Source: Uliginosibacterium aquaticum (GTDB lineage Bacteria; Pseudomonadota; Gammaproteobacteria; Burkholderiales; Rhodocyclaceae). From it: 64,000 bases of DNA. Below are positions 1 through 64,000 of this stretch, one piece after another. Below the pieces are notes generated by a model. The model was not told the DNA's origin, did not search any database, and was given only the letters and a program-made list of their open reading frames with translations. The translations under genes and the position numbers were made by a program. The stretch covers positions 124,001 through 188,000 of the forward strand of contig NZ_JABCSC020000002.1 in the NCBI RefSeq assembly GCF_012972705.2. The letters are read 5' to 3'. Numbering within the stretch: the stretch's first letter is position 1; each line of letters begins with the position of its first letter.

Positions 1-1
1 A

Positions 2-673
2 CTCATCCTGATCAACAATCCGAACAACCCGGCGACCTCGGTGTTTTCAGCGGCCGATCTGGATGCGCTGGCCGCGATAGCCGAGCGCCATGATCTGCTC
101 GTGCTCGCCGATGAAGTATATGAACACCTGATCTACGACGGAGCGACGCATCAGAGCGTGCTGACTCATCCGGCCCTGCGTGCGCGCAGCTTCGCGGTAT
201 ATTCCTTCGGCAAGACCTTTCACGCCACCGGCTGGAAGATCGGCTACTGCGTCGCCCCGCCAGCGCTCAGCGCCGAGTTCCGCAAGATCCACCAATTCCT
301 CGTCTTCGCCGTAAACACCCCGGCCCAGCATGCCTTGGCCGCTCACCTTGCAGATCCTGCAAGCTGGCAAGGCCTCTCCGCCTTCTTTGCCGAGCGGCGC
401 GCCTTGCTCGCACCCGGGCTGGAGTCAGCGGGCTTCAAGCTCCTGCCTAGCCAGGGCACCTACTTCCAGCTCGCCGATTACTCGGCGATCCGGCCGGATC
501 TGGAAGATGTGGCCTTTGCCCGCTGGCTGACCCTCGAGCACGGCGTGGCGAGTATTCCGGTCTCGGTGTTCTACCAGCAACCACCAGCACAGAAAATCGT
601 GCGCTTCTGTTTTGCCAAGCAAACGCAAACCCTGCAGGCAGCCAGCGAACGCCTGGCCAGGCTAGGCACCTGA
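2..673 (+). CDS. Class I/II PLP-dependent aminotransferase, 3' part
   Basis: This is the C-terminal two thirds of a fold-type I aminotransferase; the reading frame is already open at base 2 and the true start lies outside the window. The first codons give the NNPNNP motif that contacts the cofactor phosphate in this family. It is followed by LADEVYEHL (the Asp that binds the pyridine nitrogen), then SFGKTFHATGWK, whose first Lys is the expected Schiff-base lysine, and finally an Arg near the C-terminus (IVRFCF) that normally binds the substrate carboxylate. The sequence resembles the methionine/kynurenine aminotransferase branch (YbdL-like), but exact substrate cannot be told. It is convergent with the next gene, with only 18 bp between stops. 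Confidence 0.85.
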   Translation, partial: LILINNPNNPATSVFSAADLDALAAIAERHDLLVLADEVYEHLIYDGATHQSVLTHPALRARSFAVYSFGKTFHATGWKIGYCVAPPALSAEFRKIHQFLVFAVNTPAQHALAAHLADPASWQGLSAFFAERRALLAPGLESAGFKLLPSQGTYFQLADYSAIRPDLEDVAFARWLTLEHGVASIPVSVFYQQPPAQKIVRFCFAKQTQTLQAASERLARLGT

Positions 674-691
674 GCGGCCGCAGGCAGGCGT

Positions 692-2785
692 CTAGGCCAA
701 CACCGCCCGGGCTGACTCGAAATTGCGGATTTCCTGCAGCGCCTCACTCAGCGTCATTTCGTTGGCAGCCAGCAGCTTGCCAACCAGATGCTCGGTCAGC
801 GGTTTGAAGCCCGTCAGCACGGCTTTGGTTTCGCGGTAAAGACGCTCGTTCTGCGCCTCCATGATGTTGCGGGTTTCCTCATCCAGTGCCGGGCCGGCGT
901 TATCGCGGGTGAGTGCGCCAAAGTTGAGGCGGGTCTTGCGATACATCCCCATCTCACCCACCGCGTGGTGCAGCAACTGCGTCACGCGCGTGATGTCGTT
1001 GTGTGCGCCGTTGGTGGTGCCCTCCTCACCGAAGAACAGCTCCTCGTTGGCCATGCCTCCCAGCAGCACACGCACATCGTGCTCGATGTCGTCCTTGGTC
1101 TTGAGCAGATTGCTGCGCTGCTTGTGGAAGACAAAACCCAGCGCATTGGTGCGCGGGTTGGCCTTGAGCGAAATCTTGAGCGTGCGCATATCGGCCAGAA
1201 TCTGCTCCCAGTCATCGTGGGTCCGCTGACGCTCGTAATCAAGATCGACCAGGAAGTGGCCCAGCTCGTGCACCGCGATGATGCGCCGATCACGCTCGCG
1301 ATCCTGCGTGGTGTTGGAATTGACATTCCCGACGAGCACGCGCTCGGCCGCCCTCATCAGGGTTTTGGCACCGATCATCTCGCCGGCCTGCACGGCCATG
1401 ATGCCGGCCTGATTGACGATGGTCTCAAGATCAGCCGGGCTGCAGCCCTCGGTCACAGCCACGATCTGATGCAGATCGAGATCGGGCAAGACCTTCTCGG
1501 CGCGTTGCGCCAGGTAATGCCCGATGATGGCCCGCCGCTCATCGCGATTGGGCAAGCGGAAGTCCACCTTCATCTGGAAGCGGCGCAGCATCGCCTCGTC
1601 CATCTGCATGCTTTCGCTGCTGAAATTGCTGGCCACGATCCAGATGATCTTGGCATCACTCCGGCTGCGCACCCCGTCGATTACCGACAACAAGGTGTTC
1701 GCGGTGTCGTCATCGAACTTGCGGTGGCGCCCGCCGCGTTTCATGAACAGATCCTGTGCCTCATCGAGGAAGACGATGCAGCGTCGGCGCCGCTTGGCCA
1801 TGGCGACAATCCGCGTCAGGGTATTGGAGCCGCCGGCCACGAATCCCGTTTCGAGGTTGGCCGCCGAGTGGAACAGGATCGGCAGATTGAGTTCCTTGGC
1901 CAGATAGCTGGCCAGCTTGGTCTTGCCGGTACCCGCCGGGCCGCTGAACATGACGTTGAAAGGCTTGCTGATGCCGTACTCGGCGTATTCGGCGCGGCGC
2001 TGATACTGATCCTTGATCTGCGCCACCTCGGCCTTGATGTCTTCCATGCCCACCAGCTCATCGATGGAGCCGCGAATCTGCGCCGGCTCGATGAACTTGA
2101 GCGACTTGAACTGCCCCTTGAGCTGAAGATACAGAAAACCCAGCAGACCCAGCATCAGCGCTGCAGACAACAGGCCGCTGGCAGCACTGGCCCAGCTGCG
2201 CTTCTCGGACAGGGGACGAGCATCGGAGAAGCGCAGATCGAGGCGCTCAAGCAGCTCGAGATTGCGCGCACTGAGCTCGCTGCGCGGGATGAACACCAGC
2301 TTGCTACCCCACGGTGCCGTCACCGCCTTGTCGGCAAATATCTTGGTCTCCATGTCACTCGGGTAATACGCATACTGCCGGCCCCGCGATTCGACCAACA
2401 GGATGCGCTCCGAAACGGTCCACATCAGGGCCCGGTAGATCACCACGATGCGCTCGATCGGATGCTTTTCCAGAAAGCCCAGCACCGAGCCCGTACCGAA
2501 AACCACCGGCAGATCCTTCAGCGCCGACCCGCCCTCACCCGTTTCGCCCTCGATGACCATGGCCTTGATCTGTTCGGCCAGTATGGCCTGCTTCTGGGTC
2601 AGCGAAATCGAGTACAACGCCGAGCCCGGAATCAGCAGGGCCAGCACGAGAACAACCAGCCGGACCAGGCTCGACTGGATCGCAAACCAGTCCTGCAGAC
2701 GGCTGATGGATTTGCGGAAGGCGAACCAGAGGCCGGCGGGTTGAGCCGGCACAAGTTTGGGCTTGGAGGAATCGGACACGCTCAC
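692..2785 (-). CDS. FtsH-like membrane AAA+ protease (divergent paralog)
   Basis: A 697-aa protein with FtsH architecture: a membrane helix near residues 40-60, a ~140-residue extracytoplasmic segment, a second helix near 200-220, an AAA+ module and a C-terminal M41 zinc peptidase. Walker A is GPAGTGKT (about 282-289) and Walker B ends in FLDEAQD rather than the usual DEID. The pore-loop Phe is kept (GFVAGG). The peptidase site HELGH lies at about 506-510, with the third zinc ligand Asp in NGAHND near 597. The second region of homology is shortened (AMLRRF instead of LRPGRFD). The protease is expected to be active, but this is probably a second, specialised FtsH, not the housekeeping copy. 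It stands alone. Confidence 0.85.
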   Translation of the reverse strand: MSVSDSSKPKLVPAQPAGLWFAFRKSISRLQDWFAIQSSLVRLVVLVLALLIPGSALYSISLTQKQAILAEQIKAMVIEGETGEGGSALKDLPVVFGTGSVLGFLEKHPIERIVVIYRALMWTVSERILLVESRGRQYAYYPSDMETKIFADKAVTAPWGSKLVFIPRSELSARNLELLERLDLRFSDARPLSEKRSWASAASGLLSAALMLGLLGFLYLQLKGQFKSLKFIEPAQIRGSIDELVGMEDIKAEVAQIKDQYQRRAEYAEYGISKPFNVMFSGPAGTGKTKLASYLAKELNLPILFHSAANLETGFVAGGSNTLTRIVAMAKRRRRCIVFLDEAQDLFMKRGGRHRKFDDDTANTLLSVIDGVRSRSDAKIIWIVASNFSSESMQMDEAMLRRFQMKVDFRLPNRDERRAIIGHYLAQRAEKVLPDLDLHQIVAVTEGCSPADLETIVNQAGIMAVQAGEMIGAKTLMRAAERVLVGNVNSNTTQDRERDRRIIAVHELGHFLVDLDYERQRTHDDWEQILADMRTLKISLKANPRTNALGFVFHKQRSNLLKTKDDIEHDVRVLLGGMANEELFFGEEGTTNGAHNDITRVTQLLHHAVGEMGMYRKTRLNFGALTRDNAGPALDEETRNIMEAQNERLYRETKAVLTGFKPLTEHLVGKLLAANEMTLSEALQEIRNFESARAVLA

Positions 2786-3183
2786 CTCTCGCTGAGTGCT
2801 GCATCAAGCTCCAGGACTGGAACACCAGCGCACCGATGGACCAATCGCAATCAGCGCCCGGACCTTGTCCGAGGGCAAGGCCACACCTCGGGCCTGAATA
2901 AGAATCCACGCCCGCAGCGCCCTGTTTGAGCTTAGTGGATGGACAGCCTCGTCGATAGCGTCAAGCTGAGGAGCCCGCGCTCTGCCGCCGCCCGTGCAGG
3001 TCTTGTACCTGAGGCCCGGACGCGGCCTGTGGGCCTGAATGATCACGGGTTTAGCCGCTCGTCACGCCGCATCAGGCCTCACCGGTGAAACACAAAATTA
3101 CTTTGAGCAGTCCTGGTCCATCCCTTGTGGCGCTATGAAAACACTGGCAACGCGCAAGATCCAGGCTCAGCACAGGAGCCTGC
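2786..3183. other. Intergenic region without a recognisable gene
   Basis: About 400 bp between the FtsH-like gene start and the DUF2325 gene end. Short open frames here lack ribosome binding sites and recognisable protein sequence. No tRNA or clear terminator was seen. It should contain the promoter of the FtsH-like gene on the minus strand. Confidence 0.5.
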
Positions 3184-3489
3184 TCAATGCCCAGCCTCCA
3201 GCACCAGGCCGGCCAGTTTTTCGCGGATTTCAGTCAGCGAGTGGCGCGCATAGAGCAGCGGTAGCTCGCGGCGCTTGGCCTGATCGCGCACATTGCGCAG
3301 GAGCTGGTGATTGATGCGATCGCAGATCACCACCACCAGACCCGTACCACTGGGAATCTTGCGGCGCTCGTCGCCAACCTTGCGGCCAGTCCAGTGTTCG
3401 GTCGCCGTGAAACCTCTCAGATGAGGATTATGTTCCAGCTCCTGCCTGATCGGATCCACGTGATCTGCGCCGACGATCAATGCCTTCAT
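3184..3489 (-). CDS. DUF2325 domain-containing protein
   Basis: A 101-aa soluble protein starting MKALIVGADHVDPIRQEL and containing GLVVVICDRINHQLLRNVRDQA, which fits the small DUF2325 family seen in many beta- and gammaproteobacteria. The family looks like a single small alpha/beta domain, with a glycine-containing first strand and a conserved Asp and His/Asn near the middle. Its biochemical role is not established. It stands alone, between the FtsH-like gene and the pirin pair, and has no obvious operon partner. Length and start agree with the family, so the call is fairly safe although the function is unknown. Confidence 0.75.
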   Translation of the reverse strand: MKALIVGADHVDPIRQELEHNPHLRGFTATEHWTGRKVGDERRKIPSGTGLVVVICDRINHQLLRNVRDQAKRRELPLLYARHSLTEIREKLAGLVLEAGH

Positions 3490-3632
3490 CGCATTCTCCC
3501 CAAGCCAAGTCGATAAAACCCAGCTTAGGGATAATCTGCAACGGGCAGAACCATGAATTTATTCGCTGCTTATGCCAATGCCTGGTCTAAGCAAATGCCT
3601 GCCACATCCATCCGGCTACGGCATGGGCTGCC

Positions 3633-4541
3633 TCATTGCGCCCAGGGTATTTTCGGCGGTGCGATGCGCCGTCCCTGTCCTCCTTCGACCTCGCCAAAAC
3701 GTGCGGCACGCGCCTCCCAATCGGCCTGGGCCTGGGCAATATAAGGCTTGGAGTAGCCAACGAAATTCCACCACATGGTGATCGGTGTTTGGAGCGGCTC
3801 CCCTCCCAGCAGCAACGCTCGTGATCCCGCGGCCATTTCCAGCTCGAGCTGATTCAGACCTTTCCCCATATACACAAATTCGCTAGCGCTGAAGCTTTGC
3901 CCGGCCAGCCTCAGCGCACCTTCAAGGGGTAGCAATGCGTACTCGAAATCACTGCGCAGGGGCAGCACAGCGTGGGCATGCCCTTCGCTCCGAATGTCCA
4001 CTCCGAGCAAGGGGGAATGCACCCGCACCGGTGCCGAGCGGCCGCAAAAATCGCCCACCAGCAGGGTCAGGCCCAGGCCCTGCTCCAGCCAGCCGGGCAG
4101 ATCGGGGTAATGCTCAAAGGCCGGCGCGATATCGATTTGCTCTGGCGGCAAGGCAATCCACAGTTGCGCCGCATGCAACGTGCTGGCATCCGGCACGGAG
4201 TCTTCGGTGTGGGAGATGCCACGCCCGGCAGTCATCAGATTCACCTGGCCCGGGCGGATGATCTGCTCCGAGCCCAGGCTGTCGCGGTGCAGGATTTCGC
4301 CCTCCATCATCCAGGTGAAGGTCTGCAGGGCCGTATGCGGGTGAGCGCCAACGTGCAGCCCCTCCTCCTTGCCAAAGTGCACCGGGCCGATGTGATCGAG
4401 AAAACACCAGGCCCCCACCATGCGCTGCTCGCGTGTCGGCAGTGCACGCCGGATGCTCAAACCCGCGCCCAGCTCGGCACTGCGCAGGGCGATACGGGTG
4501 ATCGGTGAAGGCGAATCCTGATTTGCGTGCGATTCAGACAT
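3633..4541 (-). CDS. Pirin family protein (long form)
   Basis: A 302-aa bicupin of the pirin family. The metal site of pirins is visible in the N-terminal cupin: H67 and H69 in HPHT, then H111 and E113 in ISHTE, which would bind one Fe(II). Family members act as quercetinase-like dioxygenases or redox-sensing cofactors; which applies here cannot be told. The start is supported by AAGGAG about 7 nt upstream. It is transcribed divergently from a second, shorter pirin gene across a 173-bp region holding an 8-bp-arm palindrome, so both are probably controlled together, plausibly by the LysR protein encoded at 5971. Confidence 0.88.
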   Translation of the reverse strand: MSESHANQDSPSPITRIALRSAELGAGLSIRRALPTREQRMVGAWCFLDHIGPVHFGKEEGLHVGAHPHTALQTFTWMMEGEILHRDSLGSEQIIRPGQVNLMTAGRGISHTEDSVPDASTLHAAQLWIALPPEQIDIAPAFEHYPDLPGWLEQGLGLTLLVGDFCGRSAPVRVHSPLLGVDIRSEGHAHAVLPLRSDFEYALLPLEGALRLAGQSFSASEFVYMGKGLNQLELEMAAGSRALLLGGEPLQTPITMWWNFVGYSKPYIAQAQADWEARAARFGEVEGGQGRRIAPPKIPWAQ

Positions 4542-4610
4542 ACGACGCTCCTTGGCAAGCTTTCACGAAGCCTAGCGCAAGACGCTGACGAGCTGCGCAC
4601 CGGAAAACCA

Positions 4611-4633
4611 ATCATTCAATTATTCTGAATGAT
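4611..4633. promoter_or_regulatory. Palindromic operator candidate between the two pirin genes
   Basis: A perfect inverted repeat, ATCATTCA - 7 nt - TGAATGAT, lies midway between two divergent pirin genes. Dyads containing a T-N11-A core are the usual binding site of LysR-type regulators, and one is encoded four genes along (5971-6915). The 10-mer ATCATTCAAT at its left side recurs at 17434-17443 upstream of the iron alcohol dehydrogenase. Confidence 0.5.
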
Positions 4634-4714
4634 GGAGACAAAATCATTGCATCCAGTCAGAGTATTTGAGGATTAAAGTCACTCCATCGCCACTGCATCA
4701 CCCAGGAGACAGAC

Positions 4715-5416
4715 ATGCTGACCCTTCGCAAATCCCAGGACCGCGGCCACGCCGATCACGGCTGGCTCAAAAGCCAACACTCCTTCTCTTTTGCCGACTA
4801 CTACGATCCGGCCCACATGGGCTGGGGCAATCTGTTGGTCATCAATGAAGACCGCATCGCCCCTGGCACTGGTTTCGGCACCCACGGCCACCGCGATATG
4901 GAAATCATCAGCTATGTGCTCTCCGGAGCCCTGGCGCACAAGGACAGCATGGGTAATGGCACGGCCATCCTGCCCGACGAGGTCCAGCGCATGAGCGCCG
5001 GCAGCGGCGTGCGCCACAGCGAGTTCAACCATGCTGCCGATGCCACCACGCACTTCCTGCAGATCTGGATCCAACCCAGCGAGAAAGGCATTACCCCCGG
5101 CTATGAACAGAAGCATTTCGCCCCCGACGAAAAACGCGGTCGCCTGCGCCTGATCGCCTCGCCGGATGGTGCGGAAGGCTCGGTCACGATTCATGCCGAT
5201 GCCACGCTAAGGGCAGGCTTTTTCGACGCAGAGGAACGGGCAGAGCTGGTACTCGACCCCACTCGCAAAGCTTATGTTCATCTGGTCCGCGGCAGCCTCA
5301 CGGTCAACGGCGTGCGCCTGAGCGCCGGTGATGCAGCCCGCCTCGAAGCTGAAAGTCTGATCGTCCTGTCCGCAGGCCAGGATGCCGAAGTACTCGTGTT
5401 TGATCTGGCCGCCTGA
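4715..5416 (+). CDS. Pirin family protein (YhhW-like short form)
   Basis: A 233-aa pirin of the YhhW/YhaK length class. The metal ligands expected for the quercetin 2,3-dioxygenase-like site are present: H57 and H59 in THGH, H101 and E103 in RHSEF. The start ATG follows CAGGAGAC at good distance. It is followed 40 bp later by a DoxX gene on the same strand, so the two may form an operon. The neighbouring divergent pirin, DoxX and LysR suggest a small redox or electrophile stress locus, though that is inference from context. It is likely cytoplasmic as no signal peptide is seen. Confidence 0.88.
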   Translation: MLTLRKSQDRGHADHGWLKSQHSFSFADYYDPAHMGWGNLLVINEDRIAPGTGFGTHGHRDMEIISYVLSGALAHKDSMGNGTAILPDEVQRMSAGSGVRHSEFNHAADATTHFLQIWIQPSEKGITPGYEQKHFAPDEKRGRLRLIASPDGAEGSVTIHADATLRAGFFDAEERAELVLDPTRKAYVHLVRGSLTVNGVRLSAGDAARLEAESLIVLSAGQDAEVLVFDLAA

Positions 5417-5456
5417 AGGCGTGCCGCGCTCTTCTTAACTCAAAAAGGAAACCATC

Positions 5457-5867
5457 ATGTTCAAGACTCTGCAAAACCCGCTCTCCTTCGCCTCCCGTCT
5501 TCTGCTGGCAGCGCTTTTCCTGCCCGCAGGCATCGGCAAGCTCACCGGCTTTGCCGGCACCGTTGGCTACATCGCGTCAGTCGGTCTGCCGCTGCCTGCC
5601 GTGGGCGCAGCGCTCGCCCTGGTCGTCGAAATCGTTGGCAGCCTGGCCCTGATCGCCGGCTTCGGCACCCGTATCGCAGCACTGGTGCTGGCGGCCTTTA
5701 CCCTGGTGGCCTCGTTCTTCTTTCACGCTTACTGGGCAGTTCCGGCAGACCAGCAACTCGTTGTGCAATTGTTGTTCTTCAAGAACATCGCGGTGGTCGG
5801 TGGCCTGCTGAGCGTAGCGGCCTGGGGCGCTGGTGGCTGGAGCCTGGACGCACGCCGCGAAGCCTGA
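5457..5867 (+). CDS. DoxX family membrane protein
   Basis: A 136-aa integral membrane protein with about four hydrophobic helices. The N-terminal LLLAALFLPAGIGKLTGF is typical of the DoxX/SURF4-like family, where a conserved small-residue and Lys segment follows the first helix. The family includes subunits of thiosulfate:quinone oxidoreductase and MhqP/YphA-type proteins induced by quinones; the present copy has no partner subunit beside it. An AAAGGAAA ribosome binding site precedes the ATG. It follows the short pirin gene in the same direction and is closed by a GC-rich hairpin at 5882-5905. Confidence 0.85.
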   Translation: MFKTLQNPLSFASRLLLAALFLPAGIGKLTGFAGTVGYIASVGLPLPAVGAALALVVEIVGSLALIAGFGTRIAALVLAAFTLVASFFFHAYWAVPADQQLVVQLLFFKNIAVVGGLLSVAAWGAGGWSLDARREA

Positions 5868-5881
5868 TCGGTGCTACAACC

Positions 5882-5905
5882 AGCCCTCCGGCTTACCGGA
5901 GGGCT
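5882..5905 (+). terminator. Hairpin after the DoxX gene
   Basis: A 10-bp perfect stem (AGCCCTCCGG / CCGGAGGGCT) with a 4-nt loop lies 15 bp after the DoxX stop. The T-tract is weak (TTCATC), so termination may be partial. Confidence 0.6.
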
Positions 5906-5970
5906 TCATCGCTTGCAGCAGCTCACCCCGCAATGGCAGCATTCAAAAAAATTGAGCGTTTGAAAGCCTT

Positions 5971-6915
5971 ATGCCAACTCCCCGTGATGTGCTGACACCC
6001 GCATCGCTCCACTTGCTGCAGTTAATTGCCGACACCGGAAGTTTCGCCGCTGCCGCCCGTGCCAGCGACATGGTGCCCAGCGCCCTCACCTATCGGGTCC
6101 GCCAGATCGAGGACGCGCTGGATGTGCTGCTGTTTGACCGCAGCTCCCGCCAGGCCCGGCTCACCCCGGCAGGCGCCGAACTGCTGCGTGAAGGCGCAAG
6201 CCTCCTGGCCGGCATCGACGCAGTGGCCAATCGCGTCAAACGCGTCGCAACCGGCTGGGAGCCCCAGCTGACCATCGCGGTGGACAGCATCATTGATCGG
6301 AGCACGGTGATGGAATTGTGTTCAGGCTTTCTGAGCCTGAATCCCCCTACCCGGCTCAAGCTGCGCGCCGAAACCCTGTCCGGCACGCTGGCCGCACTGA
6401 GTTCCGGGCAGGCCGACCTGGCCCTCGGCGTGGTAATGGATCAGCAACCCCGCCCCGGCCTGTTACGCGAGTCACTGGGCGTCGTGCGCTTCGTGTTTGC
6501 GGTCGCCCCGCATCACCCTCTGGCCCAGGTTCCAGAGCCTCTTTCAGACGACATCATCCGCCAGCACCGGGCCGTCGCGATCGCGGACTCCATCCAGCAC
6601 GGAGACAGCCTGAGCATCGGCCTGCTCACCGGTCAGGATGTCTTCACGGTAGCCGACTTGCCTGCCAAGGTAGACGCGCAGATCCGTGGCCTGGGCGTGG
6701 GCTTCCTGCCGACCTGCCTGGCGCAGAACTACATCGACACCGGCCGGCTGGTCGTCAAGCGCGTGGAGCGGGCGGAGCAGCAGATCCAGTCCAGCTACGC
6801 CTGGCGCAAGGGTGGCCAGGCAGAACAAGGGCGCGCCTTGCAATGGTGGCTCGAACAACTCCAGGCGCCACTGACGCGGGCCGCGCTGCTCGGGGTACGC
6901 AACTGGCGGGGCTGA
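5971..6915 (+). CDS. LysR family transcriptional regulator
   Basis: A 314-aa LysR-type regulator. The N-terminal winged helix-turn-helix is clear (LHLLQLIADTGSFAAAARASDMVPSAL, then the wing LLFDRSSRQARLTPAG), followed by a substrate-binding domain with two lobes from about residue 90. It lies just after the pirin-DoxX genes in the same direction and is the most likely controller of the pirin divergent promoter, whose palindrome suits a LysR dimer. The inducer is unknown. The start codon gives the standard family length. It could also act on genes elsewhere. Confidence 0.88.
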   Translation: MPTPRDVLTPASLHLLQLIADTGSFAAAARASDMVPSALTYRVRQIEDALDVLLFDRSSRQARLTPAGAELLREGASLLAGIDAVANRVKRVATGWEPQLTIAVDSIIDRSTVMELCSGFLSLNPPTRLKLRAETLSGTLAALSSGQADLALGVVMDQQPRPGLLRESLGVVRFVFAVAPHHPLAQVPEPLSDDIIRQHRAVAIADSIQHGDSLSIGLLTGQDVFTVADLPAKVDAQIRGLGVGFLPTCLAQNYIDTGRLVVKRVERAEQQIQSSYAWRKGGQAEQGRALQWWLEQLQAPLTRAALLGVRNWRG

Positions 6916-7062
6916 TCGCCCGCCACGGGCGTTTGGCGCAAATCAGATACGTGCCAGATTGGCTAGGGCAGACGCCAGAATTAATAGTTAAGCCGCACAG
7001 TGGCTTCAGAGGCGGAGCCAGCGATCGGGCCGACCATGCGGTTTTGCAATAAACCATGCACC

Positions 7063-7108
7063 TAGAGGCTGTTCATGATCTTACTGCGCCGATCGTAAGC
7101 CGCCTCTA
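7063..7108. repeat. Small inverted-end fragment related to the kdp-flanking repeat
   Basis: Bases 7063-7069 (TAGAGGC) and 7102-7108 (GCCTCTA) form inverted ends. Inside, 7068-7088 matches, with one mismatch in 21, the reverse complement of the right end of the repeat at 15749-15953. It therefore looks like a truncated copy inserted next to the complete copy that begins at 7111. Nothing else was recognised between 6916 and 7062. Confidence 0.55.
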
Positions 7109-7110
7109 AA

Positions 7111-7272
7111 AGCTGTTCACGATCTGTAGCGAGAGGCCGTCAGCAGGGGCGAAGCAGGGTTTAGCAGAGCCTGCTCTGCGCTGCCGCAGCCGGTTTGCTG
7201 TGCGAAGCAGACCGTGGGGAAGAGCAGCGCATGAGCCCTGATCACGGCCTCGCCGTCAGATCGTGAACAGCT
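7111..7272. repeat. Dispersed repeat with inverted ends, copy 1 (162 bp)
   Basis: The element begins AGCTGTTCACGATCTG and ends with the reverse complement CAGATCGTGAACAGCT, giving 16-bp terminal inverted repeats. The interior is GC-rich with internal dyads and no coding frame. A second copy in the same orientation lies at 15749-15953. Size, ends and lack of coding capacity fit a MITE or a REP/BIME-like element. It lies immediately downstream of kdpE. Confidence 0.8.
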
Positions 7273-7305
7273 TCAGACGACCATGTTTTTGGGCAACGTG
7301 ATACT

Positions 7306-7989
7306 TCAACTGAGCAAGCGATAGCCCACACCGGTTTCGGTCAGCAGATGGGCAGGCTGTGCCGGACTCTGCTCCAGCTTCTCGCGCAACTGCTTCATGT
7401 AGATCCGCAGGTAGTGGGTGCGCTCGGCGTAACCCGGCCCCCAGGCATCCGTCATCAACTGTCGGTGCGTCAGCACGCGGCCGTGGCCCCGGATGAGCGC
7501 GGTCAGCAGGCGATATTCGATGGGCGTGAGATGCACCTCCTCGCCTGCGCGGGTCACTCGGCGGCGGATCATGTCCACCGTCACATCACCGAAACCGAAT
7601 ACGGCTTGCTCACCGACGGCCATGCTGGCCTGGCGGCGCACTTGCGCGCGGACCCGCGCCAGTAATTCGGGCACCCCGAAGGGTTTGACCAGATAGTCAT
7701 CGGCACCGGCGTCCAGCGCGGCGACCTTTTCACTTTCCTGAGTACGCGCCGACAGCACGATGATGGGGATGCGCGACCAGCTGCGCACGTCGCGGATGAC
7801 TTCGAGCCCGTCGCGGTCAGGCAGGCCCAGATCGAGAATCAGCAGCTCCGGTTGGCGCGTGCCGGCTTCGATCAGGCCACGCCCTGCGCAATCTGCTTCG
7901 AAAACTTCACAGCCTTCGGTTTCCAACGAGGAACGCACGAAGCGGCGGATCACCGGATCGTCTTCAATAATCAGTACCCGGCTGCTCAT
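7306..7989 (-). CDS. kdpE: KdpE, response regulator of potassium transport
   Basis: A 227-aa OmpR/PhoB-type response regulator. The receiver domain has the acidic pair ED at 9-11 and the phosphoacceptor D53 in LILDLGLPD, with the conserved Lys in LVKPF. The C-terminal half is a winged helix domain (HLTPIEYRLLTALI, then RTHYLRIYMKQLREKLE) typical of KdpE. It is the last gene of the kdp operon and overlaps the kdpD stop by 4 bp, indicating translational coupling. It should receive phosphate from KdpD and activate transcription upstream of the 31-aa ORF and kdpF. Confidence 0.95.
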   Translation of the reverse strand: MSSRVLIIEDDPVIRRFVRSSLETEGCEVFEADCAGRGLIEAGTRQPELLILDLGLPDRDGLEVIRDVRSWSRIPIIVLSARTQESEKVAALDAGADDYLVKPFGVPELLARVRAQVRRQASMAVGEQAVFGFGDVTVDMIRRRVTRAGEEVHLTPIEYRLLTALIRGHGRVLTHRQLMTDAWGPGYAERTHYLRIYMKQLREKLEQSPAQPAHLLTETGVGYRLLS

Positions 7990-10658
7990 GCATCCTTCTC
8001 CAGGTTGGTGCTCTCAGGGGGCTCGCCCAGCGGCAGGCTGAAGCGGAAGCCGGCGCCGCCATTGGCCCGATTGTGCGCTTCAATCTGGCCGCCATGCGCA
8101 CTCACGATGGCCCGGCAGATGGCCAGGCCGAGGCCGACGCCGGGTTGCGCGGATTCCGCGTCACCACGCTCGAATTTTGCAAACAGGCGCTCCGTCGGGC
8201 CGGTCGGCAAGCCAGGGCCGTCGTCGTCCACGCTGACCTGGAGCATGCGCCCCTGCTGTTCGGCAGAGATGCGGATGCGGCTGGAGGCCGGGGTGTATTT
8301 GATGGCGTTGTCGAGCAGGTTCACCAACACGCGCTCAATCAGCACCGGATCGAATTCGCACAGGGGCAGGTCTGGCTCGATGCGCGTTTCCAGCGCGTGC
8401 GATGCGAGTTGTACGCTCAGCTGGCGACTAGCTGTTTCGATCACCTCTTCAATCGCACACCAGTCGCGCTTCACCTCGATGCGACCGGTCTGCAAGCGGG
8501 CCATGTCCAGCAGATTGGAGACCTGTGCGGTCAGGCGATGCGCTGTGTCGCGCATGCCCAGGATCATTTCCTGCTCTTCTGGTGGCCGCGATGGCCGGGC
8601 CGCCAGCGTGTCGGCCATGCCGACCAGACCGGTCAGCGGGGTGCGCAGATCGTGCGATACGGCGGCCAGCAGCGAGTTGCGCAGGCGCTCGGACTCCATG
8701 CTGACCAGCGCCTCCTGTGCGACCTCGACGTAATGCACCCGCTCCAGCGCCTGGGCGATCTGGCTAATGCAGGTTTCCAGCTGACGGGTGATGGCCGGCT
8801 CGTCCAGCACCAGCCCATGCCCGGGCAGCAAGCCCAGTACGCCGCGCACCCGCATCGGCGCACGCAGCGGCAGGTAGCGCGCCTTGGCTGCCGGCAGCGT
8901 GGCCGTGCCGCGGCCTGCAGCCTGCTCATGCTCGAAGACCCATTGCGCCACCGCAAGATCGACGAAGTCGCCGTCGGGCGCATGCGCTGGCCGCACCTTG
9001 GCGTCTGCGTCCGGCAGCAGAATGGAGACGCGCGCCTGAAAAATGCCCGCCAGATTCTGCAGGGCAACATCGACGATCTGCTCTGTGGAAAGCGCGGCGG
9101 AGAGCGCACGTGACAGTTCGGCCAGCTGCGCCGAACGATGCTCGCGCTCGGCGGCCGTCACCGCCTCGAACTTCAGCTTGGCCGCGAGCTGGCCGATCAC
9201 CAGGGCCACCACCAGCATGAGGACGAAGGTAAATACATATTGCGTGTCATTGACCGTAAAAGTCAGACGCGGCGGCACGAAGAAGAAATCGAAAGACGCG
9301 ACGCTGAGGCAGGCGGCCAGCGCGCCCGGCCCGCGCCCGAAGCGCAGGGCCACGCCCACCACGGCGAGCAGGAAGACCATCACGACGTTGGCCAGATCGA
9401 ATACCGACAGGAGCAAGGCGGCAAAAGCGGTGGTGGCAGCGCAGATGGCGATGGCCCAGACGTAGCCGCGCCAGTTCACGGGCAGGCGACGCTCAGGAGC
9501 TTCCTTGCGGTTTTCGTGATGCGGCAGGCCGACCACGACGATTTCCAGCTCATGTTCGATCAGGGCCAGCCGGTCCAGCAGGGAGGGGTGCAGCAGGCGT
9601 TGCCAGGCGCCGCGCCGCGCCCGCCCGAGTACCAGCTTGCCCGCGTTCCGATTGATGGCGAAGCGCACCAGCGCGTCGGCTGGATTCACGGCGCTCAGGC
9701 TGCACACCTCGGCCCCCAGCGAAGCCGCCAGCGTCAGCGCATTGCGCCGGCGCCCGCGATGCGATTCGGATTCGCCGGCCATGTCGGGCGTTTCCACGCT
9801 GACCGCAATCCACTCGGCCTGCGTATGGTTGGCCATGCGTGCAGCATTCCGAACCAGGGTCTCGCCGCCCTCGCCGGGGCCGATGCAGACGATCAGGCGA
9901 TCACGCGTTTGCCACACGCGATCAATCGCCCGGTCCGCACGGTATTCGCGCATCTGGGCGTCTACACGGTCGGCGGTGCGCCGCAGTGCCAGTTCGCGCA
10001 GGGCGATCAGGTTGCCGGTGCGGAAGAAGTTGTCGGCGGCCCACTCGGCCGCGTCTCCCAGATAGACCTTGCCGGCCTTGAGGCGGCTCTGCAGTTCTTC
10101 GGGCGGCAGATCGATCAGCGAGACTTCGTCGGCACGCTCATAGATCTGGTCGGGCACCGTTTCATGCACGCGGATGCCGGTGATGCTGCCGACCACATCG
10201 TTGAGGCTCTCCAGATGCTGGACGTTGAGTGCCGTCCACACATCAATCCCGGCGGCGAGCAGTTCTTCCACATCCTGCCAGCGTTTGCGGTGACGGCTGC
10301 CTTCGATGTTGGTATGCGCCAGTTCATCGACCACGATCAGCGCCGGCTTGCGGGCTAGCGCCGCGTCCAGATCGAATTCGGCAAGCATTCGCCCGCGATA
10401 GGCCACTTCGCGCCGAGGCAGCAGCGGCAGGCCTTCGAGCAACGCCGCCGTTTCACTGCGGCCGTGGGTCTCTACCACGCCGATCAGCACGTCCGCGCCC
10501 TCGGCAAGCCTCTGCCGGGCCGCGCCCAGCATGGCGTAGGTCTTGCCCACCCCGGCACAGGCGCCGAAGAAGATCTTCAGGCGCCCACGCGCGGCCTGCT
10601 CGCTTTCGCGCTCCAGGGCGGCGAGCAGACGGTCGGGGTCGGGCCTTTGGTCGGTCAC
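7986..10658 (-). CDS. kdpD: KdpD, osmosensitive potassium channel histidine kinase
   Basis: An 890-aa sensor kinase with the full KdpD layout. The cytosolic KdpD domain comes first, with a Walker A (GACAGVGKTYAML) near residues 32-44, then a UspA-like domain, then four membrane helices of the DUF4118 block at about 395-500. A GAF-like region follows, then a HisKA domain with the phosphorylated His in AAVSHDLRTPL near 665 and a C-terminal HATPase with N, G1 and G2 boxes (LLDNAIKY, DDGPGL, GVGLGLAI). It overlaps kdpC and kdpE by 4 bp each. It senses potassium limitation or turgor and phosphorylates KdpE. Confidence 0.95.
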   Translation of the reverse strand: MTDQRPDPDRLLAALERESEQAARGRLKIFFGACAGVGKTYAMLGAARQRLAEGADVLIGVVETHGRSETAALLEGLPLLPRREVAYRGRMLAEFDLDAALARKPALIVVDELAHTNIEGSRHRKRWQDVEELLAAGIDVWTALNVQHLESLNDVVGSITGIRVHETVPDQIYERADEVSLIDLPPEELQSRLKAGKVYLGDAAEWAADNFFRTGNLIALRELALRRTADRVDAQMREYRADRAIDRVWQTRDRLIVCIGPGEGGETLVRNAARMANHTQAEWIAVSVETPDMAGESESHRGRRRNALTLAASLGAEVCSLSAVNPADALVRFAINRNAGKLVLGRARRGAWQRLLHPSLLDRLALIEHELEIVVVGLPHHENRKEAPERRLPVNWRGYVWAIAICAATTAFAALLLSVFDLANVVMVFLLAVVGVALRFGRGPGALAACLSVASFDFFFVPPRLTFTVNDTQYVFTFVLMLVVALVIGQLAAKLKFEAVTAAEREHRSAQLAELSRALSAALSTEQIVDVALQNLAGIFQARVSILLPDADAKVRPAHAPDGDFVDLAVAQWVFEHEQAAGRGTATLPAAKARYLPLRAPMRVRGVLGLLPGHGLVLDEPAITRQLETCISQIAQALERVHYVEVAQEALVSMESERLRNSLLAAVSHDLRTPLTGLVGMADTLAARPSRPPEEQEMILGMRDTAHRLTAQVSNLLDMARLQTGRIEVKRDWCAIEEVIETASRQLSVQLASHALETRIEPDLPLCEFDPVLIERVLVNLLDNAIKYTPASSRIRISAEQQGRMLQVSVDDDGPGLPTGPTERLFAKFERGDAESAQPGVGLGLAICRAIVSAHGGQIEAHNRANGGAGFRFSLPLGEPPESTNLEKDA

Positions 10659-11275
10659 TTCAGGGCATCCAGGGCAAGGTTCACCTGCAACACATTCACG
10701 CGCGCCTCACCAAACAGGCCGAAGGCAGGCTGCTCGGTGCAAGCCTCGATGATAGCCTGCACCCGCTCAGCGGGCAGACCGCGAATCTGCGCAATGCGCG
10801 CGATCTGCCAGCGCGCCGCTGCGGGGGAAATGTGCGGATCGAGGCCGGAGGCCGAGGCGGTGACCAGCTCCTGCGGCACTAGTCCGGTCTGCGCCGGATT
10901 GGCTGCACGCTGCTCGGCAATGCGGGCCTTGACCGTGTCGACGAGCGCCGGATTCAGCGGGCCGAGATTGCTGCCGCCGGAGGCCAGTGCGTTGTAGGGC
11001 TGCGGCCCGGTGGCGGAGGGGCGGCCCCACAGGTATTTCGCGTCGCTGAAGGGCTGACCGATCAGGGCCGAGCCGACAGACTTGCCGTCTTTCAGGATCA
11101 GGCTGCCGTTGGCTTCATCGGCAAACAGGCCCTGCGCGACACCTGTCACCAGCAGCGGATAGGCCAGCCCCGTAATCAGGCTGAGTGCCAGAAACAGGCT
11201 GATGGCAGGCCGCGCTTCAGCCAGCAGCGTGCGCCAGATGGATTGTGGCAATTGGGCGGTGGTGGTGTTCATCAT
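10655..11275 (-). CDS. kdpC: KdpC, potassium-transporting ATPase subunit C
   Basis: A 206-aa protein with one N-terminal membrane helix ([25 protein letters not shown]) and a periplasmic domain containing the family signatures FLWGRPSA-like ([26 protein letters not shown]) and [13 protein letters not shown]. KdpC stabilises the KdpFABC complex and raises its potassium affinity. The start overlaps the kdpB stop by 4 bp (ATGA), and its stop overlaps the kdpD start, so all three are translationally coupled. Length matches the family. Confidence 0.95.
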
Positions 11276-13359
11276 GCAACTCCCATGGAAGACAGGAACA
11301 GGTCAATCAGCTTGATGCAGGGGAAGGGCAGCAACACCCCGCCCAGACCGTAGATCAGCAGATTGCGACGCAGCAGGATGGCGGCACCGAGCGGGCGATA
11401 ACGCACCCCGCGCAGGGCCAGCGGGATCAGCGCGATGATGATCAGCGCATTGAAGATCACAGCCGAGAGGATGGCGGAGCTCGGGCTGCTCAGATGCATG
11501 ATGTCCAGCCGCGCCAGCTGCGGATAGGTGCCGACGAATACCGCGGGCAGGATGGCGAAATACTTGGCCACATCATTGGCCACCGAGAAGGTGGTCAGCG
11601 AGCCGCGTGTCATTAGCATCTGCTTGCCGGTCTCGACGATCTCGATCAGTTTGGTCGGGTTGGAGTCCAGATCGACCATGTTGCCGGCTTCCTTGGCGGC
11701 CTGCGTGCCGGAGTTCATGGCGACCGCCACGTCGGCCTGGGCCAGTGCCGGCGCGTCGTTGGTGCCGTCGCCGGTCATGGCGACCAGCCGCCCTTCGGCC
11801 TGATAGTCGCGGATCAGCTTGAGCTTGTCCTCGGGACGCGCTTCGGCGAGGTAGTCATCCACGCCCGCTTCGGCAGCGATGGCGGCGGCGGTGAGCTTGT
11901 TGTCGCCGGTGATCATCACCGTCTTGATGCCCATCTTGCGCAGCTCGGCGAAGCGCTCGCGGATGCCGCCCTTGACGATGTCCTTCAGCTCGATCACGCC
12001 CAGCACTTCGCGCCCGTCCGCCACCACCAGCGGCGTGCCGCCGCGCTTGGCGACCTCTTCGACACTGTGCTGCACGGGAGCGGGGAAGGCGCCGCCCTGC
12101 TCTTCTACCCAGACGCGCACCGATTCGGCGGCCCCTTTGCGGATGTGGCGCTTGCCGTGTTGCTGGGCATCCTGCCCGTCGATGTCGACGCCGCTCATGC
12201 GGGTCTGGGCGGTGAAGGGGACGAAGTGCGCGTCATGCAGATCACGGCCGCGCAGATTGAACTTGTCCTTGGCGAGGACCACGATGCTGCGGCCTTCTGG
12301 CGTCTCATCGGCCAGCGAAGCGAGTTGCGCCGCATCGGCCAGGGCTTTTTCGCTCACCCCCGGCGCCGGCAGGAAGGCGCTGGCCTGGCGGTTGCCGAGC
12401 GTGATGGTGCCGGTCTTGTCGAGCAGCAGCACATCCACATCACCGGCGGCTTCGACTGCACGACCCGAAGTGGCAATGACATTGGCCTGCATCATGCGGC
12501 TCATGCCGGCCACGCCGATGGCCGAGAGCAAGCCGGCAATGGTGGTCGGAATCAGGCATACCAGCAATGCAACCAAGGCGGTGACGCTGATCGGCGTACC
12601 TTGGCCTGCACTTGCCACGCTGTAAAGCGAGAAAGGCAGCAGGCTCACACAGGCAAACAGGAAGATCAGGGTCATCGCCACGAGCAGGATGGTCAGTGCA
12701 ATCTCGTTCGGGGTCTTGCCGCGCTTGGCTCCTTCCACCATCGCGATCATGCGGTCGAGGAAGGCATCGCCCGGATTGGCCGTGACACGGATCACCAGCC
12801 AGTCGGACAGCACACGGGTGCCGCCCGTCACCGAGCAGAAGTCGCCGCCAGCCTCGCGAATCACCGGTGCGGATTCGCCGGTGATGGCAGATTCATCCAC
12901 CGAGGCCACGCCCTCGATCACTTCGCCATCGCCGGGGATGGTTTCCCCCGCAGACACGACGACCACATCACCGCTGCGCAAGTCGCTCGACTCACGCAAC
13001 TGCCACTGCGCGCCGTGACGCGGCTCGTTCAGAATTTTGGCCCAGGTGGTGCGACGCAGGCCGCGCAAGGCTTCGGCCTGGGCCCGCCCGCGGCCTTCGG
13101 CCATGGCTTCGGCAAAGTTGGCAAACAGCACGGTGAACCACAGCCAGACGGCTATCGCCCAGACGAAACCGGCCGGCGCATCGCCCTGACCGGTGCTGGT
13201 CTGCACGGCCAGGAAGGTGGTCAGCGCACTGCCGATCCACACCACGAACATCACCGGGTTGCGCAGTTGCGCGCGCGGCGACAGCTTGTACAGCGCTTGC
13301 TGCATGGCCGGACGAATCAACGCAGGATCAAGCAGCGGAAGCGTAGTTTTGTTGCTCAT
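11272..13359 (-). CDS. kdpB: KdpB, potassium-transporting P-type ATPase catalytic subunit
   Basis: A 695-aa P-type ATPase. The phosphorylation motif DKTGTIT is present, together with the actuator TGES (AITGESAPV) and the hinge [17 protein letters not shown]. Seven membrane helices are expected. The ATG at 13359 is chosen over one 42 bp upstream because it has AAGGAAG about 7 nt before it and gives the usual N-terminus. The gene starts 13 bp after the kdpA stop. KdpB hydrolyses ATP to drive potassium import through KdpA in the inner membrane. Confidence 0.95.
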
Positions 13360-13372
13360 GTCATGCTTCCTT

Positions 13373-15157
13373 TCAGAGAAAGAGATTGAGGTGCTCGACA
13401 ATCGGGCCGAGCGCCAGAGCAGGCAGATAGGTCAGTGCGCCGACGAGGACGACCGTGCCGATCAGCAGTACGATGAAGAGCGGGCCGTGCGTGGGCAGCG
13501 TGCCGGCGGTGACAGCCAGACGTGGCTTGGCGGCGAGCCGCCCGGCAATTGCCAGCACCGGAACGATCACGGTGAAGCGGCCAAACCACATCGCCGGCCC
13601 CAGCATCAGGTTGTAGAAGGGCGTGTTGGCCGACAGACCGGCGAAGGCGGAACCGTTGTTGTTGGCCGCGGACGAGAAGGCGTAGAGCACCTCGGAGAAG
13701 CCATGCGCACCCGGGTTGGCCATGCTGGAGACGCCGGCCGACGCCAGCACCGAGATGGCCGTGCCGCCGAGAATCAGCAGGGGCGTGGCGAGGATCACCA
13801 CGGACACCATCTTCATCTCGTAGGACTCGATCTTCTTGCCCAGATATTCCGGCGTGCGGCCGATCATCAGGCCGGCCAGGAACACCGCTTCGATGGCGAA
13901 GACCAGCATGCCGTAAAGGCCCGCACCGACACCGCCGAACACCACTTCGCCGAGCTGGATCAGCCACATCGGCACCAGCCCGCCCAGCGGCATGAAGCTG
14001 TCGTGCATGGCATTCACCGCGCCGCAGGAGGCCGCCGTGGTGATCACTGCGAACAAAGCAGACTGCACGCTGCCGAAGCGCGCTTCCTTGCCTTCGAGGT
14101 TGCCGCCGGAGCCATCCATGCCCAGCGCGGTGAGCAGCGGGTTGGCCTGGCCTTCAGCCCAGATCGCGATCGCCACCATGACCAGAAAGATCAGCGTCAT
14201 CGCGCCGAGAATCGCCAGCCCCTGGCGGATGTCACCGACCATGTGGCCTAGCGTGAAGCACAGTGCGGCCGGGATCAGGAAGATCGCCAGGATCTGCACG
14301 AGGTTGGAGAGCGGAGTCGGGTTCTCAAAGGGATGGGCCGAGTTAGCGTTGAAGAAGCCGCCACCATTGGTGCCGAGCATCTTGATCGCCTCCTGCGAAG
14401 CCACCGGACCCATCGAAAGCGACTGGGTCTTGGCGGTCACGGTTTCGGTCACGACCTGGCCGGCAGCATCCTTGAGTGGCTGGCCATCTGCGTCGAGTTT
14501 CGGCTGGCTGTATTCAACCGGCTGCAGCAGGCTGACTTCGGTCGGGCCGGCAAAGTTCTGCACCACGCCCTGCGCCACGAGGAAAACTGCAATCACGGTG
14601 GACAAGGGCAGCAGCACGCCGACGGTGGCCCGCGTCAGGTCCACCCAAGCATTGCCGATGCCGGCTACCGAGCGCCGCGCGAAGCCACGCACCAGCGCAA
14701 TCGCCACCGCCAGACCGGTCGCGGCCGAGAAGAAGTTCTGCACCGCCAGACCGAGCATCTGGGTGAGGTGGCTCATCGCCGCTTCGCCGCTGTAGCCTTG
14801 CCAGTTGGTATTGGTAACAAAACTGATCGCCGTGTTGAAAGCCGAGCCGGGCTCCACCGCGGCCATGCCGGCCGGATTGAGAGGCAGCCAGACCTGCAGG
14901 CGTTGCAGCGCATACACCACCAGCACGCCGATGGCATTGAAGGCCAGCAAGGCCAGGGCGTAGCGCCACCAGCTCATGTCCTGCCCGGCATTCACGCCGC
15001 ACAGACGATAGAAACGCCCGGCGACTGCCGCCAGACGCGGGCAGCGCTCAGCTACCCGACCTTCAAACAGATCGGCCAGATAGCGTCCCAGCGGCCAGGC
15101 GAGCAGAAACAGGATCAGCAGGTAGAGCCCCACCTGCAAGACGGATGAATGGTTCAT
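13373..15157 (-). CDS. kdpA: KdpA, potassium-binding translocating subunit
   Basis: A 594-aa polytopic membrane protein of the superfamily of potassium transporters. Typical KdpA segments are visible, such as [21 protein letters not shown] and [20 protein letters not shown] near the middle, the latter carrying selectivity-filter residues, and a late [10 protein letters not shown] segment. It binds potassium at the periplasmic side and forms the intramembrane tunnel to KdpB. The ATG overlaps the kdpF stop (15154-15157), so it is coupled to kdpF. Confidence 0.95.
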
Positions 15158-15246
15158 GACATCTCCTCGGCGCGGAACAGCGCGACCAGCAGGTAGATGA
15201 AGAGCAACAGCGCGACGCCGCCAGCGATCCAGTAGAGGGTGCTCAT
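15154..15246 (-). CDS. kdpF: KdpF, small membrane subunit of the potassium ATPase
   Basis: A 30-aa peptide, too short for routine ORF calling, made of a single hydrophobic helix (YWIAGGVALLLFIYLLVALF) followed by RAEEMS. Length, sequence pattern and position directly before kdpA are those of KdpF, the lipid-like stabiliser of the KdpABC complex. Its stop overlaps the kdpA start, and its start overlaps the stop of another tiny ORF (15243-15338), each as an ATGA junction. This makes the complete operon one chain of coupled cistrons. Confidence 0.9.
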   Translation of the reverse strand: MSTLYWIAGGVALLLFIYLLVALFRAEEMS

Positions 15247-15338
15247 TTCAGCCCCTCCAGTTTGCGGCAGCCCGCAATCAGCAATGCCACGCAGGCGATT
15301 ACGCCAGCCAGCAATGCGAGACACATGAATTCAGACAT
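15243..15338 (-). CDS. 31-aa single-helix membrane peptide leading the kdp operon
   Basis: A 31-aa ORF beginning MSEFMCLALLAGVIACVALL and ending CRKLEGLK: one transmembrane helix with a basic C-terminal tail. A GGAGAA lies about 8 nt before its ATG, and its stop overlaps the kdpF ATG by 4 bp. The N-terminal extension in the same frame (to 15494) lacks support and reads like non-coding DNA. I do not recognise a named family. Size, topology and coupling suggest either a second KdpF-like accessory subunit or a leader peptide for kdpF translation. The initiation context makes it likely to be translated. Confidence 0.65.
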   Translation of the reverse strand: MSEFMCLALLAGVIACVALLIAGCRKLEGLK

Positions 15339-15434
15339 GAAAGAGTTCTCCGGCAAGGGAGAGAACCCGCGTTCTCTCTTGCCCTGAACTCTAGGAAGGC
15401 TGGCGTAAACGCGGTGTGGGAATGAAATGCAAGC

Positions 15435-15452
15435 GCGTAAAGATTGCGTTAA
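15435..15452 (-). promoter_or_regulatory. Candidate KdpE-binding direct repeat upstream of kdp
   Basis: On the minus strand two T-rich heptamers, TTAACGC and TTTACGC, are spaced by exactly 11 bp, about 100 bp upstream of the first kdp ORF. OmpR-family regulators bind direct repeats with one-turn spacing, and the E. coli kdp operator is T-rich. Assignment to KdpE is inference from position and spacing. Confidence 0.4.
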
Positions 15453-15494
15453 GAAAATTGAAACACCCCGGCAGGATGCGTTACAGGACCGCAC

Positions 15495-15748
15495 AGTGGC
15501 GCCTTCCTGCTAGTGCATACATCCCCCAAAACCGCTTTCCCCAGGCAATCACCCACGAGTTTCTCGCCTGCATGCTGGACGTGCGTCGTGTGGGGTCGCC
15601 AAAGCCGCCTGCGCGCTTCAAAACCACGCACTGATCAGCTACCGGCGGGGCAATATCGAAGTCTGTGCCCCCGGGATTGATCGAACTCGCCTGTGACTGC
15701 TACCTGCAGGACAAGAAAACAGACCTCGACACCATGCATTTCTGATGG
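15495..15748. other. Intergenic stretch with a possible gene remnant
   Basis: No complete gene. Bases 15631-15744 hold a 36-codon plus-strand frame that ends in a protein-like stretch (LIELACDCYLQDKKT...) and TGA but has no start or ribosome binding site. It could be the 3' remnant of a lost gene next to the repeat copy at 15749. The remainder is unassigned. Confidence 0.3.
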
Positions 15749-15953
15749 AGCTGCTCACGATCTGTAGCGAGAGGCCGTCAGCAGGGGCGAAGCAGGGTTT
15801 AGCAGAGCCTGCTCTGCGCTGCCGCAGCCGGTTTGCTGTGCAAAGCAGACCATGGGGAAAAGCAGCTCAGAAACCGGAATTTATGTTGATCAATGAGGAT
15901 TCCGAGCAGTGCATGAGCCTGATCACAGCATCGCAGTAAGATCGTGAACAGCT
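15749..15953. repeat. Dispersed repeat with inverted ends, copy 2 (205 bp)
   Basis: Same orientation and nearly the same sequence as the element at 7111-7272 across its first ~110 bp and the right end (GATCGTGAACAGCT). It carries an extra ~43 bp near 15863-15906, bounded by AGCAG on both sides. The right end reads TTACTGCGATG on the complement where copy 1 has GACGGCGAGG, so the copies belong to slightly different subtypes. It lies upstream of the kdp promoter, so the two copies enclose the operon. Confidence 0.8.
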
Positions 15954-16046
15954 TCTGAGACCCTGTCGGCTCTCGCTCCTCGCGTGCGGAAGGCCTGAGT
16001 GCGGGCGCTAAGTCAGGAAAACGAACGCTGCAGCCAGACTCAGAAA

Positions 16047-17006
16047 TCATGTACCGACAAGCCTTGCGCGGCGACTCGCGAGCTCCTCGGCGCTTAGAAC
16101 AAAGTCCTTGCTGTCGCTGAGCCGGTCAACGGCCAGATCGATGAAGCGCCTCACCCGTGACGGGATTGCAGTACGGCTGCCGTAGTAAACATAGAGGCTG
16201 TAGTTGTCCGCCACATGCTCGACCAGCAGGGGCACCAGCCTGCCAGCGCGGATGTAGGGGGCTGCAGTCGGCGCAGCAAGCTGGCCAATCACCTCGCCGG
16301 CGAGCACGGTCTGCAACTCCAGCAGCTCGTCATTGGTACAGAAGACCGGGGCCACCGGCCACTCCTCCAGGCTATCTCCGATCTTGAGATGCCAGGGCAC
16401 AAGACAACCGTTACCAGGATGACGGAATACGCTGCAGCGATGCTGGTTGAGGGCATGACGGTTTTCCGGCACGCCGTACTTGCGCAAATAGCTGGGGGCG
16501 GCGCAGATGACCAGTTGCATCGGAAACAGACGACGGGCGATCAGCCCTTCCTGCGGCGAGGCGCCGATGCGAAAACCCACGTCGACGCGATTTTCCACCC
16601 AGTTTCCAATGCGGTCGTCGAGTTGCACGTCCGGCTGAACTTCGGGATATAGGCGAAGATATTCGTCCAGTACCGGGCTGATGACGGGCTGCAGCACCGA
16701 ACGCGGGCCAACGATGCGCAATGGCCCGGCAAAGTCTTCGCGCGTCTGGCGCGCGGACAACAGAGCCTGCTGCAAGCCGAGCAAGGAGGGCTGTGCCGCT
16801 TCAAGAAAGCGCTGGCCCTCCTCCGTCAGCGACATGCTGCGTGTCGTGCGGTGAAACAGGCGGACTCCGAGGTACTGCTCCAATTGCCCCAGCGCCTTGC
16901 TGGCGGCCTGTGGCGTGATCTGCTGAGCCTCTGCAGCTTTGCTCAGACTGCCCAGTTCGGCGGTGCGGATGAAGGTGGTGATGGAGCGCAGTTCGTTGAT
17001 GGACAT
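16047..17006 (-). CDS. LysR family transcriptional regulator
   Basis: A 319-aa LysR-type regulator. The helix-turn-helix is clear (FIRTAELGSLSKAAEAQQITPQAASKAL, wing RLFHRTTRSMSLTEEG), and the C-terminal part is the LTTR effector domain. The start at 17006 is chosen because the upstream extension in frame reads through a palindromic repeat. The gene diverges from the iron-containing alcohol dehydrogenase 520 bp away and may regulate it. A dyad CATTCAA-15 nt-TTGAATG lies in the shared upstream region. The effector is unknown. Confidence 0.88.
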   Translation of the reverse strand: MSINELRSITTFIRTAELGSLSKAAEAQQITPQAASKALGQLEQYLGVRLFHRTTRSMSLTEEGQRFLEAAQPSLLGLQQALLSARQTREDFAGPLRIVGPRSVLQPVISPVLDEYLRLYPEVQPDVQLDDRIGNWVENRVDVGFRIGASPQEGLIARRLFPMQLVICAAPSYLRKYGVPENRHALNQHRCSVFRHPGNGCLVPWHLKIGDSLEEWPVAPVFCTNDELLELQTVLAGEVIGQLAAPTAAPYIRAGRLVPLLVEHVADNYSLYVYYGSRTAIPSRVRRFIDLAVDRLSDSKDFVLSAEELASRRARLVGT

Positions 17007-17038
17007 GGCCGTACCTGGCTTGTTTGGGTTGAAGCTTC

Positions 17039-17100
17039 CTTCGTGTCTTCGTGCCTTCGTGCTAAACGCCTGGCTCACACGAAGGCACGAAGACACGAAG
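17039..17100. repeat. Perfect 23-bp inverted repeat built of CACGAAG units
   Basis: Bases 17039-17061 and 17078-17100 are exact reverse complements of each other, separated by 16 nt. Each arm is made of near-repeats of CGAAGRCA. No T-tract follows on either side, so it is not a standard terminator. It lies in the leader of the LysR gene and would form a strong hairpin in its mRNA. Similar CACGAAGGCACGAAGACACG sequences are scattered in many bacterial genomes. Confidence 0.75.
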
Positions 17101-17118
17101 TGCTGTTTGGTTAGCGGC

Positions 17119-17399
17119 TAGGGTCTGTTGACATTCATCCGCCGGATCGCGTTGAAACGTATGGCTTGCGGAACAAGGCGCACGACACAGTGCGGGGTCG
17201 GGTTTGCCAATTCGCCCCGCACAAGGAACGCAACGCAGTAGCGCGAGCCATACGCATCAACCCGAAGGGCTCGCTCAAATGAATCCACAGAGCGGTGTTG
17301 CAGCTCCTTGACAGGGGGCCGCCCTGCCAGCGTCGCTACGCCTTGCTCTGCGGCTCATTTGAACGAGCGCGACCGGCGAGTGAATGACAACAGACCCTA
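17119..17399. mobile_element. MITE-like element with TAGGGTCTGTTG ends
   Basis: The 281-bp stretch starts TAGGGTCTGTTGACATTCA and ends with the near-complement TGAATGACAACAGACCCTA, i.e. inverted ends of about 19 bp with one mismatch. The outermost TA on each side could be a target duplication. Inner dyads (GTATGGCTTGCG near 17159 against GCGAGCCATACG near 17240) allow a fold-back structure. There is no transposase frame, so it would depend on a partner elsewhere. No function for the host is evident. Confidence 0.65.
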
Positions 17400-17435
17400 A
17401 GCCAAACCTCTTATTCGCATTGTTTGGTTGTAAAT

Positions 17436-17464
17436 CATTCAATGGATATCTGTCTAGTTGAATG
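17436..17464. promoter_or_regulatory. Dyad upstream of the iron alcohol dehydrogenase
   Basis: CATTCAA (17436-17442) and TTGAATG (17458-17464) form an inverted repeat with a 15-nt spacer, about 60 bp before the ATG. The sequence ATCATTCAAT at 17434-17443 is identical to the left side of the palindrome between the pirin genes. A LysR-type operator is plausible. Confidence 0.45.
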
Positions 17465-17525
17465 TTTGTGTGAAGCCTAAAGTTCAGCCCATCAAGTCAT
17501 CACCCCCAAACCTCAGGAGCGACAC

Positions 17526-18674
17526 ATGGACAACTTCACCTTCTTCAACCCGACCACCATCGATTTCGGCACCGACAAGGAACAACAGATCGGCCAGCAT
17601 CTGACTGATCACGGCATCAAGAAGGTGCTGCTCACTTACGGCAGCGAGCGCATCAAGCGTGATGGCCTGTTCGCCAAGGTGAGTAAAAGCCTCGCCGCGC
17701 AGGGCATCGCCTTCGTTGAGTTCGGCGGCATCGTCAGCAATCCGGTGATTTCCACGGTGCGCGAGGCGATTGCGCTGGCCCGAACCCATCAGGTCGAGGC
17801 CGTGCTCGCCGTGGGCGGCGGTTCGGTACTCGACAGCTCCAAGGCAATTGCCGCCGGCGTGCTGCATGACGGCGATGTGTGGGAACTCTTCACCCGCGAG
17901 GCTTCCATCACGGCTGCGCTGCCAATCTTCAGCGTGCTGACACTCGCCGCCACCGGCAGCGAGATGAACAATGGCGCGGTGGTGACCAACGAGGAGACCA
18001 AGGAGAAGTTCGCCATCGGCTCGCCGCACACCTTCCCCAAGGTGTCGATCGTCAATCCGGCGCTGATGCAGACCGTATCGCGCGACTACCTCGTGTATTC
18101 CGCCGCCGACATCATCGCCCACTCGATCGAGGGCTACTTCACCGCCGAGGTGCAACCGCGTTTCCAGTCACGTTTGGTCGAAGCGGTCATCAAGACGGTG
18201 ATCGAAACCACCGAGACCCTGCTGGCTGATCCTGCTGATTACGATGCCCGCGCCCAGTTTGCCTGGGCCTCCACGCAAGCGCTCAACGGTCTGACCTATG
18301 CCGGCACGGCCGGCTTCAGCTACCCGAACCACATGATCGAGCACTCGCTCTCGGCGCTCTTTAACGTGCCGCACGGCGCGGGCCTGTCGGTGATTATGCC
18401 GGCCTGGATGAAGTGGTATCACAGCCGCAATCCGGAGCAGTTCCAGCGTTTCGCCACGGAAATCTTCGGACTGGAAACCGCCGAGCAAGGCATCGCCGCG
18501 CTGGAGAAATGGTTCGACAAGATCGGCACGCCGACCCGCCTGTCGCAACTGGGCATCACCGAGGCCGACCTACCCGCAACGATTGAAAACGTGCTCGGTA
18601 ATGCCAAGTGGTTCGGCATCGCCGAGATCTACACCCACGATGTGGTGAGCAGCATTCTCAAGAGCGCCCTGTAA
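17526..18674 (+). CDS. Iron-containing alcohol dehydrogenase (YqhD/BdhA-like)
   Basis: A 382-aa group III alcohol dehydrogenase. The N-terminal dinucleotide domain has [12 protein letters not shown], and the helical C-terminal domain carries the metal ligands: an Asp and His in [13 protein letters not shown], a His in HMIEHSLSA and a His in VPHGAGLS. The overall pattern, including [12 protein letters not shown], is closest to NADPH-dependent YqhD/butanol dehydrogenases that reduce aldehydes. CAGGAG precedes the ATG at good spacing. It diverges from a LysR gene and leads an accessory run of oxidoreductases. A hairpin follows the stop. Confidence 0.9.
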
Positions 18675-18684
18675 GCCCCCCGGC

Positions 18685-18715
18685 ATCAGACGGTCAGCTC
18701 AAGCGACCGTCTGAT
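18685..18715 (+). terminator. Hairpin after the alcohol dehydrogenase gene
   Basis: An 11-bp perfect stem (ATCAGACGGTC / GACCGTCTGAT) with a 9-nt loop lies just after the stop and is followed by TTTACT. It is a plausible but weak intrinsic terminator before the cupin gene. Confidence 0.55.
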
Positions 18716-18751
18716 TTACTCGACCATGAGCCGGATCGAAAGGAAACCCTC

Positions 18752-19162
18752 ATGCATATCACGCGCAGCGGATCGCAGCCCTCCACGCAGGGCCCTGCCG
18801 ACTGTTTCACCGGCGCAGTGCGCGTCGACTACCTCTTCCTGCCCGAAGCGCCGGCGCGCACATCCGGCGCCAGCGTGACTTTCGAGCCCGGAGCACGCAC
18901 AGCCTGGCATGCCCATCCGCTCGGCCAGACCCTGATCGTGACCGCAGGCTGTGGCCAGGTTCAGCTGTGGGGCGGGCCGGTGCAGGCAATCCACCCCGGC
19001 GATGTGGTGTCGATTGCGCCGGGCGAAAAGCATTGGCATGGCGCGAGCGCCACTACCGCGATGACGCATATCGCGATTCAGGAACAGCTCGACGGCAGCG
19101 CGGCGGACTGGCAGGAGCAGGTCAGCGATGCGCAGTATCTGGCCGGGCGAGCCAAAGAATGA
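18752..19162 (+). CDS. Cupin domain protein
   Basis: A 136-aa single-domain cupin. Motif 1 is [17 protein letters not shown] with metal-binding His residues, and motif 2 is [18 protein letters not shown]. It matches the small cupins annotated as (R)-mandelonitrile lyase-like or carboxymuconolactone-decarboxylase-associated. The ATG follows AAAGGAAA. Its stop overlaps the start of the MFS transporter (ATGA). It closely resembles the N-terminal domain of the protein at 23544, sharing WHGA and the C-terminal [16 protein letters not shown], so the two are paralogs within this cluster. Confidence 0.85.
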
Positions 19163-20550
19163 AGCGCGTCACTCACCCGGGCATGGTGCTCGCCATCATC
19201 ATGGCCAGCTACCTGATGATCGTGATCGACATCTCGATCGTGCTCACCGGCCTGCCGCGCATCCAGAGCTCGCTGGGCTTCACGCCGGCCAGCCTCTCCT
19301 GGGTGCAGAACGCCTACACCCTGGCCTTCGGCGGCTTCCTGCTGCTGGGCGCACGGGCGGGCGACATCCTCGGCCGCCGGCACATGTTCATTGCCGGTCT
19401 GGCCATTTTCACGCTGGCTTCGGTGGCCATCGGCGCGGCGACTTCGCCGGTCTGGATGCTGACATTCCGCGCCGTGCAGGGCTTTGGTGCGGCCGTGCTG
19501 GCACCTTCCACGCTGGCGCTGATTTCAGTCTATTTCCCCGAAGGTCATGAGCGCACCCGGGCACTCTCCTGGTATGCCGCTGCTGCAGGCATGGGGGCCA
19601 CGGTTGGGTTGGTGCTGGGCGGCTTGCTGGCCGACCTGATTTCCTGGCGTGCCGGCTTCTTCATCAACCTGCCGATCGGCCTGCTGCTGATCCTGGGGAG
19701 CCTGCGCTACATCGAGGAAACGCCGCGCCATGCCGGCCAGTTCGATCTGGCGGGCGCAATCAGCTCCACGCTGGGCATGAGCGCACTGGTCTTCGGCATC
19801 GTCGAGGCCGCCGAAGTCGGCTGGCATTCGCCCTGGTCTCACTCTGCGATGGCTGTCGGTGTGCTGCTGCTGACGTTTTTCCTGTGGGTGCAAAGCGGGG
19901 CCAGCCAGCCGGTGCTGCCGCTGCGCCTGTTTGCCGACCGCAGCCGCAACGCGGCCTACGCGGCGCGCCTGCTGTTCTTGGCCGGCATGGTGGGTTTCTG
20001 GTTCTTCACCGCGCAATACCTGCAGCGCGTGCTGGGTTTCAGTCCGATGCTGGCCGGCTTGGCCTTTGTGCCGGTGACGATTCCGCAGCTGTTCTCCTCG
20101 TTTTCCGTGCCGCGTCTGATGCGTCGCTTCGGGCCGCGCAGCGTGTTGCTCACCGGTCTGGCCTTGTGTGTGCTGGGGCTGATCTGGCAGGGGCTTGCCG
20201 CGCCACAGCTTTCCTACCTTGCCGGCCTGCTTCTGCCGATGATCCTGATCGGCCTGGGGCAAGGCTGGGTGCTGGCGCCGCTCACCATGGCCGGCGTGGC
20301 CGGGGTGGAAGCGCGTGATGCCGGCGCCGCTTCCGGCCTCGTGAACGTGGCCCACCAGTTTGGCGGTTCATTGGGGCTGGCGGTGCTGGTGGTGGTCTTC
20401 GCCAGTGGCGGCCAGATCAGTCAAGACGCGGCCGATCTGGCCCAACGCACTGGCCGCACGCTGGAAGTGAGCGCGCTGCTGGTCTTCCTGAGCCTGCTGA
20501 TCTCGGCCCGTTTTCTCTTTGCGCGCGCGCCGCAAGTTCATACCAAATAA
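19159..20550 (+). CDS. MFS transporter, DHA2 (EmrB/QacA-like) family
   Basis: A 463-aa polytopic membrane protein. Helix 1 begins [28 protein letters not shown], which is characteristic of the DHA2 drug:proton antiporters. Motif A follows ([14 protein letters not shown]) and motif C-like glycines occur in [19 protein letters not shown]. Fourteen helices are expected. The ATG at 19159 overlaps the cupin stop; longer in-frame extensions run inside the cupin gene and are rejected. It probably exports an organic compound linked to the enzymes around it, which is inference from context. Confidence 0.88.
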
Positions 20551-20572
20551 CAAATTCATTCAGGAGCTGGAA

Positions 20573-21241
20573 ATGACAGATTCAAGCCACATCAAAGCAC
20601 GGCGCGTAGCCATCGCAGGCGCCTCCGGGCTGGTCGGGCAACACATCCTGCAAACGCTGCTGGCAGATGAAACAGTCAGCGAAGTGCATGCACTGGGCCG
20701 ACGGGGCCTGGCCATCAAACACCCGAAGCTGATTGTGCATCGGGTCGATTTCAAAGCCCTGCCCCCTCTTCCGCCAGTGGACGAGGTCTATCTGGCGCTC
20801 GGCACCACGATCGGGGATGCAGGCAGTCAGGCCGCCTTCCGCGCGGTGGATTTCGACGCCAACCTGAGCGTCGCGCACGCAGCCCTTGCGGCAGGCGCCC
20901 GGCGTATCGCCCTGGTCAGCGCCGCAGGCGCAAACGCCGGCTCACGCGTGTTCTACAACCGCGTGAAAGGCGAGCTTGAAGACGTGCTGGCTGAACTCGA
21001 AACCGATGCGCTGCTGATCGCCCGCCCTTCGCTGCTGCTGGGTGATCGAGCAGCTTTGGGGCAGAGACCTCGCGCCGCCGAGAAAGTGACTGCAGCGCTG
21101 TTCAAACTGCTCGGGCGCGCGATCCCGCTCGGCCTGCGTCCTGTTACGGCGCAGCGCGTTGCTCAGGCGCTGACTTCAGGCCTGCCCACCGCGCGAGGCA
21201 GATCCGTGCTGAGCTCCGCGCAGATCCAGACGGGAGCCTGA
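20573..21241 (+). CDS. NAD(P)-binding atypical SDR-like protein
   Basis: A 222-aa protein with an N-terminal Rossmann motif (VAIAGASGLVGQHIL) and the NAD(P)H-binding-family layout of small atypical short-chain dehydrogenases, including LVSAAGANAGSRVFYNRVKGELE where a Tyr and Lys fall in catalytic-like positions. It resembles YwnB/HTATIP2-like oxidoreductases. CAGGAG lies about 8 nt before the ATG at 20573. It is followed one base later by the metallo-beta-lactamase-fold gene. The substrate is unknown. Cytoplasmic location is expected. Confidence 0.8.
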   Translation: MTDSSHIKARRVAIAGASGLVGQHILQTLLADETVSEVHALGRRGLAIKHPKLIVHRVDFKALPPLPPVDEVYLALGTTIGDAGSQAAFRAVDFDANLSVAHAALAAGARRIALVSAAGANAGSRVFYNRVKGELEDVLAELETDALLIARPSLLLGDRAALGQRPRAAEKVTAALFKLLGRAIPLGLRPVTAQRVAQALTSGLPTARGRSVLSSAQIQTGA

Positions 21242-21242
21242 G

Positions 21243-22415
21243 ATGCCGCACTTACGCCTCAAGCCTCGCTGGCTACTCCTGCCTTTACTACTTGGAACAA
21301 GCATCATGGCCTACTCGTCGATCTTTGAAGCCGCACCGGACATCCAGCGCGAGCAGCCGAGCGCCAGTCACTATGCCAACGGCCAGTTCCACAACCTCAC
21401 CCAGGAGCGAGGCCTTAATTCCGCCGGCAGTCTGAAAGGGATCTGGCGCTACCTGACCGAAAAATCGCCCGAAGCGAGCCCCGGTGCAACGCTGGAAGTC
21501 CTGCCCCTGAGCCCCGCTGATCTGCAACAGGCTCCGGACCAGAGTCTGTGGCGCCTGGGGCATTCCACCGTCCTGCTCAAACTGGAAGGCAAGTTCTGGC
21601 TGACGGACCCGGTCTTCGCCGAGCGCGCCTCGCCTTTCTCCTTTGCCGGGCCAAAGCGCTTTCACGCAGCTCCTATCGCCCGCGAAGATCTGCCTCCCAT
21701 CGAAGCCGTCATCCTCTCGCACGACCACTACGACCATCTTGACCAGGCAAGCATCCTCGCCATCGCAGACAAGGTGGGCATGTTTGTCACGCCGCTGGGC
21801 GTTGGCGAGCGTCTGATCGGCTGGGGAATTCCGGCCACAAAGATCCAGCAACTCGACTGGTGGGAGGAAACGCAGGTCGGCGCCTTACGCCTGATCGCCA
21901 CCCCCGCACAGCATTTCTCTGGCCGCAGCCTGACTGACCGCAACCGCACTCTGTGGGCCTCCTGGGTGTTGATCGCGCCACACAGCCGCGTGTTCTTCAG
22001 CGGCGACAGCGGCTACTTCCCCGGCTTCCGGGAGATCGGCGACAGGTTCGGCCCTTTCGATCTCACGCTGATTGAAAACAGGGCCTACAACGAGGCCTGG
22101 GCCGATGTGCACATGCAGCCCGAACAAAGCCTTCAGGCGCACATTGATTTGAAGGGCCAGCGACTGGTGCCGATTCACAACGGGACATTTGATCTTGCCC
22201 TGCACGCCTGGACCGAGCCACTGGAGCGCATCACCGCGCTGGCCGAACAAGGCAGCGTGGCCCTGAGCACGCCACGATTCGGCGAACGGCTGGATATCCA
22301 CGCCGGCAACAGCACACATGCATGGTGGCGCCAGCAGCCGGAGGACAAAGCTGCGCAAGCTCAGCCGCGCCCCCGGAACCCGAAAGTGGCACTGATCGCA
22401 GCTTCCGCGTCCTGA
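21243..22415 (+). CDS. MBL-fold metallohydrolase (NAPE-PLD-like)
   Basis: A 390-aa metallo-beta-lactamase-fold protein. The metal motif HxHxDH appears as LSHDHYDHLD near residue 162, with later ligands in TPAQHFSGR and FSGDSGYF. The arrangement GHSTVLLKLEGKFWLTDPVF plus GPKRFH before the motif is characteristic of the YP_/RomA-UlaG-type branch related to N-acyl-phosphatidylethanolamine phospholipase D. A hydrophobic N-terminal segment (LLLPLLLGTSIMAYSS) suggests membrane anchoring or export. It starts 1 bp after the previous stop, so the two genes are in one operon. The natural substrate is unknown. Confidence 0.85.
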   Translation: MPHLRLKPRWLLLPLLLGTSIMAYSSIFEAAPDIQREQPSASHYANGQFHNLTQERGLNSAGSLKGIWRYLTEKSPEASPGATLEVLPLSPADLQQAPDQSLWRLGHSTVLLKLEGKFWLTDPVFAERASPFSFAGPKRFHAAPIAREDLPPIEAVILSHDHYDHLDQASILAIADKVGMFVTPLGVGERLIGWGIPATKIQQLDWWEETQVGALRLIATPAQHFSGRSLTDRNRTLWASWVLIAPHSRVFFSGDSGYFPGFREIGDRFGPFDLTLIENRAYNEAWADVHMQPEQSLQAHIDLKGQRLVPIHNGTFDLALHAWTEPLERITALAEQGSVALSTPRFGERLDIHAGNSTHAWWRQQPEDKAAQAQPRPRNPKVALIAASAS

Positions 22416-22466
22416 AGTCCTGAAGCCCTCCCCTTACCGGCGGATACGCAGTGCCTGTCCGCCGGA

Positions 22467-23375
22467 TCACCCCGCGACCGATTTACCCGCCCACTCCCGT
22501 ACGGCTTGAGTAAACAGCCTGAGCGCAGCCGGCGGATGACGATTGGCCGGGTAATACAGGCTCAGACCGGGTAGCGTCGGGCTCCATTCGGGCAGCAGGT
22601 GAATCAGGCGGCCGACCGCGACATGCTCGGTCACCAGATATTCCGGCACCCAGGCGACGCCGATTCCGGCCAGGGCTGCATCGGTCATCAGATTGGTATT
22701 GCCCAGGGTCATCGGTCCATCGACGTCGAGTGTCGTACTGACCGCGCCGTGCGCCAGATCCCAGTGATACAGCGCGCCGCTGGAAAAGCGAAAGCGCAGA
22801 CAGCGATGGCGTTTGAGGTCTTCCGGCGTACGCGGCAACTCATGCTGCGCAAGATAGGCGGGGGACGCCACCGCGACGAATTTCCAGTCGGGCCCGAACT
22901 TGACGGCAATCATGTCGCGCGGCACATCCTGAAACACGCGAATGCCAGCATCAAAGCCATCGGCCACGATATCCACGAAGCGGGTATCGACGACAAACTC
23001 CACATGAATATCGGGATAAGCCGCCAGAAAAGCTGGCAGCACATTCCTGATCAAGATTCGCGCCCCCGCCTCCGCGCTGCTGATCCGGATCGAACCGGAG
23101 GGGCGGTCACGCGCAGAGGCCATCTCGTTGACCGCGTCCTGGATGTCTCCCAGTGCGGGCGCCACGCGGCGCAGGAACTGCTCGCCCGCCTCGGTCAGCG
23201 CCACCGAGCGGGTGGTGCGGTTAAAGAGGCGCGTATTGAGGCTCTCTTCGAGGTTTTTCACCGTGTGGCTGAGTGCCGAGGGCGACACGCCCAGAATCCG
23301 CGCGGCCGCGCGAAAGCTGCGCTCCTCGGCGATGGTGATGAAGGCGGTGAGTTCAGAAAGGCCGGCGCGCAGCAT
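22467..23375 (-). CDS. LysR family transcriptional regulator
   Basis: A 302-aa LysR regulator with the HTH pattern AFITIAEERSFRAAARILGVSPSALSHTV and wing RLFNRTTRSVALTEAG, followed by an LTTR effector domain. The start at 23375 gives the usual N-terminus (MLRAGLSELTAF); the longer frame upstream has no support. It is transcribed divergently from the cupin/carboxymuconolactone decarboxylase gene and convergent with the MBL-fold gene. The natural reading is that it controls the run of five genes from 23544 to 28874. The effector is unknown. Confidence 0.88.
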   Translation of the reverse strand: MLRAGLSELTAFITIAEERSFRAAARILGVSPSALSHTVKNLEESLNTRLFNRTTRSVALTEAGEQFLRRVAPALGDIQDAVNEMASARDRPSGSIRISSAEAGARILIRNVLPAFLAAYPDIHVEFVVDTRFVDIVADGFDAGIRVFQDVPRDMIAVKFGPDWKFVAVASPAYLAQHELPRTPEDLKRHRCLRFRFSSGALYHWDLAHGAVSTTLDVDGPMTLGNTNLMTDAALAGIGVAWVPEYLVTEHVAVGRLIHLLPEWSPTLPGLSLYYPANRHPPAALRLFTQAVREWAGKSVAG

Positions 23376-23543
23376 AGATGAAAAATATTGAACAAGTCGT
23401 GCAACTTTACATCCATTGTTGATTTGCGTGCAGCAACCTAGGATCAATCCACGCCCTTGCCTCCCACGACCTCCTGATGATCAGGAGCCCTATGGAGAAC
23501 CGGCGGGAAGGATCACTGTGGCTTGAGGCCACGAGGAGATGAA

Positions 23544-24401
23544 ATGGATTCGAAGTTATTGCCGCGTTTGCTGGCTTCCGCGCTGACGGGCTTGCTGGCC
23601 TTGCCGGCCAGTGCGGCTGAAGCACAGGAGAAGGTCACTGCACTGTCGGTTCCGGTCACGGCCGAGGCCCAGCGCCCGGGCAGCATCGGCCCGGCCGAGC
23701 GCTTCACCGGTAAGGTCTCTGTCGCCCCGCTATTTGCAGCCGAGGGCACATCCCGTGTATCGGCGGCCCACGTTACGTTCGAGCCAGCAGCTCGCACCGC
23801 CTGGCATTCACATCCGGTCGGGCAGCATCTGCATGTGATTCGCGGCGCAGGCTATGTGCAGTTCTGGGGCGGCGAGCGCCGCAAGATCACTCAGGGCGAT
23901 GTGGTGTGGATTCCGCCCGGACAGAAGCACTGGCACGGCGCCACGCAGGAAGCCAGCATGACGCATCTGTCCGTGCAGGAGCATGAGGCCGGGGAAACCG
24001 CTGTCTGGATGGAAAAGGTCAGCGATGCACAGTACGGAATTGCTCCCGCCCCCACAACTCCGGCGGCGCCGCAGATCTCCCGAGCCCAGCAACTGATGGG
24101 CGCCACTGCGCCGAAGCTCGCCGAACTCACCGATCAGCTGCTGTATGCCGACATCTGGGAGCGCCCGGAATTGTCCAAGCGCGACCGCAGCCTGATTACC
24201 GTCAGCGCGCTGCTGGCGATGAATCGCTCGGACCAGCTGCGCTCCCATCTAGCCCTCGCTCAACTCAATGGCGTGAGCCGCACCGAGCTGTCCGAGCTGA
24301 TTACGCATCTGGCTTTCTATGCCGGCTGGCCGAGTGCCGTCTCGGCCACCTCGGTGGCCAAAGAAGTCTTCCAGAACACCCCGGCACCCGCCGCGCGCTA
24401 A
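23544..24401 (+). CDS. Exported cupin plus carboxymuconolactone decarboxylase-like protein
   Basis: A 285-aa two-domain protein. Residues 1-25 form a Sec signal peptide ending around ASAAEAQ. A cupin domain follows at about 45-150 (TAWHSHPVGQHLHVIRG, GDVVWIPPGQKHWHGA). The C-terminal part from about 180 is a carboxymuconolactone decarboxylase/AhpD-like domain (LTDQLLYADIWERPELSKRDRSLITVSALLA). The AhpD CxxC is absent, so a disulfide-reductase role is unlikely. GAGGAGAT lies before the ATG at 23544. It is the first gene of a run with two exported hydrolases and two aldo/keto reductases. Confidence 0.85.
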   Translation: MDSKLLPRLLASALTGLLALPASAAEAQEKVTALSVPVTAEAQRPGSIGPAERFTGKVSVAPLFAAEGTSRVSAAHVTFEPAARTAWHSHPVGQHLHVIRGAGYVQFWGGERRKITQGDVVWIPPGQKHWHGATQEASMTHLSVQEHEAGETAVWMEKVSDAQYGIAPAPTTPAAPQISRAQQLMGATAPKLAELTDQLLYADIWERPELSKRDRSLITVSALLAMNRSDQLRSHLALAQLNGVSRTELSELITHLAFYAGWPSAVSATSVAKEVFQNTPAPAAR

Positions 24402-24424
24402 TTTTCATTTCCCGGAGCATTCAC

Positions 24425-25480
24425 ATGAACCTCAATCTGATCAATGCCAGCATCGTGGCCGCTGTCGTCGGCGCATCGTCAGGTGCAGTCGTCGCTGCCG
24501 ACTACAAACAGAATCCCTTCACGCTGGCCTATGACGGAGCGATTTCCGTCAACGTGCCGGGAAAGGTGAATATCCACCCCGTCAGCTACAAACTCAACGG
24601 CCTCACGATTGCGGCCAATGTCTATACGCCCGCGAACTACGATCCCGCCAAAAAATACCCCACCCTGGTCGTCGCTCATCCCAATGGTGGAGTGAAGGAA
24701 CAGGTCGCCGGCTTGTATGCCCAGCGCATGGCTGAGCGTGGCTACATCACCATCGCCGCAGATGCCGCCTACCAGGGCGCCAGTGGAGGCGAGCCGCGCA
24801 ATGTGGACAAACCGTCCTACCGTATTGAAGACATCCACGGCATGGCCGATTTCATCAGTCAGTACGCAGGCGCCGACAGCGCACGTCTGGGGCTGCTGGG
24901 CTTATGCGGCGGAGGTGGCTACTCGCTGGCGGCTGCGCAAACCGACAAACGCTTCAAATCCATCGCCACGCTGAGCATGTTCAATTCGGGTCGGGTGCGC
25001 CGCAATGGCTACGTGGATTCAGCCCTGAACACGATCCAGACCCGTCTACAGCAGGCCTCGGCTGCACGCGCTCAGGAGGCGGCGGGCGGCCCCGTCCTGT
25101 ACTCGGGCGACGCCAATCTGAGCGACGAGCAGATCGCCAAATTGCCGTTTGATCTGTATCGCCAAGGGTACGAGTACTACTGGAAAACGCACGCCCATCC
25201 GAACTCGACCTTCAAGTACACCACCAGCAGCCTGCTGGACTTGATGCGCTGGGATGCGACCAGCCAGATCGGGCTGATCGACAAGCCCCTGCTGCTGATT
25301 GCCGGCAGCAAGGCCGACAGCCTGTACATGAGCGAGGAAGCTTTCGCCAAGGCCACCGGCACACATGACAAGGAGCTGTTCAAGATCGAAGGCGCCACCC
25401 ATATCGAGACCTACTGGGTGCCGAAATACGTGGATCAGACGGTGAACAAGCTCGGTCAGTTCTTTGCCAAGACACTCTGA
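24425..25480 (+). CDS. Exported alpha/beta hydrolase with apparent Cys nucleophile
   Basis: A 351-aa alpha/beta hydrolase. An N-terminal signal peptide ends near AVVAADY. The nucleophile elbow reads GLLGLCGGGGYS, placing Cys161 where most family members have Ser; dienelactone hydrolases likewise use Cys. A catalytic Asp is likely in IAGSKADSLY and the His in GATHIETYW. The sequence resembles the YcjY-type hydrolases. It lies 23 bp after the cupin-CMD gene and 53 bp before the Tat aldo/keto reductase, so it is probably cotranscribed. Substrate is unknown. Confidence 0.82.
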   Translation: MNLNLINASIVAAVVGASSGAVVAADYKQNPFTLAYDGAISVNVPGKVNIHPVSYKLNGLTIAANVYTPANYDPAKKYPTLVVAHPNGGVKEQVAGLYAQRMAERGYITIAADAAYQGASGGEPRNVDKPSYRIEDIHGMADFISQYAGADSARLGLLGLCGGGGYSLAAAQTDKRFKSIATLSMFNSGRVRRNGYVDSALNTIQTRLQQASAARAQEAAGGPVLYSGDANLSDEQIAKLPFDLYRQGYEYYWKTHAHPNSTFKYTTSSLLDLMRWDATSQIGLIDKPLLLIAGSKADSLYMSEEAFAKATGTHDKELFKIEGATHIETYWVPKYVDQTVNKLGQFFAKTL

Positions 25481-25530
25481 TCGCATTGCTGACACCCGCC
25501 AACACCAGGCCGTATGAAACGGAGGAGTGA

Positions 25531-26688
<1,158 letters not shown>

Positions 26689-26759
26689 GGCCCTGTCACT
26701 TCAGCCGCTTGCCTGTCTATTTTCAGCCTTGAATCGGCCTTCAAGAGCAAAGGAACAAG

Positions 26760-27851
26760 ATGAATATCCAATACAAAAGTGCTCGCGTGCTCGCCATGCT
26801 CGCATTCGCCTCGATCCTCGCGTCGCCGCTGGCCCTCGCAGGTCCGATCAAATCGGCAAAGCCCCTCATGATTCAAGAACAGGGCAGTTTTGCGGTAGGA
26901 GGCACGGTCATCCAGAGCACGGGCGTTTTTGATACCACCAACCTCTCTTCGGGTGGCCAGACGCTGCACGGCGATCACGCCCGGGTTTTCTATCAGGTGC
27001 CGGTAAAGGCCAGGAAACTGCCCCTGGTGATGTGGCATGGCTTCGGCCAGTTCTCCAAGACCTGGGAGACAACTGCAGACGGTCGTGAGGGTTACCAGAA
27101 CATCTTCCTGCGGCGACAATTCGCCACCTATCTGATTGACCAGCCACGACGTGGTGCGGCCGGACGCGGCACGCAGAGCGGCCGCGTCGAGGCCATGCCA
27201 GACGAGCAACGCTGGTTCAACACGTTTCGGGTCGGCGTGTGGCCGGACTATTTCCCTGGCGTGCAGTTCTCCCGCTCCAAAGACGCACTGGATCAGTATT
27301 TCCGCGCTATGACGCCAGATACCGGCCCGATTGATGTTCAGGTGACCAGTGATGCCGTCTCGGCCTTGTTCGACAAGATCGGACCGGGCATTCTGGTCAC
27401 CCATTCGCACAGCGGTGGCATGGGCTGGCTCGCTGCCATGAAGAATCCGCAGATCCGCGCCATCGTTTCCTACGAGCCCGGAAGCGGCTTTGTGTTTCCG
27501 CAGAACGAGCTTCCCCCTGCCATGGCGAGCTCCGCCGGCGCTTTGGAAGCCGTTGCAATCCCTCCGGCCGAGTTCCTCAATCTCACCAAGATTCCCATCG
27601 TCATCTACTACGGGGACTTCATTCCGACAGAGCCCAGCGCCAACCCCGGCCAAGATGGCTGGCGTGTGCGGCTCGCGATGGCTCGTTTGTGGGCGGACGC
27701 CATCAATCGCCATGGCGGTAATGCTTCGGTGGTGCATTTGCCGGAGATCGGTATCAAGGGCAATACCCATTTCCCGTTCTCCGACCTGAACAACCTGCAG
27801 ATTGCCGATCTGATGTCGGACTTCCTGCACAAGCACCAGCTGGACCACTGA
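26760..27851 (+). CDS. Exported alpha/beta hydrolase (esterase-like)
   Basis: A 363-aa secreted alpha/beta hydrolase. The signal peptide ends at SPLALAG near residue 27. The oxyanion region is VMWHGFGQFSKTWE and the nucleophile elbow VTHSHSGGMGW carries the catalytic Ser. A late GNTHFPFSD probably supplies the His. It resembles the secreted esterases found next to aldo/keto reductases in proteobacteria; function is unassigned. It lies between the two aldo/keto reductase paralogs in the same direction, 71 bp after the first, and is part of the presumed LysR-controlled operon. Confidence 0.82.
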   Translation: MNIQYKSARVLAMLAFASILASPLALAGPIKSAKPLMIQEQGSFAVGGTVIQSTGVFDTTNLSSGGQTLHGDHARVFYQVPVKARKLPLVMWHGFGQFSKTWETTADGREGYQNIFLRRQFATYLIDQPRRGAAGRGTQSGRVEAMPDEQRWFNTFRVGVWPDYFPGVQFSRSKDALDQYFRAMTPDTGPIDVQVTSDAVSALFDKIGPGILVTHSHSGGMGWLAAMKNPQIRAIVSYEPGSGFVFPQNELPPAMASSAGALEAVAIPPAEFLNLTKIPIVIYYGDFIPTEPSANPGQDGWRVRLAMARLWADAINRHGGNASVVHLPEIGIKGNTHFPFSDLNNLQIADLMSDFLHKHQLDH

Positions 27852-28874
<1,023 letters not shown>

Positions 28875-29311
28875 CCAATCATGTAACTTGCCCCTGAAGA
28901 ATGGAGCAAGGGCCTGAATGTCTCACATCATTGCGAGGAGCGGTCTTGGGGCGCACAACGCTTCGCCAAGCACCGTCTTACACAGCACGCCGCGTCAGTT
29001 AGGCATTGTCTTCCAGCCAACACGAGCTAAGCTTGGAGTGCGTTTCAAGCCTTTGCAGCTTTGCTTGGAACGATGCAAGGCAAGAGACAGGAGGCTTTAT
29101 GGTTCTTAGTCCGCCGCAGTCAGTGGCGAGAGTTCAGTAAAAGTCTGACGGCAGACCGCCGAATACCCGGGCCGTGAGTGCCTTGGTCAAAGACCTGCGA
29201 AGCCCAAGCCCGAAACGCTTGGGCTTCATATTTTGGTGCCGATAGGGTTTGACGCGGCTGCAGCAGCTGACTCTCTCCGTCGATGCAAATCCGGATCGCG
29301 TCGCACGGCGT
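28875..29311. other. Intergenic region between convergent genes with a strong hairpin
   Basis: No protein gene is recognised. Bases 29199-29227 form a perfect 11-bp hairpin (GAAGCCCAAGC / GCTTGGGCTTC) followed on the plus strand by ATATTTTG. The 200 bp before it contain several smaller dyads (GGCAGACCGCC). It may simply serve as the terminator for the flanking convergent genes, or end a short plus-strand RNA. Confidence 0.4.
29199..29227 (+). terminator. Intrinsic terminator-like hairpin
   Basis: An 11-bp perfect stem with a 7-nt loop and a short T-rich tail (ATATTTT) on the plus strand. It lies about 325 nt after the aldo/keto reductase stop and 85 nt beyond the nfeD-like stop on the other strand. 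Confidence 0.6.
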
Positions 29312-29749
29312 TTAAGCGGCCCCAACGCGGACGCAACTGCCCTCAACAGCCAAAACCCGAACCCTTGAGCCTGCACTCAGCTTTGCTTCGGCAATACATG
29401 CCCAGCGGTCCGAGCCGAGCACCGGACGCTGAAACAACACTTCGCCCGGCACATAAGGCTCTACATCCTTTACCAGCAGCCCTATCTCGCCAAGCGCTTC
29501 AGACGAGCTACCGATACGCAGATCATCCGGCTTGCGCCGGAAAAACCGCAGCCAGCCAAAGGTAAGGGCGGTTGAAAGCACCGCCCACAACAAAAGTTGA
29601 AGTGTCATCGGCATGGGGAGGAGCAACACCAGCAAACCCAGCACCAGTGCCGCTACGCCCAACCAGATCAAGACTAGTGCCGGCAAGGCAAGCTCGGCCA
29701 CGCAAAGCGCGAAGCCGATCACGATCCAGTGCCACCACAGAATCGTCAT
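29312..29749 (-). CDS. NfeD-like membrane protein
   Basis: A 145-aa protein with two to three hydrophobic helices in the first ~75 residues (WWHWIVIGFALCVAELALPALVLIWLG is the typical NfeD start) and a C-terminal OB-fold-like domain (GEIGLLVKDVEPYVPGEVLFQ, then DRWACIAEAKLSAGSRVRVLAVEG). NfeD proteins normally pair with a stomatin/SPFH protein and influence membrane microdomains; no stomatin gene is visible beside it. It is the last gene of an envelope cluster with bactofilin and an M23 peptidase, starting 3 bp after the bactofilin stop. Confidence 0.8.
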   Translation of the reverse strand: MTILWWHWIVIGFALCVAELALPALVLIWLGVAALVLGLLVLLLPMPMTLQLLLWAVLSTALTFGWLRFFRRKPDDLRIGSSSEALGEIGLLVKDVEPYVPGEVLFQRPVLGSDRWACIAEAKLSAGSRVRVLAVEGSCVRVGAA

Positions 29750-29752
29750 GAA

Positions 29753-30178
29753 TTACTTGCTTCCACCAGCGGCAGTCGCCGCCAGCTCAACGACATTGGA
29801 AGCGTCCTCAGCATCCCCTAGACGGGTCAGCTTGCCTTCAACCGACGCCCCGCAATCCATGCGCAGTTGCCGATAGCTGATATTGCCCGTAACGCGGGCG
29901 CTGGCTTGCAACTCGAGGAAATGTGCAACCTCCAGATCGCCGACGATGGTGCCGTTGATCACCGCGTCGTAGGCACTGACATTGCCGTGAATACTGCCCT
30001 GATCACTGAGCACGAGCAGGCTCTTTGCACCACTTCGCGGCAAGACGTTGCCACGGATGTGTCCGTCCACACGCAAACCATCAAGAAAATGCACATCTCC
30101 CATTACTTCCATATTGCCGGCGATCAGGCTGGAAAGCTTGGTCAGCTCGATCGGACTATCTTTCTTTTTTCCAAACAT
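29753..30178 (-). CDS. Bactofilin (polymer-forming cytoskeletal protein)
   Basis: A 141-aa bactofilin. The N-terminus MFGKKKDSP is followed by SSLIAGNMEVMGDVHFLDGLRVDGHIRGNV and repeated hydrophobic/glycine turns through about residue 115, as expected for the right-handed beta-helix that polymerises without nucleotide. Bactofilins position cell-wall enzymes in many bacteria. An M23 peptidase gene lies two genes upstream in the same operon, the pairing known from Helicobacter and other species, which supports a cell-shape or septal function. An Ala-rich tail ends the protein. Confidence 0.9.
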   Translation of the reverse strand: MFGKKKDSPIELTKLSSLIAGNMEVMGDVHFLDGLRVDGHIRGNVLPRSGAKSLLVLSDQGSIHGNVSAYDAVINGTIVGDLEVAHFLELQASARVTGNISYRQLRMDCGASVEGKLTRLGDAEDASNVVELAATAAGGSK

Positions 30179-30196
30179 GGCGAGACTCCGGATTCG

Positions 30197-30583
30197 TTAC
30201 TGGCCGCCCTGCGCGCCAGTGGCCGCATGACTGCGATAAAAACTCAGGTTCTTGTTGGCCTGCTTGAGGGCTTCAGCCTGACTGGCCACTTCGCGCTCCA
30301 ATGACTCGCGGGTTGCACGCTCATGCCCCAAGCTCATCTTGAGCTCTGAGAGCTCAACCTGCAGCTTGGCATTCTCTGCCTTCTGGGCGGCAAGCGCTTC
30401 GTGAAGTTGCAAGGCGGGCGCGGCACTGGAAGGCATCAAGAAAAAGCCTCCGGCCCCCATCAGCAGGACACACAGTGCGAAGAGCATCAAAAACCGTTTT
30501 CGCTGCCGTGAAGTGTCGATGGTCAAGGCAAAAGATGCACCACTAAGCGTACGTGTAATGCGGTCAGGTTTACGCTCAGACAT
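30197..30583 (-). CDS. Single-pass coiled-coil protein of the bactofilin cluster
   Basis: A 128-aa protein of unknown family (DUF6776-like at best). A basic N-terminal stretch to residue 32 precedes one membrane helix (FLMLFALCVLLMGAGGFFLM), then a long coiled coil (about 55-118, rich in Leu/Glu/Lys heptads) facing the periplasm. The start overlaps the stop of the M23 peptidase gene by 8 bp, so the two are coupled. The topology suggests an adaptor linking the peptidase or bactofilin to the membrane. No enzymatic motif is visible. Confidence 0.7.
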   Translation of the reverse strand: MSERKPDRITRTLSGASFALTIDTSRQRKRFLMLFALCVLLMGAGGFFLMPSSAAPALQLHEALAAQKAENAKLQVELSELKMSLGHERATRESLEREVASQAEALKQANKNLSFYRSHAATGAQGGQ

Positions 30584-31535
30584 TCGGAACCTTGTCGCCG
30601 ATATTCAGGTAATACATGGGATCCACAAAACGTCCGTTATGCAGGATTTCGAAATGCAGATGTGGCCCGGTCGAACGGCCAGTCGTCCCGACTGCCGCAA
30701 TCAATTGTCCGGGCGTGACCAGGTCGCCTGTTTTTACGTGCATCTTCGAAGTGTGGGCATAGCGGGTGAGCAAGCCGTTGCCATGATCGATCTCGATCAC
30801 AAAACCAAGCTCTGACACCCAGCCAGCGTTCTTGACCCGGCCACCACCCGCAGCATGGATTGGAGTACCAGACTCAGCCTCGAAATCAAGGCCTGAATGA
30901 AAAGCTATCCGACCAGTAAACGGATCAACCCGATTACCGAAGCGCGAGCCGATACGCTGATCCTGCAGCGGCTGCTGTGTGGGCAAGGCCATGTAATTGA
31001 CACTGCGTGTTGCCGCAGCGGCTTCGACCTTGCGCAGCAGATCCTGCAGGCAAGTCAGAGTCTTTTCTGCGCCTGCGATCTGGATTTCGCTCGCGCCCCC
31101 TTGACCAGCAGCAGACTCACACAGTTGCGCCGCGAGTACCCGCCCCCCCGCTCCACCCTTGGCCTGAGAACCAACTCCGGCCTGCACTGCGGGCTTACCG
31201 GTCTTGAGTTCGGCAACACGGGACTCAAGCATTTCAAGTGCAGTGAGTTTTTTCACCAGAGACCGCGCCTCTGACTCCAGCGTCAGCAAACGCCCGCTGA
31301 CATCACCCAGGCGATCAAAGGTAAAGCGCTCTTTGACTGGATCAGTCTGCCTCGCTTGAATGCCTGGTATCTGCTGCGCCGGACCAAAATGCTGGCCCAG
31401 CACCCAACCCAAAGCAAATGCGCCGCCTGCAAGGCAACTACACAGCAGGCATGCGCCGGCCACGACGCGTCTCAGACTGAGCATGCGTACGCCAGACTGT
31501 GCCACCCCCTGCGATGTATGCAGAATAAATGCCAT
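30576..31535 (-). CDS. M23 family peptidoglycan metallopeptidase
   Basis: A 319-aa membrane-anchored LytM/M23 peptidase. One helix lies near residues 25-48, followed by a coiled-coil-like linker and a C-terminal peptidase domain. The zinc site has HSGLD and the HLHFE motif near the end, with RYAHTSK supplying the usual Tyr/His. The start ATG at 31535 has GGGAGGG upstream; the longer frame is rejected. It leads the M23, coiled-coil, bactofilin, nfeD-like operon and probably trims cell wall cross-links at sites set by bactofilin. Confidence 0.9.
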   Translation of the reverse strand: MAFILHTSQGVAQSGVRMLSLRRVVAGACLLCSCLAGGAFALGWVLGQHFGPAQQIPGIQARQTDPVKERFTFDRLGDVSGRLLTLESEARSLVKKLTALEMLESRVAELKTGKPAVQAGVGSQAKGGAGGRVLAAQLCESAAGQGGASEIQIAGAEKTLTCLQDLLRKVEAAAATRSVNYMALPTQQPLQDQRIGSRFGNRVDPFTGRIAFHSGLDFEAESGTPIHAAGGGRVKNAGWVSELGFVIEIDHGNGLLTRYAHTSKMHVKTGDLVTPGQLIAAVGTTGRSTGPHLHFEILHNGRFVDPMYYLNIGDKVPNV

Positions 31536-31703
31536 CGTATCCCTCCCTGATGCGCCGTGCGATCTTGCTTGCTGCAAATCGCAGCCGGTGAGAATTAGAT
31601 GAAAAAGCTCACCGAACTCAGGTTGTAATTCAGACTTACAAGATAAAGCTCTTGCAGAGCCTGTCATCGGCAGAATCCGCGGGATATTAACACTTCAACA
31701 CGC

Positions 31704-31748
31704 AAAAAAGGCAAGCCACCCCCCGACCAGAGGAGCCTTGCTTGCCTT
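31704..31748 (-). terminator. Intrinsic terminator of ppsA
   Basis: On the minus strand AAGGCAAGC pairs with GCTTGCCTT across a 22-nt loop and is followed by TTTTTT. It lies 20 bp after the ppsA stop. Confidence 0.8.
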
Positions 31749-31767
31749 GAGCGTTGCTGAAACGGAG

Positions 31768-34140
31768 TCAGTGCCGGCTATGCTCAGCCAGCTTTAGCCA
31801 AGTATCCACGACGGTATCCGGATTCAACGAGATCGTCTGAATTCCTTCATCCATGAGCCATTCAGCGAAATCAGCATGATCCGAAGGGCCCTGACCACAA
31901 ATGCCAACGTATTTCCCTAGGCGATTACAGGCTTTAATTGCGGCCGACAACAGAACCTTGACCGCTGGATCACGCTCATCAAATGCATGAGCCACCAAAC
32001 CCGAGTCACGATCCAGCCCCAAGGTGAGTTGCGTCAAATCATTCGAGCCGACGGAAAAACCATCAAAGTATTCGAGGAAACGCTCAGCCAGCAAGGCATT
32101 AGAAGGAATCTCACACATCATGATGAGTTTAAGCTCGTCCACTCCACGCTTCAGACCGTTGTCTTCGAGCAGACGCACTACTTCGCGCGCCTCCTCCAGT
32201 GTACGCACAAAAGGCACCATCAATTGAACATTGCTCAGCCCCATTTCTCCGCGTACTTTTTTCATCGCCAAGCATTCCAGCTCAAAACACTCCCTGAAAC
32301 TGTGAGCGATGTAACGTGAGGCACCGCGAAAACCAAGCATTGGATTTTCCTCTTCCGGCTCATAGATTTCTCCTCCGAGCAATTTTCGATATTCATTCGA
32401 TTTGAAATCGGAGAGCCGGACAATCACGGGCTTGGGCCAGAATGATGCCGCGATAGTAGCGACTCCTTCAGCCAGACGCTGGATGAAAAAACCCCGAGGA
32501 GAATCATAACCCCTTGATTTTCTTAAAATCTCCTCCTGAACACTGGCCGGCATTTGCTCAACCTCGAGTAGTGCCTTGGGATGGATACCGATCATGTTAT
32601 TGATCACAAACTCAAGTCGTGCCAGCCCGACACCACCATTCGGAATTTGTGCAAACTCGAATGCCAGCTCCGGATTACCTACGTTCATCATGATTTTTAC
32701 GGGGATCTCGGGAAGATTTCCCATGTCGGTGCTAACAACCTCGTAGTCGAGCCGACCGCGATAAACATAACCGGTATCACCTTCTGCGCAGGAAACTGTG
32801 ACAGAGTCTCCCTCAAGCAGGACCTCGGTGGCATCTCCACACCCGACAATGGCCGGAATCCCCAATTCACGCGCAATAATGGCCGCATGACAGGTGCGCC
32901 CGCCGCGATTGGTCACAATTGCTGCCGCCCGTTTCATGACCGGTTCCCAGTTCGGATCAGTCATGTCCGTCACGAGAACATCACCCTCCTGGACCCGATT
33001 CATTTCTGCAGCACTGGCCACGATGCGTACAGGGCCCGCCCCAACTTTCTGGCCGATGGCACGTCCACTCGCAAGCACTCGGCCATGTTGCTTAAGCCGA
33101 TATTTCTGGCGCACCAGAGAATGGATCTCCTGTGATTTGACCGTCTCGGGGCGGGCCTGCAGGATATACAGCTTGCCATCCTCACCATCCCTCCCCCATT
33201 CGATATCCATCGGGCGGCCGTAGTGCTTCTCAATGATGCAGGCGTATCGGGCCAGCTCAAGCACTTCGGAATCAGCCAGAGAAAACTGCTGACGCTCCGC
33301 TTCGGCCACATCCAGCATCCGGGTGGAACGTCCGGCTGCCGTCGCGTCGGCAAATACCATCTTAATAAGCTTGGAGCCCAGACTGCGGCGAATCACTGCA
33401 TTCTTGCCAGCCACAAGCATGGCTTTGTGCACAAAGAACTCATCAGGATTCACCGCACCCTGTACAACAGTTTCACCCAGCCCATAAGATGAAGTGATAA
33501 ACACCACATCCTGAAAACCTGATTCGGTATCAAGCGTGAACATCACCCCGGCAACTCCTTTATCGGAGCGCACCATACGTTGCACACCCACCGAAAGTGC
33601 AACATCGGCATGAGTGAAGCCTTTATGTACCCGATAGGCTATGGCGCGGTCGTTATAGAGCGAGGCGAAAACCTCACGAATGGCGTGAAGCAAATTCTCG
33701 AAACCACGGATATTCAGGAAACTTTCCTGCTGCCCCGCAAAGGATGCATCAGGCAAATCTTCGGCGGTGGCGGATGAGCGCACCGCAAAGCTCCCATCAC
33801 CGGCCTTGGTCAGACGCTCGTAATGAGCCCTGATTTCTTCTTCCAGCGGAGTTGGAAGAGGGGTTTCAACAATCCATTGACGAATGCGCGCCCCCGTTGC
33901 AGCCAAGGCAATGACATCTTCAACATTCAGGCAGCCAAGCTCGGTATTGATCCTGTCAGCGAGACCTTGGTGAGCGAGAAAGTCTCGATAGGCCTGGGCC
34001 GTCGTAGCAAAACCACCTGGCACTCTGACACCCGCTCCATCAAGTTGGCTGATCATCTCCCCGAGTGAAGCGTTTTTACCGCCGACCAAAGGAACGTCAC
34101 TCATTCGCAGATTTTCGAAAGGGATGACATGCTGGCTCAT
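31768..34140 (-). CDS. ppsA: Phosphoenolpyruvate synthase
   Basis: A 790-aa PEP synthase (pyruvate, water dikinase), converting pyruvate and ATP to PEP, AMP and phosphate. The order is an N-terminal ATP-grasp domain ([31 protein letters not shown]), the central phosphohistidine domain with the catalytic His in [15 protein letters not shown], and a C-terminal PEP/pyruvate TIM barrel with [14 protein letters not shown] containing the catalytic Cys. Length matches E. coli PpsA (792). It is divergent from its regulator gene ppsR, which controls it by phosphorylation, and ends at a clear terminator. Confidence 0.97.
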
Positions 34141-34285
34141 GGGAAAACCTCTCTGTTGTTTGGGGTTGGTTTATTGATTACTGACGTATTGCGGATCATT
34201 CTATAGAGCAGATTGCTGCAATGCATCAGAAAGAACCCCTACGGCCAATCACGCACCAAGTGATTGTTAGGAAAGGATTTTGTTC

Positions 34286-35116
34286 ATGGAAGAACATTCT
34301 CTGCGAACCGTTTTTTTCATCTCGGACGGCACTGGCATCACCGCTGAGACACTCGGCCACAGCCTGCTTGCACAGTTTCCTGACTGCCGCTTTAGGCATG
34401 TCCGGGCACCTTTCGTGGACAGTCTCGATAAGGCTCACGACTGTGTCAGGCAGATTCGCGCAGCAGCACTACGTGACGGACGGCGGCCGATCGTAGTCAG
34501 CACATTAGTCAACGCCGAGGTGGTAGCCGCCTTGCGGGAGGCCGATGCGCTGTATCTCGATCTCTTCGAGCAGTACATCGGGCCGCTGGAGAGTGAGCTG
34601 GGTATGCGTTCAACACATACAGTTGGCCGCTTTCACGGAATTGCCGAGAGCGAGGACTACAAATCTCGCATAGAAGCCATCAACTTTGCACTGGCACATG
34701 ACGATGGACAGAGCAACGCAAAGCTGGCCGAGAGCGATGTGATCCTTGTCGGAGTTTCACGCTCAGGAAAGACACCGACCAGTCTTTATCTAGCAATGCA
34801 ATTCGGTGTAAAAGCTGCAAATTACCCGCTTATCCCGGAAGATTTCGAACGCAATAAACTACCAGCAGATATCACCCAGCATCGCAACAAGCTCTATGGA
34901 TTAACCATCACACCAGAACGACTGTCTCAGATCCGACAGGAACGGCGCCCCAACAGCAAATACGCGGCCCTGGACAACTGCCGACAGGAGATCGAAGCGG
35001 CCCAACGCCTGATGCGCCGAGAAGGAATTCCATTCATCGAATCGACGACCCGCTCCATAGAAGAGATCTCTGCAAAAATTCTGCAGGAGGTTCGAATCAA
35101 TCATTCCACATACTGA
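34286..35116 (+). CDS. ppsR: PEP synthase regulatory protein (kinase/pyrophosphorylase)
   Basis: A 276-aa DUF299 protein, the bifunctional ADP-dependent kinase and phosphate-dependent pyrophosphorylase that switches PEP synthase off and on. The family start is seen (RTVFFISDGTGITAETLGHSLL) together with the P-loop GVSRSGKTPTSLYLA near residue 155 and a conserved KLYGLTI stretch. ATG 34286 is preferred to the in-frame TTG 6 bp earlier because AGGAAAGGA lies about 8 nt upstream. The head-to-head position with ppsA across ~145 bp is standard for proteobacteria. A strong terminator follows. Confidence 0.95.
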   Translation: MEEHSLRTVFFISDGTGITAETLGHSLLAQFPDCRFRHVRAPFVDSLDKAHDCVRQIRAAALRDGRRPIVVSTLVNAEVVAALREADALYLDLFEQYIGPLESELGMRSTHTVGRFHGIAESEDYKSRIEAINFALAHDDGQSNAKLAESDVILVGVSRSGKTPTSLYLAMQFGVKAANYPLIPEDFERNKLPADITQHRNKLYGLTITPERLSQIRQERRPNSKYAALDNCRQEIEAAQRLMRREGIPFIESTTRSIEEISAKILQEVRINHSTY

Positions 35117-35137
35117 AATATAGGTATTTACCCCTAC

Positions 35138-35168
35138 GCCCGTGCAATAAAAACTGCGCGGGCTTTTT
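35138..35168 (+). terminator. Intrinsic terminator of ppsR
   Basis: A 9-bp stem with one G-U pair (GCCCGTGCA / TGCGCGGGC), an 8-nt A-rich loop and a TTTTTAATTTTT tail. Confidence 0.85.
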
Positions 35169-35258
35169 AATTTTTGATTTGTGCAGCGCACTCATCAAAG
35201 GTGTTTGAGCACCGTCAACCCTAATAGGCAGGCGCATACGAACAATGCGATCACCCGA

Positions 35259-35286
35259 AACGTTGACTCATTTTTTACACAACGTT
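35259..35286. promoter_or_regulatory. Inverted repeat upstream of the pyrophosphatase gene
   Basis: AACGTTG and CAACGTT form a perfect dyad with a 14-nt T-rich spacer, about 60 bp before the hppA start. It overlaps a TTGACT that could be a -35 element, so a regulator bound here could affect transcription. No family is assigned. Confidence 0.35.
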
Positions 35287-35343
35287 CCTTCGGGCAAGCA
35301 TACAAAGTGTCTTGTTGATAGATGCACCTAAGAGGAGACGGTT

Positions 35344-37941
35344 ATGTCATTTGCAAGTTTGGCCGGACAGGCTGGCGCACGAGCATTAGCGCGCAGCGGC
35401 AAGGCCCTAGTAAGTCGTTTTCAGCGCCTCTTGGCGCTGGCATTCGGCGCAGTTTCACTTCCGGCCATAGCAAACGGCGGCGAGGCCAACCTTGTCCTGC
35501 CGAAGCTCAATGACCCGGCACTTGCTACGTTCCTCAATGGCATGACCGGTAGTTCGCTGCTGGGCTGGGGCCTTCTGATCTGTGTGCTGGGCCTGATTTT
35601 CGGCGCTGTGATCTACAACCAGGTTAAGAATCTGCCTGTTCATCGCTCAATGGCCGAAGTTTCTGAACTGATCTACGAAACCTGCAAGACCTACATGATC
35701 ACGCAAGGCAAGTTCCTGCTGATCCTGGAAGCCTTCATTGCCGTCATCATCATCGGCTACTTCGGTTTTGTCGCTCAGAACGCCCAGGGCGGTGCAGGTC
35801 TGCCAGCCAGTGAAGTGCTACTGATCCTGGCCTTCTCACTGGTCGGCATCGCCGGCTCCTTTGGCGTGGCCTGGTTCGGCATCCGCATCAATACCTTTGC
35901 CAACAGCCGAACTGCTTTTGCTTCGCTGCAAGGCAAAGCTTTCCCGGTGTACGCGATTCCGCTGAAGTCGGGCATTTCGATCGGCATGCTGCTGATTTCG
36001 ACCGAACTGCTGATCATGCTGGCGATCCTTCTCTTCATCGACCCCTCTCTTGCCGGCAAGTGCTTCATCGGCTTCGCGATCGGTGAGTCGCTGGGCGCTG
36101 CTGCACTGCGCATTGCTGGCGGCATCTTCACCAAGATTGCCGACATCGGCTCTGACCTGATGAAGATCGTTTTCAAGATCAAGGAAGACGATGCCCGCAA
36201 CCCCGGCGTGATCGCTGACTGCGTGGGTGACAATGCAGGCGACTCGGTCGGCCCGACCGCTGACGGTTTCGAAACCTACGGCGTGACCGGCGTTGCGCTG
36301 ATCTCCTTCATCATGCTGGCTGTTCCGGAAGCTGCCACTCAGGTGCAATTGCTGGTGTGGCTGTTCGTGATGCGCGTGATGATGATCATCGCCTCCGGCG
36401 CTTCCTACCTGATCAACGAGCTCTACGCCAAGGCCAAGTATGGCGCTGCTGACAAGTTTGACTTCGAAGCTCCGCTGACCTCGCTGGTCTGGGTGACCTC
36501 CATTGTTTCCCTGATCCTGACCTTCTTGGTTTCCAAAGCCCTGATCGGCAGCATCACCCTCAATGGCGTGACCTACACCAGCCTGTGGTGGCAGCTTTCC
36601 GTGATCATCACCTTTGGCACGCTGGCCGGCGCGATTATTCCGGAAATCGTCAAGGTATTCACCTCCACCAAGTCTGGTCACGTGCGTGAAGTTGTGACGG
36701 CTTCTCGCGAAGGCGGTGCCAGTCTGAACATTCTGGCCGGCCTGACCGCAGGTAATTTCTCGGCCTTCTGGATGGGCGTGATCATCGTCTCCCTGATGAC
36801 CGGTGCTTACCTCGTTTCGCAAGGCGAACTGGCTCAGGTTATCAACGCCAATCCGGAACACGGCAAGATCATGGCCGCCGTGTTCTCCTTTGGTCTGGTG
36901 GCTTTCGGTTTCCTCGGCATGGGTCCAGTGACCATCGCTGTCGACTCCTATGGCCCGGTGACCGACAACGCCCAATCCGTGTATGAACTCTCCACGATCG
37001 AAGCCATTCCCGGCATCGAAGCGGAAGTGAAGAAGGACTTTGGCTTTGACGCCAATTTCGACAAGGCAAAAGACCTGCTCGAAGAGAACGACGGCGCCGG
37101 CAACACCTTCAAGGCAACTGCCAAGCCGGTGCTGATCGGTACGGCCGTGGTAGGTGCTGCAACCATGGTGTTCTCGATCATCATGCTGCTGACCGATGGT
37201 CTGAACAGCGTGGCTGACGTGCAGAAGCTTTCCATGCTCTATCCGCCCTTCCTGCTCGGCCTGATCTCTGGCGGCGCAACGATTTTCTGGTTCTCGGGTG
37301 CATCCACCCAGGCCGTGTCGACCGGCGCATACCGCGCAGTGGAGTTCATCAAACGCAACATGAAGCTGGACGGTGAAACCAAGGCTTCGACCGAAGACTC
37401 CAAGAAGGTCGTGGCCATCTGCACCCAGTACGCGCAGAAGGGCATGTTCAACATCTTCATGGCGGTGTTCTTCGGCACGCTGGCCTGCGCATTTGTTGAA
37501 CCCTTCTTCTTCATCGGCTACCTGATCTCACTGGCCATCATCGGTCTGTATCAAGCCGTATTCATGGCCAACGCCGGTGGTGCTTGGGATAACGCCAAGA
37601 AAATCGTTGAAACCGAACTGCGCGCCAAGGGTACCGACCTGCATGCCGCAGCCGTGATTGGCGACACCGTGGGCGATCCGTTCAAGGATACTTCGTCTGT
37701 GGCCATGAACCCGATCATCAAGTTCACCACGCTCTTCGGCCTTCTGGCTGTTGAAATGGGTGTCGGTATGGTGGCTCACGGCCAACAGAGCCTTGCTTAT
37801 GTTCTGGCAGGTGTCTGTTTGCTGGCCAATCTGTTCTTCGTGTATCGCAGCTTCTATGGGATGCGGATTGAAGTGCTGAACACTGAGGCTCCAGAAGCTT
37901 CTCTTCAGGGCAGTAACGAAGTAGCTTTCGAATCGAAGTAA
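35344..37941 (+). CDS. hppA: Membrane-bound ion-pumping pyrophosphatase (long divergent type)
   Basis: An 865-aa polytopic protein that hydrolyses pyrophosphate to pump protons (or sodium) across the inner membrane. The signature loops are present in altered form: KEDDARNPGVIADCVGDNAGD, then SVGPTADGFETYG, and late GDTVGDPFKDTSSVAMN. Canonical enzymes of about 660-700 residues have DNVGDNVGDCAG and GKVEAGIPEDDPRNP, so this copy belongs to the longer divergent subfamily. The first ~45 residues look like an extra amphipathic or signal-like segment. AAGAGGAG lies before the ATG. Codon use is strongly biased, suggesting high expression. Confidence 0.92.
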   Translation: MSFASLAGQAGARALARSGKALVSRFQRLLALAFGAVSLPAIANGGEANLVLPKLNDPALATFLNGMTGSSLLGWGLLICVLGLIFGAVIYNQVKNLPVHRSMAEVSELIYETCKTYMITQGKFLLILEAFIAVIIIGYFGFVAQNAQGGAGLPASEVLLILAFSLVGIAGSFGVAWFGIRINTFANSRTAFASLQGKAFPVYAIPLKSGISIGMLLISTELLIMLAILLFIDPSLAGKCFIGFAIGESLGAAALRIAGGIFTKIADIGSDLMKIVFKIKEDDARNPGVIADCVGDNAGDSVGPTADGFETYGVTGVALISFIMLAVPEAATQVQLLVWLFVMRVMMIIASGASYLINELYAKAKYGAADKFDFEAPLTSLVWVTSIVSLILTFLVSKALIGSITLNGVTYTSLWWQLSVIITFGTLAGAIIPEIVKVFTSTKSGHVREVVTASREGGASLNILAGLTAGNFSAFWMGVIIVSLMTGAYLVSQGELAQVINANPEHGKIMAAVFSFGLVAFGFLGMGPVTIAVDSYGPVTDNAQSVYELSTIEAIPGIEAEVKKDFGFDANFDKAKDLLEENDGAGNTFKATAKPVLIGTAVVGAATMVFSIIMLLTDGLNSVADVQKLSMLYPPFLLGLISGGATIFWFSGASTQAVSTGAYRAVEFIKRNMKLDGETKASTEDSKKVVAICTQYAQKGMFNIFMAVFFGTLACAFVEPFFFIGYLISLAIIGLYQAVFMANAGGAWDNAKKIVETELRAKGTDLHAAAVIGDTVGDPFKDTSSVAMNPIIKFTTLFGLLAVEMGVGMVAHGQQSLAYVLAGVCLLANLFFVYRSFYGMRIEVLNTEAPEASLQGSNEVAFESK

Positions 37942-37971
37942 ATCCGCGACCGGGGCCTCTAACCTGTCTCG

Positions 37972-38003
37972 AAAAACCGGCCCTGTGCCGGTTTTTCTTT
38001 TTG
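37972..38003 (+). terminator. Intrinsic terminator of hppA
   Basis: AAAAACCGGC pairs with GCCGGTTTTT around a short loop and runs into TCTTTTT. Nearly the same sequence terminates the next gene (38422-38450). Confidence 0.85.
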
Positions 38004-38073
38004 AGCGGACAATCCGCTTGCAGGAAAACCCTAGCGTTGTTTTATAATCGACCGATCTTACCCGGAGAAAAAC

Positions 38074-38400
38074 ATGTTTGTATTTGGCAAGGATTGCGTA
38101 CTCGAAGATTTGGGCGGCGGTGTCAGCCGTAAGATTCTGGCTCACAACGGCAAGCTGATGCAGGTGGAGGTTCACTTCGCAGATAACGCTATCGGCTACA
38201 TGCACAACCATCCGCATGAACAACTGACTCACGTCCTGTCTGGCGAATTCGAATTCACCATCGGCGACGAGGTCAAGATCGTTTCGGCTGGTGACACCCT
38301 CTACAAGGAACCGAACATCATGCACGGTTGCAAGTGCCTGAAGGCCGGTGTTCTGCTCGACACTTTCACGCCGATCCGTGAAGACTTCCTGAAGAAGTAA
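38074..38400 (+). CDS. Small cupin domain protein
   Basis: A 108-aa single cupin. Motif 1 is GYMHNHPHEQLTHVLSGEFEFTIG, with three His and a Glu-like Gln, and motif 2 is SAGDTLYKEPNIMHGCKCL. This looks like the pectin-degradation/KdgF-like or quercetin-dioxygenase-like small cupins, but no substrate can be deduced. CCGGAGAA precedes the ATG. It lies between two near-identical terminators, so it forms its own transcription unit. It is expected to be cytoplasmic and metal-binding. Confidence 0.82.
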   Translation: MFVFGKDCVLEDLGGGVSRKILAHNGKLMQVEVHFADNAIGYMHNHPHEQLTHVLSGEFEFTIGDEVKIVSAGDTLYKEPNIMHGCKCLKAGVLLDTFTPIREDFLKK

Positions 38401-38421
38401 GGTCTTTTGTGATGGAGTGAG

Positions 38422-38450
38422 AAAACCGGCCTTGTGCCGGTTTTTGTTTT
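38422..38450 (+). terminator. Intrinsic terminator after the small cupin gene
   Basis: AAAACCGGC and GCCGGTTTT form the stem, with a TTTTTGTTTTT tail. It abuts the stop of the convergent PilZ gene. Confidence 0.85.
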
Positions 38451-38777
38451 TCAGCGCCTTTGTGCCATGCGCAACCAATCGCCCCACTGAGGCGGCACCT
38501 GCTCGAAACGCACACCGGTCAGAATGCTATCGGACTCAAGTACCTGATAGCACACCCTGCTGCGCAGGATGCACTCCCCTCGCCCCGGAATCTGCAAACG
38601 CAGTCGCAAGAAGGAACCTGGTGCAAAGGCATGAGCCGAGCGCAGGCGCAAGCCCTCTTCGCTGACATCGACTGCGTGGCATGCCAGCAACTCCCCCGTC
38701 GTGCGCGTTACCAGTAAGGGCCAGTCAATGCGCCGGCGCAAAGCAGTACGCCGCTCACGCTCGCTTTGCGTAAGCAT
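38451..38777 (-). CDS. PilZ domain protein (c-di-GMP binding)
   Basis: A 108-aa PilZ protein. The c-di-GMP motif is visible as RRRID (RxxxR-like) near the start and DVSEEGLRLRS (DxSxxG) about 30 residues later. It is a single-domain receiver of the second messenger, expected in the cytoplasm, possibly acting on motility or exopolysaccharide. The ATG at 38777 with GGAG 6 nt upstream is preferred to a GTG at 38828 that has no ribosome binding site, which would add 17 residues. It stands between the cupin gene and glnS. Confidence 0.82.
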   Translation of the reverse strand: MLTQSERERRTALRRRIDWPLLVTRTTGELLACHAVDVSEEGLRLRSAHAFAPGSFLRLRLQIPGRGECILRSRVCYQVLESDSILTGVRFEQVPPQWGDWLRMAQRR

Positions 38778-39003
38778 GGAGCACTCCGGCTCTTTGTCTG
38801 AAGCATCAAGCATTGGGTAAAAGCTCACTCAAAGGATGTCCCAGTATTGCCCTGTCACCGGGCTTGCACTGAAGGCCTGCCCTTTAAGTCTCTCAGGGAG
38901 TTCAGCACAAGCGGCCGAGTACCGACAGGCTCCGTCGAAAGGTAGAATGCTGCTTTGCGAAACCCGCTGGTTTCCTCCCGTTTTCCATTCCGGACCCTAT
39001 CCC

Positions 39004-40797
39004 GTGAGCGCACCCGACAAGAACGCTGCCCCTGCCGCAGCGCAAACCACCAATTTCCTCCGAAACATCATCGATGCCGAGTTGGCCAACGGCAAATTCG
39101 CGCAGCGTGGCTGGGCCGGCCAGCCTGGCGAGGGCAGCCTGCATGACGCAGCGGCGCCAGACCCCGCCCGGATCCGTACCCGCTTTCCGCCGGAGCCGAA
39201 TGGTTACCTGCACGTCGGCCACGCCAAGTCGATCTGCCTGAACTTCGGTCTCGCGCGCGATTACGGTGGTGTGTGCCACATGCGTTTTGACGATACCAAT
39301 CCGGAGAAGGAAGACCAGGAATACGTCGACTCGATTCTCGATGCAATCAAGTGGCTGGGCTTTTCGTGGGACGCCAACGGCACCCATCATCAGTATCAGG
39401 CCAGTGACTACTTCGATTTCATGTACCACGCCGCCGAACTGCTGATCGAGCGCGGCATGGCATACATCGACCAGCAGACCGCCGACGAGATGCGCGCCAA
39501 TCGCGGCACGCTGACCGAAGCCGGCAAGAACTCGCCTTGGCGTGATCGCCCGGTCGAAGAAAATCTGCGTCTGTTCCGCGAAATGAAGGACGGCAAACAC
39601 GCCGAAGGCAGCATGATCCTGCGCGCCAAGATCGACATGGGCTCGCCCAACATCAATCTGCGCGACCCGGCGATCTACCGCATCCGTTTTGCCGAACACC
39701 ACAACACCGGCAACAAGTGGTGCATCTACCCGATGTATACCTTCGCGCACCCGATCGAGGACGCGCTGGAGCGCATTACTCACTCAATCTGCACGCTTGA
39801 GTTTGAGGATCAGCGCCCCTTCTACGACTGGCTGCTCGGCCAACTGCGCGACGCCGGCATGTTTTCCGAGCCGCTGCCGCGCCAGATCGAATTTGCCCGT
39901 CTGAACCTGACCTACGTAATCACCAGCAAACGCAAGCTGATGCAGTTGGTTAACGAAAAGCACGTGGAAGGCTGGGATGATCCGCGCATGCCCACCATCG
40001 TCGGCCTGCGTCGCCGCGGCTACACGCCCGAGGCCATCCAGCTGTTCTGCGAGCGCATCGGTGTCTCCAAGGGTGACAGCTGGATCGACTACAGCATTCT
40101 TGAAGGCGCCTTGCGCGATGATCTGGACGAAAAAGCTCCGCGCGGCATGGCTGTGCTGGATCCGCTCAAGCTCAAACTTACCAACTGGAACGCACTCTTT
40201 GGTACCGGGCACACCGAGCCCTGCTCCGCTCCAGTCCACCCTCACCACGAAGCCATGGGCGTGCGTGAGTTCAATCTGACCCCTGAAGTATGGATTGAGC
40301 GTGAAGACTTCCAGGAAGTGCCGGAAAAGGGCTTCCGTCGCTTGTTCCCCGAAAACATGGCACGCCTGAAGTACGGCTATGTCATCAAGTGCACGGGCTG
40401 CGAAAAGGATGCCGACGGTAACGTGACGGTGGTACTTGCCGAGATCGTGCCGAACACCAAGAGCGGCACGCCAGGCGCTGACAGCGTCAAGGTCAAGGGC
40501 GTGATCACCTGGGTTTCTGCCTCCGAAGGCGCGCCTGCGGAGATCCGCCTGTACGACCGCCTGTTCACCGAAGCTCAGCCAGACGCTGGTGGTCGCAACT
40601 TCCTCGATGTGATCAACCCGAATGCGAAACGCGTAATCCAGACCTGGATCGAGCCAGGCCTGACAAACGCTACAGCAGGAACCAGCTTCCAGTTCGAGCG
40701 TCACGGTTATTTCGTCGCCGACCGCAAGGATCACGGCCAGAGCGGAAAACTTGTATTTAACCGAACGACCACGCTGAAAGACAGCTGGGGCAAGTAA
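39004..40797 (+). CDS. glnS: Glutaminyl-tRNA synthetase
   Basis: A 597-aa class I aminoacyl-tRNA synthetase that charges tRNA-Gln. HIGH appears as [15 protein letters not shown], and KMSKS as ITSKRKL. Segments diagnostic for GlnRS over GluRS include [28 protein letters not shown] and [20 protein letters not shown]. The C-terminal anticodon-binding domain is complete. GTG at 39004 is chosen because the sequence [13 protein letters not shown] begins about 15 residues later as in E. coli; longer frames upstream look non-coding. A terminator follows. Confidence 0.95.
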
Positions 40798-40808
40798 CCC
40801 CGCTCAGG

Positions 40809-40833
40809 AAGGGGCTCGCAGAAGCCCCTTTTT
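40809..40833 (+). terminator. Intrinsic terminator of glnS
   Basis: AAGGGGCT pairs with AGCCCCTT over a 6-nt loop, followed by TTTTT. It lies 12 bp after the stop. Confidence 0.85.
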
Positions 40834-40856
40834 CACGCCTCACGAAAGAGAAAACC

Positions 40857-41783
40857 ATGGCCGGAAGCAGTCTTCTCGTCTTGATCGACGATATCGCCAC
40901 CCTCCTTGATGACGTAGCCCTGATGAGCAAGGTTGCGGCCAAAAAAACGGCCGGTGTGCTGGGAGATGATCTTGCACTCAATGCCCAGCAAGTGACTGGC
41001 ATTAGTGCTGATCGTGAGTTGCCGGTGGTCTGGGCGGTAGCCCTCGGCTCGCTGCGCAACAAGCTGATCCTGGTGCCATCCGCCTTGCTGATCAGCGCGA
41101 TTGCTCCCTGGCTCGTCATGCCACTGCTAATGATCGGGGGCGCATATCTATGCTTCGAGGGCTTCGAAAAAATTGCTCACAAGTTTCTGCATGCTCAAGA
41201 AGAAGCTTCCGAGCATGCCGAGCGTCTGCACGCCCTGCAGGACCCCAGCATCGACATGCGGGCCTTCGAGCGCGAAAAGATCAAGGGGGCCGTGCGCACC
41301 GACTTCATTCTTTCAGCCGAGATCATTGTGATCGCGCTGGGCACGGTGGCCAATGAGCCTTTCATGAGTCGCCTTCTGGTACTTGCGACGATCGGATTCG
41401 TAATGACTATCGGGGTGTACGGCTTTGTGGCCCTGATCGTGAAGCTGGATGACGCGGGCCTCTACCTCAACGCAAAGCAGAACATCGCGGCACGCAAGCT
41501 TGGTCAAAGTCTGTTGTGGTTTGCCCCGTGGCTGATGAAAGCCCTCTCAGTGGCCGGCACAATAGCGATGTTTCTCGTCGGTGGCGCAATCGTGCTGCAC
41601 GGCATTCCCGGCAGTCACGCCCTGCAGCAGCAGATCGAGGTCTGGGTGCATGACATTCCCCTGCTTCCCAGCCTGCTACCAACGCTGGTCAATGCCCTCG
41701 CCGGCATCCTCACAGGTGCGCTTTGCGTGCTGCTGGTCAGCCTTCTAGCCCCCCTGATCAGCCGCCTGCGCAAGGTGCAGTAA
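40857..41783 (+). CDS. DUF808 family membrane protein (YedI-like)
   Basis: A 308-aa inner-membrane protein of the DUF808/YedI family, starting [40 protein letters not shown], which is nearly invariant in the family. Several hydrophobic helices follow ([26 protein letters not shown], and four more after residue 150), with a charged cytoplasmic loop containing [21 protein letters not shown] between. The function of the family is not known. GAAAGAGA lies before the ATG. It stands alone between glnS and a methyltransferase gene. Confidence 0.9.
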
Positions 41784-41969
41784 AAACCCCAGGCTCGGCT
41801 GGACGAGGGCGGAGTGCCCGCGTATCCTGCCTGCTCGGTTGTACCCACTACCAACCGAGCAGCGTTCTGCTCCGCGTAAATGCGTTCACGCACTGCCAGC
41901 CCGCCAGGGCTGTGCGTTCCGTCCCGCCCATTTCCCCGCCGCACAACTCCGACTCACGCGCCTTCCGAC

Positions 41970-42653
41970 ATGGCAGGCGGCAAGAAGCAGGTAGAGCCAG
42001 TGCCGGGTTATCAGGTCAAGCACGAAAACATCTCGGTGGTCGGCGTCGCCGATCTCCACATCCGCTCGCTGCTCGATCGTCAGCAGTATTCAGATCCGAA
42101 TGGCGAAGCCGAAGCGCTGGGCGTGCCGCCCGCAAGCTGGCCCCTGTTCGGCTTGCTCTGGCCTTCCGGCCAGATTCTTGCGCGCCTGATGGCCGAGCGG
42201 ATAGTCACTACCGAACGCATTCTGGAGCTGGGTTGTGGCCTGGGCCTTGCCAGCCTCGTCGCACACCGCCGCGGCGCGGATGTCACTGCCAGCGACTTTC
42301 ACCCACTCGCAGCCAGCTTCCTGCTGGAAAACCTGCGTCTCAACGCAATGAGTGCTCTGCCCTTCGTGCGCACGGGCTGGCAGGACGACTGCACCGAACT
42401 GGGACGCTTCGGCCTGATCATCGGCAGTGACGTGCTCTATGAGCGCGACGAAGCCGGCGTACTGCCAGCCTTCATTGAACGTCATGCCTACGCTCAAGCC
42501 GAGGTGCTGATCGTCGATCCGGACCGGGGCAACCGTCCGCACTTCAATCGGCATATGAGCACACTAGGCTTTGCTTTCAGCGACACCCGCGCCGACTGCA
42601 TCCATCCCGATGGTAGCCGCTACAAGGGGCGAATCCTGCGCTATCGGCGATAA
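41970..42653 (+). CDS. Class I SAM-dependent methyltransferase (METTL/lysine type)
   Basis: A 227-aa methyltransferase. Motif I is ILELGCGLGLASLVAHRRGADVTASD, then LLENLRLNAM and the acidic GRFGLIIGSDVLYERD. The upstream W-P-x-GLLWPSG signature is typical of the methyltransferase-16 family (METTL20/21-like), members of which modify protein lysines. The ATG at 41970 is chosen; a longer frame runs into sequence with no coding character. No operon partner is obvious, but the TIGR01777 gene follows 73 bp later. The target protein is unknown. Confidence 0.8.
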   Translation: MAGGKKQVEPVPGYQVKHENISVVGVADLHIRSLLDRQQYSDPNGEAEALGVPPASWPLFGLLWPSGQILARLMAERIVTTERILELGCGLGLASLVAHRRGADVTASDFHPLAASFLLENLRLNAMSALPFVRTGWQDDCTELGRFGLIIGSDVLYERDEAGVLPAFIERHAYAQAEVLIVDPDRGNRPHFNRHMSTLGFAFSDTRADCIHPDGSRYKGRILRYRR

Positions 42654-42726
42654 AGCGCCGCTGGCGTGCAGGCGGCTGCGCTTTCTGGTTCAATCCGGGA
42701 ACCCCGGCAGCGCGAGAGACTGAATC

Positions 42727-43629
42727 ATGGACATCCTGATCACCGGCGGCACCGGCCTGCTTGGCCGCGCCTTGTGCAGTGCCCTGCTTGCCAATGGGCA
42801 TCGTCTGACAGTCCTCAGTCGCCGCCCGGAAAAGGTTTCCAGCCTGTGCGGCGAAGGCGTGCGAGCGCTGCGCAGCCTGGATGAATGGTGGCCCGAAATG
42901 CCCTTCGATGCCATCATCAATCTCGCTGGCGCACCCATCATCGACCTCCCCTGGAGTGAAACCCGCAAACAGACCCTGTGGCGCAGCCGGGTCGGCCTCA
43001 CGCAGCAACTCGTAGCGGCCATTGAGCGCGCGCGACACAAACCCGGCGTACTGCTGTCGGGTTCAGCAATCGGTTATTACGGTGATTGTGGCGACGCCAC
43101 CTGCTCCGATGCCATCTACAGCAATCCTAGCGCCCAGGACTTTGGCGCCCGCCTGTGCGCCGCCTGGGAAACAGCGGCCCTCGCCGCCGAAACGGCCGGC
43201 ACCCGTGTATGCCTCTTGCGCACCGGGCTTGTACTGACACCTCACGGGGGACTACTGGCTCGCCTGCGCTTGCCGTTCAGCCTAGGGCTCGGTGGGCGCT
43301 TGGGAGGCGGTCAGCAGTGGATGAGCTGGATCCAGATCGAAGACTGGGTTGGCGCAGTACTTCACCTGCTCGACACAACATCAGCGCGTGGGCCCTACAA
43401 CCTCACCGCCCCACAGGCGCTGCGCAATGCTGACTTCACAGCGGAACTGGGGGCGATACTGCAGCGTCCGACGCTCTTACCAGCACCGGCTTTCGTTCTG
43501 AAACTTCTGCTTGGTCAGCGAGCCTATCTCTTGCTGGGTGGTCAGCGCGTATTACCGGACCGCCTGATAGAAACGGGCTACCACTTTCGCCATCCTGAAA
43601 TCCGTGGTGCGTTGCGCAGCCGCCTCTAA
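42727..43629 (+). CDS. TIGR01777 family NAD(P)-binding oxidoreductase (YfcH-like)
   Basis: A 300-aa atypical SDR epimerase-like protein. The dinucleotide motif is ITGGTGLLGRALCSALL, followed by NLAGAPI and WSETRKQTLWRSRVGLTQQLVAAI typical of TIGR01777. GSAIGYYGDCGD carries the active-site Tyr region. The C-terminal domain of unknown function in this family is also present (YNLTAPQALRNADFTAEL). The enzyme activity of the family is not established. It is followed at 17 bp by dinB in the same direction, so cotranscription is likely. Confidence 0.88.
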   Translation: MDILITGGTGLLGRALCSALLANGHRLTVLSRRPEKVSSLCGEGVRALRSLDEWWPEMPFDAIINLAGAPIIDLPWSETRKQTLWRSRVGLTQQLVAAIERARHKPGVLLSGSAIGYYGDCGDATCSDAIYSNPSAQDFGARLCAAWETAALAAETAGTRVCLLRTGLVLTPHGGLLARLRLPFSLGLGGRLGGGQQWMSWIQIEDWVGAVLHLLDTTSARGPYNLTAPQALRNADFTAELGAILQRPTLLPAPAFVLKLLLGQRAYLLLGGQRVLPDRLIETGYHFRHPEIRGALRSRL

Positions 43630-43646
43630 ACTTCCTGCCTGTGCAT

Positions 43647-44798
43647 ATGCCCCGCCGCCGCATCGCCCACCTCGACATGGATGCCTTTTATGCCTCTGTC
43701 GAACTGTTGCGTTATCCGCAGTTGCGTGGCCAACCCGTCGTTATCGGGGGGCGCAGCGTGGATGCACCACGGCAAACGGGGGATGGCAATTGGCATTACG
43801 CCCGGCTGCGCGATTACGTAGGTCGCGGCGTGATCACCACTGCGACCTACGAAGCCCGCGCGCTGGGAGTTGGCTCCGCGATGGGCATCATGAAGGCGGC
43901 TAGACTTGCTCCCAATGCCGTACTGTTGCCAGTAGATTTCGATGCATATCGCCACTACTCACGCCTGTTCAAGGCCGCTGTACGCGCAATCGCACCACTC
44001 ATAGAAGACCGCGGTATCGACGAGATCTACCTTGACCTCACCGAGCTACCAGGAGAAGCCCGTGCGCTCGGCCAAAGCCTCAAGGATGCGGTGCGCGCAG
44101 CAACAGGCCTCTCCTGTTCCATCGGCATCAGCCCCAACAAGCTGCTTGCCAAGATCTGTTCCGACCTCGAGAAACCGGACGGTCTTACCGTGCTGGAGAT
44201 GGACGAGATTCCCGCTCGGATCTGGCCTCTGCCAGTGCGCAAGGTCAACGGGATCGGCCCCAAAGCCGAGGAGAAATTAGCCGCCCTGGGCATTCACAAC
44301 ATCGGCGAACTGGCAGCCTGCTCTCCGTGGTGGCTGCAAGAGCACTTTGGCAGCAACTACGGGGGCTGGCTCCATGAAGCAGCCCACGGCCGCGATCAAC
44401 GCCCGGTGGTGACCTATTCCGAACCCAAGTCAGTCAGCCGCGAAACCACCTTCGAACGTGATCTGCACGCTCGAACTGATCGCAACCAGCTCTCCGAAAT
44501 TTTCACCCGCCTGTGCCAGCGCGTGGCGGGTGATCTGGAACGCAAAGGCGTGCTCGGACGCACCATTGGAATCAAACTGCGCTACGAAGACTTCTCAACA
44601 GTTACGCGGGATCTGAGTTTGCCCGAGGCCACCGCAGATGCCGGCATGATCCGCCGTGCTGCCGGAGAATGCCTCAAGCGCGTCGAGCTTGGAAAGCGCC
44701 TGCGCCTGCTCGGTGTGCGGGTCAGCCAACTGGAAAGCCGATCACAGCAGAACTCAACGGGCCCGCAGCCGGGCGAGCAAGCCGGCCTGCCATTCTGA
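43647..44798 (+). CDS. dinB: DNA polymerase IV (Y-family translesion polymerase)
   Basis: A 383-aa Y-family polymerase. The catalytic acidic residues are in HLDMDAFYASVE and RGIDEIYLDLT, and the steric gate aromatic is in FYAS. The finger, palm, thumb and little-finger domains are all represented. About 22 residues (VDAPRQTGDGNWHYARLRDYVG region) are inserted before GVITTATYEARALG compared with E. coli DinB. The C-terminal QAGLPF fits a beta-clamp binding motif. ATG 43647 is preferred to GTG 6 bp earlier. It bypasses lesions at the fork; a LexA box was not noticed. Confidence 0.93.
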   Translation: MPRRRIAHLDMDAFYASVELLRYPQLRGQPVVIGGRSVDAPRQTGDGNWHYARLRDYVGRGVITTATYEARALGVGSAMGIMKAARLAPNAVLLPVDFDAYRHYSRLFKAAVRAIAPLIEDRGIDEIYLDLTELPGEARALGQSLKDAVRAATGLSCSIGISPNKLLAKICSDLEKPDGLTVLEMDEIPARIWPLPVRKVNGIGPKAEEKLAALGIHNIGELAACSPWWLQEHFGSNYGGWLHEAAHGRDQRPVVTYSEPKSVSRETTFERDLHARTDRNQLSEIFTRLCQRVAGDLERKGVLGRTIGIKLRYEDFSTVTRDLSLPEATADAGMIRRAAGECLKRVELGKRLRLLGVRVSQLESRSQQNSTGPQPGEQAGLPF

Positions 44799-44887
44799 AA
44801 ATCGGCGCACAACTCAGCAATAGCGATCAGCCCTGCTGCCCCACACTGAGCTAGGCTTGCCAATCCATCCAACCGTCGAGTCACACC

Positions 44888-45631
44888 ATGCCTTCCCTGC
44901 TCCGCTTCACCGGCATCCTGGCACTGCTAGGCCTTGTGGGCTGCGCCAAGCTCCCGGCAGACCCAGCTGCCAGCCCAAAGATTCGCATCACTCTCGTTGG
45001 CGATTCCACCCAGACCGAAAAGCAGGGCTATGGCACAGGCTTCTGCGCCAACCTCGTCAATGTTGATTGCGTAAACCGCGCCAAAGGGGGTGCCAGCACC
45101 AAGACCTATCGCCGGGATGGCCTGTGGGCAACGGCACAATTTCCGAAGCCGGACTGGATGCTGCTCCAGTTTGGCCACAACGATGTGCAGAGCGCCTCTC
45201 ACGGCGATCGTGAAACCGATCTTGCTACCGAGTACCCCGCCAATCTGCGTCGCTACATCGAAGAGGCCAGGGTCGCCGGCATCAAGCCCGTTCTGGTCAC
45301 ACCGATCGCACGCCGCTACTTCCAGGCCGACGGCAAGATCGTAGATGACCTGCCGGGCCATGTCTCTGCCATGAAAAAAGTGGCCGCCGAGATGAATGTG
45401 CCCCTGATCGATCTACACGAGATCAGCCAGCGCTACTTCGAGCAACTGGGCGAGATCGAAGCCCACAAACTAGGCCCGACCAAGGCCGGCCCCAATGGCA
45501 CGACGGTGCCGGACAAGACCCACTTCAACCAGCAGGGCTCCTATGTGCTCGGCCGTATGGTGGTTGAAGCCATGGGACGCACAGTGCCCGAGTTGTCTCC
45601 CTACATAAGACCTCTTGCCGCCAAGCCCTGA
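44888..45631 (+). CDS. GDSL/SGNH-type esterase lipoprotein
   Basis: A 247-aa lipoprotein: signal peptide with lipobox LVGC (Cys19). The SGNH blocks are all present: VGDST with the catalytic Ser near 40, the Gly of AKGGAST, LLQFGHNDVQ with the Asn, and DKTHFN with the catalytic Asp-His pair. The pattern resembles rhamnogalacturonan acetylesterases, which deacetylate pectin-type polymers in the periplasm or outer membrane. No polysaccharide operon is near. ATG is preceded only by a weak ribosome binding site. Confidence 0.85.
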   Translation: MPSLLRFTGILALLGLVGCAKLPADPAASPKIRITLVGDSTQTEKQGYGTGFCANLVNVDCVNRAKGGASTKTYRRDGLWATAQFPKPDWMLLQFGHNDVQSASHGDRETDLATEYPANLRRYIEEARVAGIKPVLVTPIARRYFQADGKIVDDLPGHVSAMKKVAAEMNVPLIDLHEISQRYFEQLGEIEAHKLGPTKAGPNGTTVPDKTHFNQQGSYVLGRMVVEAMGRTVPELSPYIRPLAAKP

Positions 45632-45694
45632 GCCATACTTTTCAGGGCACAATCCGGGCGACACGCATTTGCATGATCGCTGGAGACTCGCCCC

Positions 45695-46792
45695 ATGATG
45701 CTCGAAGACACTCGCCCTGCCCTGCGTATTGCCCACGACGCTGCCGCCCCGGCTGAACGCTGGGGTGCCCTGCGGGCATCCGAGGCCGACTGGCAGGCCT
45801 TTCGCGCCATGTGCGAAGCACTACGCGGCACTTACTTTGGCTTCCCGGTACAACGCTGGCTTGCTTGGGGGCTGTATCACACGGTGTATCGCAAGGTTGG
45901 CAGCTTTCTCGCCGACAGTGACTTTCTGGCAGACGAAGTCGGCGTGATGAGCCGTGCCGAAATGGCGATCATGCAGCGTCAATACACCTTTGCCCACCTC
46001 GCTTCGAATTTCGTCAAGCCCGGTTGCTCCAGCACCTGCGTCCGCACAGCAGAAGGCTGGCGCCTGATGCGCAGCCTGGACTGGGGGAACCTGAATGTCA
46101 TGGCTCCGGCGGTGCGCGCTTACGAGTATGTGAATACGGCCGGACGCGTCACGCATACCGCTGGAGTACAGGGCATGGTCGGGGTTCTGACCTTTTGTCG
46201 CAAGGGACTCGCCGGCAGCATCAACTTCGCTCCGAATCCAAAGAGCCTCAAGCCGATCGGACGCGGCATCGATCCGCTCTTCCTGCTGCGCCTGCTGGTT
46301 GAAGACCCGAGTATCGATACGCTTGAGGCTGCGGTCGAACTGATCACCCGCACCAAACTCTCGGCCCCGGTGTTCATCACCCTGTGCAGTGACAAGTCGG
46401 ACGCAGCAGCCGTCATCGAAATAGCCCGCGACGGCCGCTATAACGTGCGCCTTGCCAAAGATGGACTGCTGGTACAGACCAACCATTTCGACCCGAATGG
46501 CCCGTTTGGAGAGCAGAATCCGACCCGCGTGATGCAGGATGGCAGCCCTTGGGAGTGGTACTACAGCGACTTGCTGGAAAACTCGCAACGCCGCTCAGCA
46601 GATCTGGAGCAACGCTTGCGTCACATGGTCGGAGCTCCAGCGACCGATGTGGAAATAGCTTGTCGCGAAGCGTACAGCGTCCCCCCCACCTGGAACCACG
46701 AGAGTATTTACTGGACCTTCGCGGCCCCGGGCAAAGGCAGCATGAAGCTCTGGGTGCGCGATTGCGCGGGGGATTACCCCCACGCAATCTGA
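45695..46792 (+). CDS. Ntn-hydrolase-like protein (acid ceramidase/NAAA-type)
   Basis: A 365-aa protein with no signal peptide. The segment KPGCSSTCVRTAEGWRLMRSLDWGN, with Cys at 111, has the spacing of the autoproteolytic nucleophile region of acid ceramidase and NAAA-like (C45/C89) enzymes, which cleave before a Cys after a propeptide of 110-140 residues. Later parts (TFCRKGLAGSINFAPNP, LVQTNHFDPNG, and RLRHM) also fit the Ntn fold, including a conserved TNH with Asn. Cleavage would yield ~12 and ~29 kDa chains. It is probably an amidase; the substrate is unknown. It stands alone. Confidence 0.7.
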   Translation: MMLEDTRPALRIAHDAAAPAERWGALRASEADWQAFRAMCEALRGTYFGFPVQRWLAWGLYHTVYRKVGSFLADSDFLADEVGVMSRAEMAIMQRQYTFAHLASNFVKPGCSSTCVRTAEGWRLMRSLDWGNLNVMAPAVRAYEYVNTAGRVTHTAGVQGMVGVLTFCRKGLAGSINFAPNPKSLKPIGRGIDPLFLLRLLVEDPSIDTLEAAVELITRTKLSAPVFITLCSDKSDAAAVIEIARDGRYNVRLAKDGLLVQTNHFDPNGPFGEQNPTRVMQDGSPWEWYYSDLLENSQRRSADLEQRLRHMVGAPATDVEIACREAYSVPPTWNHESIYWTFAAPGKGSMKLWVRDCAGDYPHAI

Positions 46793-46805
46793 ACGCGGGT
46801 GCCGA

Positions 46806-47105
46806 TCAGAGGAAAAACTCTTCCAGACGCTCGAATACGCGACGATTCGCTGCATGACGCTCGACGCGGATCACATCCTCGAGCTTCTCAAGCTGAGCAA
46901 TCATCTGCGGCAAACGCGCATCGTCATACACCAGCAGCCAGATACGGCTCTCCGCCCCATCTCCCACGGGCATGCACAGGATGCCTTCCACGTTAAAGGC
47001 GCGTCTGGCAAACAGACCACAGACGTGAGACATCACGCCCGCATGGTTCTTCACCGTCAGCTCCAGAACCACCTTGTGCACTTGCCCAATCACTTCTGCA
47101 TTCAT
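46806..47105 (-). CDS. ilvN: Acetolactate synthase I small regulatory subunit
   Basis: A 99-aa ACT-domain protein very similar to E. coli Ilv[49 protein letters not shown]. It binds valine and confers feedback inhibition on IlvB. The ATG at 47105 follows GGAGG at 6 nt; a start 12 bp upstream lacks this. The ilvB stop lies 2 bp before it, so the two are cotranscribed and coupled. The sequence belongs to isozyme I (short form), not to IlvH, which is twice as long. Confidence 0.95.
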
Positions 47106-47106
47106 C

Positions 47107-48771
47107 TCAGCCTCCAATCATTTCGGTATTGGCTGCGCCCGGAGGCACCATCGGGAATACCTTCTGATTCACGTCGATCGAGCAATGAATCAGGCAAGGC
47201 CCCGGCGTTTTCAACGCTTGGGCGAGCAAAGCACGCGGATCTTCGGTCTGATCCAGATCGAAGACCTGCATGCCGAAGCCCTCGGCAATCTTCTGAAAAT
47301 TGGTATGGCGGCGATAGTCTGCAGAGAAGATGCGTTTCCCGTAGAACAGATCCTGCTGCTGGTGCACGAGGCCGAGGGACTGGTTGTTCATCAGCACAAC
47401 TTTGATGTTCGCCCACTCTTCAACTGCGGTATCCATCTCCTGGATGTTCATCTTCAGGCTGCCATCGCCTGAAAAACACACCACCGTTCGCTCTGGCTGC
47501 TCCAGCGCCGCACCGATAGCTGCCGGCATCCCGAAACCCATGGTGCCAAGCCCCCCCGAAGTAAGCCATTGACGCGCACGGCGGAAGGGATAGGCCTGCG
47601 CCACCCACATCTGATGTTGCCCCACGTCAGTCGCAATCACCGCTTCGTCATCAAGCAGATCTGCCACCGCCCGCACCAGCCCGTAATGGCTGCGAGGATC
47701 TTCTACACCCGGCAAGGCCAGAGGATGTGCGCGCTTGAGTTCATTCACGCGCGCCACCCATTCGCGGCGCGGATTGCTCAGAACCTTGGTGGACAACTGC
47801 TCCAGTACCCTGGCCACATCGCCATGAATCGCCACGTTCGGACGCTTGATCTTGCCAAGCTCGGCCGGATCAATATCAATATGGATGATTCCGGCATTAG
47901 GACAGAATTTTTCGGCGTTTCCGATGGCCCGATCATCGAAACGAGCCCCCAGCACAATCAGCAGATCAGCCTCTTCGAGCGCATAGTTGGTATAGCGCGC
48001 ACCGTGCATGCCCAGCATGCCCAGAGAGAGCTCGTGATCGACTGGCATAGCGCCAAGCCCCATCAGGGTCATGGTGGTCGGCAAGCCGGCACGCTCGGCG
48101 AGTGCCACGGCAGCCGTGCAGGCCTCGGCCGCAATCACCCCGCCCCCCAGATAAAGCACCGGCGTGCGGGCCGCATTGATCAAACCAGCAGCGCGCTCCA
48201 CCAAGGCAGCCTCCACGAGCGGCAGCGGATCACGACAAGCCGGCTCCGGCAAGGCTTCCAGTTCGATCACCGCAGTGAGCACATCCTTCGGCACGTCCAC
48301 CCACACCGGGCCAGGGCGCCCCGACTCAGCAAGGCGGAAAGCGTCTGGAATCACCTCAAGCAAATCCCACACATCGCGTACCAGCCAATTGTGTTTGGTG
48401 ATCGGGATCGAGATGCCATAGGTATCTACCTCCTGAAAGGCGTCTGTGCCGATCATGCTGCTCGGCACCTGGCCGGTGATGCACACAAGCGGGATCGAAT
48501 CGAGCTTGGCATCAGCAATGGCGGTGACCAGATTGGTGGCGCCCGGACCACTGGAGGCGATGCAAACGGCAGCCTTGCCTGACACACGCGCCATGCCCTG
48601 AGCCATGAAACCGGCCCCTTGCTCATGACGCGCCAAAACGTGATGAATTTTCGTACTCTGTGAAAGTGCATCGTAGAGCGGCAAGGCGGCGCCGCCGGGA
48701 ATGCCGGCAATCCGGGTAATGCCTTGCTGCTCGAGCAGCCTGACGATCAGCTGTGCCCCGTTCAACTGCAT
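47107..48771 (-). CDS. ilvB: Acetolactate synthase I large catalytic subunit
   Basis: A 554-aa ThDP enzyme that condenses pyruvate to acetolactate (valine and leucine branch) or pyruvate with 2-ketobutyrate (isoleucine). The catalytic Glu is in [17 protein letters not shown], the ThDP motif is [29 protein letters not shown], and FAD-linked segments follow the usual order. The close match to E. coli IlvB, including a [13 protein letters not shown]-terminus, places it in isozyme I. ATG 48771 with AGGAG upstream is chosen. Expression is expected to be set by the attenuator directly upstream (48824-48988). Confidence 0.96.
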
Positions 48772-48823
48772 GGTGTACTCCTGGTTCTGGTTGGTCTGTA
48801 GTGCCGACACGCCGTGGATGGGC

Positions 48824-48859
48824 ATAAAAAAACCCCGCCCGGCTCGCGCCGGCGGGGTT
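48824..48859 (-). terminator. Attenuator terminator in the ilvBN leader
   Basis: On the minus strand AACCCCGCCGGC pairs with GCCGGGCGGGGTT (one bulge), followed by TTTTTTT. It ends transcription about 50 bp before ilvB. Its 5' half also pairs with the segment at 48882-48896 that contains the leader stop codon, so terminator and antiterminator exclude each other. Confidence 0.88.
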
Positions 48860-48881
48860 GAATCTCTTGAGTCTGACTCGT

Positions 48882-48896
48882 CCCCGTTACGGCGCG
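48882..48896 (-). promoter_or_regulatory. Antiterminator strand of the ilvBN attenuator
   Basis: The minus-strand segment CGCGCCGTAACGGGG (48896-48882) is complementary to CCCCGCCGGCGCG at 48857-48845: CGCGCC pairs with GGCGCG and CGGGG with CCCCG. When a ribosome stalls at the upstream Val codons this pairing should form and block the terminator. A competing GGCG/CGCC hairpin just upstream is the 1:2 structure expected when translation is normal. Confidence 0.75.
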
Positions 48897-48988
48897 TTGC
48901 CGCCTACGCCTACTACTACGCGTACGACTACGACTGCCACAAAAGCGGCAGGGGCAGAGCGCAGGACGGAGCAGGAAACGGAGTTCAC
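48887..48988 (-). CDS. ivbL: IvbL-like valine-rich leader peptide
   Basis: A 33-codon ORF with GTG start ending in AFVAVVVVRVVVGVGGNAP and TAA. Ten of the last 18 residues are Val, and the end matches the E. coli IvbL leader (AAVVVVRVVVVVGNAP). The stop codon lies inside the antiterminator strand, so ribosome position couples to hairpin choice. The start is uncertain: there is no good ribosome binding site, and in-frame TTG/GTG codons upstream exist, but this GTG gives the known length. It senses charged tRNA-Val (and Leu is nearly absent). Confidence 0.8.
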   Translation of the reverse strand: MNSVSCSVLRSAPAAFVAVVVVRVVVGVGGNAP

Positions 48989-49111
48989 GAGAATTGCCAA
49001 ACCGAAGTGAGAAACGCGATCCAATTGAAGCACAGGGGACGACAACACACAAGTGTCCGAAGCGCCCGGAATAACCCTCAGGAAACAGTAGGTTTCATGG
49101 CGGGCAATACT

Positions 49112-50812
49112 TTATATCGTCCTGGCAGCAAGGGTTCTGGCCTTCAGAATTTCTTCATCCCGCAAGCATCTGCGCATGATCTTGCCGACGTTGGTCTTGG
49201 GTAATCCGTCACGAAACTCGACCAGATGTGGCACCTTGTAGCCTGTCAGGTATTGCTTGCAATGGGCAATCAGCTCCTTTTCCGTCAGCCCGGGCTGCTT
49301 GCGCACTACGAAGACCTTAACCGCTTCGCCTGAAAATTCGCTGGGCACGCCAATCGCAGCCACCTCCGCCACGCCCGGATGCGTTGAGACAATATCCTCC
49401 ACTTCGTTCGGATAGACGTTGAAACCGGAAACGAGGATCGTGTCCTTCTTGCGATCAACGATGCGCACGAAGCCCTGTTCGTCAATCAGCGCTACATCAC
49501 CAGTACGCAGATAACCGTCACGGGTCATGACCTGTGCCGTATCGGCCGGCGCATTCCAGTAACCACGCATGACCTGCGGCCCCTTCACGCACAGCTCACC
49601 GGGCTGGCCAAGTGCGACTTCGCAATCATTCTCGTCACGCAGAGAGATATCGGTAGAGGGTACAGGCTGGCCGATCGAGCCGTTGTATTCAGTCTGGTCG
49701 ATTGGGCAACAGCACACGCCGGGTGAGGCCTCAGTCAGACCGTAGGCTTCAATCAGAGTACTTCCAGTCAGTGCGCGCCAGCGCTCGGCAACAGTCTTCT
49801 GCAGCGACATGCCTCCGGAGAGCGACATCCGCAGATTGGAGAAATCCAGGGTCGGAAACTTTGGATGGTTCATCAACGCATTGAACAGGGTGTTGACCCC
49901 CGAAATCACCGACCAGGGATATTTCCCGAGTTCCTTGATGAAGCCGCCCATGTCACGCGGATTGGTGATCAGGAGATTGCGCGAACCGATCATGAAGAAC
50001 ACGAAGCAATTCACGGTCAGCGAAAAGATGTGGTACAGCGGCAAAGCAGTCACGATCAGCTCGCCCCCCCAGCGAAGCCGGGATCCGACCCACACATGGG
50101 CCTGCAGGAGATTGGCAAGAATATTGCCGTGGGTCAGCATCGCGCCTTTGGAAACGCCCGTCGTACCGCCGGTGTACTGCAGGAAGGCGATGTCCTCACG
50201 TGTCACCTCTACCGGGCGCAGGGTCTGCCGTGCGCCCAGACGCAGGCTCTCGCCGAAGCGGCGAGCCCCAGGCAACTGCCAGCGCGGCACCATTTTTTTC
50301 ACCCGGCGCACAACGAAGTCAACCAGAGAGCCCTTGAGCATGCCCAGCATCTCGCCAAGACTGGTGACCACCACATGCCGGACATCCGTGTTTGCAATCA
50401 CGCTCTGCAGGGTATGGGCGAAATTCTCCAGAACCACGATGGCCTCAGCGCCGGAATCCTTTAGCTGATGTTCCAGTTCACGCGGGGTGTAGAGCGGATT
50501 GCAATTGACCACCGTATAGCCTGCACGCAACGCACCGAACATGCATACAGGGTACTGCAACAGATTGGGCATCATCAGAGCGATACGTGCGCCCTTGGGC
50601 AACCCCAGTACGCCCTGCAGGTAGGCTGCGAAGCGTGCAGACAGCGCATCGACCTGACGATAAGTCAGCTCGGCACCCATGTTGATGAAGGCGACTTTAT
50701 CGCCCCACCGTGACACACCACGGGCGAAGAAATCCGCCAGTGAGCTGTATTCAGTCAAATCGATCTCGGCGGGCACCCCTGCCGGATAGCTTTTCAGCCA
50801 GATTTTCTCCAT
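49112..50812 (-). CDS. fadD: Long-chain fatty acid-CoA ligase
   Basis: A 566-aa ANL-superfamily adenylate-forming enzyme that activates fatty acids to acyl-CoA. The AMP motif is [20 protein letters not shown], then [10 protein letters not shown] and the hinge [25 protein letters not shown]; the fatty-acyl signature region and a late Lys in [11 protein letters not shown] are present. This fits FadD rather than acetyl-CoA synthetase. ATG 50812 is chosen (AAGGAAAG upstream); longer frames have no support. A hairpin covers part of the ribosome binding site. It is upstream of the ilv leader but a separate promoter between them is likely. Confidence 0.92.
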
Positions 50813-50814
50813 CG

Positions 50815-50846
50815 GCTTTCCTTGCTGATATTGCGGCGCAGCAAGG
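50815..50846 (-). promoter_or_regulatory. Hairpin covering the fadD ribosome binding site
   Basis: On the minus strand CCTTGCTG (50846-50839) pairs perfectly with CAGCAAGG (50827-50820). The AAGG of the AAGGAAAG ribosome binding site is inside the second arm, so the folded mRNA would partly hide the fadD start signal. Confidence 0.4.
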
Positions 50847-50903
50847 CTTTGGGGGCCTTTGCGCGGGCCCGAAGCATACCCCAGAGTACGTTGAACGAGG
50901 CTG

Positions 50904-51383
50904 TCAACGATCAGAGCAGTGCGTGCTGGGCTTGCCGATCGGCAAGACCTCATCAGGCCAGTTGCGGACGAAATTGCGCAGGATCAGGCTCTCGAAGCCC
51001 TGCTCCTCCAATACTGCTCGTGCCACATCGTGAAAAGACACCAGCCCCTGCAGCACGCCAGACTCCACTACAGGCAGATAGCGCTGATGGTGATCCACCA
51101 AATGGGTGCGCAACTCGTACAGATCCATCCGCGGATCCCCCACAGCCGGATCACGCAGCATCGCGTCGGCGACTGAAACGCCCTGCCAGAGTGCCCCGGC
51201 AGCATTGATTGCCGCCAGCGCCTCGCGGAAAGTAAGGATGCCAACCAAGGCGCCACGCTCAATCACCACCAGCGAACCGACGTCCTGCTCGCTCATCAAG
51301 GCCAGCGCATCGGCCAGCGTTTTCTGCGGCGAGATCGTGTAGAGCGTCTTGCCCTTGATGGCCAGTACATCACTCAGCAGCAT
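50904..51383 (-). CDS. Two-CBS-domain protein
   Basis: A 159-aa protein made of one CBS pair (Bateman module). The first CBS spans about 10-65 ([41 protein letters not shown]) and the second about 75-135 ([27 protein letters not shown]). Such modules bind adenine nucleotides or SAM and report energy state; no effector domain is attached, so it should act on a partner. ATG 51383 has GGAGG at good spacing. It lies between fadD and an orphan ORF, both on the same strand. Confidence 0.87.
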
Positions 51384-51401
51384 CGGGACCTCCACAACAG
51401 C

Positions 51402-51749
51402 TCAAGCTTGCTCGAACTTGATCTCTCCGGACTCTGAGAGCATCAGTAGCGCATTAACCCTGCGCCATGGAAAGATCACTCGCATCACTTCACGATAGCC
51501 CTCGATCTGCTGCCTGTAATCCGTGAGCAACGCGCCCGTCGGGGCATGCCCAATCGTGCAAAGCAGCACCCGGGCAGCGTCATAGGCGTCCGCCCACCAA
51601 TCAATGCGTCCGACTTTTCCATCCGTCGGCACGGAAGGCGTCTCATCCCAGGAATGCCGATAGCAGACAGAATCAAAGAAGCGTCGCAGCGCCAGACGCT
51701 CCGCAACGCTCAAGCTCTGGGAACACGCCCGGCAAGGGCCAGCCGGCAC
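51402..51749 (-). CDS. Hypothetical protein
   Basis: A 115-aa ORF with no family I recognise. It contains charged and aromatic stretches (ALRRFFDSVCYRHSW, RIDWWADAYDAARVLL, YREVMRVIFPWRRVNALLML) and no membrane helix or signal peptide, so it would be cytoplasmic. The frame stays open upstream; the annotated start is a GTG without a clear ribosome binding site and a TTG 12 codons later is an alternative. Its stop is 18 bp before the CBS gene start in the same direction, which argues for cotranscription. Codon use is like its neighbours. Confidence 0.5.
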   Translation of the reverse strand: MPAGPCRACSQSLSVAERLALRRFFDSVCYRHSWDETPSVPTDGKVGRIDWWADAYDAARVLLCTIGHAPTGALLTDYRQQIEGYREVMRVIFPWRRVNALLMLSESGEIKFEQA

Positions 51750-51922
51750 AGTACGCTTCGAGCCAGATGCAGGGCCTTGCCTAGACAGGGTGCCACCGCC
51801 ACACTCTGCAGCGGATCAAGGGCAGGCTCATGGTCGTGGAGTCTTTGCTGGTGACCCATCGAAGGCAATAGGGAGACGACGTAGGCGGGGCGGAAGGTAG
51901 AATCCGCAGACTTTCTCAAATA

Positions 51923-52570
51923 ATGTCACAGATGCCGCCCACCCGAATCTGTCTGGTCCGCCACGGCGAAACCGCCTGGAATGCCGAGCAGCGCCTGCAA
52001 GGCCATGAGGATATTCCACTGAACGCACGAGGACTGACGCAAGCAGTTGCTGCCGCACAAGCCCTGTCGTCACAACGCTTCGCCGCCATTTATTGCTCCG
52101 ACCTGCGGCGCGCTGCCGTTACTGCAGCCACCATAGCAGCCCTGCATGGTACCGAGGCCAGACTTGAGCCGCGGTTTCGCGAGCGTCACTTTGGAGCCTT
52201 GCAAGGCCTCACGCGTACGGAAGCAGAAGTACGCTATCCGGGCCTCTACCCCCGAATCCGAATGCGAGAGCCCGCAACCGTTCCACCTGACAACGGCGAA
52301 TCCCTGGCAGCCTTTGCCGAGCGAATCAGCTCTGTCTTGCTAGAACTAGCCCTGCGTCACCCGGGAGAAGATCTACTCGTCGTGAGCCACGGTGGCTGTA
52401 TGGACATCATGTACCGGCTGGTCACCGGCAAGCCGCTGGAGGAGCCGCGGGATTTCCCACTAAGCAACGCCACGCTGAACTGGATCAGCTATGAAGCCGG
52501 CAACTGGGCTCTGCTGAGCTGGGACGAACGCAGCCACCTGCAGACGAGCAGCGACGAAATCTCTGCCTGA
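51923..52570 (+). CDS. Histidine phosphatase family protein (GpmB/CobC-like)
   Basis: A 215-aa member of the phosphoglycerate mutase-like superfamily. The catalytic RHGET lies at residues 13-17 (phosphorylated His14), followed by [31 protein letters not shown], the Glu in [12 protein letters not shown] and the second His in [16 protein letters not shown]. The pattern fits a cofactor-independent phosphatase such as GpmB or CobC; substrate cannot be told. The second ATG, 9 bp into the frame, is an equally good start. It diverges from the hypothetical gene and precedes glyA. Confidence 0.87.
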
Positions 52571-52650
52571 ACAAGCCCTTGCCTCTCGCCCGGGCAGCCA
52601 TGCCGGGTTATCATTCGCCTTTATCCCCCTCCGCTTTATGGCCTGACACC

Positions 52651-53901
52651 ATGTTCTCCAGAAAAGACTCCCTTGCCAAAATCGATCCCGAGCTGTTTGC
52701 ATCCATTTCCGATGAAAACCAGCGTCAGGAAGATCACATCGAGCTGATCGCCTCCGAAAACTACGTGAGCTGTGCGGTCATGGAAGCGCAGGGCTCGCAA
52801 CTGACCAACAAGTACGCCGAGGGCTATCCCGGCAAGCGTTACTACGGCGGCTGCGAGTACGTGGACGTGGCCGAGCAGATCGCCATTGACCGCCTCAAGG
52901 CGCTGTTCGGCGCCGACTGCGCGAACGTGCAGCCGAACTCCGGCTCGCAGGCCAACCAGGCCGTGCTGATGGCCTTCGCCAAACCTGGCGACACCATCAT
53001 GGGGATGAGCCTCGCTGAAGGCGGCCACCTAACCCACGGCATGCCGCTGAACATGTCCGGCAAGTGGTTCAACGTCGTCGCCTATGGTCTGGATGCCAAG
53101 GAAGAAATCGACTACGAGAAGATGGAAGCTCTGGCCCGCGAGCACAAGCCGAAAATCATCGTTGCCGGTGCTTCCGCTTACGCCTTGCGTATCGATTTCG
53201 AGCGTTTCGCCAAGATTGCCAAGGAAATCGGTGCGATTTTCTGGGTGGACATGGCCCACTACGCAGGCCTGATCGCCGCCGGTTACTACCCGAACCCGGT
53301 GCCGCACGCCGATGTGGTGACCTCCACCACCCACAAGACCCTGCGCGGCCCGCGCGGTGGTGTGATCCTGATGAAGGCCGAGCACGAAAAGGCCATCAAC
53401 TCCGCGATCTTCCCTGGCCTGCAGGGCGGCCCGCTGATGCACGTGATCGCCGCCAAGGCTGTCGCCTTCAAGGAAGCAGCTACGCCCGAATTCAAGAAGT
53501 ATCAGGAACAAGTGGTGATGAACGCTCGCGTCATGGCCCGCGTGCTGGGTGAAGAGCGCGGTCTGCGCATCGTTTCCGGCCGCACCGAGAGCCACCTGTT
53601 CCTGGTTGATCTGCGCAGCAAGAAGATCACCGGCAAGGAAGCCGAAGCCGCTCTGGGCCGTGCTCACATCACCGTGAACAAGAACGGTATCCCGAACGAC
53701 CCGGAAAAGCCCTTCGTCACCAGCGGCATCCGTATCGGTAGCCCGGCCATGACGACCCGCGGCTTCACGGAGATCGAAGCCGAGCGCGTTGCCCATCTGG
53801 TGGCTGACGTGCTTGATGCGCCGAACGACGAAGCGGTCGCCGAGCGCGTACGCAATGAAGTCTCGGCGCTGTGCAAGAAGTTCCCGGTGTACGGCGCGTA
53901 A
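52651..53901 (+). CDS. glyA: Serine hydroxymethyltransferase
   Basis: A 416-aa PLP enzyme converting serine and tetrahydrofolate to glycine and methylene-THF. The active-site lysine is in [17 protein letters not shown], the N-terminal signature is [39 protein letters not shown] and the C-terminal domain is complete. ATG 52651 gives the usual N-terminus; longer frames into the 5' region are rejected. Codon bias suggests high expression. It heads glyA-nrdR-ribD, though a strong hairpin separates glyA from nrdR. Confidence 0.97.
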
Positions 53902-53932
53902 GCCGCTTCAATACAACGGTGCAAAACCTGAT

Positions 53933-53986
53933 GCGACCGGATTCTGGAACGGATTTCTCCCGTACAGACCGGTCGCGTTTTCATTT
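53933..53986 (+). terminator. Intrinsic terminator between glyA and nrdR
   Basis: A long interrupted hairpin: GCGACCGG with CCGGTCGC outside, TCTG with CAGA and ACGG with CCGT inside, followed by GTTTTCATTT. It should limit read-through from the highly expressed glyA into nrdR. Confidence 0.8.
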
Positions 53987-54022
53987 GGCAGGCCCTTCAC
54001 AGCACGAGCACGAGCACGCACA

Positions 54023-54502
54023 ATGAAATGTCCGTTTTGCGGCACCCCATCGACGCAGGTCACCGACACCCGTGAAAACGAGGAAGGCGACCTGATCCGC
54101 CGCCGCCGTCGCTGCAACGAATGCGACAAGCGCTTCACCACGTATGAGCGCATCGAACTCAAGATGCCGCAGGTGGTAAAGAAAAATGGCAGCCGTGCGG
54201 AGTACGAGCGCGAAAAACTGCTGGGCAGCATGAAGCTCTCGCTGCGCAAGCGCCCGGTGACAGCGGAAAGCGTTGAAGCCGCGCTGGATCGCATCGAAGG
54301 CCGCCTGCTTTCCTTGGGTGAGCGCGAAATTCCAAGCGAAAAACTGGGAGAACTGGTGATGCGCGAATTGAAGCGTCTCGACAAGGTCGCCTACATCCGC
54401 TTTGCATCGGTCTACCGCAACTTCGAGGATGCGGAGGAGTTCTCCGAAGCCATCCGCGAAGTCACCACCCCCGCGAAACCCCGCCCACGTAGCCGCAGCT
54501 GA
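54023..54502 (+). CDS. nrdR: Transcriptional repressor NrdR
   Basis: A 159-aa ribonucleotide reductase regulator. The N-terminal zinc ribbon has two Cys pairs ([13 protein letters not shown] and [12 protein letters not shown]), followed by an ATP-cone ([25 protein letters not shown], then AAL...[29 protein letters not shown]). NrdR senses ATP/dATP and represses nrd operons. The start is set by the near-invariant MKCPFC; the longer frame is rejected. The nrdR-ribD order after glyA is conserved in many betaproteobacteria. It ends 2 bp before ribD. Confidence 0.96.
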
Positions 54503-54504
54503 TC

Positions 54505-55596
54505 GTGTTCCAGCCTGAAGATGAGCGTTTCATGGCCCGCGCCCTCGAACTTGCCGCGCGCGGCCTCTACACCACCATGCCCAACCCGCGCGTGGGTTGC
54601 GTCATCGTGCGCGAAGGCAAGATCGTCGGCGAAGGCTGGCATGAGCGTGCCGGGGAAGCGCACGCCGAAGTTCATGCACTGCGTCAGGCCGGCGCGCTGG
54701 CCAATGGCGCAACGGCCTATGTCACGCTAGAGCCGTGCTCGCACTTCGGTCGTACGCCCCCTTGCGCCCAAGCCCTGATCAACAGTGGTGTGCGCCATGT
54801 TGTATGCGCCATGCAGGACCCCAATCCGCTGGTCGCCGGACGCGGGCTGCAAGGCCTGCGTGAGGCGGGGATCGAAACCCGCTGCGGACTATTCGAAAAC
54901 CAGGCCCGTCAGCTCAACGAAGGTTTCGTCGCCCGCATGGAGCGCGGCCGCCCCTGGCTCCGGATAAAGTCAGCTGCCTCACTGGATGGCCGTACCGCAC
55001 TCGCCAATGGTGTGAGTCAATGGATCACCAGCCCCGAAGCACGACTTGATGGCCAACACTGGCGAGCACGCTCGTGCGCCATCCTGACCGGCATCGGTAC
55101 GGTATTGGCCGACGCCCCTCGCCTCACCGTGCGTGATATCGAACTTGTGCGCCAGCCACTTCGAATCATCGTCGACAGCCAGTTGCGCTGCCCACCCGAT
55201 GCAGCCGTACTGGCTGATGGCCGCGCCCTGATTGTGACCTGCCGCGCCGATGTAACACGCCATGATGATTTCACGAGCCAGGGGGTCGAAGTACTGCACT
55301 TACCCGGCACAGACAATCAAGTAGACCTCAGCGCCCTGCTCCGCGAACTGGGACGGCGCGGGATCAATGAAGTCCTCACCGAGGCCGGCGCACAGCTTAA
55401 CGGAGCCCTGATCACTGCCGGTCTAGCTGACGCCTTGCTGCTCTACCTCGCACCCAGCCTGCTGGGCAGCAGCTCGCGAGGCATGTTCGACTTGCCGGCG
55501 CTCGCTACGCTGACTGAGGCGCCTCGGCTCACTATCAACAGCCTTGAGCCTATCGGCCCAGATCTGCGCATCCAGGGCCAATTCAAGCACAACTGA
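54505..55596 (+). CDS. ribD: Bifunctional riboflavin biosynthesis deaminase/reductase
   Basis: A 363-aa enzyme for the second and third steps of riboflavin synthesis. The N-terminal deaminase has the zinc site HAE (53-55) with Cys78 and Cys87 in EPCSHFGRTPPCAQA. The C-terminal reductase begins near 150 (LRIKSAASLDGRTALANGVSQWITS) and ends with a NADPH-binding GINEVLTEAGAQLNGALI stretch. It starts with GTG 2 bp after nrdR, so translation is probably coupled. Length matches E. coli RibD (367). Confidence 0.95.
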   Translation: MFQPEDERFMARALELAARGLYTTMPNPRVGCVIVREGKIVGEGWHERAGEAHAEVHALRQAGALANGATAYVTLEPCSHFGRTPPCAQALINSGVRHVVCAMQDPNPLVAGRGLQGLREAGIETRCGLFENQARQLNEGFVARMERGRPWLRIKSAASLDGRTALANGVSQWITSPEARLDGQHWRARSCAILTGIGTVLADAPRLTVRDIELVRQPLRIIVDSQLRCPPDAAVLADGRALIVTCRADVTRHDDFTSQGVEVLHLPGTDNQVDLSALLRELGRRGINEVLTEAGAQLNGALITAGLADALLLYLAPSLLGSSSRGMFDLPALATLTEAPRLTINSLEPIGPDLRIQGQFKHN

Positions 55597-55641
55597 CAAC
55601 TTGTGTTTCCGCATGTGCTGACGCTGTGGCACAGATCACGC

Positions 55642-55660
55642 TGTAAGAAAACTTCTTACA
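55642..55660. promoter_or_regulatory. Perfect palindrome upstream of an orphan gene
   Basis: TGTAAGAA and TTCTTACA form a perfect dyad with a 3-nt spacer about 60 bp before the 103-aa ORF. It is most likely a regulator site; the family is not identified. Confidence 0.45.
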
Positions 55661-55718
55661 AAACAGCAAGCGAAAAACGTAGAGTTCGCTCAACAGAACT
55701 ACTACTAAAGCGCTAAAA

Positions 55719-56030
55719 ATGATTCCCGCAGTATCCGCCTTCGATTCCGCCCTGTTTGTTGGCGGAAACGCTCCAATCCCCAACATCGCCCCCGCAGCGG
55801 CTAGCGCAACCACGAACCTCAGCTCGGGGTTTGGAGAGCTGGCCGATGCTCTAATCCTGACCAGCCTGCTAAATCAGGATAAGGAAGACAACAGCGATCG
55901 CATGGTGCTTGGCGAATTGCTTATGTTCGGCGAGGCGCTTACGGCTGCCAGCAAAATCAGCCAGCAACTCGATTCGCTATTCGCCGGCATTAGCCAGTTG
56001 AGTGGCGTATCCGCCATCCAGTCAGCCTGA
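55719..56030 (+). CDS. Small hypothetical protein with Ser/Ala-rich start
   Basis: A 103-aa protein I do not recognise. Residues 1-40 are low-complexity (Ala, Ser, Pro, Asn), the rest forms amphipathic helices (ELADALILTSLLNQ, DRMVLGELLMFGEALTAASKISQQLDSLFAGISQL). No signal peptide or membrane helix is clear. A palindrome lies upstream and no ribosome binding site is obvious (the ATG follows GCGCTAAAA). It is placed between ribD and a moeB-like gene, convergent with the latter. The helix-rich, weakly hydrophobic make-up recalls secretion substrates or motility-linked small proteins, but this is speculation. Confidence 0.55.
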   Translation: MIPAVSAFDSALFVGGNAPIPNIAPAAASATTNLSSGFGELADALILTSLLNQDKEDNSDRMVLGELLMFGEALTAASKISQQLDSLFAGISQLSGVSAIQSA

Positions 56031-56039
56031 GCGAAAGCC

Positions 56040-56792
56040 TCAAGCCGGCGACCCGCACACCGTGCAATGTGGGTCCTGCGCATAACGCATTTCGCGCCAA
56101 CGCATTGCCAGGCCGTCTAGCACCAGTAGCCGCCCCACTAGAGGCTCCCCACAGCCAGCCAGCAGTTTGAGCGCCTCGGCCGCCTGCATGGATCCGACAA
56201 TGCCCGTCAGCGGAGCAAAGATGCCAGTGACTGCACAGCGCATTTCGGCCACATCCTCACCTTCAGGAAACAGGCAGTGGTAGCAAGGCTTGCCTGGCTC
56301 ACGCAGATCAAATACCGAAACCTGTCCATCAAAACGCACCGCGGCACCGGACACCAGCGGTTTGCAAGCGGCGACACAGACGCGGTTGATCGCGTGGCGG
56401 GTCGCAAAGTTGTCGGTACAGTCCAGTACCAGATCAACATCCTGCACAAGCGAAGTCAGCGCCAGTTCATCGAGTCTGGACTCCACTGCGCGCACCTGCG
56501 TGAGGGGGTTCACACGGGCCAGGCACTCCTTACCCGAGGCGGCCTTGTTGTGGCCGATCGAATCGGCCACATGCAGAATTTGACGTTGCAGATTCGAGAG
56601 ATCAACGGTATCACCATCGCACAGAACGATCTCTCCCACTCCAGCAGCGGCAAGATACATTGACGCCGGCGAACCCAACCCACCAGCGCCAACGATCAGC
56701 ACCCTGCTTGCCGAGATGGCCTCTTGCCCCTCAACACCCAATTCGGGCAGCAAGATGTGACGGGAGTAACGCAGAAGCTGTTCATCATTCAT
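56040..56792 (-). CDS. moeB: ThiF/MoeB-type adenylyltransferase
   Basis: A 250-aa E1-like enzyme that adenylates the C-terminal Gly of a ubiquitin-like sulfur carrier (MoaD or ThiS). The nucleotide site is RVLIVGAGGLGSPASMYLA, followed by DTVDLSNLQRQILH and the acidic DLVLDCTDNFATRH. The zinc Cys pairs are present: CYHC near 180 and CTVCG at the C-terminus. The sequence is equally compatible with MoeB, ThiF or HesA; symbol assigned by length and motifs. The ATG at 56792 gives the standard start. It is unpaired with moa genes here. Confidence 0.85.
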   Translation of the reverse strand: MNDEQLLRYSRHILLPELGVEGQEAISASRVLIVGAGGLGSPASMYLAAAGVGEIVLCDGDTVDLSNLQRQILHVADSIGHNKAASGKECLARVNPLTQVRAVESRLDELALTSLVQDVDLVLDCTDNFATRHAINRVCVAACKPLVSGAAVRFDGQVSVFDLREPGKPCYHCLFPEGEDVAEMRCAVTGIFAPLTGIVGSMQAAEALKLLAGCGEPLVGRLLVLDGLAMRWREMRYAQDPHCTVCGSPA

Positions 56793-56888
56793 CGCAAAGC
56801 CGCTGTACCCAAGCAAAGATGCAAGTGTAGCCGGTGAACGTAAAAGCCCGCAGACCTTGCGGCTGCGGGCTGTGGATCACGATGCGCT

Positions 56889-57416
56889 TCAAAGCGCTGG
56901 CTTTGCCGGCTCGACCTCTGCCTTGCGGCGCCGTGCTGGCTTGCGCCGTACTGCACCCGGGTCAAACTCGCCATCAAGTGATTTGAGCGCATCCTTGCGG
57001 GCCTTGAGGGCCATCTTGAAAGCGCCTTCCTCACCATACTTCTTGACGGAGAACTTCACCCGTTTGCGGCGCCCATCCGGCAGCGGCCAGGAGGCCACCC
57101 AGAACCAGCGCTGCTTTTCTTCCGGCAGATCGCGGGTTTCGGAGGCACAGTAGCGGCATACACCAACAACACCAGAACGATTGTTCTTCTTGACGATGTT
57201 GGAGTACTCGCGCATCGAGAAGGGTGGATGTTTTGCGATGACTTCATCACGGTACTGCTTGGCTGCCAGAAAGGATTTCTGCTTGCCGCCGTGCACGCCA
57301 TCGCTGAAATGCTTGCGGAAGATCTGGCCGCGCCGCTGAACGGTGACGAGCCAGCCGTGGGTACGGCTGACTTCGTTATCAACGCGGCTGATTCCGTACA
57401 CACTGCCTCGGCTCAC
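56889..57416 (-). CDS. AP2-domain protein
   Basis: A 175-aa protein with an AP2/ERF-like DNA-binding region near the N-terminus (YGISRVDNEVSRTHGWLVTVQRRGQIFRKHFSDGVHGGKQKSFL), a second AP2-type block (NNRSGVVGVCRYC, then RWFWVASWPLPDGRRKRVKFSVKKYGEEGAFKMA) and a basic C-terminal tail. The GTG at 57416 has GGAGG 7 nt upstream and gives the family N-terminus; an ATG 24 bp upstream lacks one. AP2 domains are best known in plants but also occur in bacteria, usually fused to homing endonucleases. Here no nuclease domain is attached. It probably binds nucleic acid; target unknown. Confidence 0.7.
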   Translation of the reverse strand: MSRGSVYGISRVDNEVSRTHGWLVTVQRRGQIFRKHFSDGVHGGKQKSFLAAKQYRDEVIAKHPPFSMREYSNIVKKNNRSGVVGVCRYCASETRDLPEEKQRWFWVASWPLPDGRRKRVKFSVKKYGEEGAFKMALKARKDALKSLDGEFDPGAVRRKPARRRKAEVEPAKPAL

Positions 57417-57506
57417 TTCAATCCTCCATCTGCTGTTCATTGGAACGGCGGCGATAGAGGAGATTTCGGCCTTGAATGGAGAAACTTTAGGGACGAAAGG
57501 GCAAAC

Positions 57507-57524
57507 GGCTCCTTGAAAGGAGCC
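57507..57524 (-). terminator. Hairpin after the formate/nitrite transporter gene
   Basis: GGCTCCT and AGGAGCC form a 7-bp stem with a 4-nt loop; on the minus strand it is followed by GTTTGCCCTTT. It is a weak terminator 14 bp after the transporter stop. Confidence 0.5.
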
Positions 57525-57537
57525 GCCGCCTCTGTCA

Positions 57538-58314
57538 TCAGGCACCCGGACGTGCTTCTTCCGGATTCAGATAACGGAAAGGAAGACCAACAAAGACTGC
57601 GCCACCAACGATATTGCCTGCGGTGCTGAAGACTAGGTTGTAGAGCGCGTCACGAAGATCGATGCTGCCGTTGCCGAGGAGCGACATCGAGAAAGTACCC
57701 ATGTTGGCAATCGAGTGCTCAAAGCTCAGATAAAGGAAGATGAAAACCACCAGAATCATGATCGAGATCTTGGCTATATCTTCCTTCATCGACAGTGCCA
57801 AACGCACGGCAAGGCACACCACCCAGTTGGCAAGAATGCCTTTGATGAAGATGGCCAGCGCGCCCTGATGCACCTTGTGCGCAGCGCCGACATACAGAGC
57901 GTGATCGGCAGGCAGTTCTGCCAGGGTTCCGGCGCCATACAGCAAGCCAGCGACGATCAGTGCCCCCACAAGGTTACCGGCGTAACAGACCGTCCACAAC
58001 ACCGAACTCTGGAACCAGGTGGTACGCCCCTCTGCGGACGAAACCGCGAGGTACATGTTGTTGCTCGTGAACAATTCGGCATTCGTAAACACGATGATCG
58101 AAAGACCCACGCCGAAGAAAGCGGAAGCGATCACTTTACCGAATGGAGATCCATGCAAGTTATGTGACAACGCCCAGTACACGAAGACCACGATGGACAA
58201 ATACATGCCAGCGAGCACCGCGCGCATCAGATAGCGTGCGGGGTCGCGTTCGAGCAAGCTCATCTTGCGTTGCCCGCTGGCGGCGGATTTTTCTACAAGG
58301 GGACGATCAATCAT
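57538..58314 (-). CDS. Formate/nitrite transporter family protein
   Basis: A 258-aa inner-membrane protein of the FNT family, with six helices expected. Family features include FFGVGLSIIVFTNAELFTSNNMYLAVS (helix 2 with the N-terminal half-helix loop), NLVGALIVAGLLYGAG, and the second re-entrant region FIKGILANWVVCLAVRLALSM with its conserved Asn/Trp. FNT channels move formate, nitrite or hydrosulfide as acid/anion. Substrate cannot be fixed without the constriction residues checked by alignment. It is the only metabolite channel nearby and precedes the AP2 gene on the same strand. Confidence 0.88.
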   Translation of the reverse strand: MIDRPLVEKSAASGQRKMSLLERDPARYLMRAVLAGMYLSIVVFVYWALSHNLHGSPFGKVIASAFFGVGLSIIVFTNAELFTSNNMYLAVSSAEGRTTWFQSSVLWTVCYAGNLVGALIVAGLLYGAGTLAELPADHALYVGAAHKVHQGALAIFIKGILANWVVCLAVRLALSMKEDIAKISIMILVVFIFLYLSFEHSIANMGTFSMSLLGNGSIDLRDALYNLVFSTAGNIVGGAVFVGLPFRYLNPEEARPGA

Positions 58315-58425
58315 GGATTCGGGCTCCGGAGCGGTCGTATCGACCTGTTGTTGCGAGGGTGCTGCATTGCATCACATCACAAATGCGTTTGCCTTGATCC
58401 AGACAAAACGCCACCACACTCCAAC

Positions 58426-59217
58426 TCAAATCCGTTGCCGGACCTGCTCGAACAAACAGACGGCTGCTGCTGCACCCACATTCAGAGATTCGATCATTCC
58501 AGGCATCTGGATCGTCACCTTCCGGCTTGCAAGCGCCAGCAAATCTGTTGGCACCCCTTGACCTTCGGAGCCAAAGACCCAAACACTAGGCACGCGCAGA
58601 TCAAGTGCGTAGAGCGAGACACTATCATCCGCCAGACTCGTTGCCAGTACCTGCCGATCGCAATTGGCTAAGCGTTGCACGAGATCGCAGCCCTCTTCAA
58701 TGACGAGCCGGAACTGTGCCCCCATCCCCGCGCGCATGGCCTTAGGTGACCAAGCCTGGGCGCATTGCCGGTCCAGCCAGGCCTGACGACAACCGGCCGC
58801 GGCAGCTGTGCGAAGCAGCGTGCCGAGATTGCCAGCATCCTGCACGCCGGCCAGTACCAGCACATCATCAGTGCTATCCGTTTCCCGCCGCGGCCCATGC
58901 AACGGGATCTCAGCCAGAATACCGGTGGGCGTCACGACCGGACTCAATGCTTTGAAGAGCGCGGGAGCCAACACCAGCACTTCCGGAGACAATCCCCGCT
59001 TTCCCAAAGCGGCCAGCGCACTGCGCACAACTGGCGAATTTTCCATACCCTCCTGCAACAACAAACGACTCAAGGGCCAGTCGCTCTCAAGCGCTGCCTC
59101 CAGCAGATGCTCACCATCTATCAGGGTTGCTGCCTCGGCACGACGGCTGCGAGCGTCTTCGGCAAGCCCCTTCAGGCGCTTGAATTGAGCGTTGTCACGT
59201 GAAGAGATGTGCTTCAT
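58426..59217 (-). CDS. TrmH/SpoU family RNA 2'-O-methyltransferase
   Basis: A 263-aa SPOUT methyltransferase. An N-terminal RNA-binding region ([25 protein letters not shown]) precedes the knotted domain whose motifs are [24 protein letters not shown] (motif 1), [11 protein letters not shown] (motif 2) and [24 protein letters not shown] (motif 3). The target could be rRNA or tRNA and cannot be set from sequence. It is the last gene of the ompH-to-trmH operon and overlaps rnhB by 4 bp. Confidence 0.9.
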
Positions 59218-59813
59218 GCTCCGTCGCCGAAGAGATTACCTTGCGCCAGCAAGCTTGCGACAGGACCGAAGCTGCGCCGATGCACCGGGGTTACCCCATG
59301 GCGGCTCAGCGCCGCGAGATGTGCGGGAGTCGGATAACCCTTGTGTGCAGCGAAACCATACTGCGGATAGACGCGATCCAACTCTTCGAGCTGTGCATCG
59401 CGATGGGTCTTGGCCAAGATGGACGCGGCAGAAATCGCAGGCTCTAGTGCATCGCCCTTGACGATCGCACGTGCTGTCATCACAAGGCCGGGAGGCACCC
59501 GGTTACCATCGACCAAAGCCAAACCAGGAGCCAAGGACAAACCCTCGATAGCACGCCGCATGGCAAGCATGGTGGCGTGCAGAATATTAAGACGGTCAAT
59601 CTCCTCCACACTCGCCTCAGCCACCGCCCAACTCAGGGCGCGCGCCTTGATTGCCAACGCCAGCCTGTCACGCTGGCCTGGGCTGAGCTTCTTGGAGTCC
59701 GCCAGCCCCTCGATCGGAGCCTGCGGATCGAGGATCACTGCTGCAGCCACCACGCTCCCGCACAGTGGGCCACGCCCGGCCTCATCAACGCCACATGTCA
59801 ATAGATTGCTCAT
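59214..59813 (-). CDS. rnhB: Ribonuclease HII
   Basis: A 199-aa RNase HII, which removes ribonucleotides misincorporated in DNA and RNA from RNA-DNA hybrids. The catalytic site has D10-E11 in [20 protein letters not shown], a further Asp in ALVDGNRVP and the late Asp of SILAKTHRD. Motif order and length fit the family. It overlaps lpxB upstream and the trmH-type gene downstream by 4 bp each, so all are translationally coupled in the lipid A operon, a common arrangement in proteobacteria. Confidence 0.95.
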
Positions 59814-60949
59814 GCACGCCCCAAGGCAGCAAGCACCACTGCAGCGGCTTTATCCGCGTTGTTCTGACGCAGGCTCAGATGCATCTGTTCGAACTTTCCG
59901 GCCAAGGCTGCACGAGCAGCCGCGTCATCCAGCCACTTACCAAGCGCAGCGGAAAGTTTCTCGGGCGTGGCATCGTCCTGAAGCAACTCCGGCACTAGGA
60001 ACTCACGCGCCAGGATATTGGGCAAACCCACCCAGGGAAGATAACCCATGGCCCGCACGATCTTGAAAGTCCACTTACCGACTTTGTAACTGATCACCAT
60101 TGGGCGTTTCAGCAAAGCAGCTTCCAGTGTTGCCGTTCCACTTGCCACGAGTACTACATCCGAGGCAGCCATCGCATCATGAGCATGCCCAAACATCAGG
60201 CGAATAGGCAAATCACCCGCACCGGCCTCATGTAGAACCTTTTCGAAAATATCCCGGGTACTGCGCGTAATCAGAGGCACAAGAAACCGAAGTGCGGGAC
60301 GCTCAGCAGCCAAACGCTTGATGGTTTCCACATAGATCGGAGCCAGTCGGCTAACCTCACCATTGCGGCTGCCGGGAAGGATCGCAAGCACTTGCTCTTC
60401 CGCATCAATCTGCAGAAGTTCGCGTGCCTTGAGTCGCTGATCTTCAAGTGGAAATACATCGGCCAGTGGATGCCCGACAAAGCTCGCAGCGATGCCTTGC
60501 TTGGCATAGATTTCAGGCTCGAATGGGAACAGGCACAACACGTGCTGCGCAGCCCGTCCAATCTTGTGCACCCGGCCACCACGCCAAGCCCAGATCGAGG
60601 GACTGACATAATGCATGGTACGAACACCTGCCCGACGCAGCTTGCGCTCGACCGGAAGGTTAAAATCCGGCGCGTCGACTCCGATAAAGAGATCCGGCGG
60701 CGCCTCCTTAAGGCGCCGCAACAGACCGCTTCGAACGCGCAGAAGCTCAGGCAAACGCTTGAGCACGTCGACAAACCCCATGACCGCAAGCGTTTCAGCC
60801 GGCCACCAGGACTGCAGACCGGCTGCCTGCATGCGCGGACCACCGATGCCGACAAACTCGGCATCAGGCACACGTTCACGCACGGCAGCGATCAGGTGTG
60901 AGGCCAGCAGATCCCCCGAGGCCTCACCGGCCACCATGGCGATTCGCAT
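59810..60949 (-). CDS. lpxB: Lipid-A-disaccharide synthase
   Basis: A 379-aa GT19 glycosyltransferase that joins UDP-diacylglucosamine and lipid X to give lipid A disaccharide. The N-terminal [20 protein letters not shown] is the family signature, followed by [21 protein letters not shown] and [17 protein letters not shown]. The C-terminal glycosyltransferase domain includes [22 protein letters not shown]. It overlaps rnhB by 4 bp and follows lpxA at 14 bp, as usual. It acts at the cytosolic face of the inner membrane. Confidence 0.96.
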
Positions 60950-60963
60950 ACTGCCTCCTGGAT

Positions 60964-61734
60964 TCAGCGGATGATGCCGCGCGTGGAGACCGCGAAGAAA
61001 TCAAGCAGCAACTGCAGCTCCGGTACCCCACCCACCGCAGCAGAGATGCTGGCCTTGGCTTCTTCGAGCGACAGATTCTGACGATAAATCGCCTTGTAAG
61101 CACGTTTGATCGCCATGATCGCCTCGGACGAATAGCCGCGCCGCTTCAGGCCCTCGCTATTGATGCCATGCGGGGTACAAGGACTGCCGTTACTGATCAC
61201 GAAAGGTGGAATGTCCTGAGTAATGATAGAACCACCGCCAGCCATGCAATGCGCGCCAATAATGCAGAACTGATGCACGGCAGCCATACCACCAAGAATG
61301 GCGAAATCTCCCACATGTACATGACCGCCCAAGGTCACATTATTGGCCATGATCGTGTTGTTACCGACCTGGCAATCATGTCCGATATGCACACTGGCCA
61401 TGAACCAGTTATCGTTGCCGATCCGCGTGACTCCCGCATCCTGGGCCGTACCGATGTTGAAGTTGCAGTACTCGCGGATCATGTTGCGATCGCCGATCTC
61501 CAACCGCGTCGGCTCACCCGCATATTTTTTGTCTTGCGGAATTTCGCCCAGCGAAGCGAACTGGAAAATCCTGTTTTCGCGCCCAATCCGGGTGTGCCCC
61601 TTGATCACGACATGCGAGGCGACAACACTTCCCTCACCGATCTCGACGTGCTCACCGATGACGCTGTAGGGGCCGATTTCAACACCCTCCGCAATCTTCG
61701 CAGAGGGATGGACGATGGCTGTTTCGTGAATCAT
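60964..61734 (-). CDS. lpxA: UDP-N-acetylglucosamine acyltransferase
   Basis: A 256-aa left-handed beta-helix enzyme that transfers a 3-hydroxyacyl chain from ACP to UDP-GlcNAc, the first step of lipid A synthesis. Hexapeptide repeats run from residue ~5 to ~190 ([53 protein letters not shown]), and the catalytic His is in the [10 protein letters not shown] region. The C-terminal helical domain ends the protein. ATG 61734 overlaps the fabZ stop (ATGA); a 7-residue longer frame inside fabZ is rejected. Confidence 0.96.
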
Positions 61735-62168
61735 GCGATTTGCTTGATGGCGCACATGAGATCGGCCTGAGCCGCGATTTCATCGCCGACCCGGGCGATG
61801 GCCGAATACTTCCAGATACCGCGCATTTCACGCTCAAGCTTGGCTTCGAAGGTCAGCGTATCACCCGGCAGAACCGGGCGCTTGAAGCGGGCGTTGTCGA
61901 TCCCGGCAAAATACAGGATGGTGTTCTCATCCGGAATGGCGCCGCGCGACTTGAAGGAAAGAATCGCTGCTGTCTGGGCCATTGCTTCGATGATTAGCAC
62001 ACCTGGCATGACGGGCGAGTGAGGAAAATGTCCAACGAAGAACGGCTCATTGATCGTCACGTTCTTGATCGCCGTAATGCGCTCCCCAAGCGTCATTTCG
62101 ATTACCCGATCCACAAGCAGGAACGGATAACGATGCGGCAGATACTTCATGATTTGGTGAATATCCAT
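61731..62168 (-). CDS. fabZ: 3-hydroxyacyl-ACP dehydratase FabZ
   Basis: A 145-aa hot-dog fold dehydratase starting [22 protein letters not shown]. The catalytic His and Glu are in [21 protein letters not shown]. It dehydrates 3-hydroxyacyl-ACP in fatty acid elongation, competing with LpxA for the same substrate, which explains the shared operon. ATG 62168 gives the usual N-terminus. An alternative GTG at 62177 would overlap the lpxD stop as GTGA and add three residues; this cannot be settled from sequence. Confidence 0.95.
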
Positions 62169-62173
62169 CCCAC

Positions 62174-63202
62174 TCACTTCTTGTTCTCCAATTCTTCCAG
62201 TTTCTTTTCCATGTCTCGCATGCGCTCATACATCGCTTCGATTCGCTTGAAACGCGCTGCGTTGCGCATCCAATCTTTGTGCGGCTCTGCGGGGAACATG
62301 GCGGTATAAACCCCGGGCTGCTTGATGTCCTTGGTCACTGCTGTGGCGCCAGATATCAGGATGTCATTGCCGATCTCGATATGACCGTTAACACCGACCT
62401 GCCCCGCCAGCATGACGCGACTTCCAACACGCGAGCTACCCGCGATGCCGACCTGTGCCGCCATCGCAGTGTTGTCACCGATCACGCAATTGTGTGCAAT
62501 GTGGCAAAGGTTATCGATCTTGACGCCATTCCCGATAACCGTATCATCCAGCGCGCCGCGATCCACCGTGACATTTGCACCGAGTTCGACACCATCGCCC
62601 AGCACGGCGCGGCCAATCTGAGGAATTTTTTCCCAGCGACCGTCCTTGTGCCGAGCGTAGCCAAAACCATCACTTCCGACCACAGAGCCCGCGTGCAGAA
62701 TGCAGTTCTTTCCGACGATACAATCTGCATACACCGTTACATTTGCGCGCAACGTGCTGCCCTCTCCGATCGAAACGCCTTGCTCGACAACACAGCCTGG
62801 GCCGATCACGACATTTTCGCCCACAATACAGCCCTCTCCGACATACGCCATTGCTCCAACACTGACTGAAGCGGGCAACTCGGAGAGAACGACCGCGCGC
62901 GGGTGAATCCCAGCAGAAGGACCCTTCGCAGGATTCAGTAATTGAGCCACGCGCGCAAAATAAAGATGGGGATCCGCCGCAATGATACGCGGCAAGGCAG
63001 TTTCTTCAGCCATTGAAACCGGCAAAATCACTGCAGCAGCTTGGGTACTCACCAAAGCTTGGCGATATTTAGGATGTACAACAAATCCGATCTCGCCAAC
63101 AGATGCACGCTCAAGTGGTGCGACCTGAGAAATGGACACGCTTGCATCACCCCGCAGCTCGCCACCCAGCAATTCAACAATTTCCTGCAGACTAAAATTC
63201 AC
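62174..63202 (-). CDS. lpxD: UDP-3-O-acylglucosamine N-acyltransferase
   Basis: A 342-aa (345 with the alternative start) left-handed beta-helix acyltransferase, third step of lipid A synthesis. The N-terminal uridine-binding domain ([13 protein letters not shown]) is followed by hexapeptide repeats ([20 protein letters not shown], through [16 protein letters not shown]) and a C-terminal helix with a coiled-coil ([23 protein letters not shown]). The GTG at 63202 is chosen because AGGTGA lies 5 nt upstream; GTG 63211 overlaps the ompH stop. It sits in the standard ompH-lpxD-fabZ order. Confidence 0.95.
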
Positions 63203-63207
63203 GCAGC

Positions 63208-63705
63208 TCACCTGATGTCAGAGAGGGCCTTAAGCACCTTCTCCGTGATATCAATATTCGGGCTGAAATAGACCGCCTCCTGCAGGATCAGATCAAACTT
63301 CTCGCGCTCCGCGATCTGCTGGATCACGCGATTGGCCATATCTTGAATCCCGGCCAGCTCTTCGTTCTGGCGTTGTGCGTAGTCTTCTCTCAACGCCCGC
63401 TCTTTGCGCTGGAAGTCACGGCTGAGATCGGAAAATTCACGCTCCTTGCTGCGCCGCTCTGTATCCGGCAGAGAAGGAGCGTTTTTTTCCAGTGCAGCCT
63501 GCATGGACTGCATCTGCGACTCAATCTTACGCAACTCGGTCTGCCGTTTATCGAATTCGCGCTCCAAACGCTTCAAGGCACGCTGTGCCGGGGCGGACTC
63601 TCGCGTAACCCGCTCAGCATTCACGAATCCGATCCGCATCTGTGCCGCGGCCATACCAGGCAGGGCCAGCACCGCGCACAAGAAAGCCACAACCAGCACA
63701 CGCAT
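63208..63705 (-). CDS. OmpH/Skp family periplasmic chaperone
   Basis: A 165-aa exported protein. The signal peptide runs to about residue 21 (LCAVLALPGMAAAQ). The mature part begins MRIGFVNAERVTRESAPAQRALKRLE, as in Skp/OmpH, and forms long alpha-helical arms rich in Glu, Arg and Gln (about 45-140) that hold unfolded outer-membrane proteins. It lies between bamA and lpxD on one strand, matching its role in delivering proteins to the BAM complex. Length agrees with the family. Confidence 0.92.
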   Translation of the reverse strand: MRVLVVAFLCAVLALPGMAAAQMRIGFVNAERVTRESAPAQRALKRLEREFDKRQTELRKIESQMQSMQAALEKNAPSLPDTERRSKEREFSDLSRDFQRKERALREDYAQRQNEELAGIQDMANRVIQQIAEREKFDLILQEAVYFSPNIDITEKVLKALSDIR

Positions 63706-63722
63706 TGCCCGCTCCTCTTTGC

Positions 63723-64000
63723 TTAATTGACCGCACCGATCATGAACTGGAAGCGCTGGGTTTCATCACCAGACTTCGGCTTAATCGGGAAGCCCAGACT
63801 GAATTTGAGCGGCCCAATCGGCGACATCCATTGAAAACCAAGACCGGTACTGTAGCGCATCTCTTGAGCCCCAAAATGCGCACCACTCACCCCCCAAAGA
63901 ACACCAGCATCAAAGAAAACGCTCAGACGCATGCTGCGATCCTTTTCCTTGACACCAGGCATCGGGAAAAAGAGTTCGGCAGTATTCACCCAGCGTTTGG
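63723..64000 (-). CDS. bamA: Outer membrane assembly factor BamA, C-terminal part
   Basis: The last ~92 residues of an Omp85 barrel; the frame continues past the window edge. Beta-strand segments recognisable from BamA are RLSVFFDAGVLWG, EMRYSTGLGFQWMSPIGPLKFSLGFPI and the closing strand RFQFMIGAVN. The gene order bamA-ompH-lpxD supports the call. The terminal residue is Asn, whereas BamA proteins usually end in Phe or Trp after the same strand. It is separated from ompH by 17 bp. Confidence 0.9.
   Translation of the reverse strand, partial: KRWVNTAELFFPMPGVKEKDRSMRLSVFFDAGVLWGVSGAHFGAQEMRYSTGLGFQWMSPIGPLKFSLGFPIKPKSGDETQRFQFMIGAVN

Follow-up and report, generated by a model that had tools for sequence, protein, structure and literature searches.

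The ilvBN genes of Uliginosibacterium aquaticum are very likely controlled by a ribosome-mediated, IvbL-like attenuator that senses charged tRNA-Val, and the unit composed of this attenuator and the two genes appears to have radiated within the family Rhodocyclaceae and to have passed, attenuator included, to Enterobacterales. The anatomy of the element, its conservation, its pairing potential, and the placing of its control codons were observed in the sequences analyzed here. As a mechanism this attenuator is familiar; the novelty lies in how widely the unit occurs and in the direction in which it probably moved.

The locus lies on the minus strand of the 64,000-nt stretch of U. aquaticum DNA that was analyzed as a whole (henceforth the window), and its features are listed in Table 1. 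A first-pass annotation of the window had assigned to positions 48824-48988 a complete IvbL-type valine attenuator, with a 33-codon ORF, a stop codon within a segment (48882-48896) pairing with the 5' half of a terminator, and a GC-rich terminator hairpin ending in seven T. All of these were recovered at the same positions on the minus strand. The leader peptide reads VNSVSCSVLRSAPAAFVAVVVVRVVVGVGGNAP, of which residue 1 would be Met, and no Shine-Dalgarno sequence was seen ahead of its GTG start. Nine of the ten loci inspected for Uliginosibacterium and the genus g13 share the leader start GTGAACTC, the remaining one (L093) having GTGACC. The candidate promoter is likewise kept in nine of the ten distinct loci of these two genera, in which CTTG and TGCTT[CG]AAT occur with the same spacing, and L093 is again the exception. 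The 5' strand of the antiterminator comprises the end of the Asn codon, the Ala and Pro codons, the stop codon as an internal loop, and the five bases after the stop, and the hairpin with its seven T ends 55 bases ahead of the ilvB start codon. Neither the leader promoter nor the terminator was reported by a generic promoter/terminator scan of the locus, which probably missed the terminator because an unpaired base interrupts the hairpin. The search against Rfam at the gathering score returned no match in the window, and the ivbL region of Escherichia coli was likewise without a match. The sole match at E values up to 1, namely anti-hemB (E = 0.12, 18 of 49.5 bits), was taken as chance.

Table 1. 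Positions of the features of the leader-ilvBN locus in the window.
Feature	Position	Strand	Basis or remark
Acyl-CoA ligase gene	50953-49112	minus	upstream of the leader, co-directional with leader/ilvBN
Candidate leader promoter: TTGTGT, 17 nt, extended -10 TGC-TTCAAT	49024..49052	minus	weak consensus match, 7/12 by eye
Leader peptide ORF: GTG start 48988-48986, 33 codons, TAA 48889-48887	48887..48988	minus	ORF list
Control codons, 9 Val among 12: GTG GCA GTC GTA GTC GTA CGC GTA GTA GTA GGC GTA	48905..48940	minus	
Antiterminator 5' strand: CGCGCCG-TAA-CGGGG	48882..48896	minus	pairs with 48857-48845, 12/12 standard pairs
Predicted intrinsic terminator: hairpin 48859-48831, seven T 48832-48826	48826..48859	minus	sequence and comparison with E. 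coli
ilvB: acetolactate (acetohydroxyacid) synthase large subunit, isozyme I type, 554 aa	47107..48771 (ATG 48771)	minus	NF006016
ilvN: small subunit, isozyme I type	46806..47105 (start probably ATG 47105; ORF list: TTG 47117)	minus	NF006036

The assignment of both structural genes to the isozyme I type, already made in the first-pass annotation, is supported by the curated family models. IlvB scored 1021.1 bits against a cut-off of 870 (NF006016), and IlvN, of which the gene adjoins ilvB and was searched as 47117-46806, scored 160.8 bits against a cut-off of 128 (NF006036). The genome of U. aquaticum encodes a second large subunit, which shows 44% identity and falls below the isozyme-I cut-off. 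The claimed resemblance of the leader to E. coli IvbL holds in part. All of the visible parts of an attenuator are present, and the leader matched the NCBIfam IvbL model (NF007579) with an E value of 4.5e-4 over residues 7-32 of the 32 searched, but its score of 20.1 bits did not reach the curated cut-off of 60. This sub-threshold score bars the curated name IvbL and leaves the mechanism unaffected.

The closest comparison is with the ivbL-ilvBN locus of E. coli (L148, annotated as 'ilvB operon leader peptide IvbL'). The peptide ends compare as AVVVVRVVVVVGNAP against AVVVVRVVVGVGGNAP, the terminator hairpins are identical at 27 of 29 bases and differ at two, and in both loci ilvB and ilvN come after an antiterminator strand of the form GCGCCG-stop-GGG. 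On the other hand, the U. aquaticum leader differs from E. coli IvbL in its GTG start and its N-terminal part, and the genes upstream of the leader are not the same in the two genomes. The Val codons of the U. aquaticum leader are mostly GTA (6/9, against 5/45 in its ilvB), whereas the E. coli run is made of GTG and GTC. The leader attenuators of the trp, his, thr, leu, and phe systems are built from control codons, an antiterminator, and a terminator, each with codons and sequences of its own; the U. aquaticum element follows the same logic with different control codons and sequences. Attenuation ahead of an AHAS operon has also been described for ilvBNC of Corynebacterium and other Actinobacteria (PMC11857589, PMC10272879, PMC1262725), which, as far as those descriptions go, is comparable to the U. 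aquaticum element but concerns other bacteria and another operon.

We counted Val over the 24 codons that precede a stop codon located 60-260 bases ahead of ilvB. None of 5000 dinucleotide-shuffled versions of the 300-base region upstream of ilvB reached the 9 Val in 14 codons of the U. aquaticum leader, and only 2 of them reached even 7 Val; a chance origin of the Val run is excluded. In a redundant collection of type-I loci, 125 of 139 had at least six Val, compared with 6 of 2780 shuffles and none of 56 other loci; one of these 56 had at least five. Eleven of the 56 controls were ilvI-type loci and the others belonged to more remote members of the superfamily; the controls were assembled without L031, L032, L033, and L034 (44-50% identity) and one locus too near a contig end. 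Among the loci taken out, L031, L033, and L034 have 7-8 Val each, so that Val leaders extend beyond the close type-I IlvB sequences. The first-pass annotation had proposed a search for leader peptides before ilvB in related genomes. After deduplication, such a leader with at least five Val was present in 137 of 143 type-I-like loci, L031 and L034 counted in. The remaining six had four Val (L167, L160, L185, L024) or one and two (L198 and L199, respectively). A terminator was found by our scanner in 108 of the 137 loci. The 29 loci in which the scanner found none include L005, L013, and L207, which are enterobacterial and have an unpaired base, and a pattern search for the terminator fits 18 of 19 enterobacterial loci. 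Among the Val codons of the 108 terminator-bearing loci, GTA makes up 478 of 830 within the final 20 codons of the leaders, as opposed to 135 of 4294 in ilvB. This bias may tune the sensitivity of the leader or keep the control region unpaired. The 137 leaders constitute a natural series on the placing of control codons, stop codon, and antiterminator.

Some of these loci deserve separate mention. In five Dechloromonas-like loci (L015, L016, L018, L147, L158), the leader frame extends several codons beyond the conserved GCGCCG or its equivalent and ends with ..HAPSRIG-stop or ..DTPSRIG-stop; the stop has moved and the antiterminator bases are kept. The genome G169 has two type-I ilvB copies (L193 and L198), the latter without a Val leader.

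According to the mechanism that we propose, the leader would be transcribed and translated, and its translation would respond to valine. With valyl-tRNA present, the ribosome would reach the stop codon and cover CGCGCCG-UAA-CGGGG; the terminator would then form, and transcription would end before ilvB. With valyl-tRNA scarce, the ribosome would stall on the Val codons and leave that strand free to capture the terminator's 5' arm ahead of the synthesis of the 3' arm, and RNA polymerase would continue into ilvBN. The pairing that the proposal calls on can be read from the sequence. CGCGCCG (48896-48890) pairs with CGGCGCG (48851-48845), and CGGGG (48886-48882) pairs with CCCCG (48857-48853). The partner, CCCCG-C-CGGCGCG, corresponds to the terminator's 5' arm together with its loop, and all 12 pairs are Watson-Crick. 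As the sequences flanking it on both sides pair, the stop codon becomes the internal loop of the antiterminator. As a pairing potential, the antiterminator overlaps the leader end and would be mutually exclusive with the terminator. The RNA fold of the U. aquaticum element has a z of -4.21 relative to shuffles.

The conservation of the antiterminator was examined on an alignment of 73 of the 108 terminator-bearing loci, which favours pairing because its rows were chosen by the last six leader bases. In this alignment, 95.1% of the cells of the CGCGCCG helix were paired. For the whole antiterminator the figure was 88.0%, and shifting it by 1-3 columns lowered this to 28.8-55.0%. The outer pair of the CGCGCCG helix is C-G in 49 loci and U-A in eight, and the latter perhaps reflects one event since the U-A rows in the alignment are enterobacterial. 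Pairs with changes on both sides were not in excess over shuffles (324/500 as high), and the antiterminator slid by +2 received a covariation score as high as the true register. Covariation on this alignment is therefore weak. The pairing of the terminator on the same alignment (75.3%, and 94.3% when slid by -1, most rows being one column out) was not used as evidence. Among 24 representatives hand-picked for diversity, the cognate pairing of leader and terminator arm was better than the permuted ones (-21.6 vs -19.9 kcal/mol; permutation p = 0.0005). Judged locus by locus, only 44 of the 108 loci have an antiterminator that no more than 3 in 60 shuffles of the same GC-rich strand could equal. 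Three loci, L031, L009, and L101, combine a different leader end with a correspondingly different terminator arm; in L034, by contrast, nearly all mismatched partners pair better than the cognate one.

The effect of stalling was modelled with a ribosome whose footprint of 13 bases begins at the A-site codon and with the free RNA folded as far as the loop, i.e., without the 3' arm. For U. aquaticum, eight Val codons (codons 19-28) were examined as stall sites, and each gave the antiterminator a modelled probability of 0.97-1.0; the value fell to 0.04 at the Gly codon after the last Val and was 0 from there on, the stop included. In the E. coli control, the values at the last Val codons were 0.95, 0.17, and then 0, and stalls before the Val run also gave low ones. 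The model covered the 58 of 108 loci that fit the required patterns, and all 58 had a probability above 0.5 at some Val codon and below 0.05 at the last three codons and the stop. The model by its construction hides the antiterminator close to the stop, and only the placement of the Val run is informative: the last Val codon sits just before the border at which a stalled ribosome would begin to cover the antiterminator strand. Equilibrium folding was rejected as a test of the switch, as the E. coli positive control gave the terminator a probability of 0.87-1.0 at every stall position; in the finished U. aquaticum leader, the antiterminator was ahead at only 4 of 19 positions. The energies of the finished leader fail to show the switch, which would thus rest on the order of synthesis, and the decision would be kinetic.

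We also considered the fate of the leader in the untranslated state, of which the modelled outcome varies with the length of the upstream RNA folded. When 75 or 99 bases before the stop were folded without the 3' arm, the probability of the antiterminator was approximately 1.0 in nine loci of Uliginosibacterium and g13 and 0.94 in eight loci of Enterobacterales. With 140 bases, the medians were 0.48 and 0.94, respectively, and U. aquaticum itself had 0.99. A difference between U. aquaticum and E. coli in the untranslated default, which the stalling model had suggested, was gone for U. aquaticum with the whole leader folded. A candidate protector hairpin in U. aquaticum, made of CGCGU (48922-48918) and ACGCG (48897-48893) and involving the conserved Arg codon, found no support; the letters pair, but its modelled probability was about 1e-6 or less. 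In 36 other loci of the family, the median probability of the antiterminator with 140 bases was 0.035, a low value which hints at a protector hairpin in these relatives, unlike in the U. aquaticum leader.

IlvB sequences above the isozyme-I cut-off were detected in all seven congeners of U. aquaticum, 12 of 29 further genomes of the family, and none of 24 genomes from the rest of the order. Of 199 Rhodocyclaceae genomes, U. aquaticum counted in, 100 possess such a sequence. The corresponding count for the order is 2 of 200, namely U. aquaticum and one other member of its family, and that for the class is 3 of 274 with U. aquaticum counted in (7 of 274 at E 1e-230). In the phylum, 10 of 398 genomes were positive, i.e., U. 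aquaticum and nine members of one family, to which L207, grouping with E. coli at 87% identity, belongs. Other phyla are thinly sampled, as the best 80 of 587 relatives were kept. A Val-rich leader or a fitting terminator before an ilvB-like gene was found in Armatimonadetes (L022), Opitutaceae (L024), Elusimicrobia (L025), Desulfovibrionaceae (L028), Breznakibacter of Bacteroidota (L031), Marinilabiliaceae (L033), and Spirochaetales (L034). Compared with shuffles, the pairing was clear in L022, L025, and L031 (z about -3) and weak in L028.

For the phylogenetic analyses, L197, L030, and near-identical proteins were removed (124 of 149 kept), and the set was thinned to 91 rows including four outgroup rows, 62 of which were subjected to the careful IlvB tree. 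In this tree, the seven enterobacterial rows formed one clade (100/100), which was nested with the seven Uliginosibacterium rows and L088 (100/98). The next enclosing clade added four rows of the family (100/97) and the one after that the Azoarcus-like rows (100/99), while the Dechloromonas-like rows of the family branched outside the clade holding the enterobacterial and Azoarcus-like rows. The nearest outgroups of the enterobacterial IlvB are thus Rhodocyclaceae, and Uliginosibacterium itself is not one clade. The quick tree of 91 rows with ilvI-type outgroups gave the same nesting. The IlvN tree alone, from which L102, L201, and L025 were left out for want of a recognisable ilvN, placed the enterobacterial rows likewise but weakly (1 of 56 inner branches starred); the combined IlvB+IlvN set was also without L028, L026, and L196. 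The best tree obtained when the family was held together without Enterobacterales was worse by 67.9 log units for IlvB (p-AU = 0.0045) and by 63.0 for IlvB+IlvN (p-AU = 0.00077; quick tree, 56 rows), in a test that was set up after the first tree had been seen.

Two nucleotide markers, both of which were defined after inspecting the sequences, agree with this nesting. The leader-end marker GGCA[AG][CT]GCGCCG was found in 17 of 19 enterobacterial loci, which are not independent of one another, 8 of 8 Uliginosibacterium loci, and 2 of 2 g13 loci, and nowhere else (0/5, 0/96, and 0/14). An extra purine in the 3' arm of the terminator was present in 18 of 19, 6 of 8, and 2 of 2 of these loci, respectively, and elsewhere in 0/5, 1/96, and 0/14; in the last two groups, 30 and 9 loci, respectively, lacked a pattern-fitting hairpin.

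The simplest account of these data would be a single passage of leader, terminator, ilvB, and ilvN from Rhodocyclaceae to Enterobacterales, and the ancestor of the enterobacterial copy was most likely taken, attenuator included, from a lineage next to Uliginosibacterium. We propose that the AHAS I operon of E. coli is probably a betaproteobacterial import, in which enzyme genes and valine attenuator moved as a self-regulated unit from a Rhodocyclaceae lineage near Uliginosibacterium, with related units in L022, L025, L031, and L028. The first-pass annotation had described an enterobacterial-style locus within a betaproteobacterium. The betaproteobacterial nature of the host appears to be right, but the tree points to the opposite relationship, with the enterobacterial genes inside the Rhodocyclaceae radiation. 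Of the two histories that it had offered, namely deep conservation and transfer of the whole unit, the latter is favoured. The import of the operon, if true, would mean that a gene unit is able to carry its own amino acid sensor between genomes. Such attenuators, as far as known, require only tRNA, ribosome, and polymerase, and the sensor can for this reason travel with the enzyme.

Other histories of the unit were weighed against the same data. AHAS I and its leader could have been present in the common ancestor of the order Burkholderiales and Enterobacterales and lost almost everywhere else, in line with the anatomy conserved in both groups and the scattered occurrence in the class (the seven genomes at E 1e-230, U. 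aquaticum included) and in other phyla. Such vertical descent, however, predicts a clade of the family without Enterobacterales, which both p-AU values reject, and it demands losses in nearly the whole order, where the only two positive genomes are from the family of U. aquaticum; we regard it as improbable. The close likeness of leader end and terminator in the two groups would equally be produced if Enterobacterales had given the unit to Uliginosibacterium. This direction is hard to reconcile with a tree in which all seven enterobacterial rows make one clade within several nested clades of the family and have members of the family as their nearest outgroups, and seems to us slightly less credible still than vertical descent.

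The element could also act in a manner different from attenuation. Termination at this locus is predicted from sequence, which leaves room for control at the level of translation or mRNA stability; we hold this to be very unlikely, as a hairpin with a run of seven T, for which a mutually exclusive alternative exists, ends 55 bases before the ilvB start. Lowest of all we rate the idea that the leader ORF encodes a functional small protein and that the terminator serves only to stop transcription coming from the acyl-CoA ligase gene upstream, even though that gene is co-directional and ends at 49112. The pairing between leader end and terminator arm is kept, both partners differing in sequence in L009, L031, and L101, and Val-rich leaders were not seen before the 11 ilvI-type loci.

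The transfer from Rhodocyclaceae bears on an earlier view of AHAS I. In the part of PMC5727371 that deals with it, AHAS I is presented as gammaproteobacterial apart from two exceptions and as having originated by duplication. The spread of the type-I sequences over half of the family genomes surveyed (100/199) and the nested position of the enterobacterial copy disagree with the model as presented there. Among the matches listed in our literature search, which took in titles and the starts of abstracts and had subscription papers, including comparative studies of proteobacterial attenuators, outside its scope, no earlier report of an IvbL-type attenuator or AHAS I in Rhodocyclaceae was recognised. 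PMC2965389, searched for statements on ilv and on leader peptides, has no text on ilv.

Two minor observations were made in passing. The Serratia loci have two leader ends, VGNAP and VGDAP (L004, L027, and L035 vs L013), and L004 and L013 are found on different enterobacterial branches of the IlvB tree. On the plus strand of the window, a 385-aa ORF at 43641-44798 resembles, by eye, a Y-family DNA polymerase.
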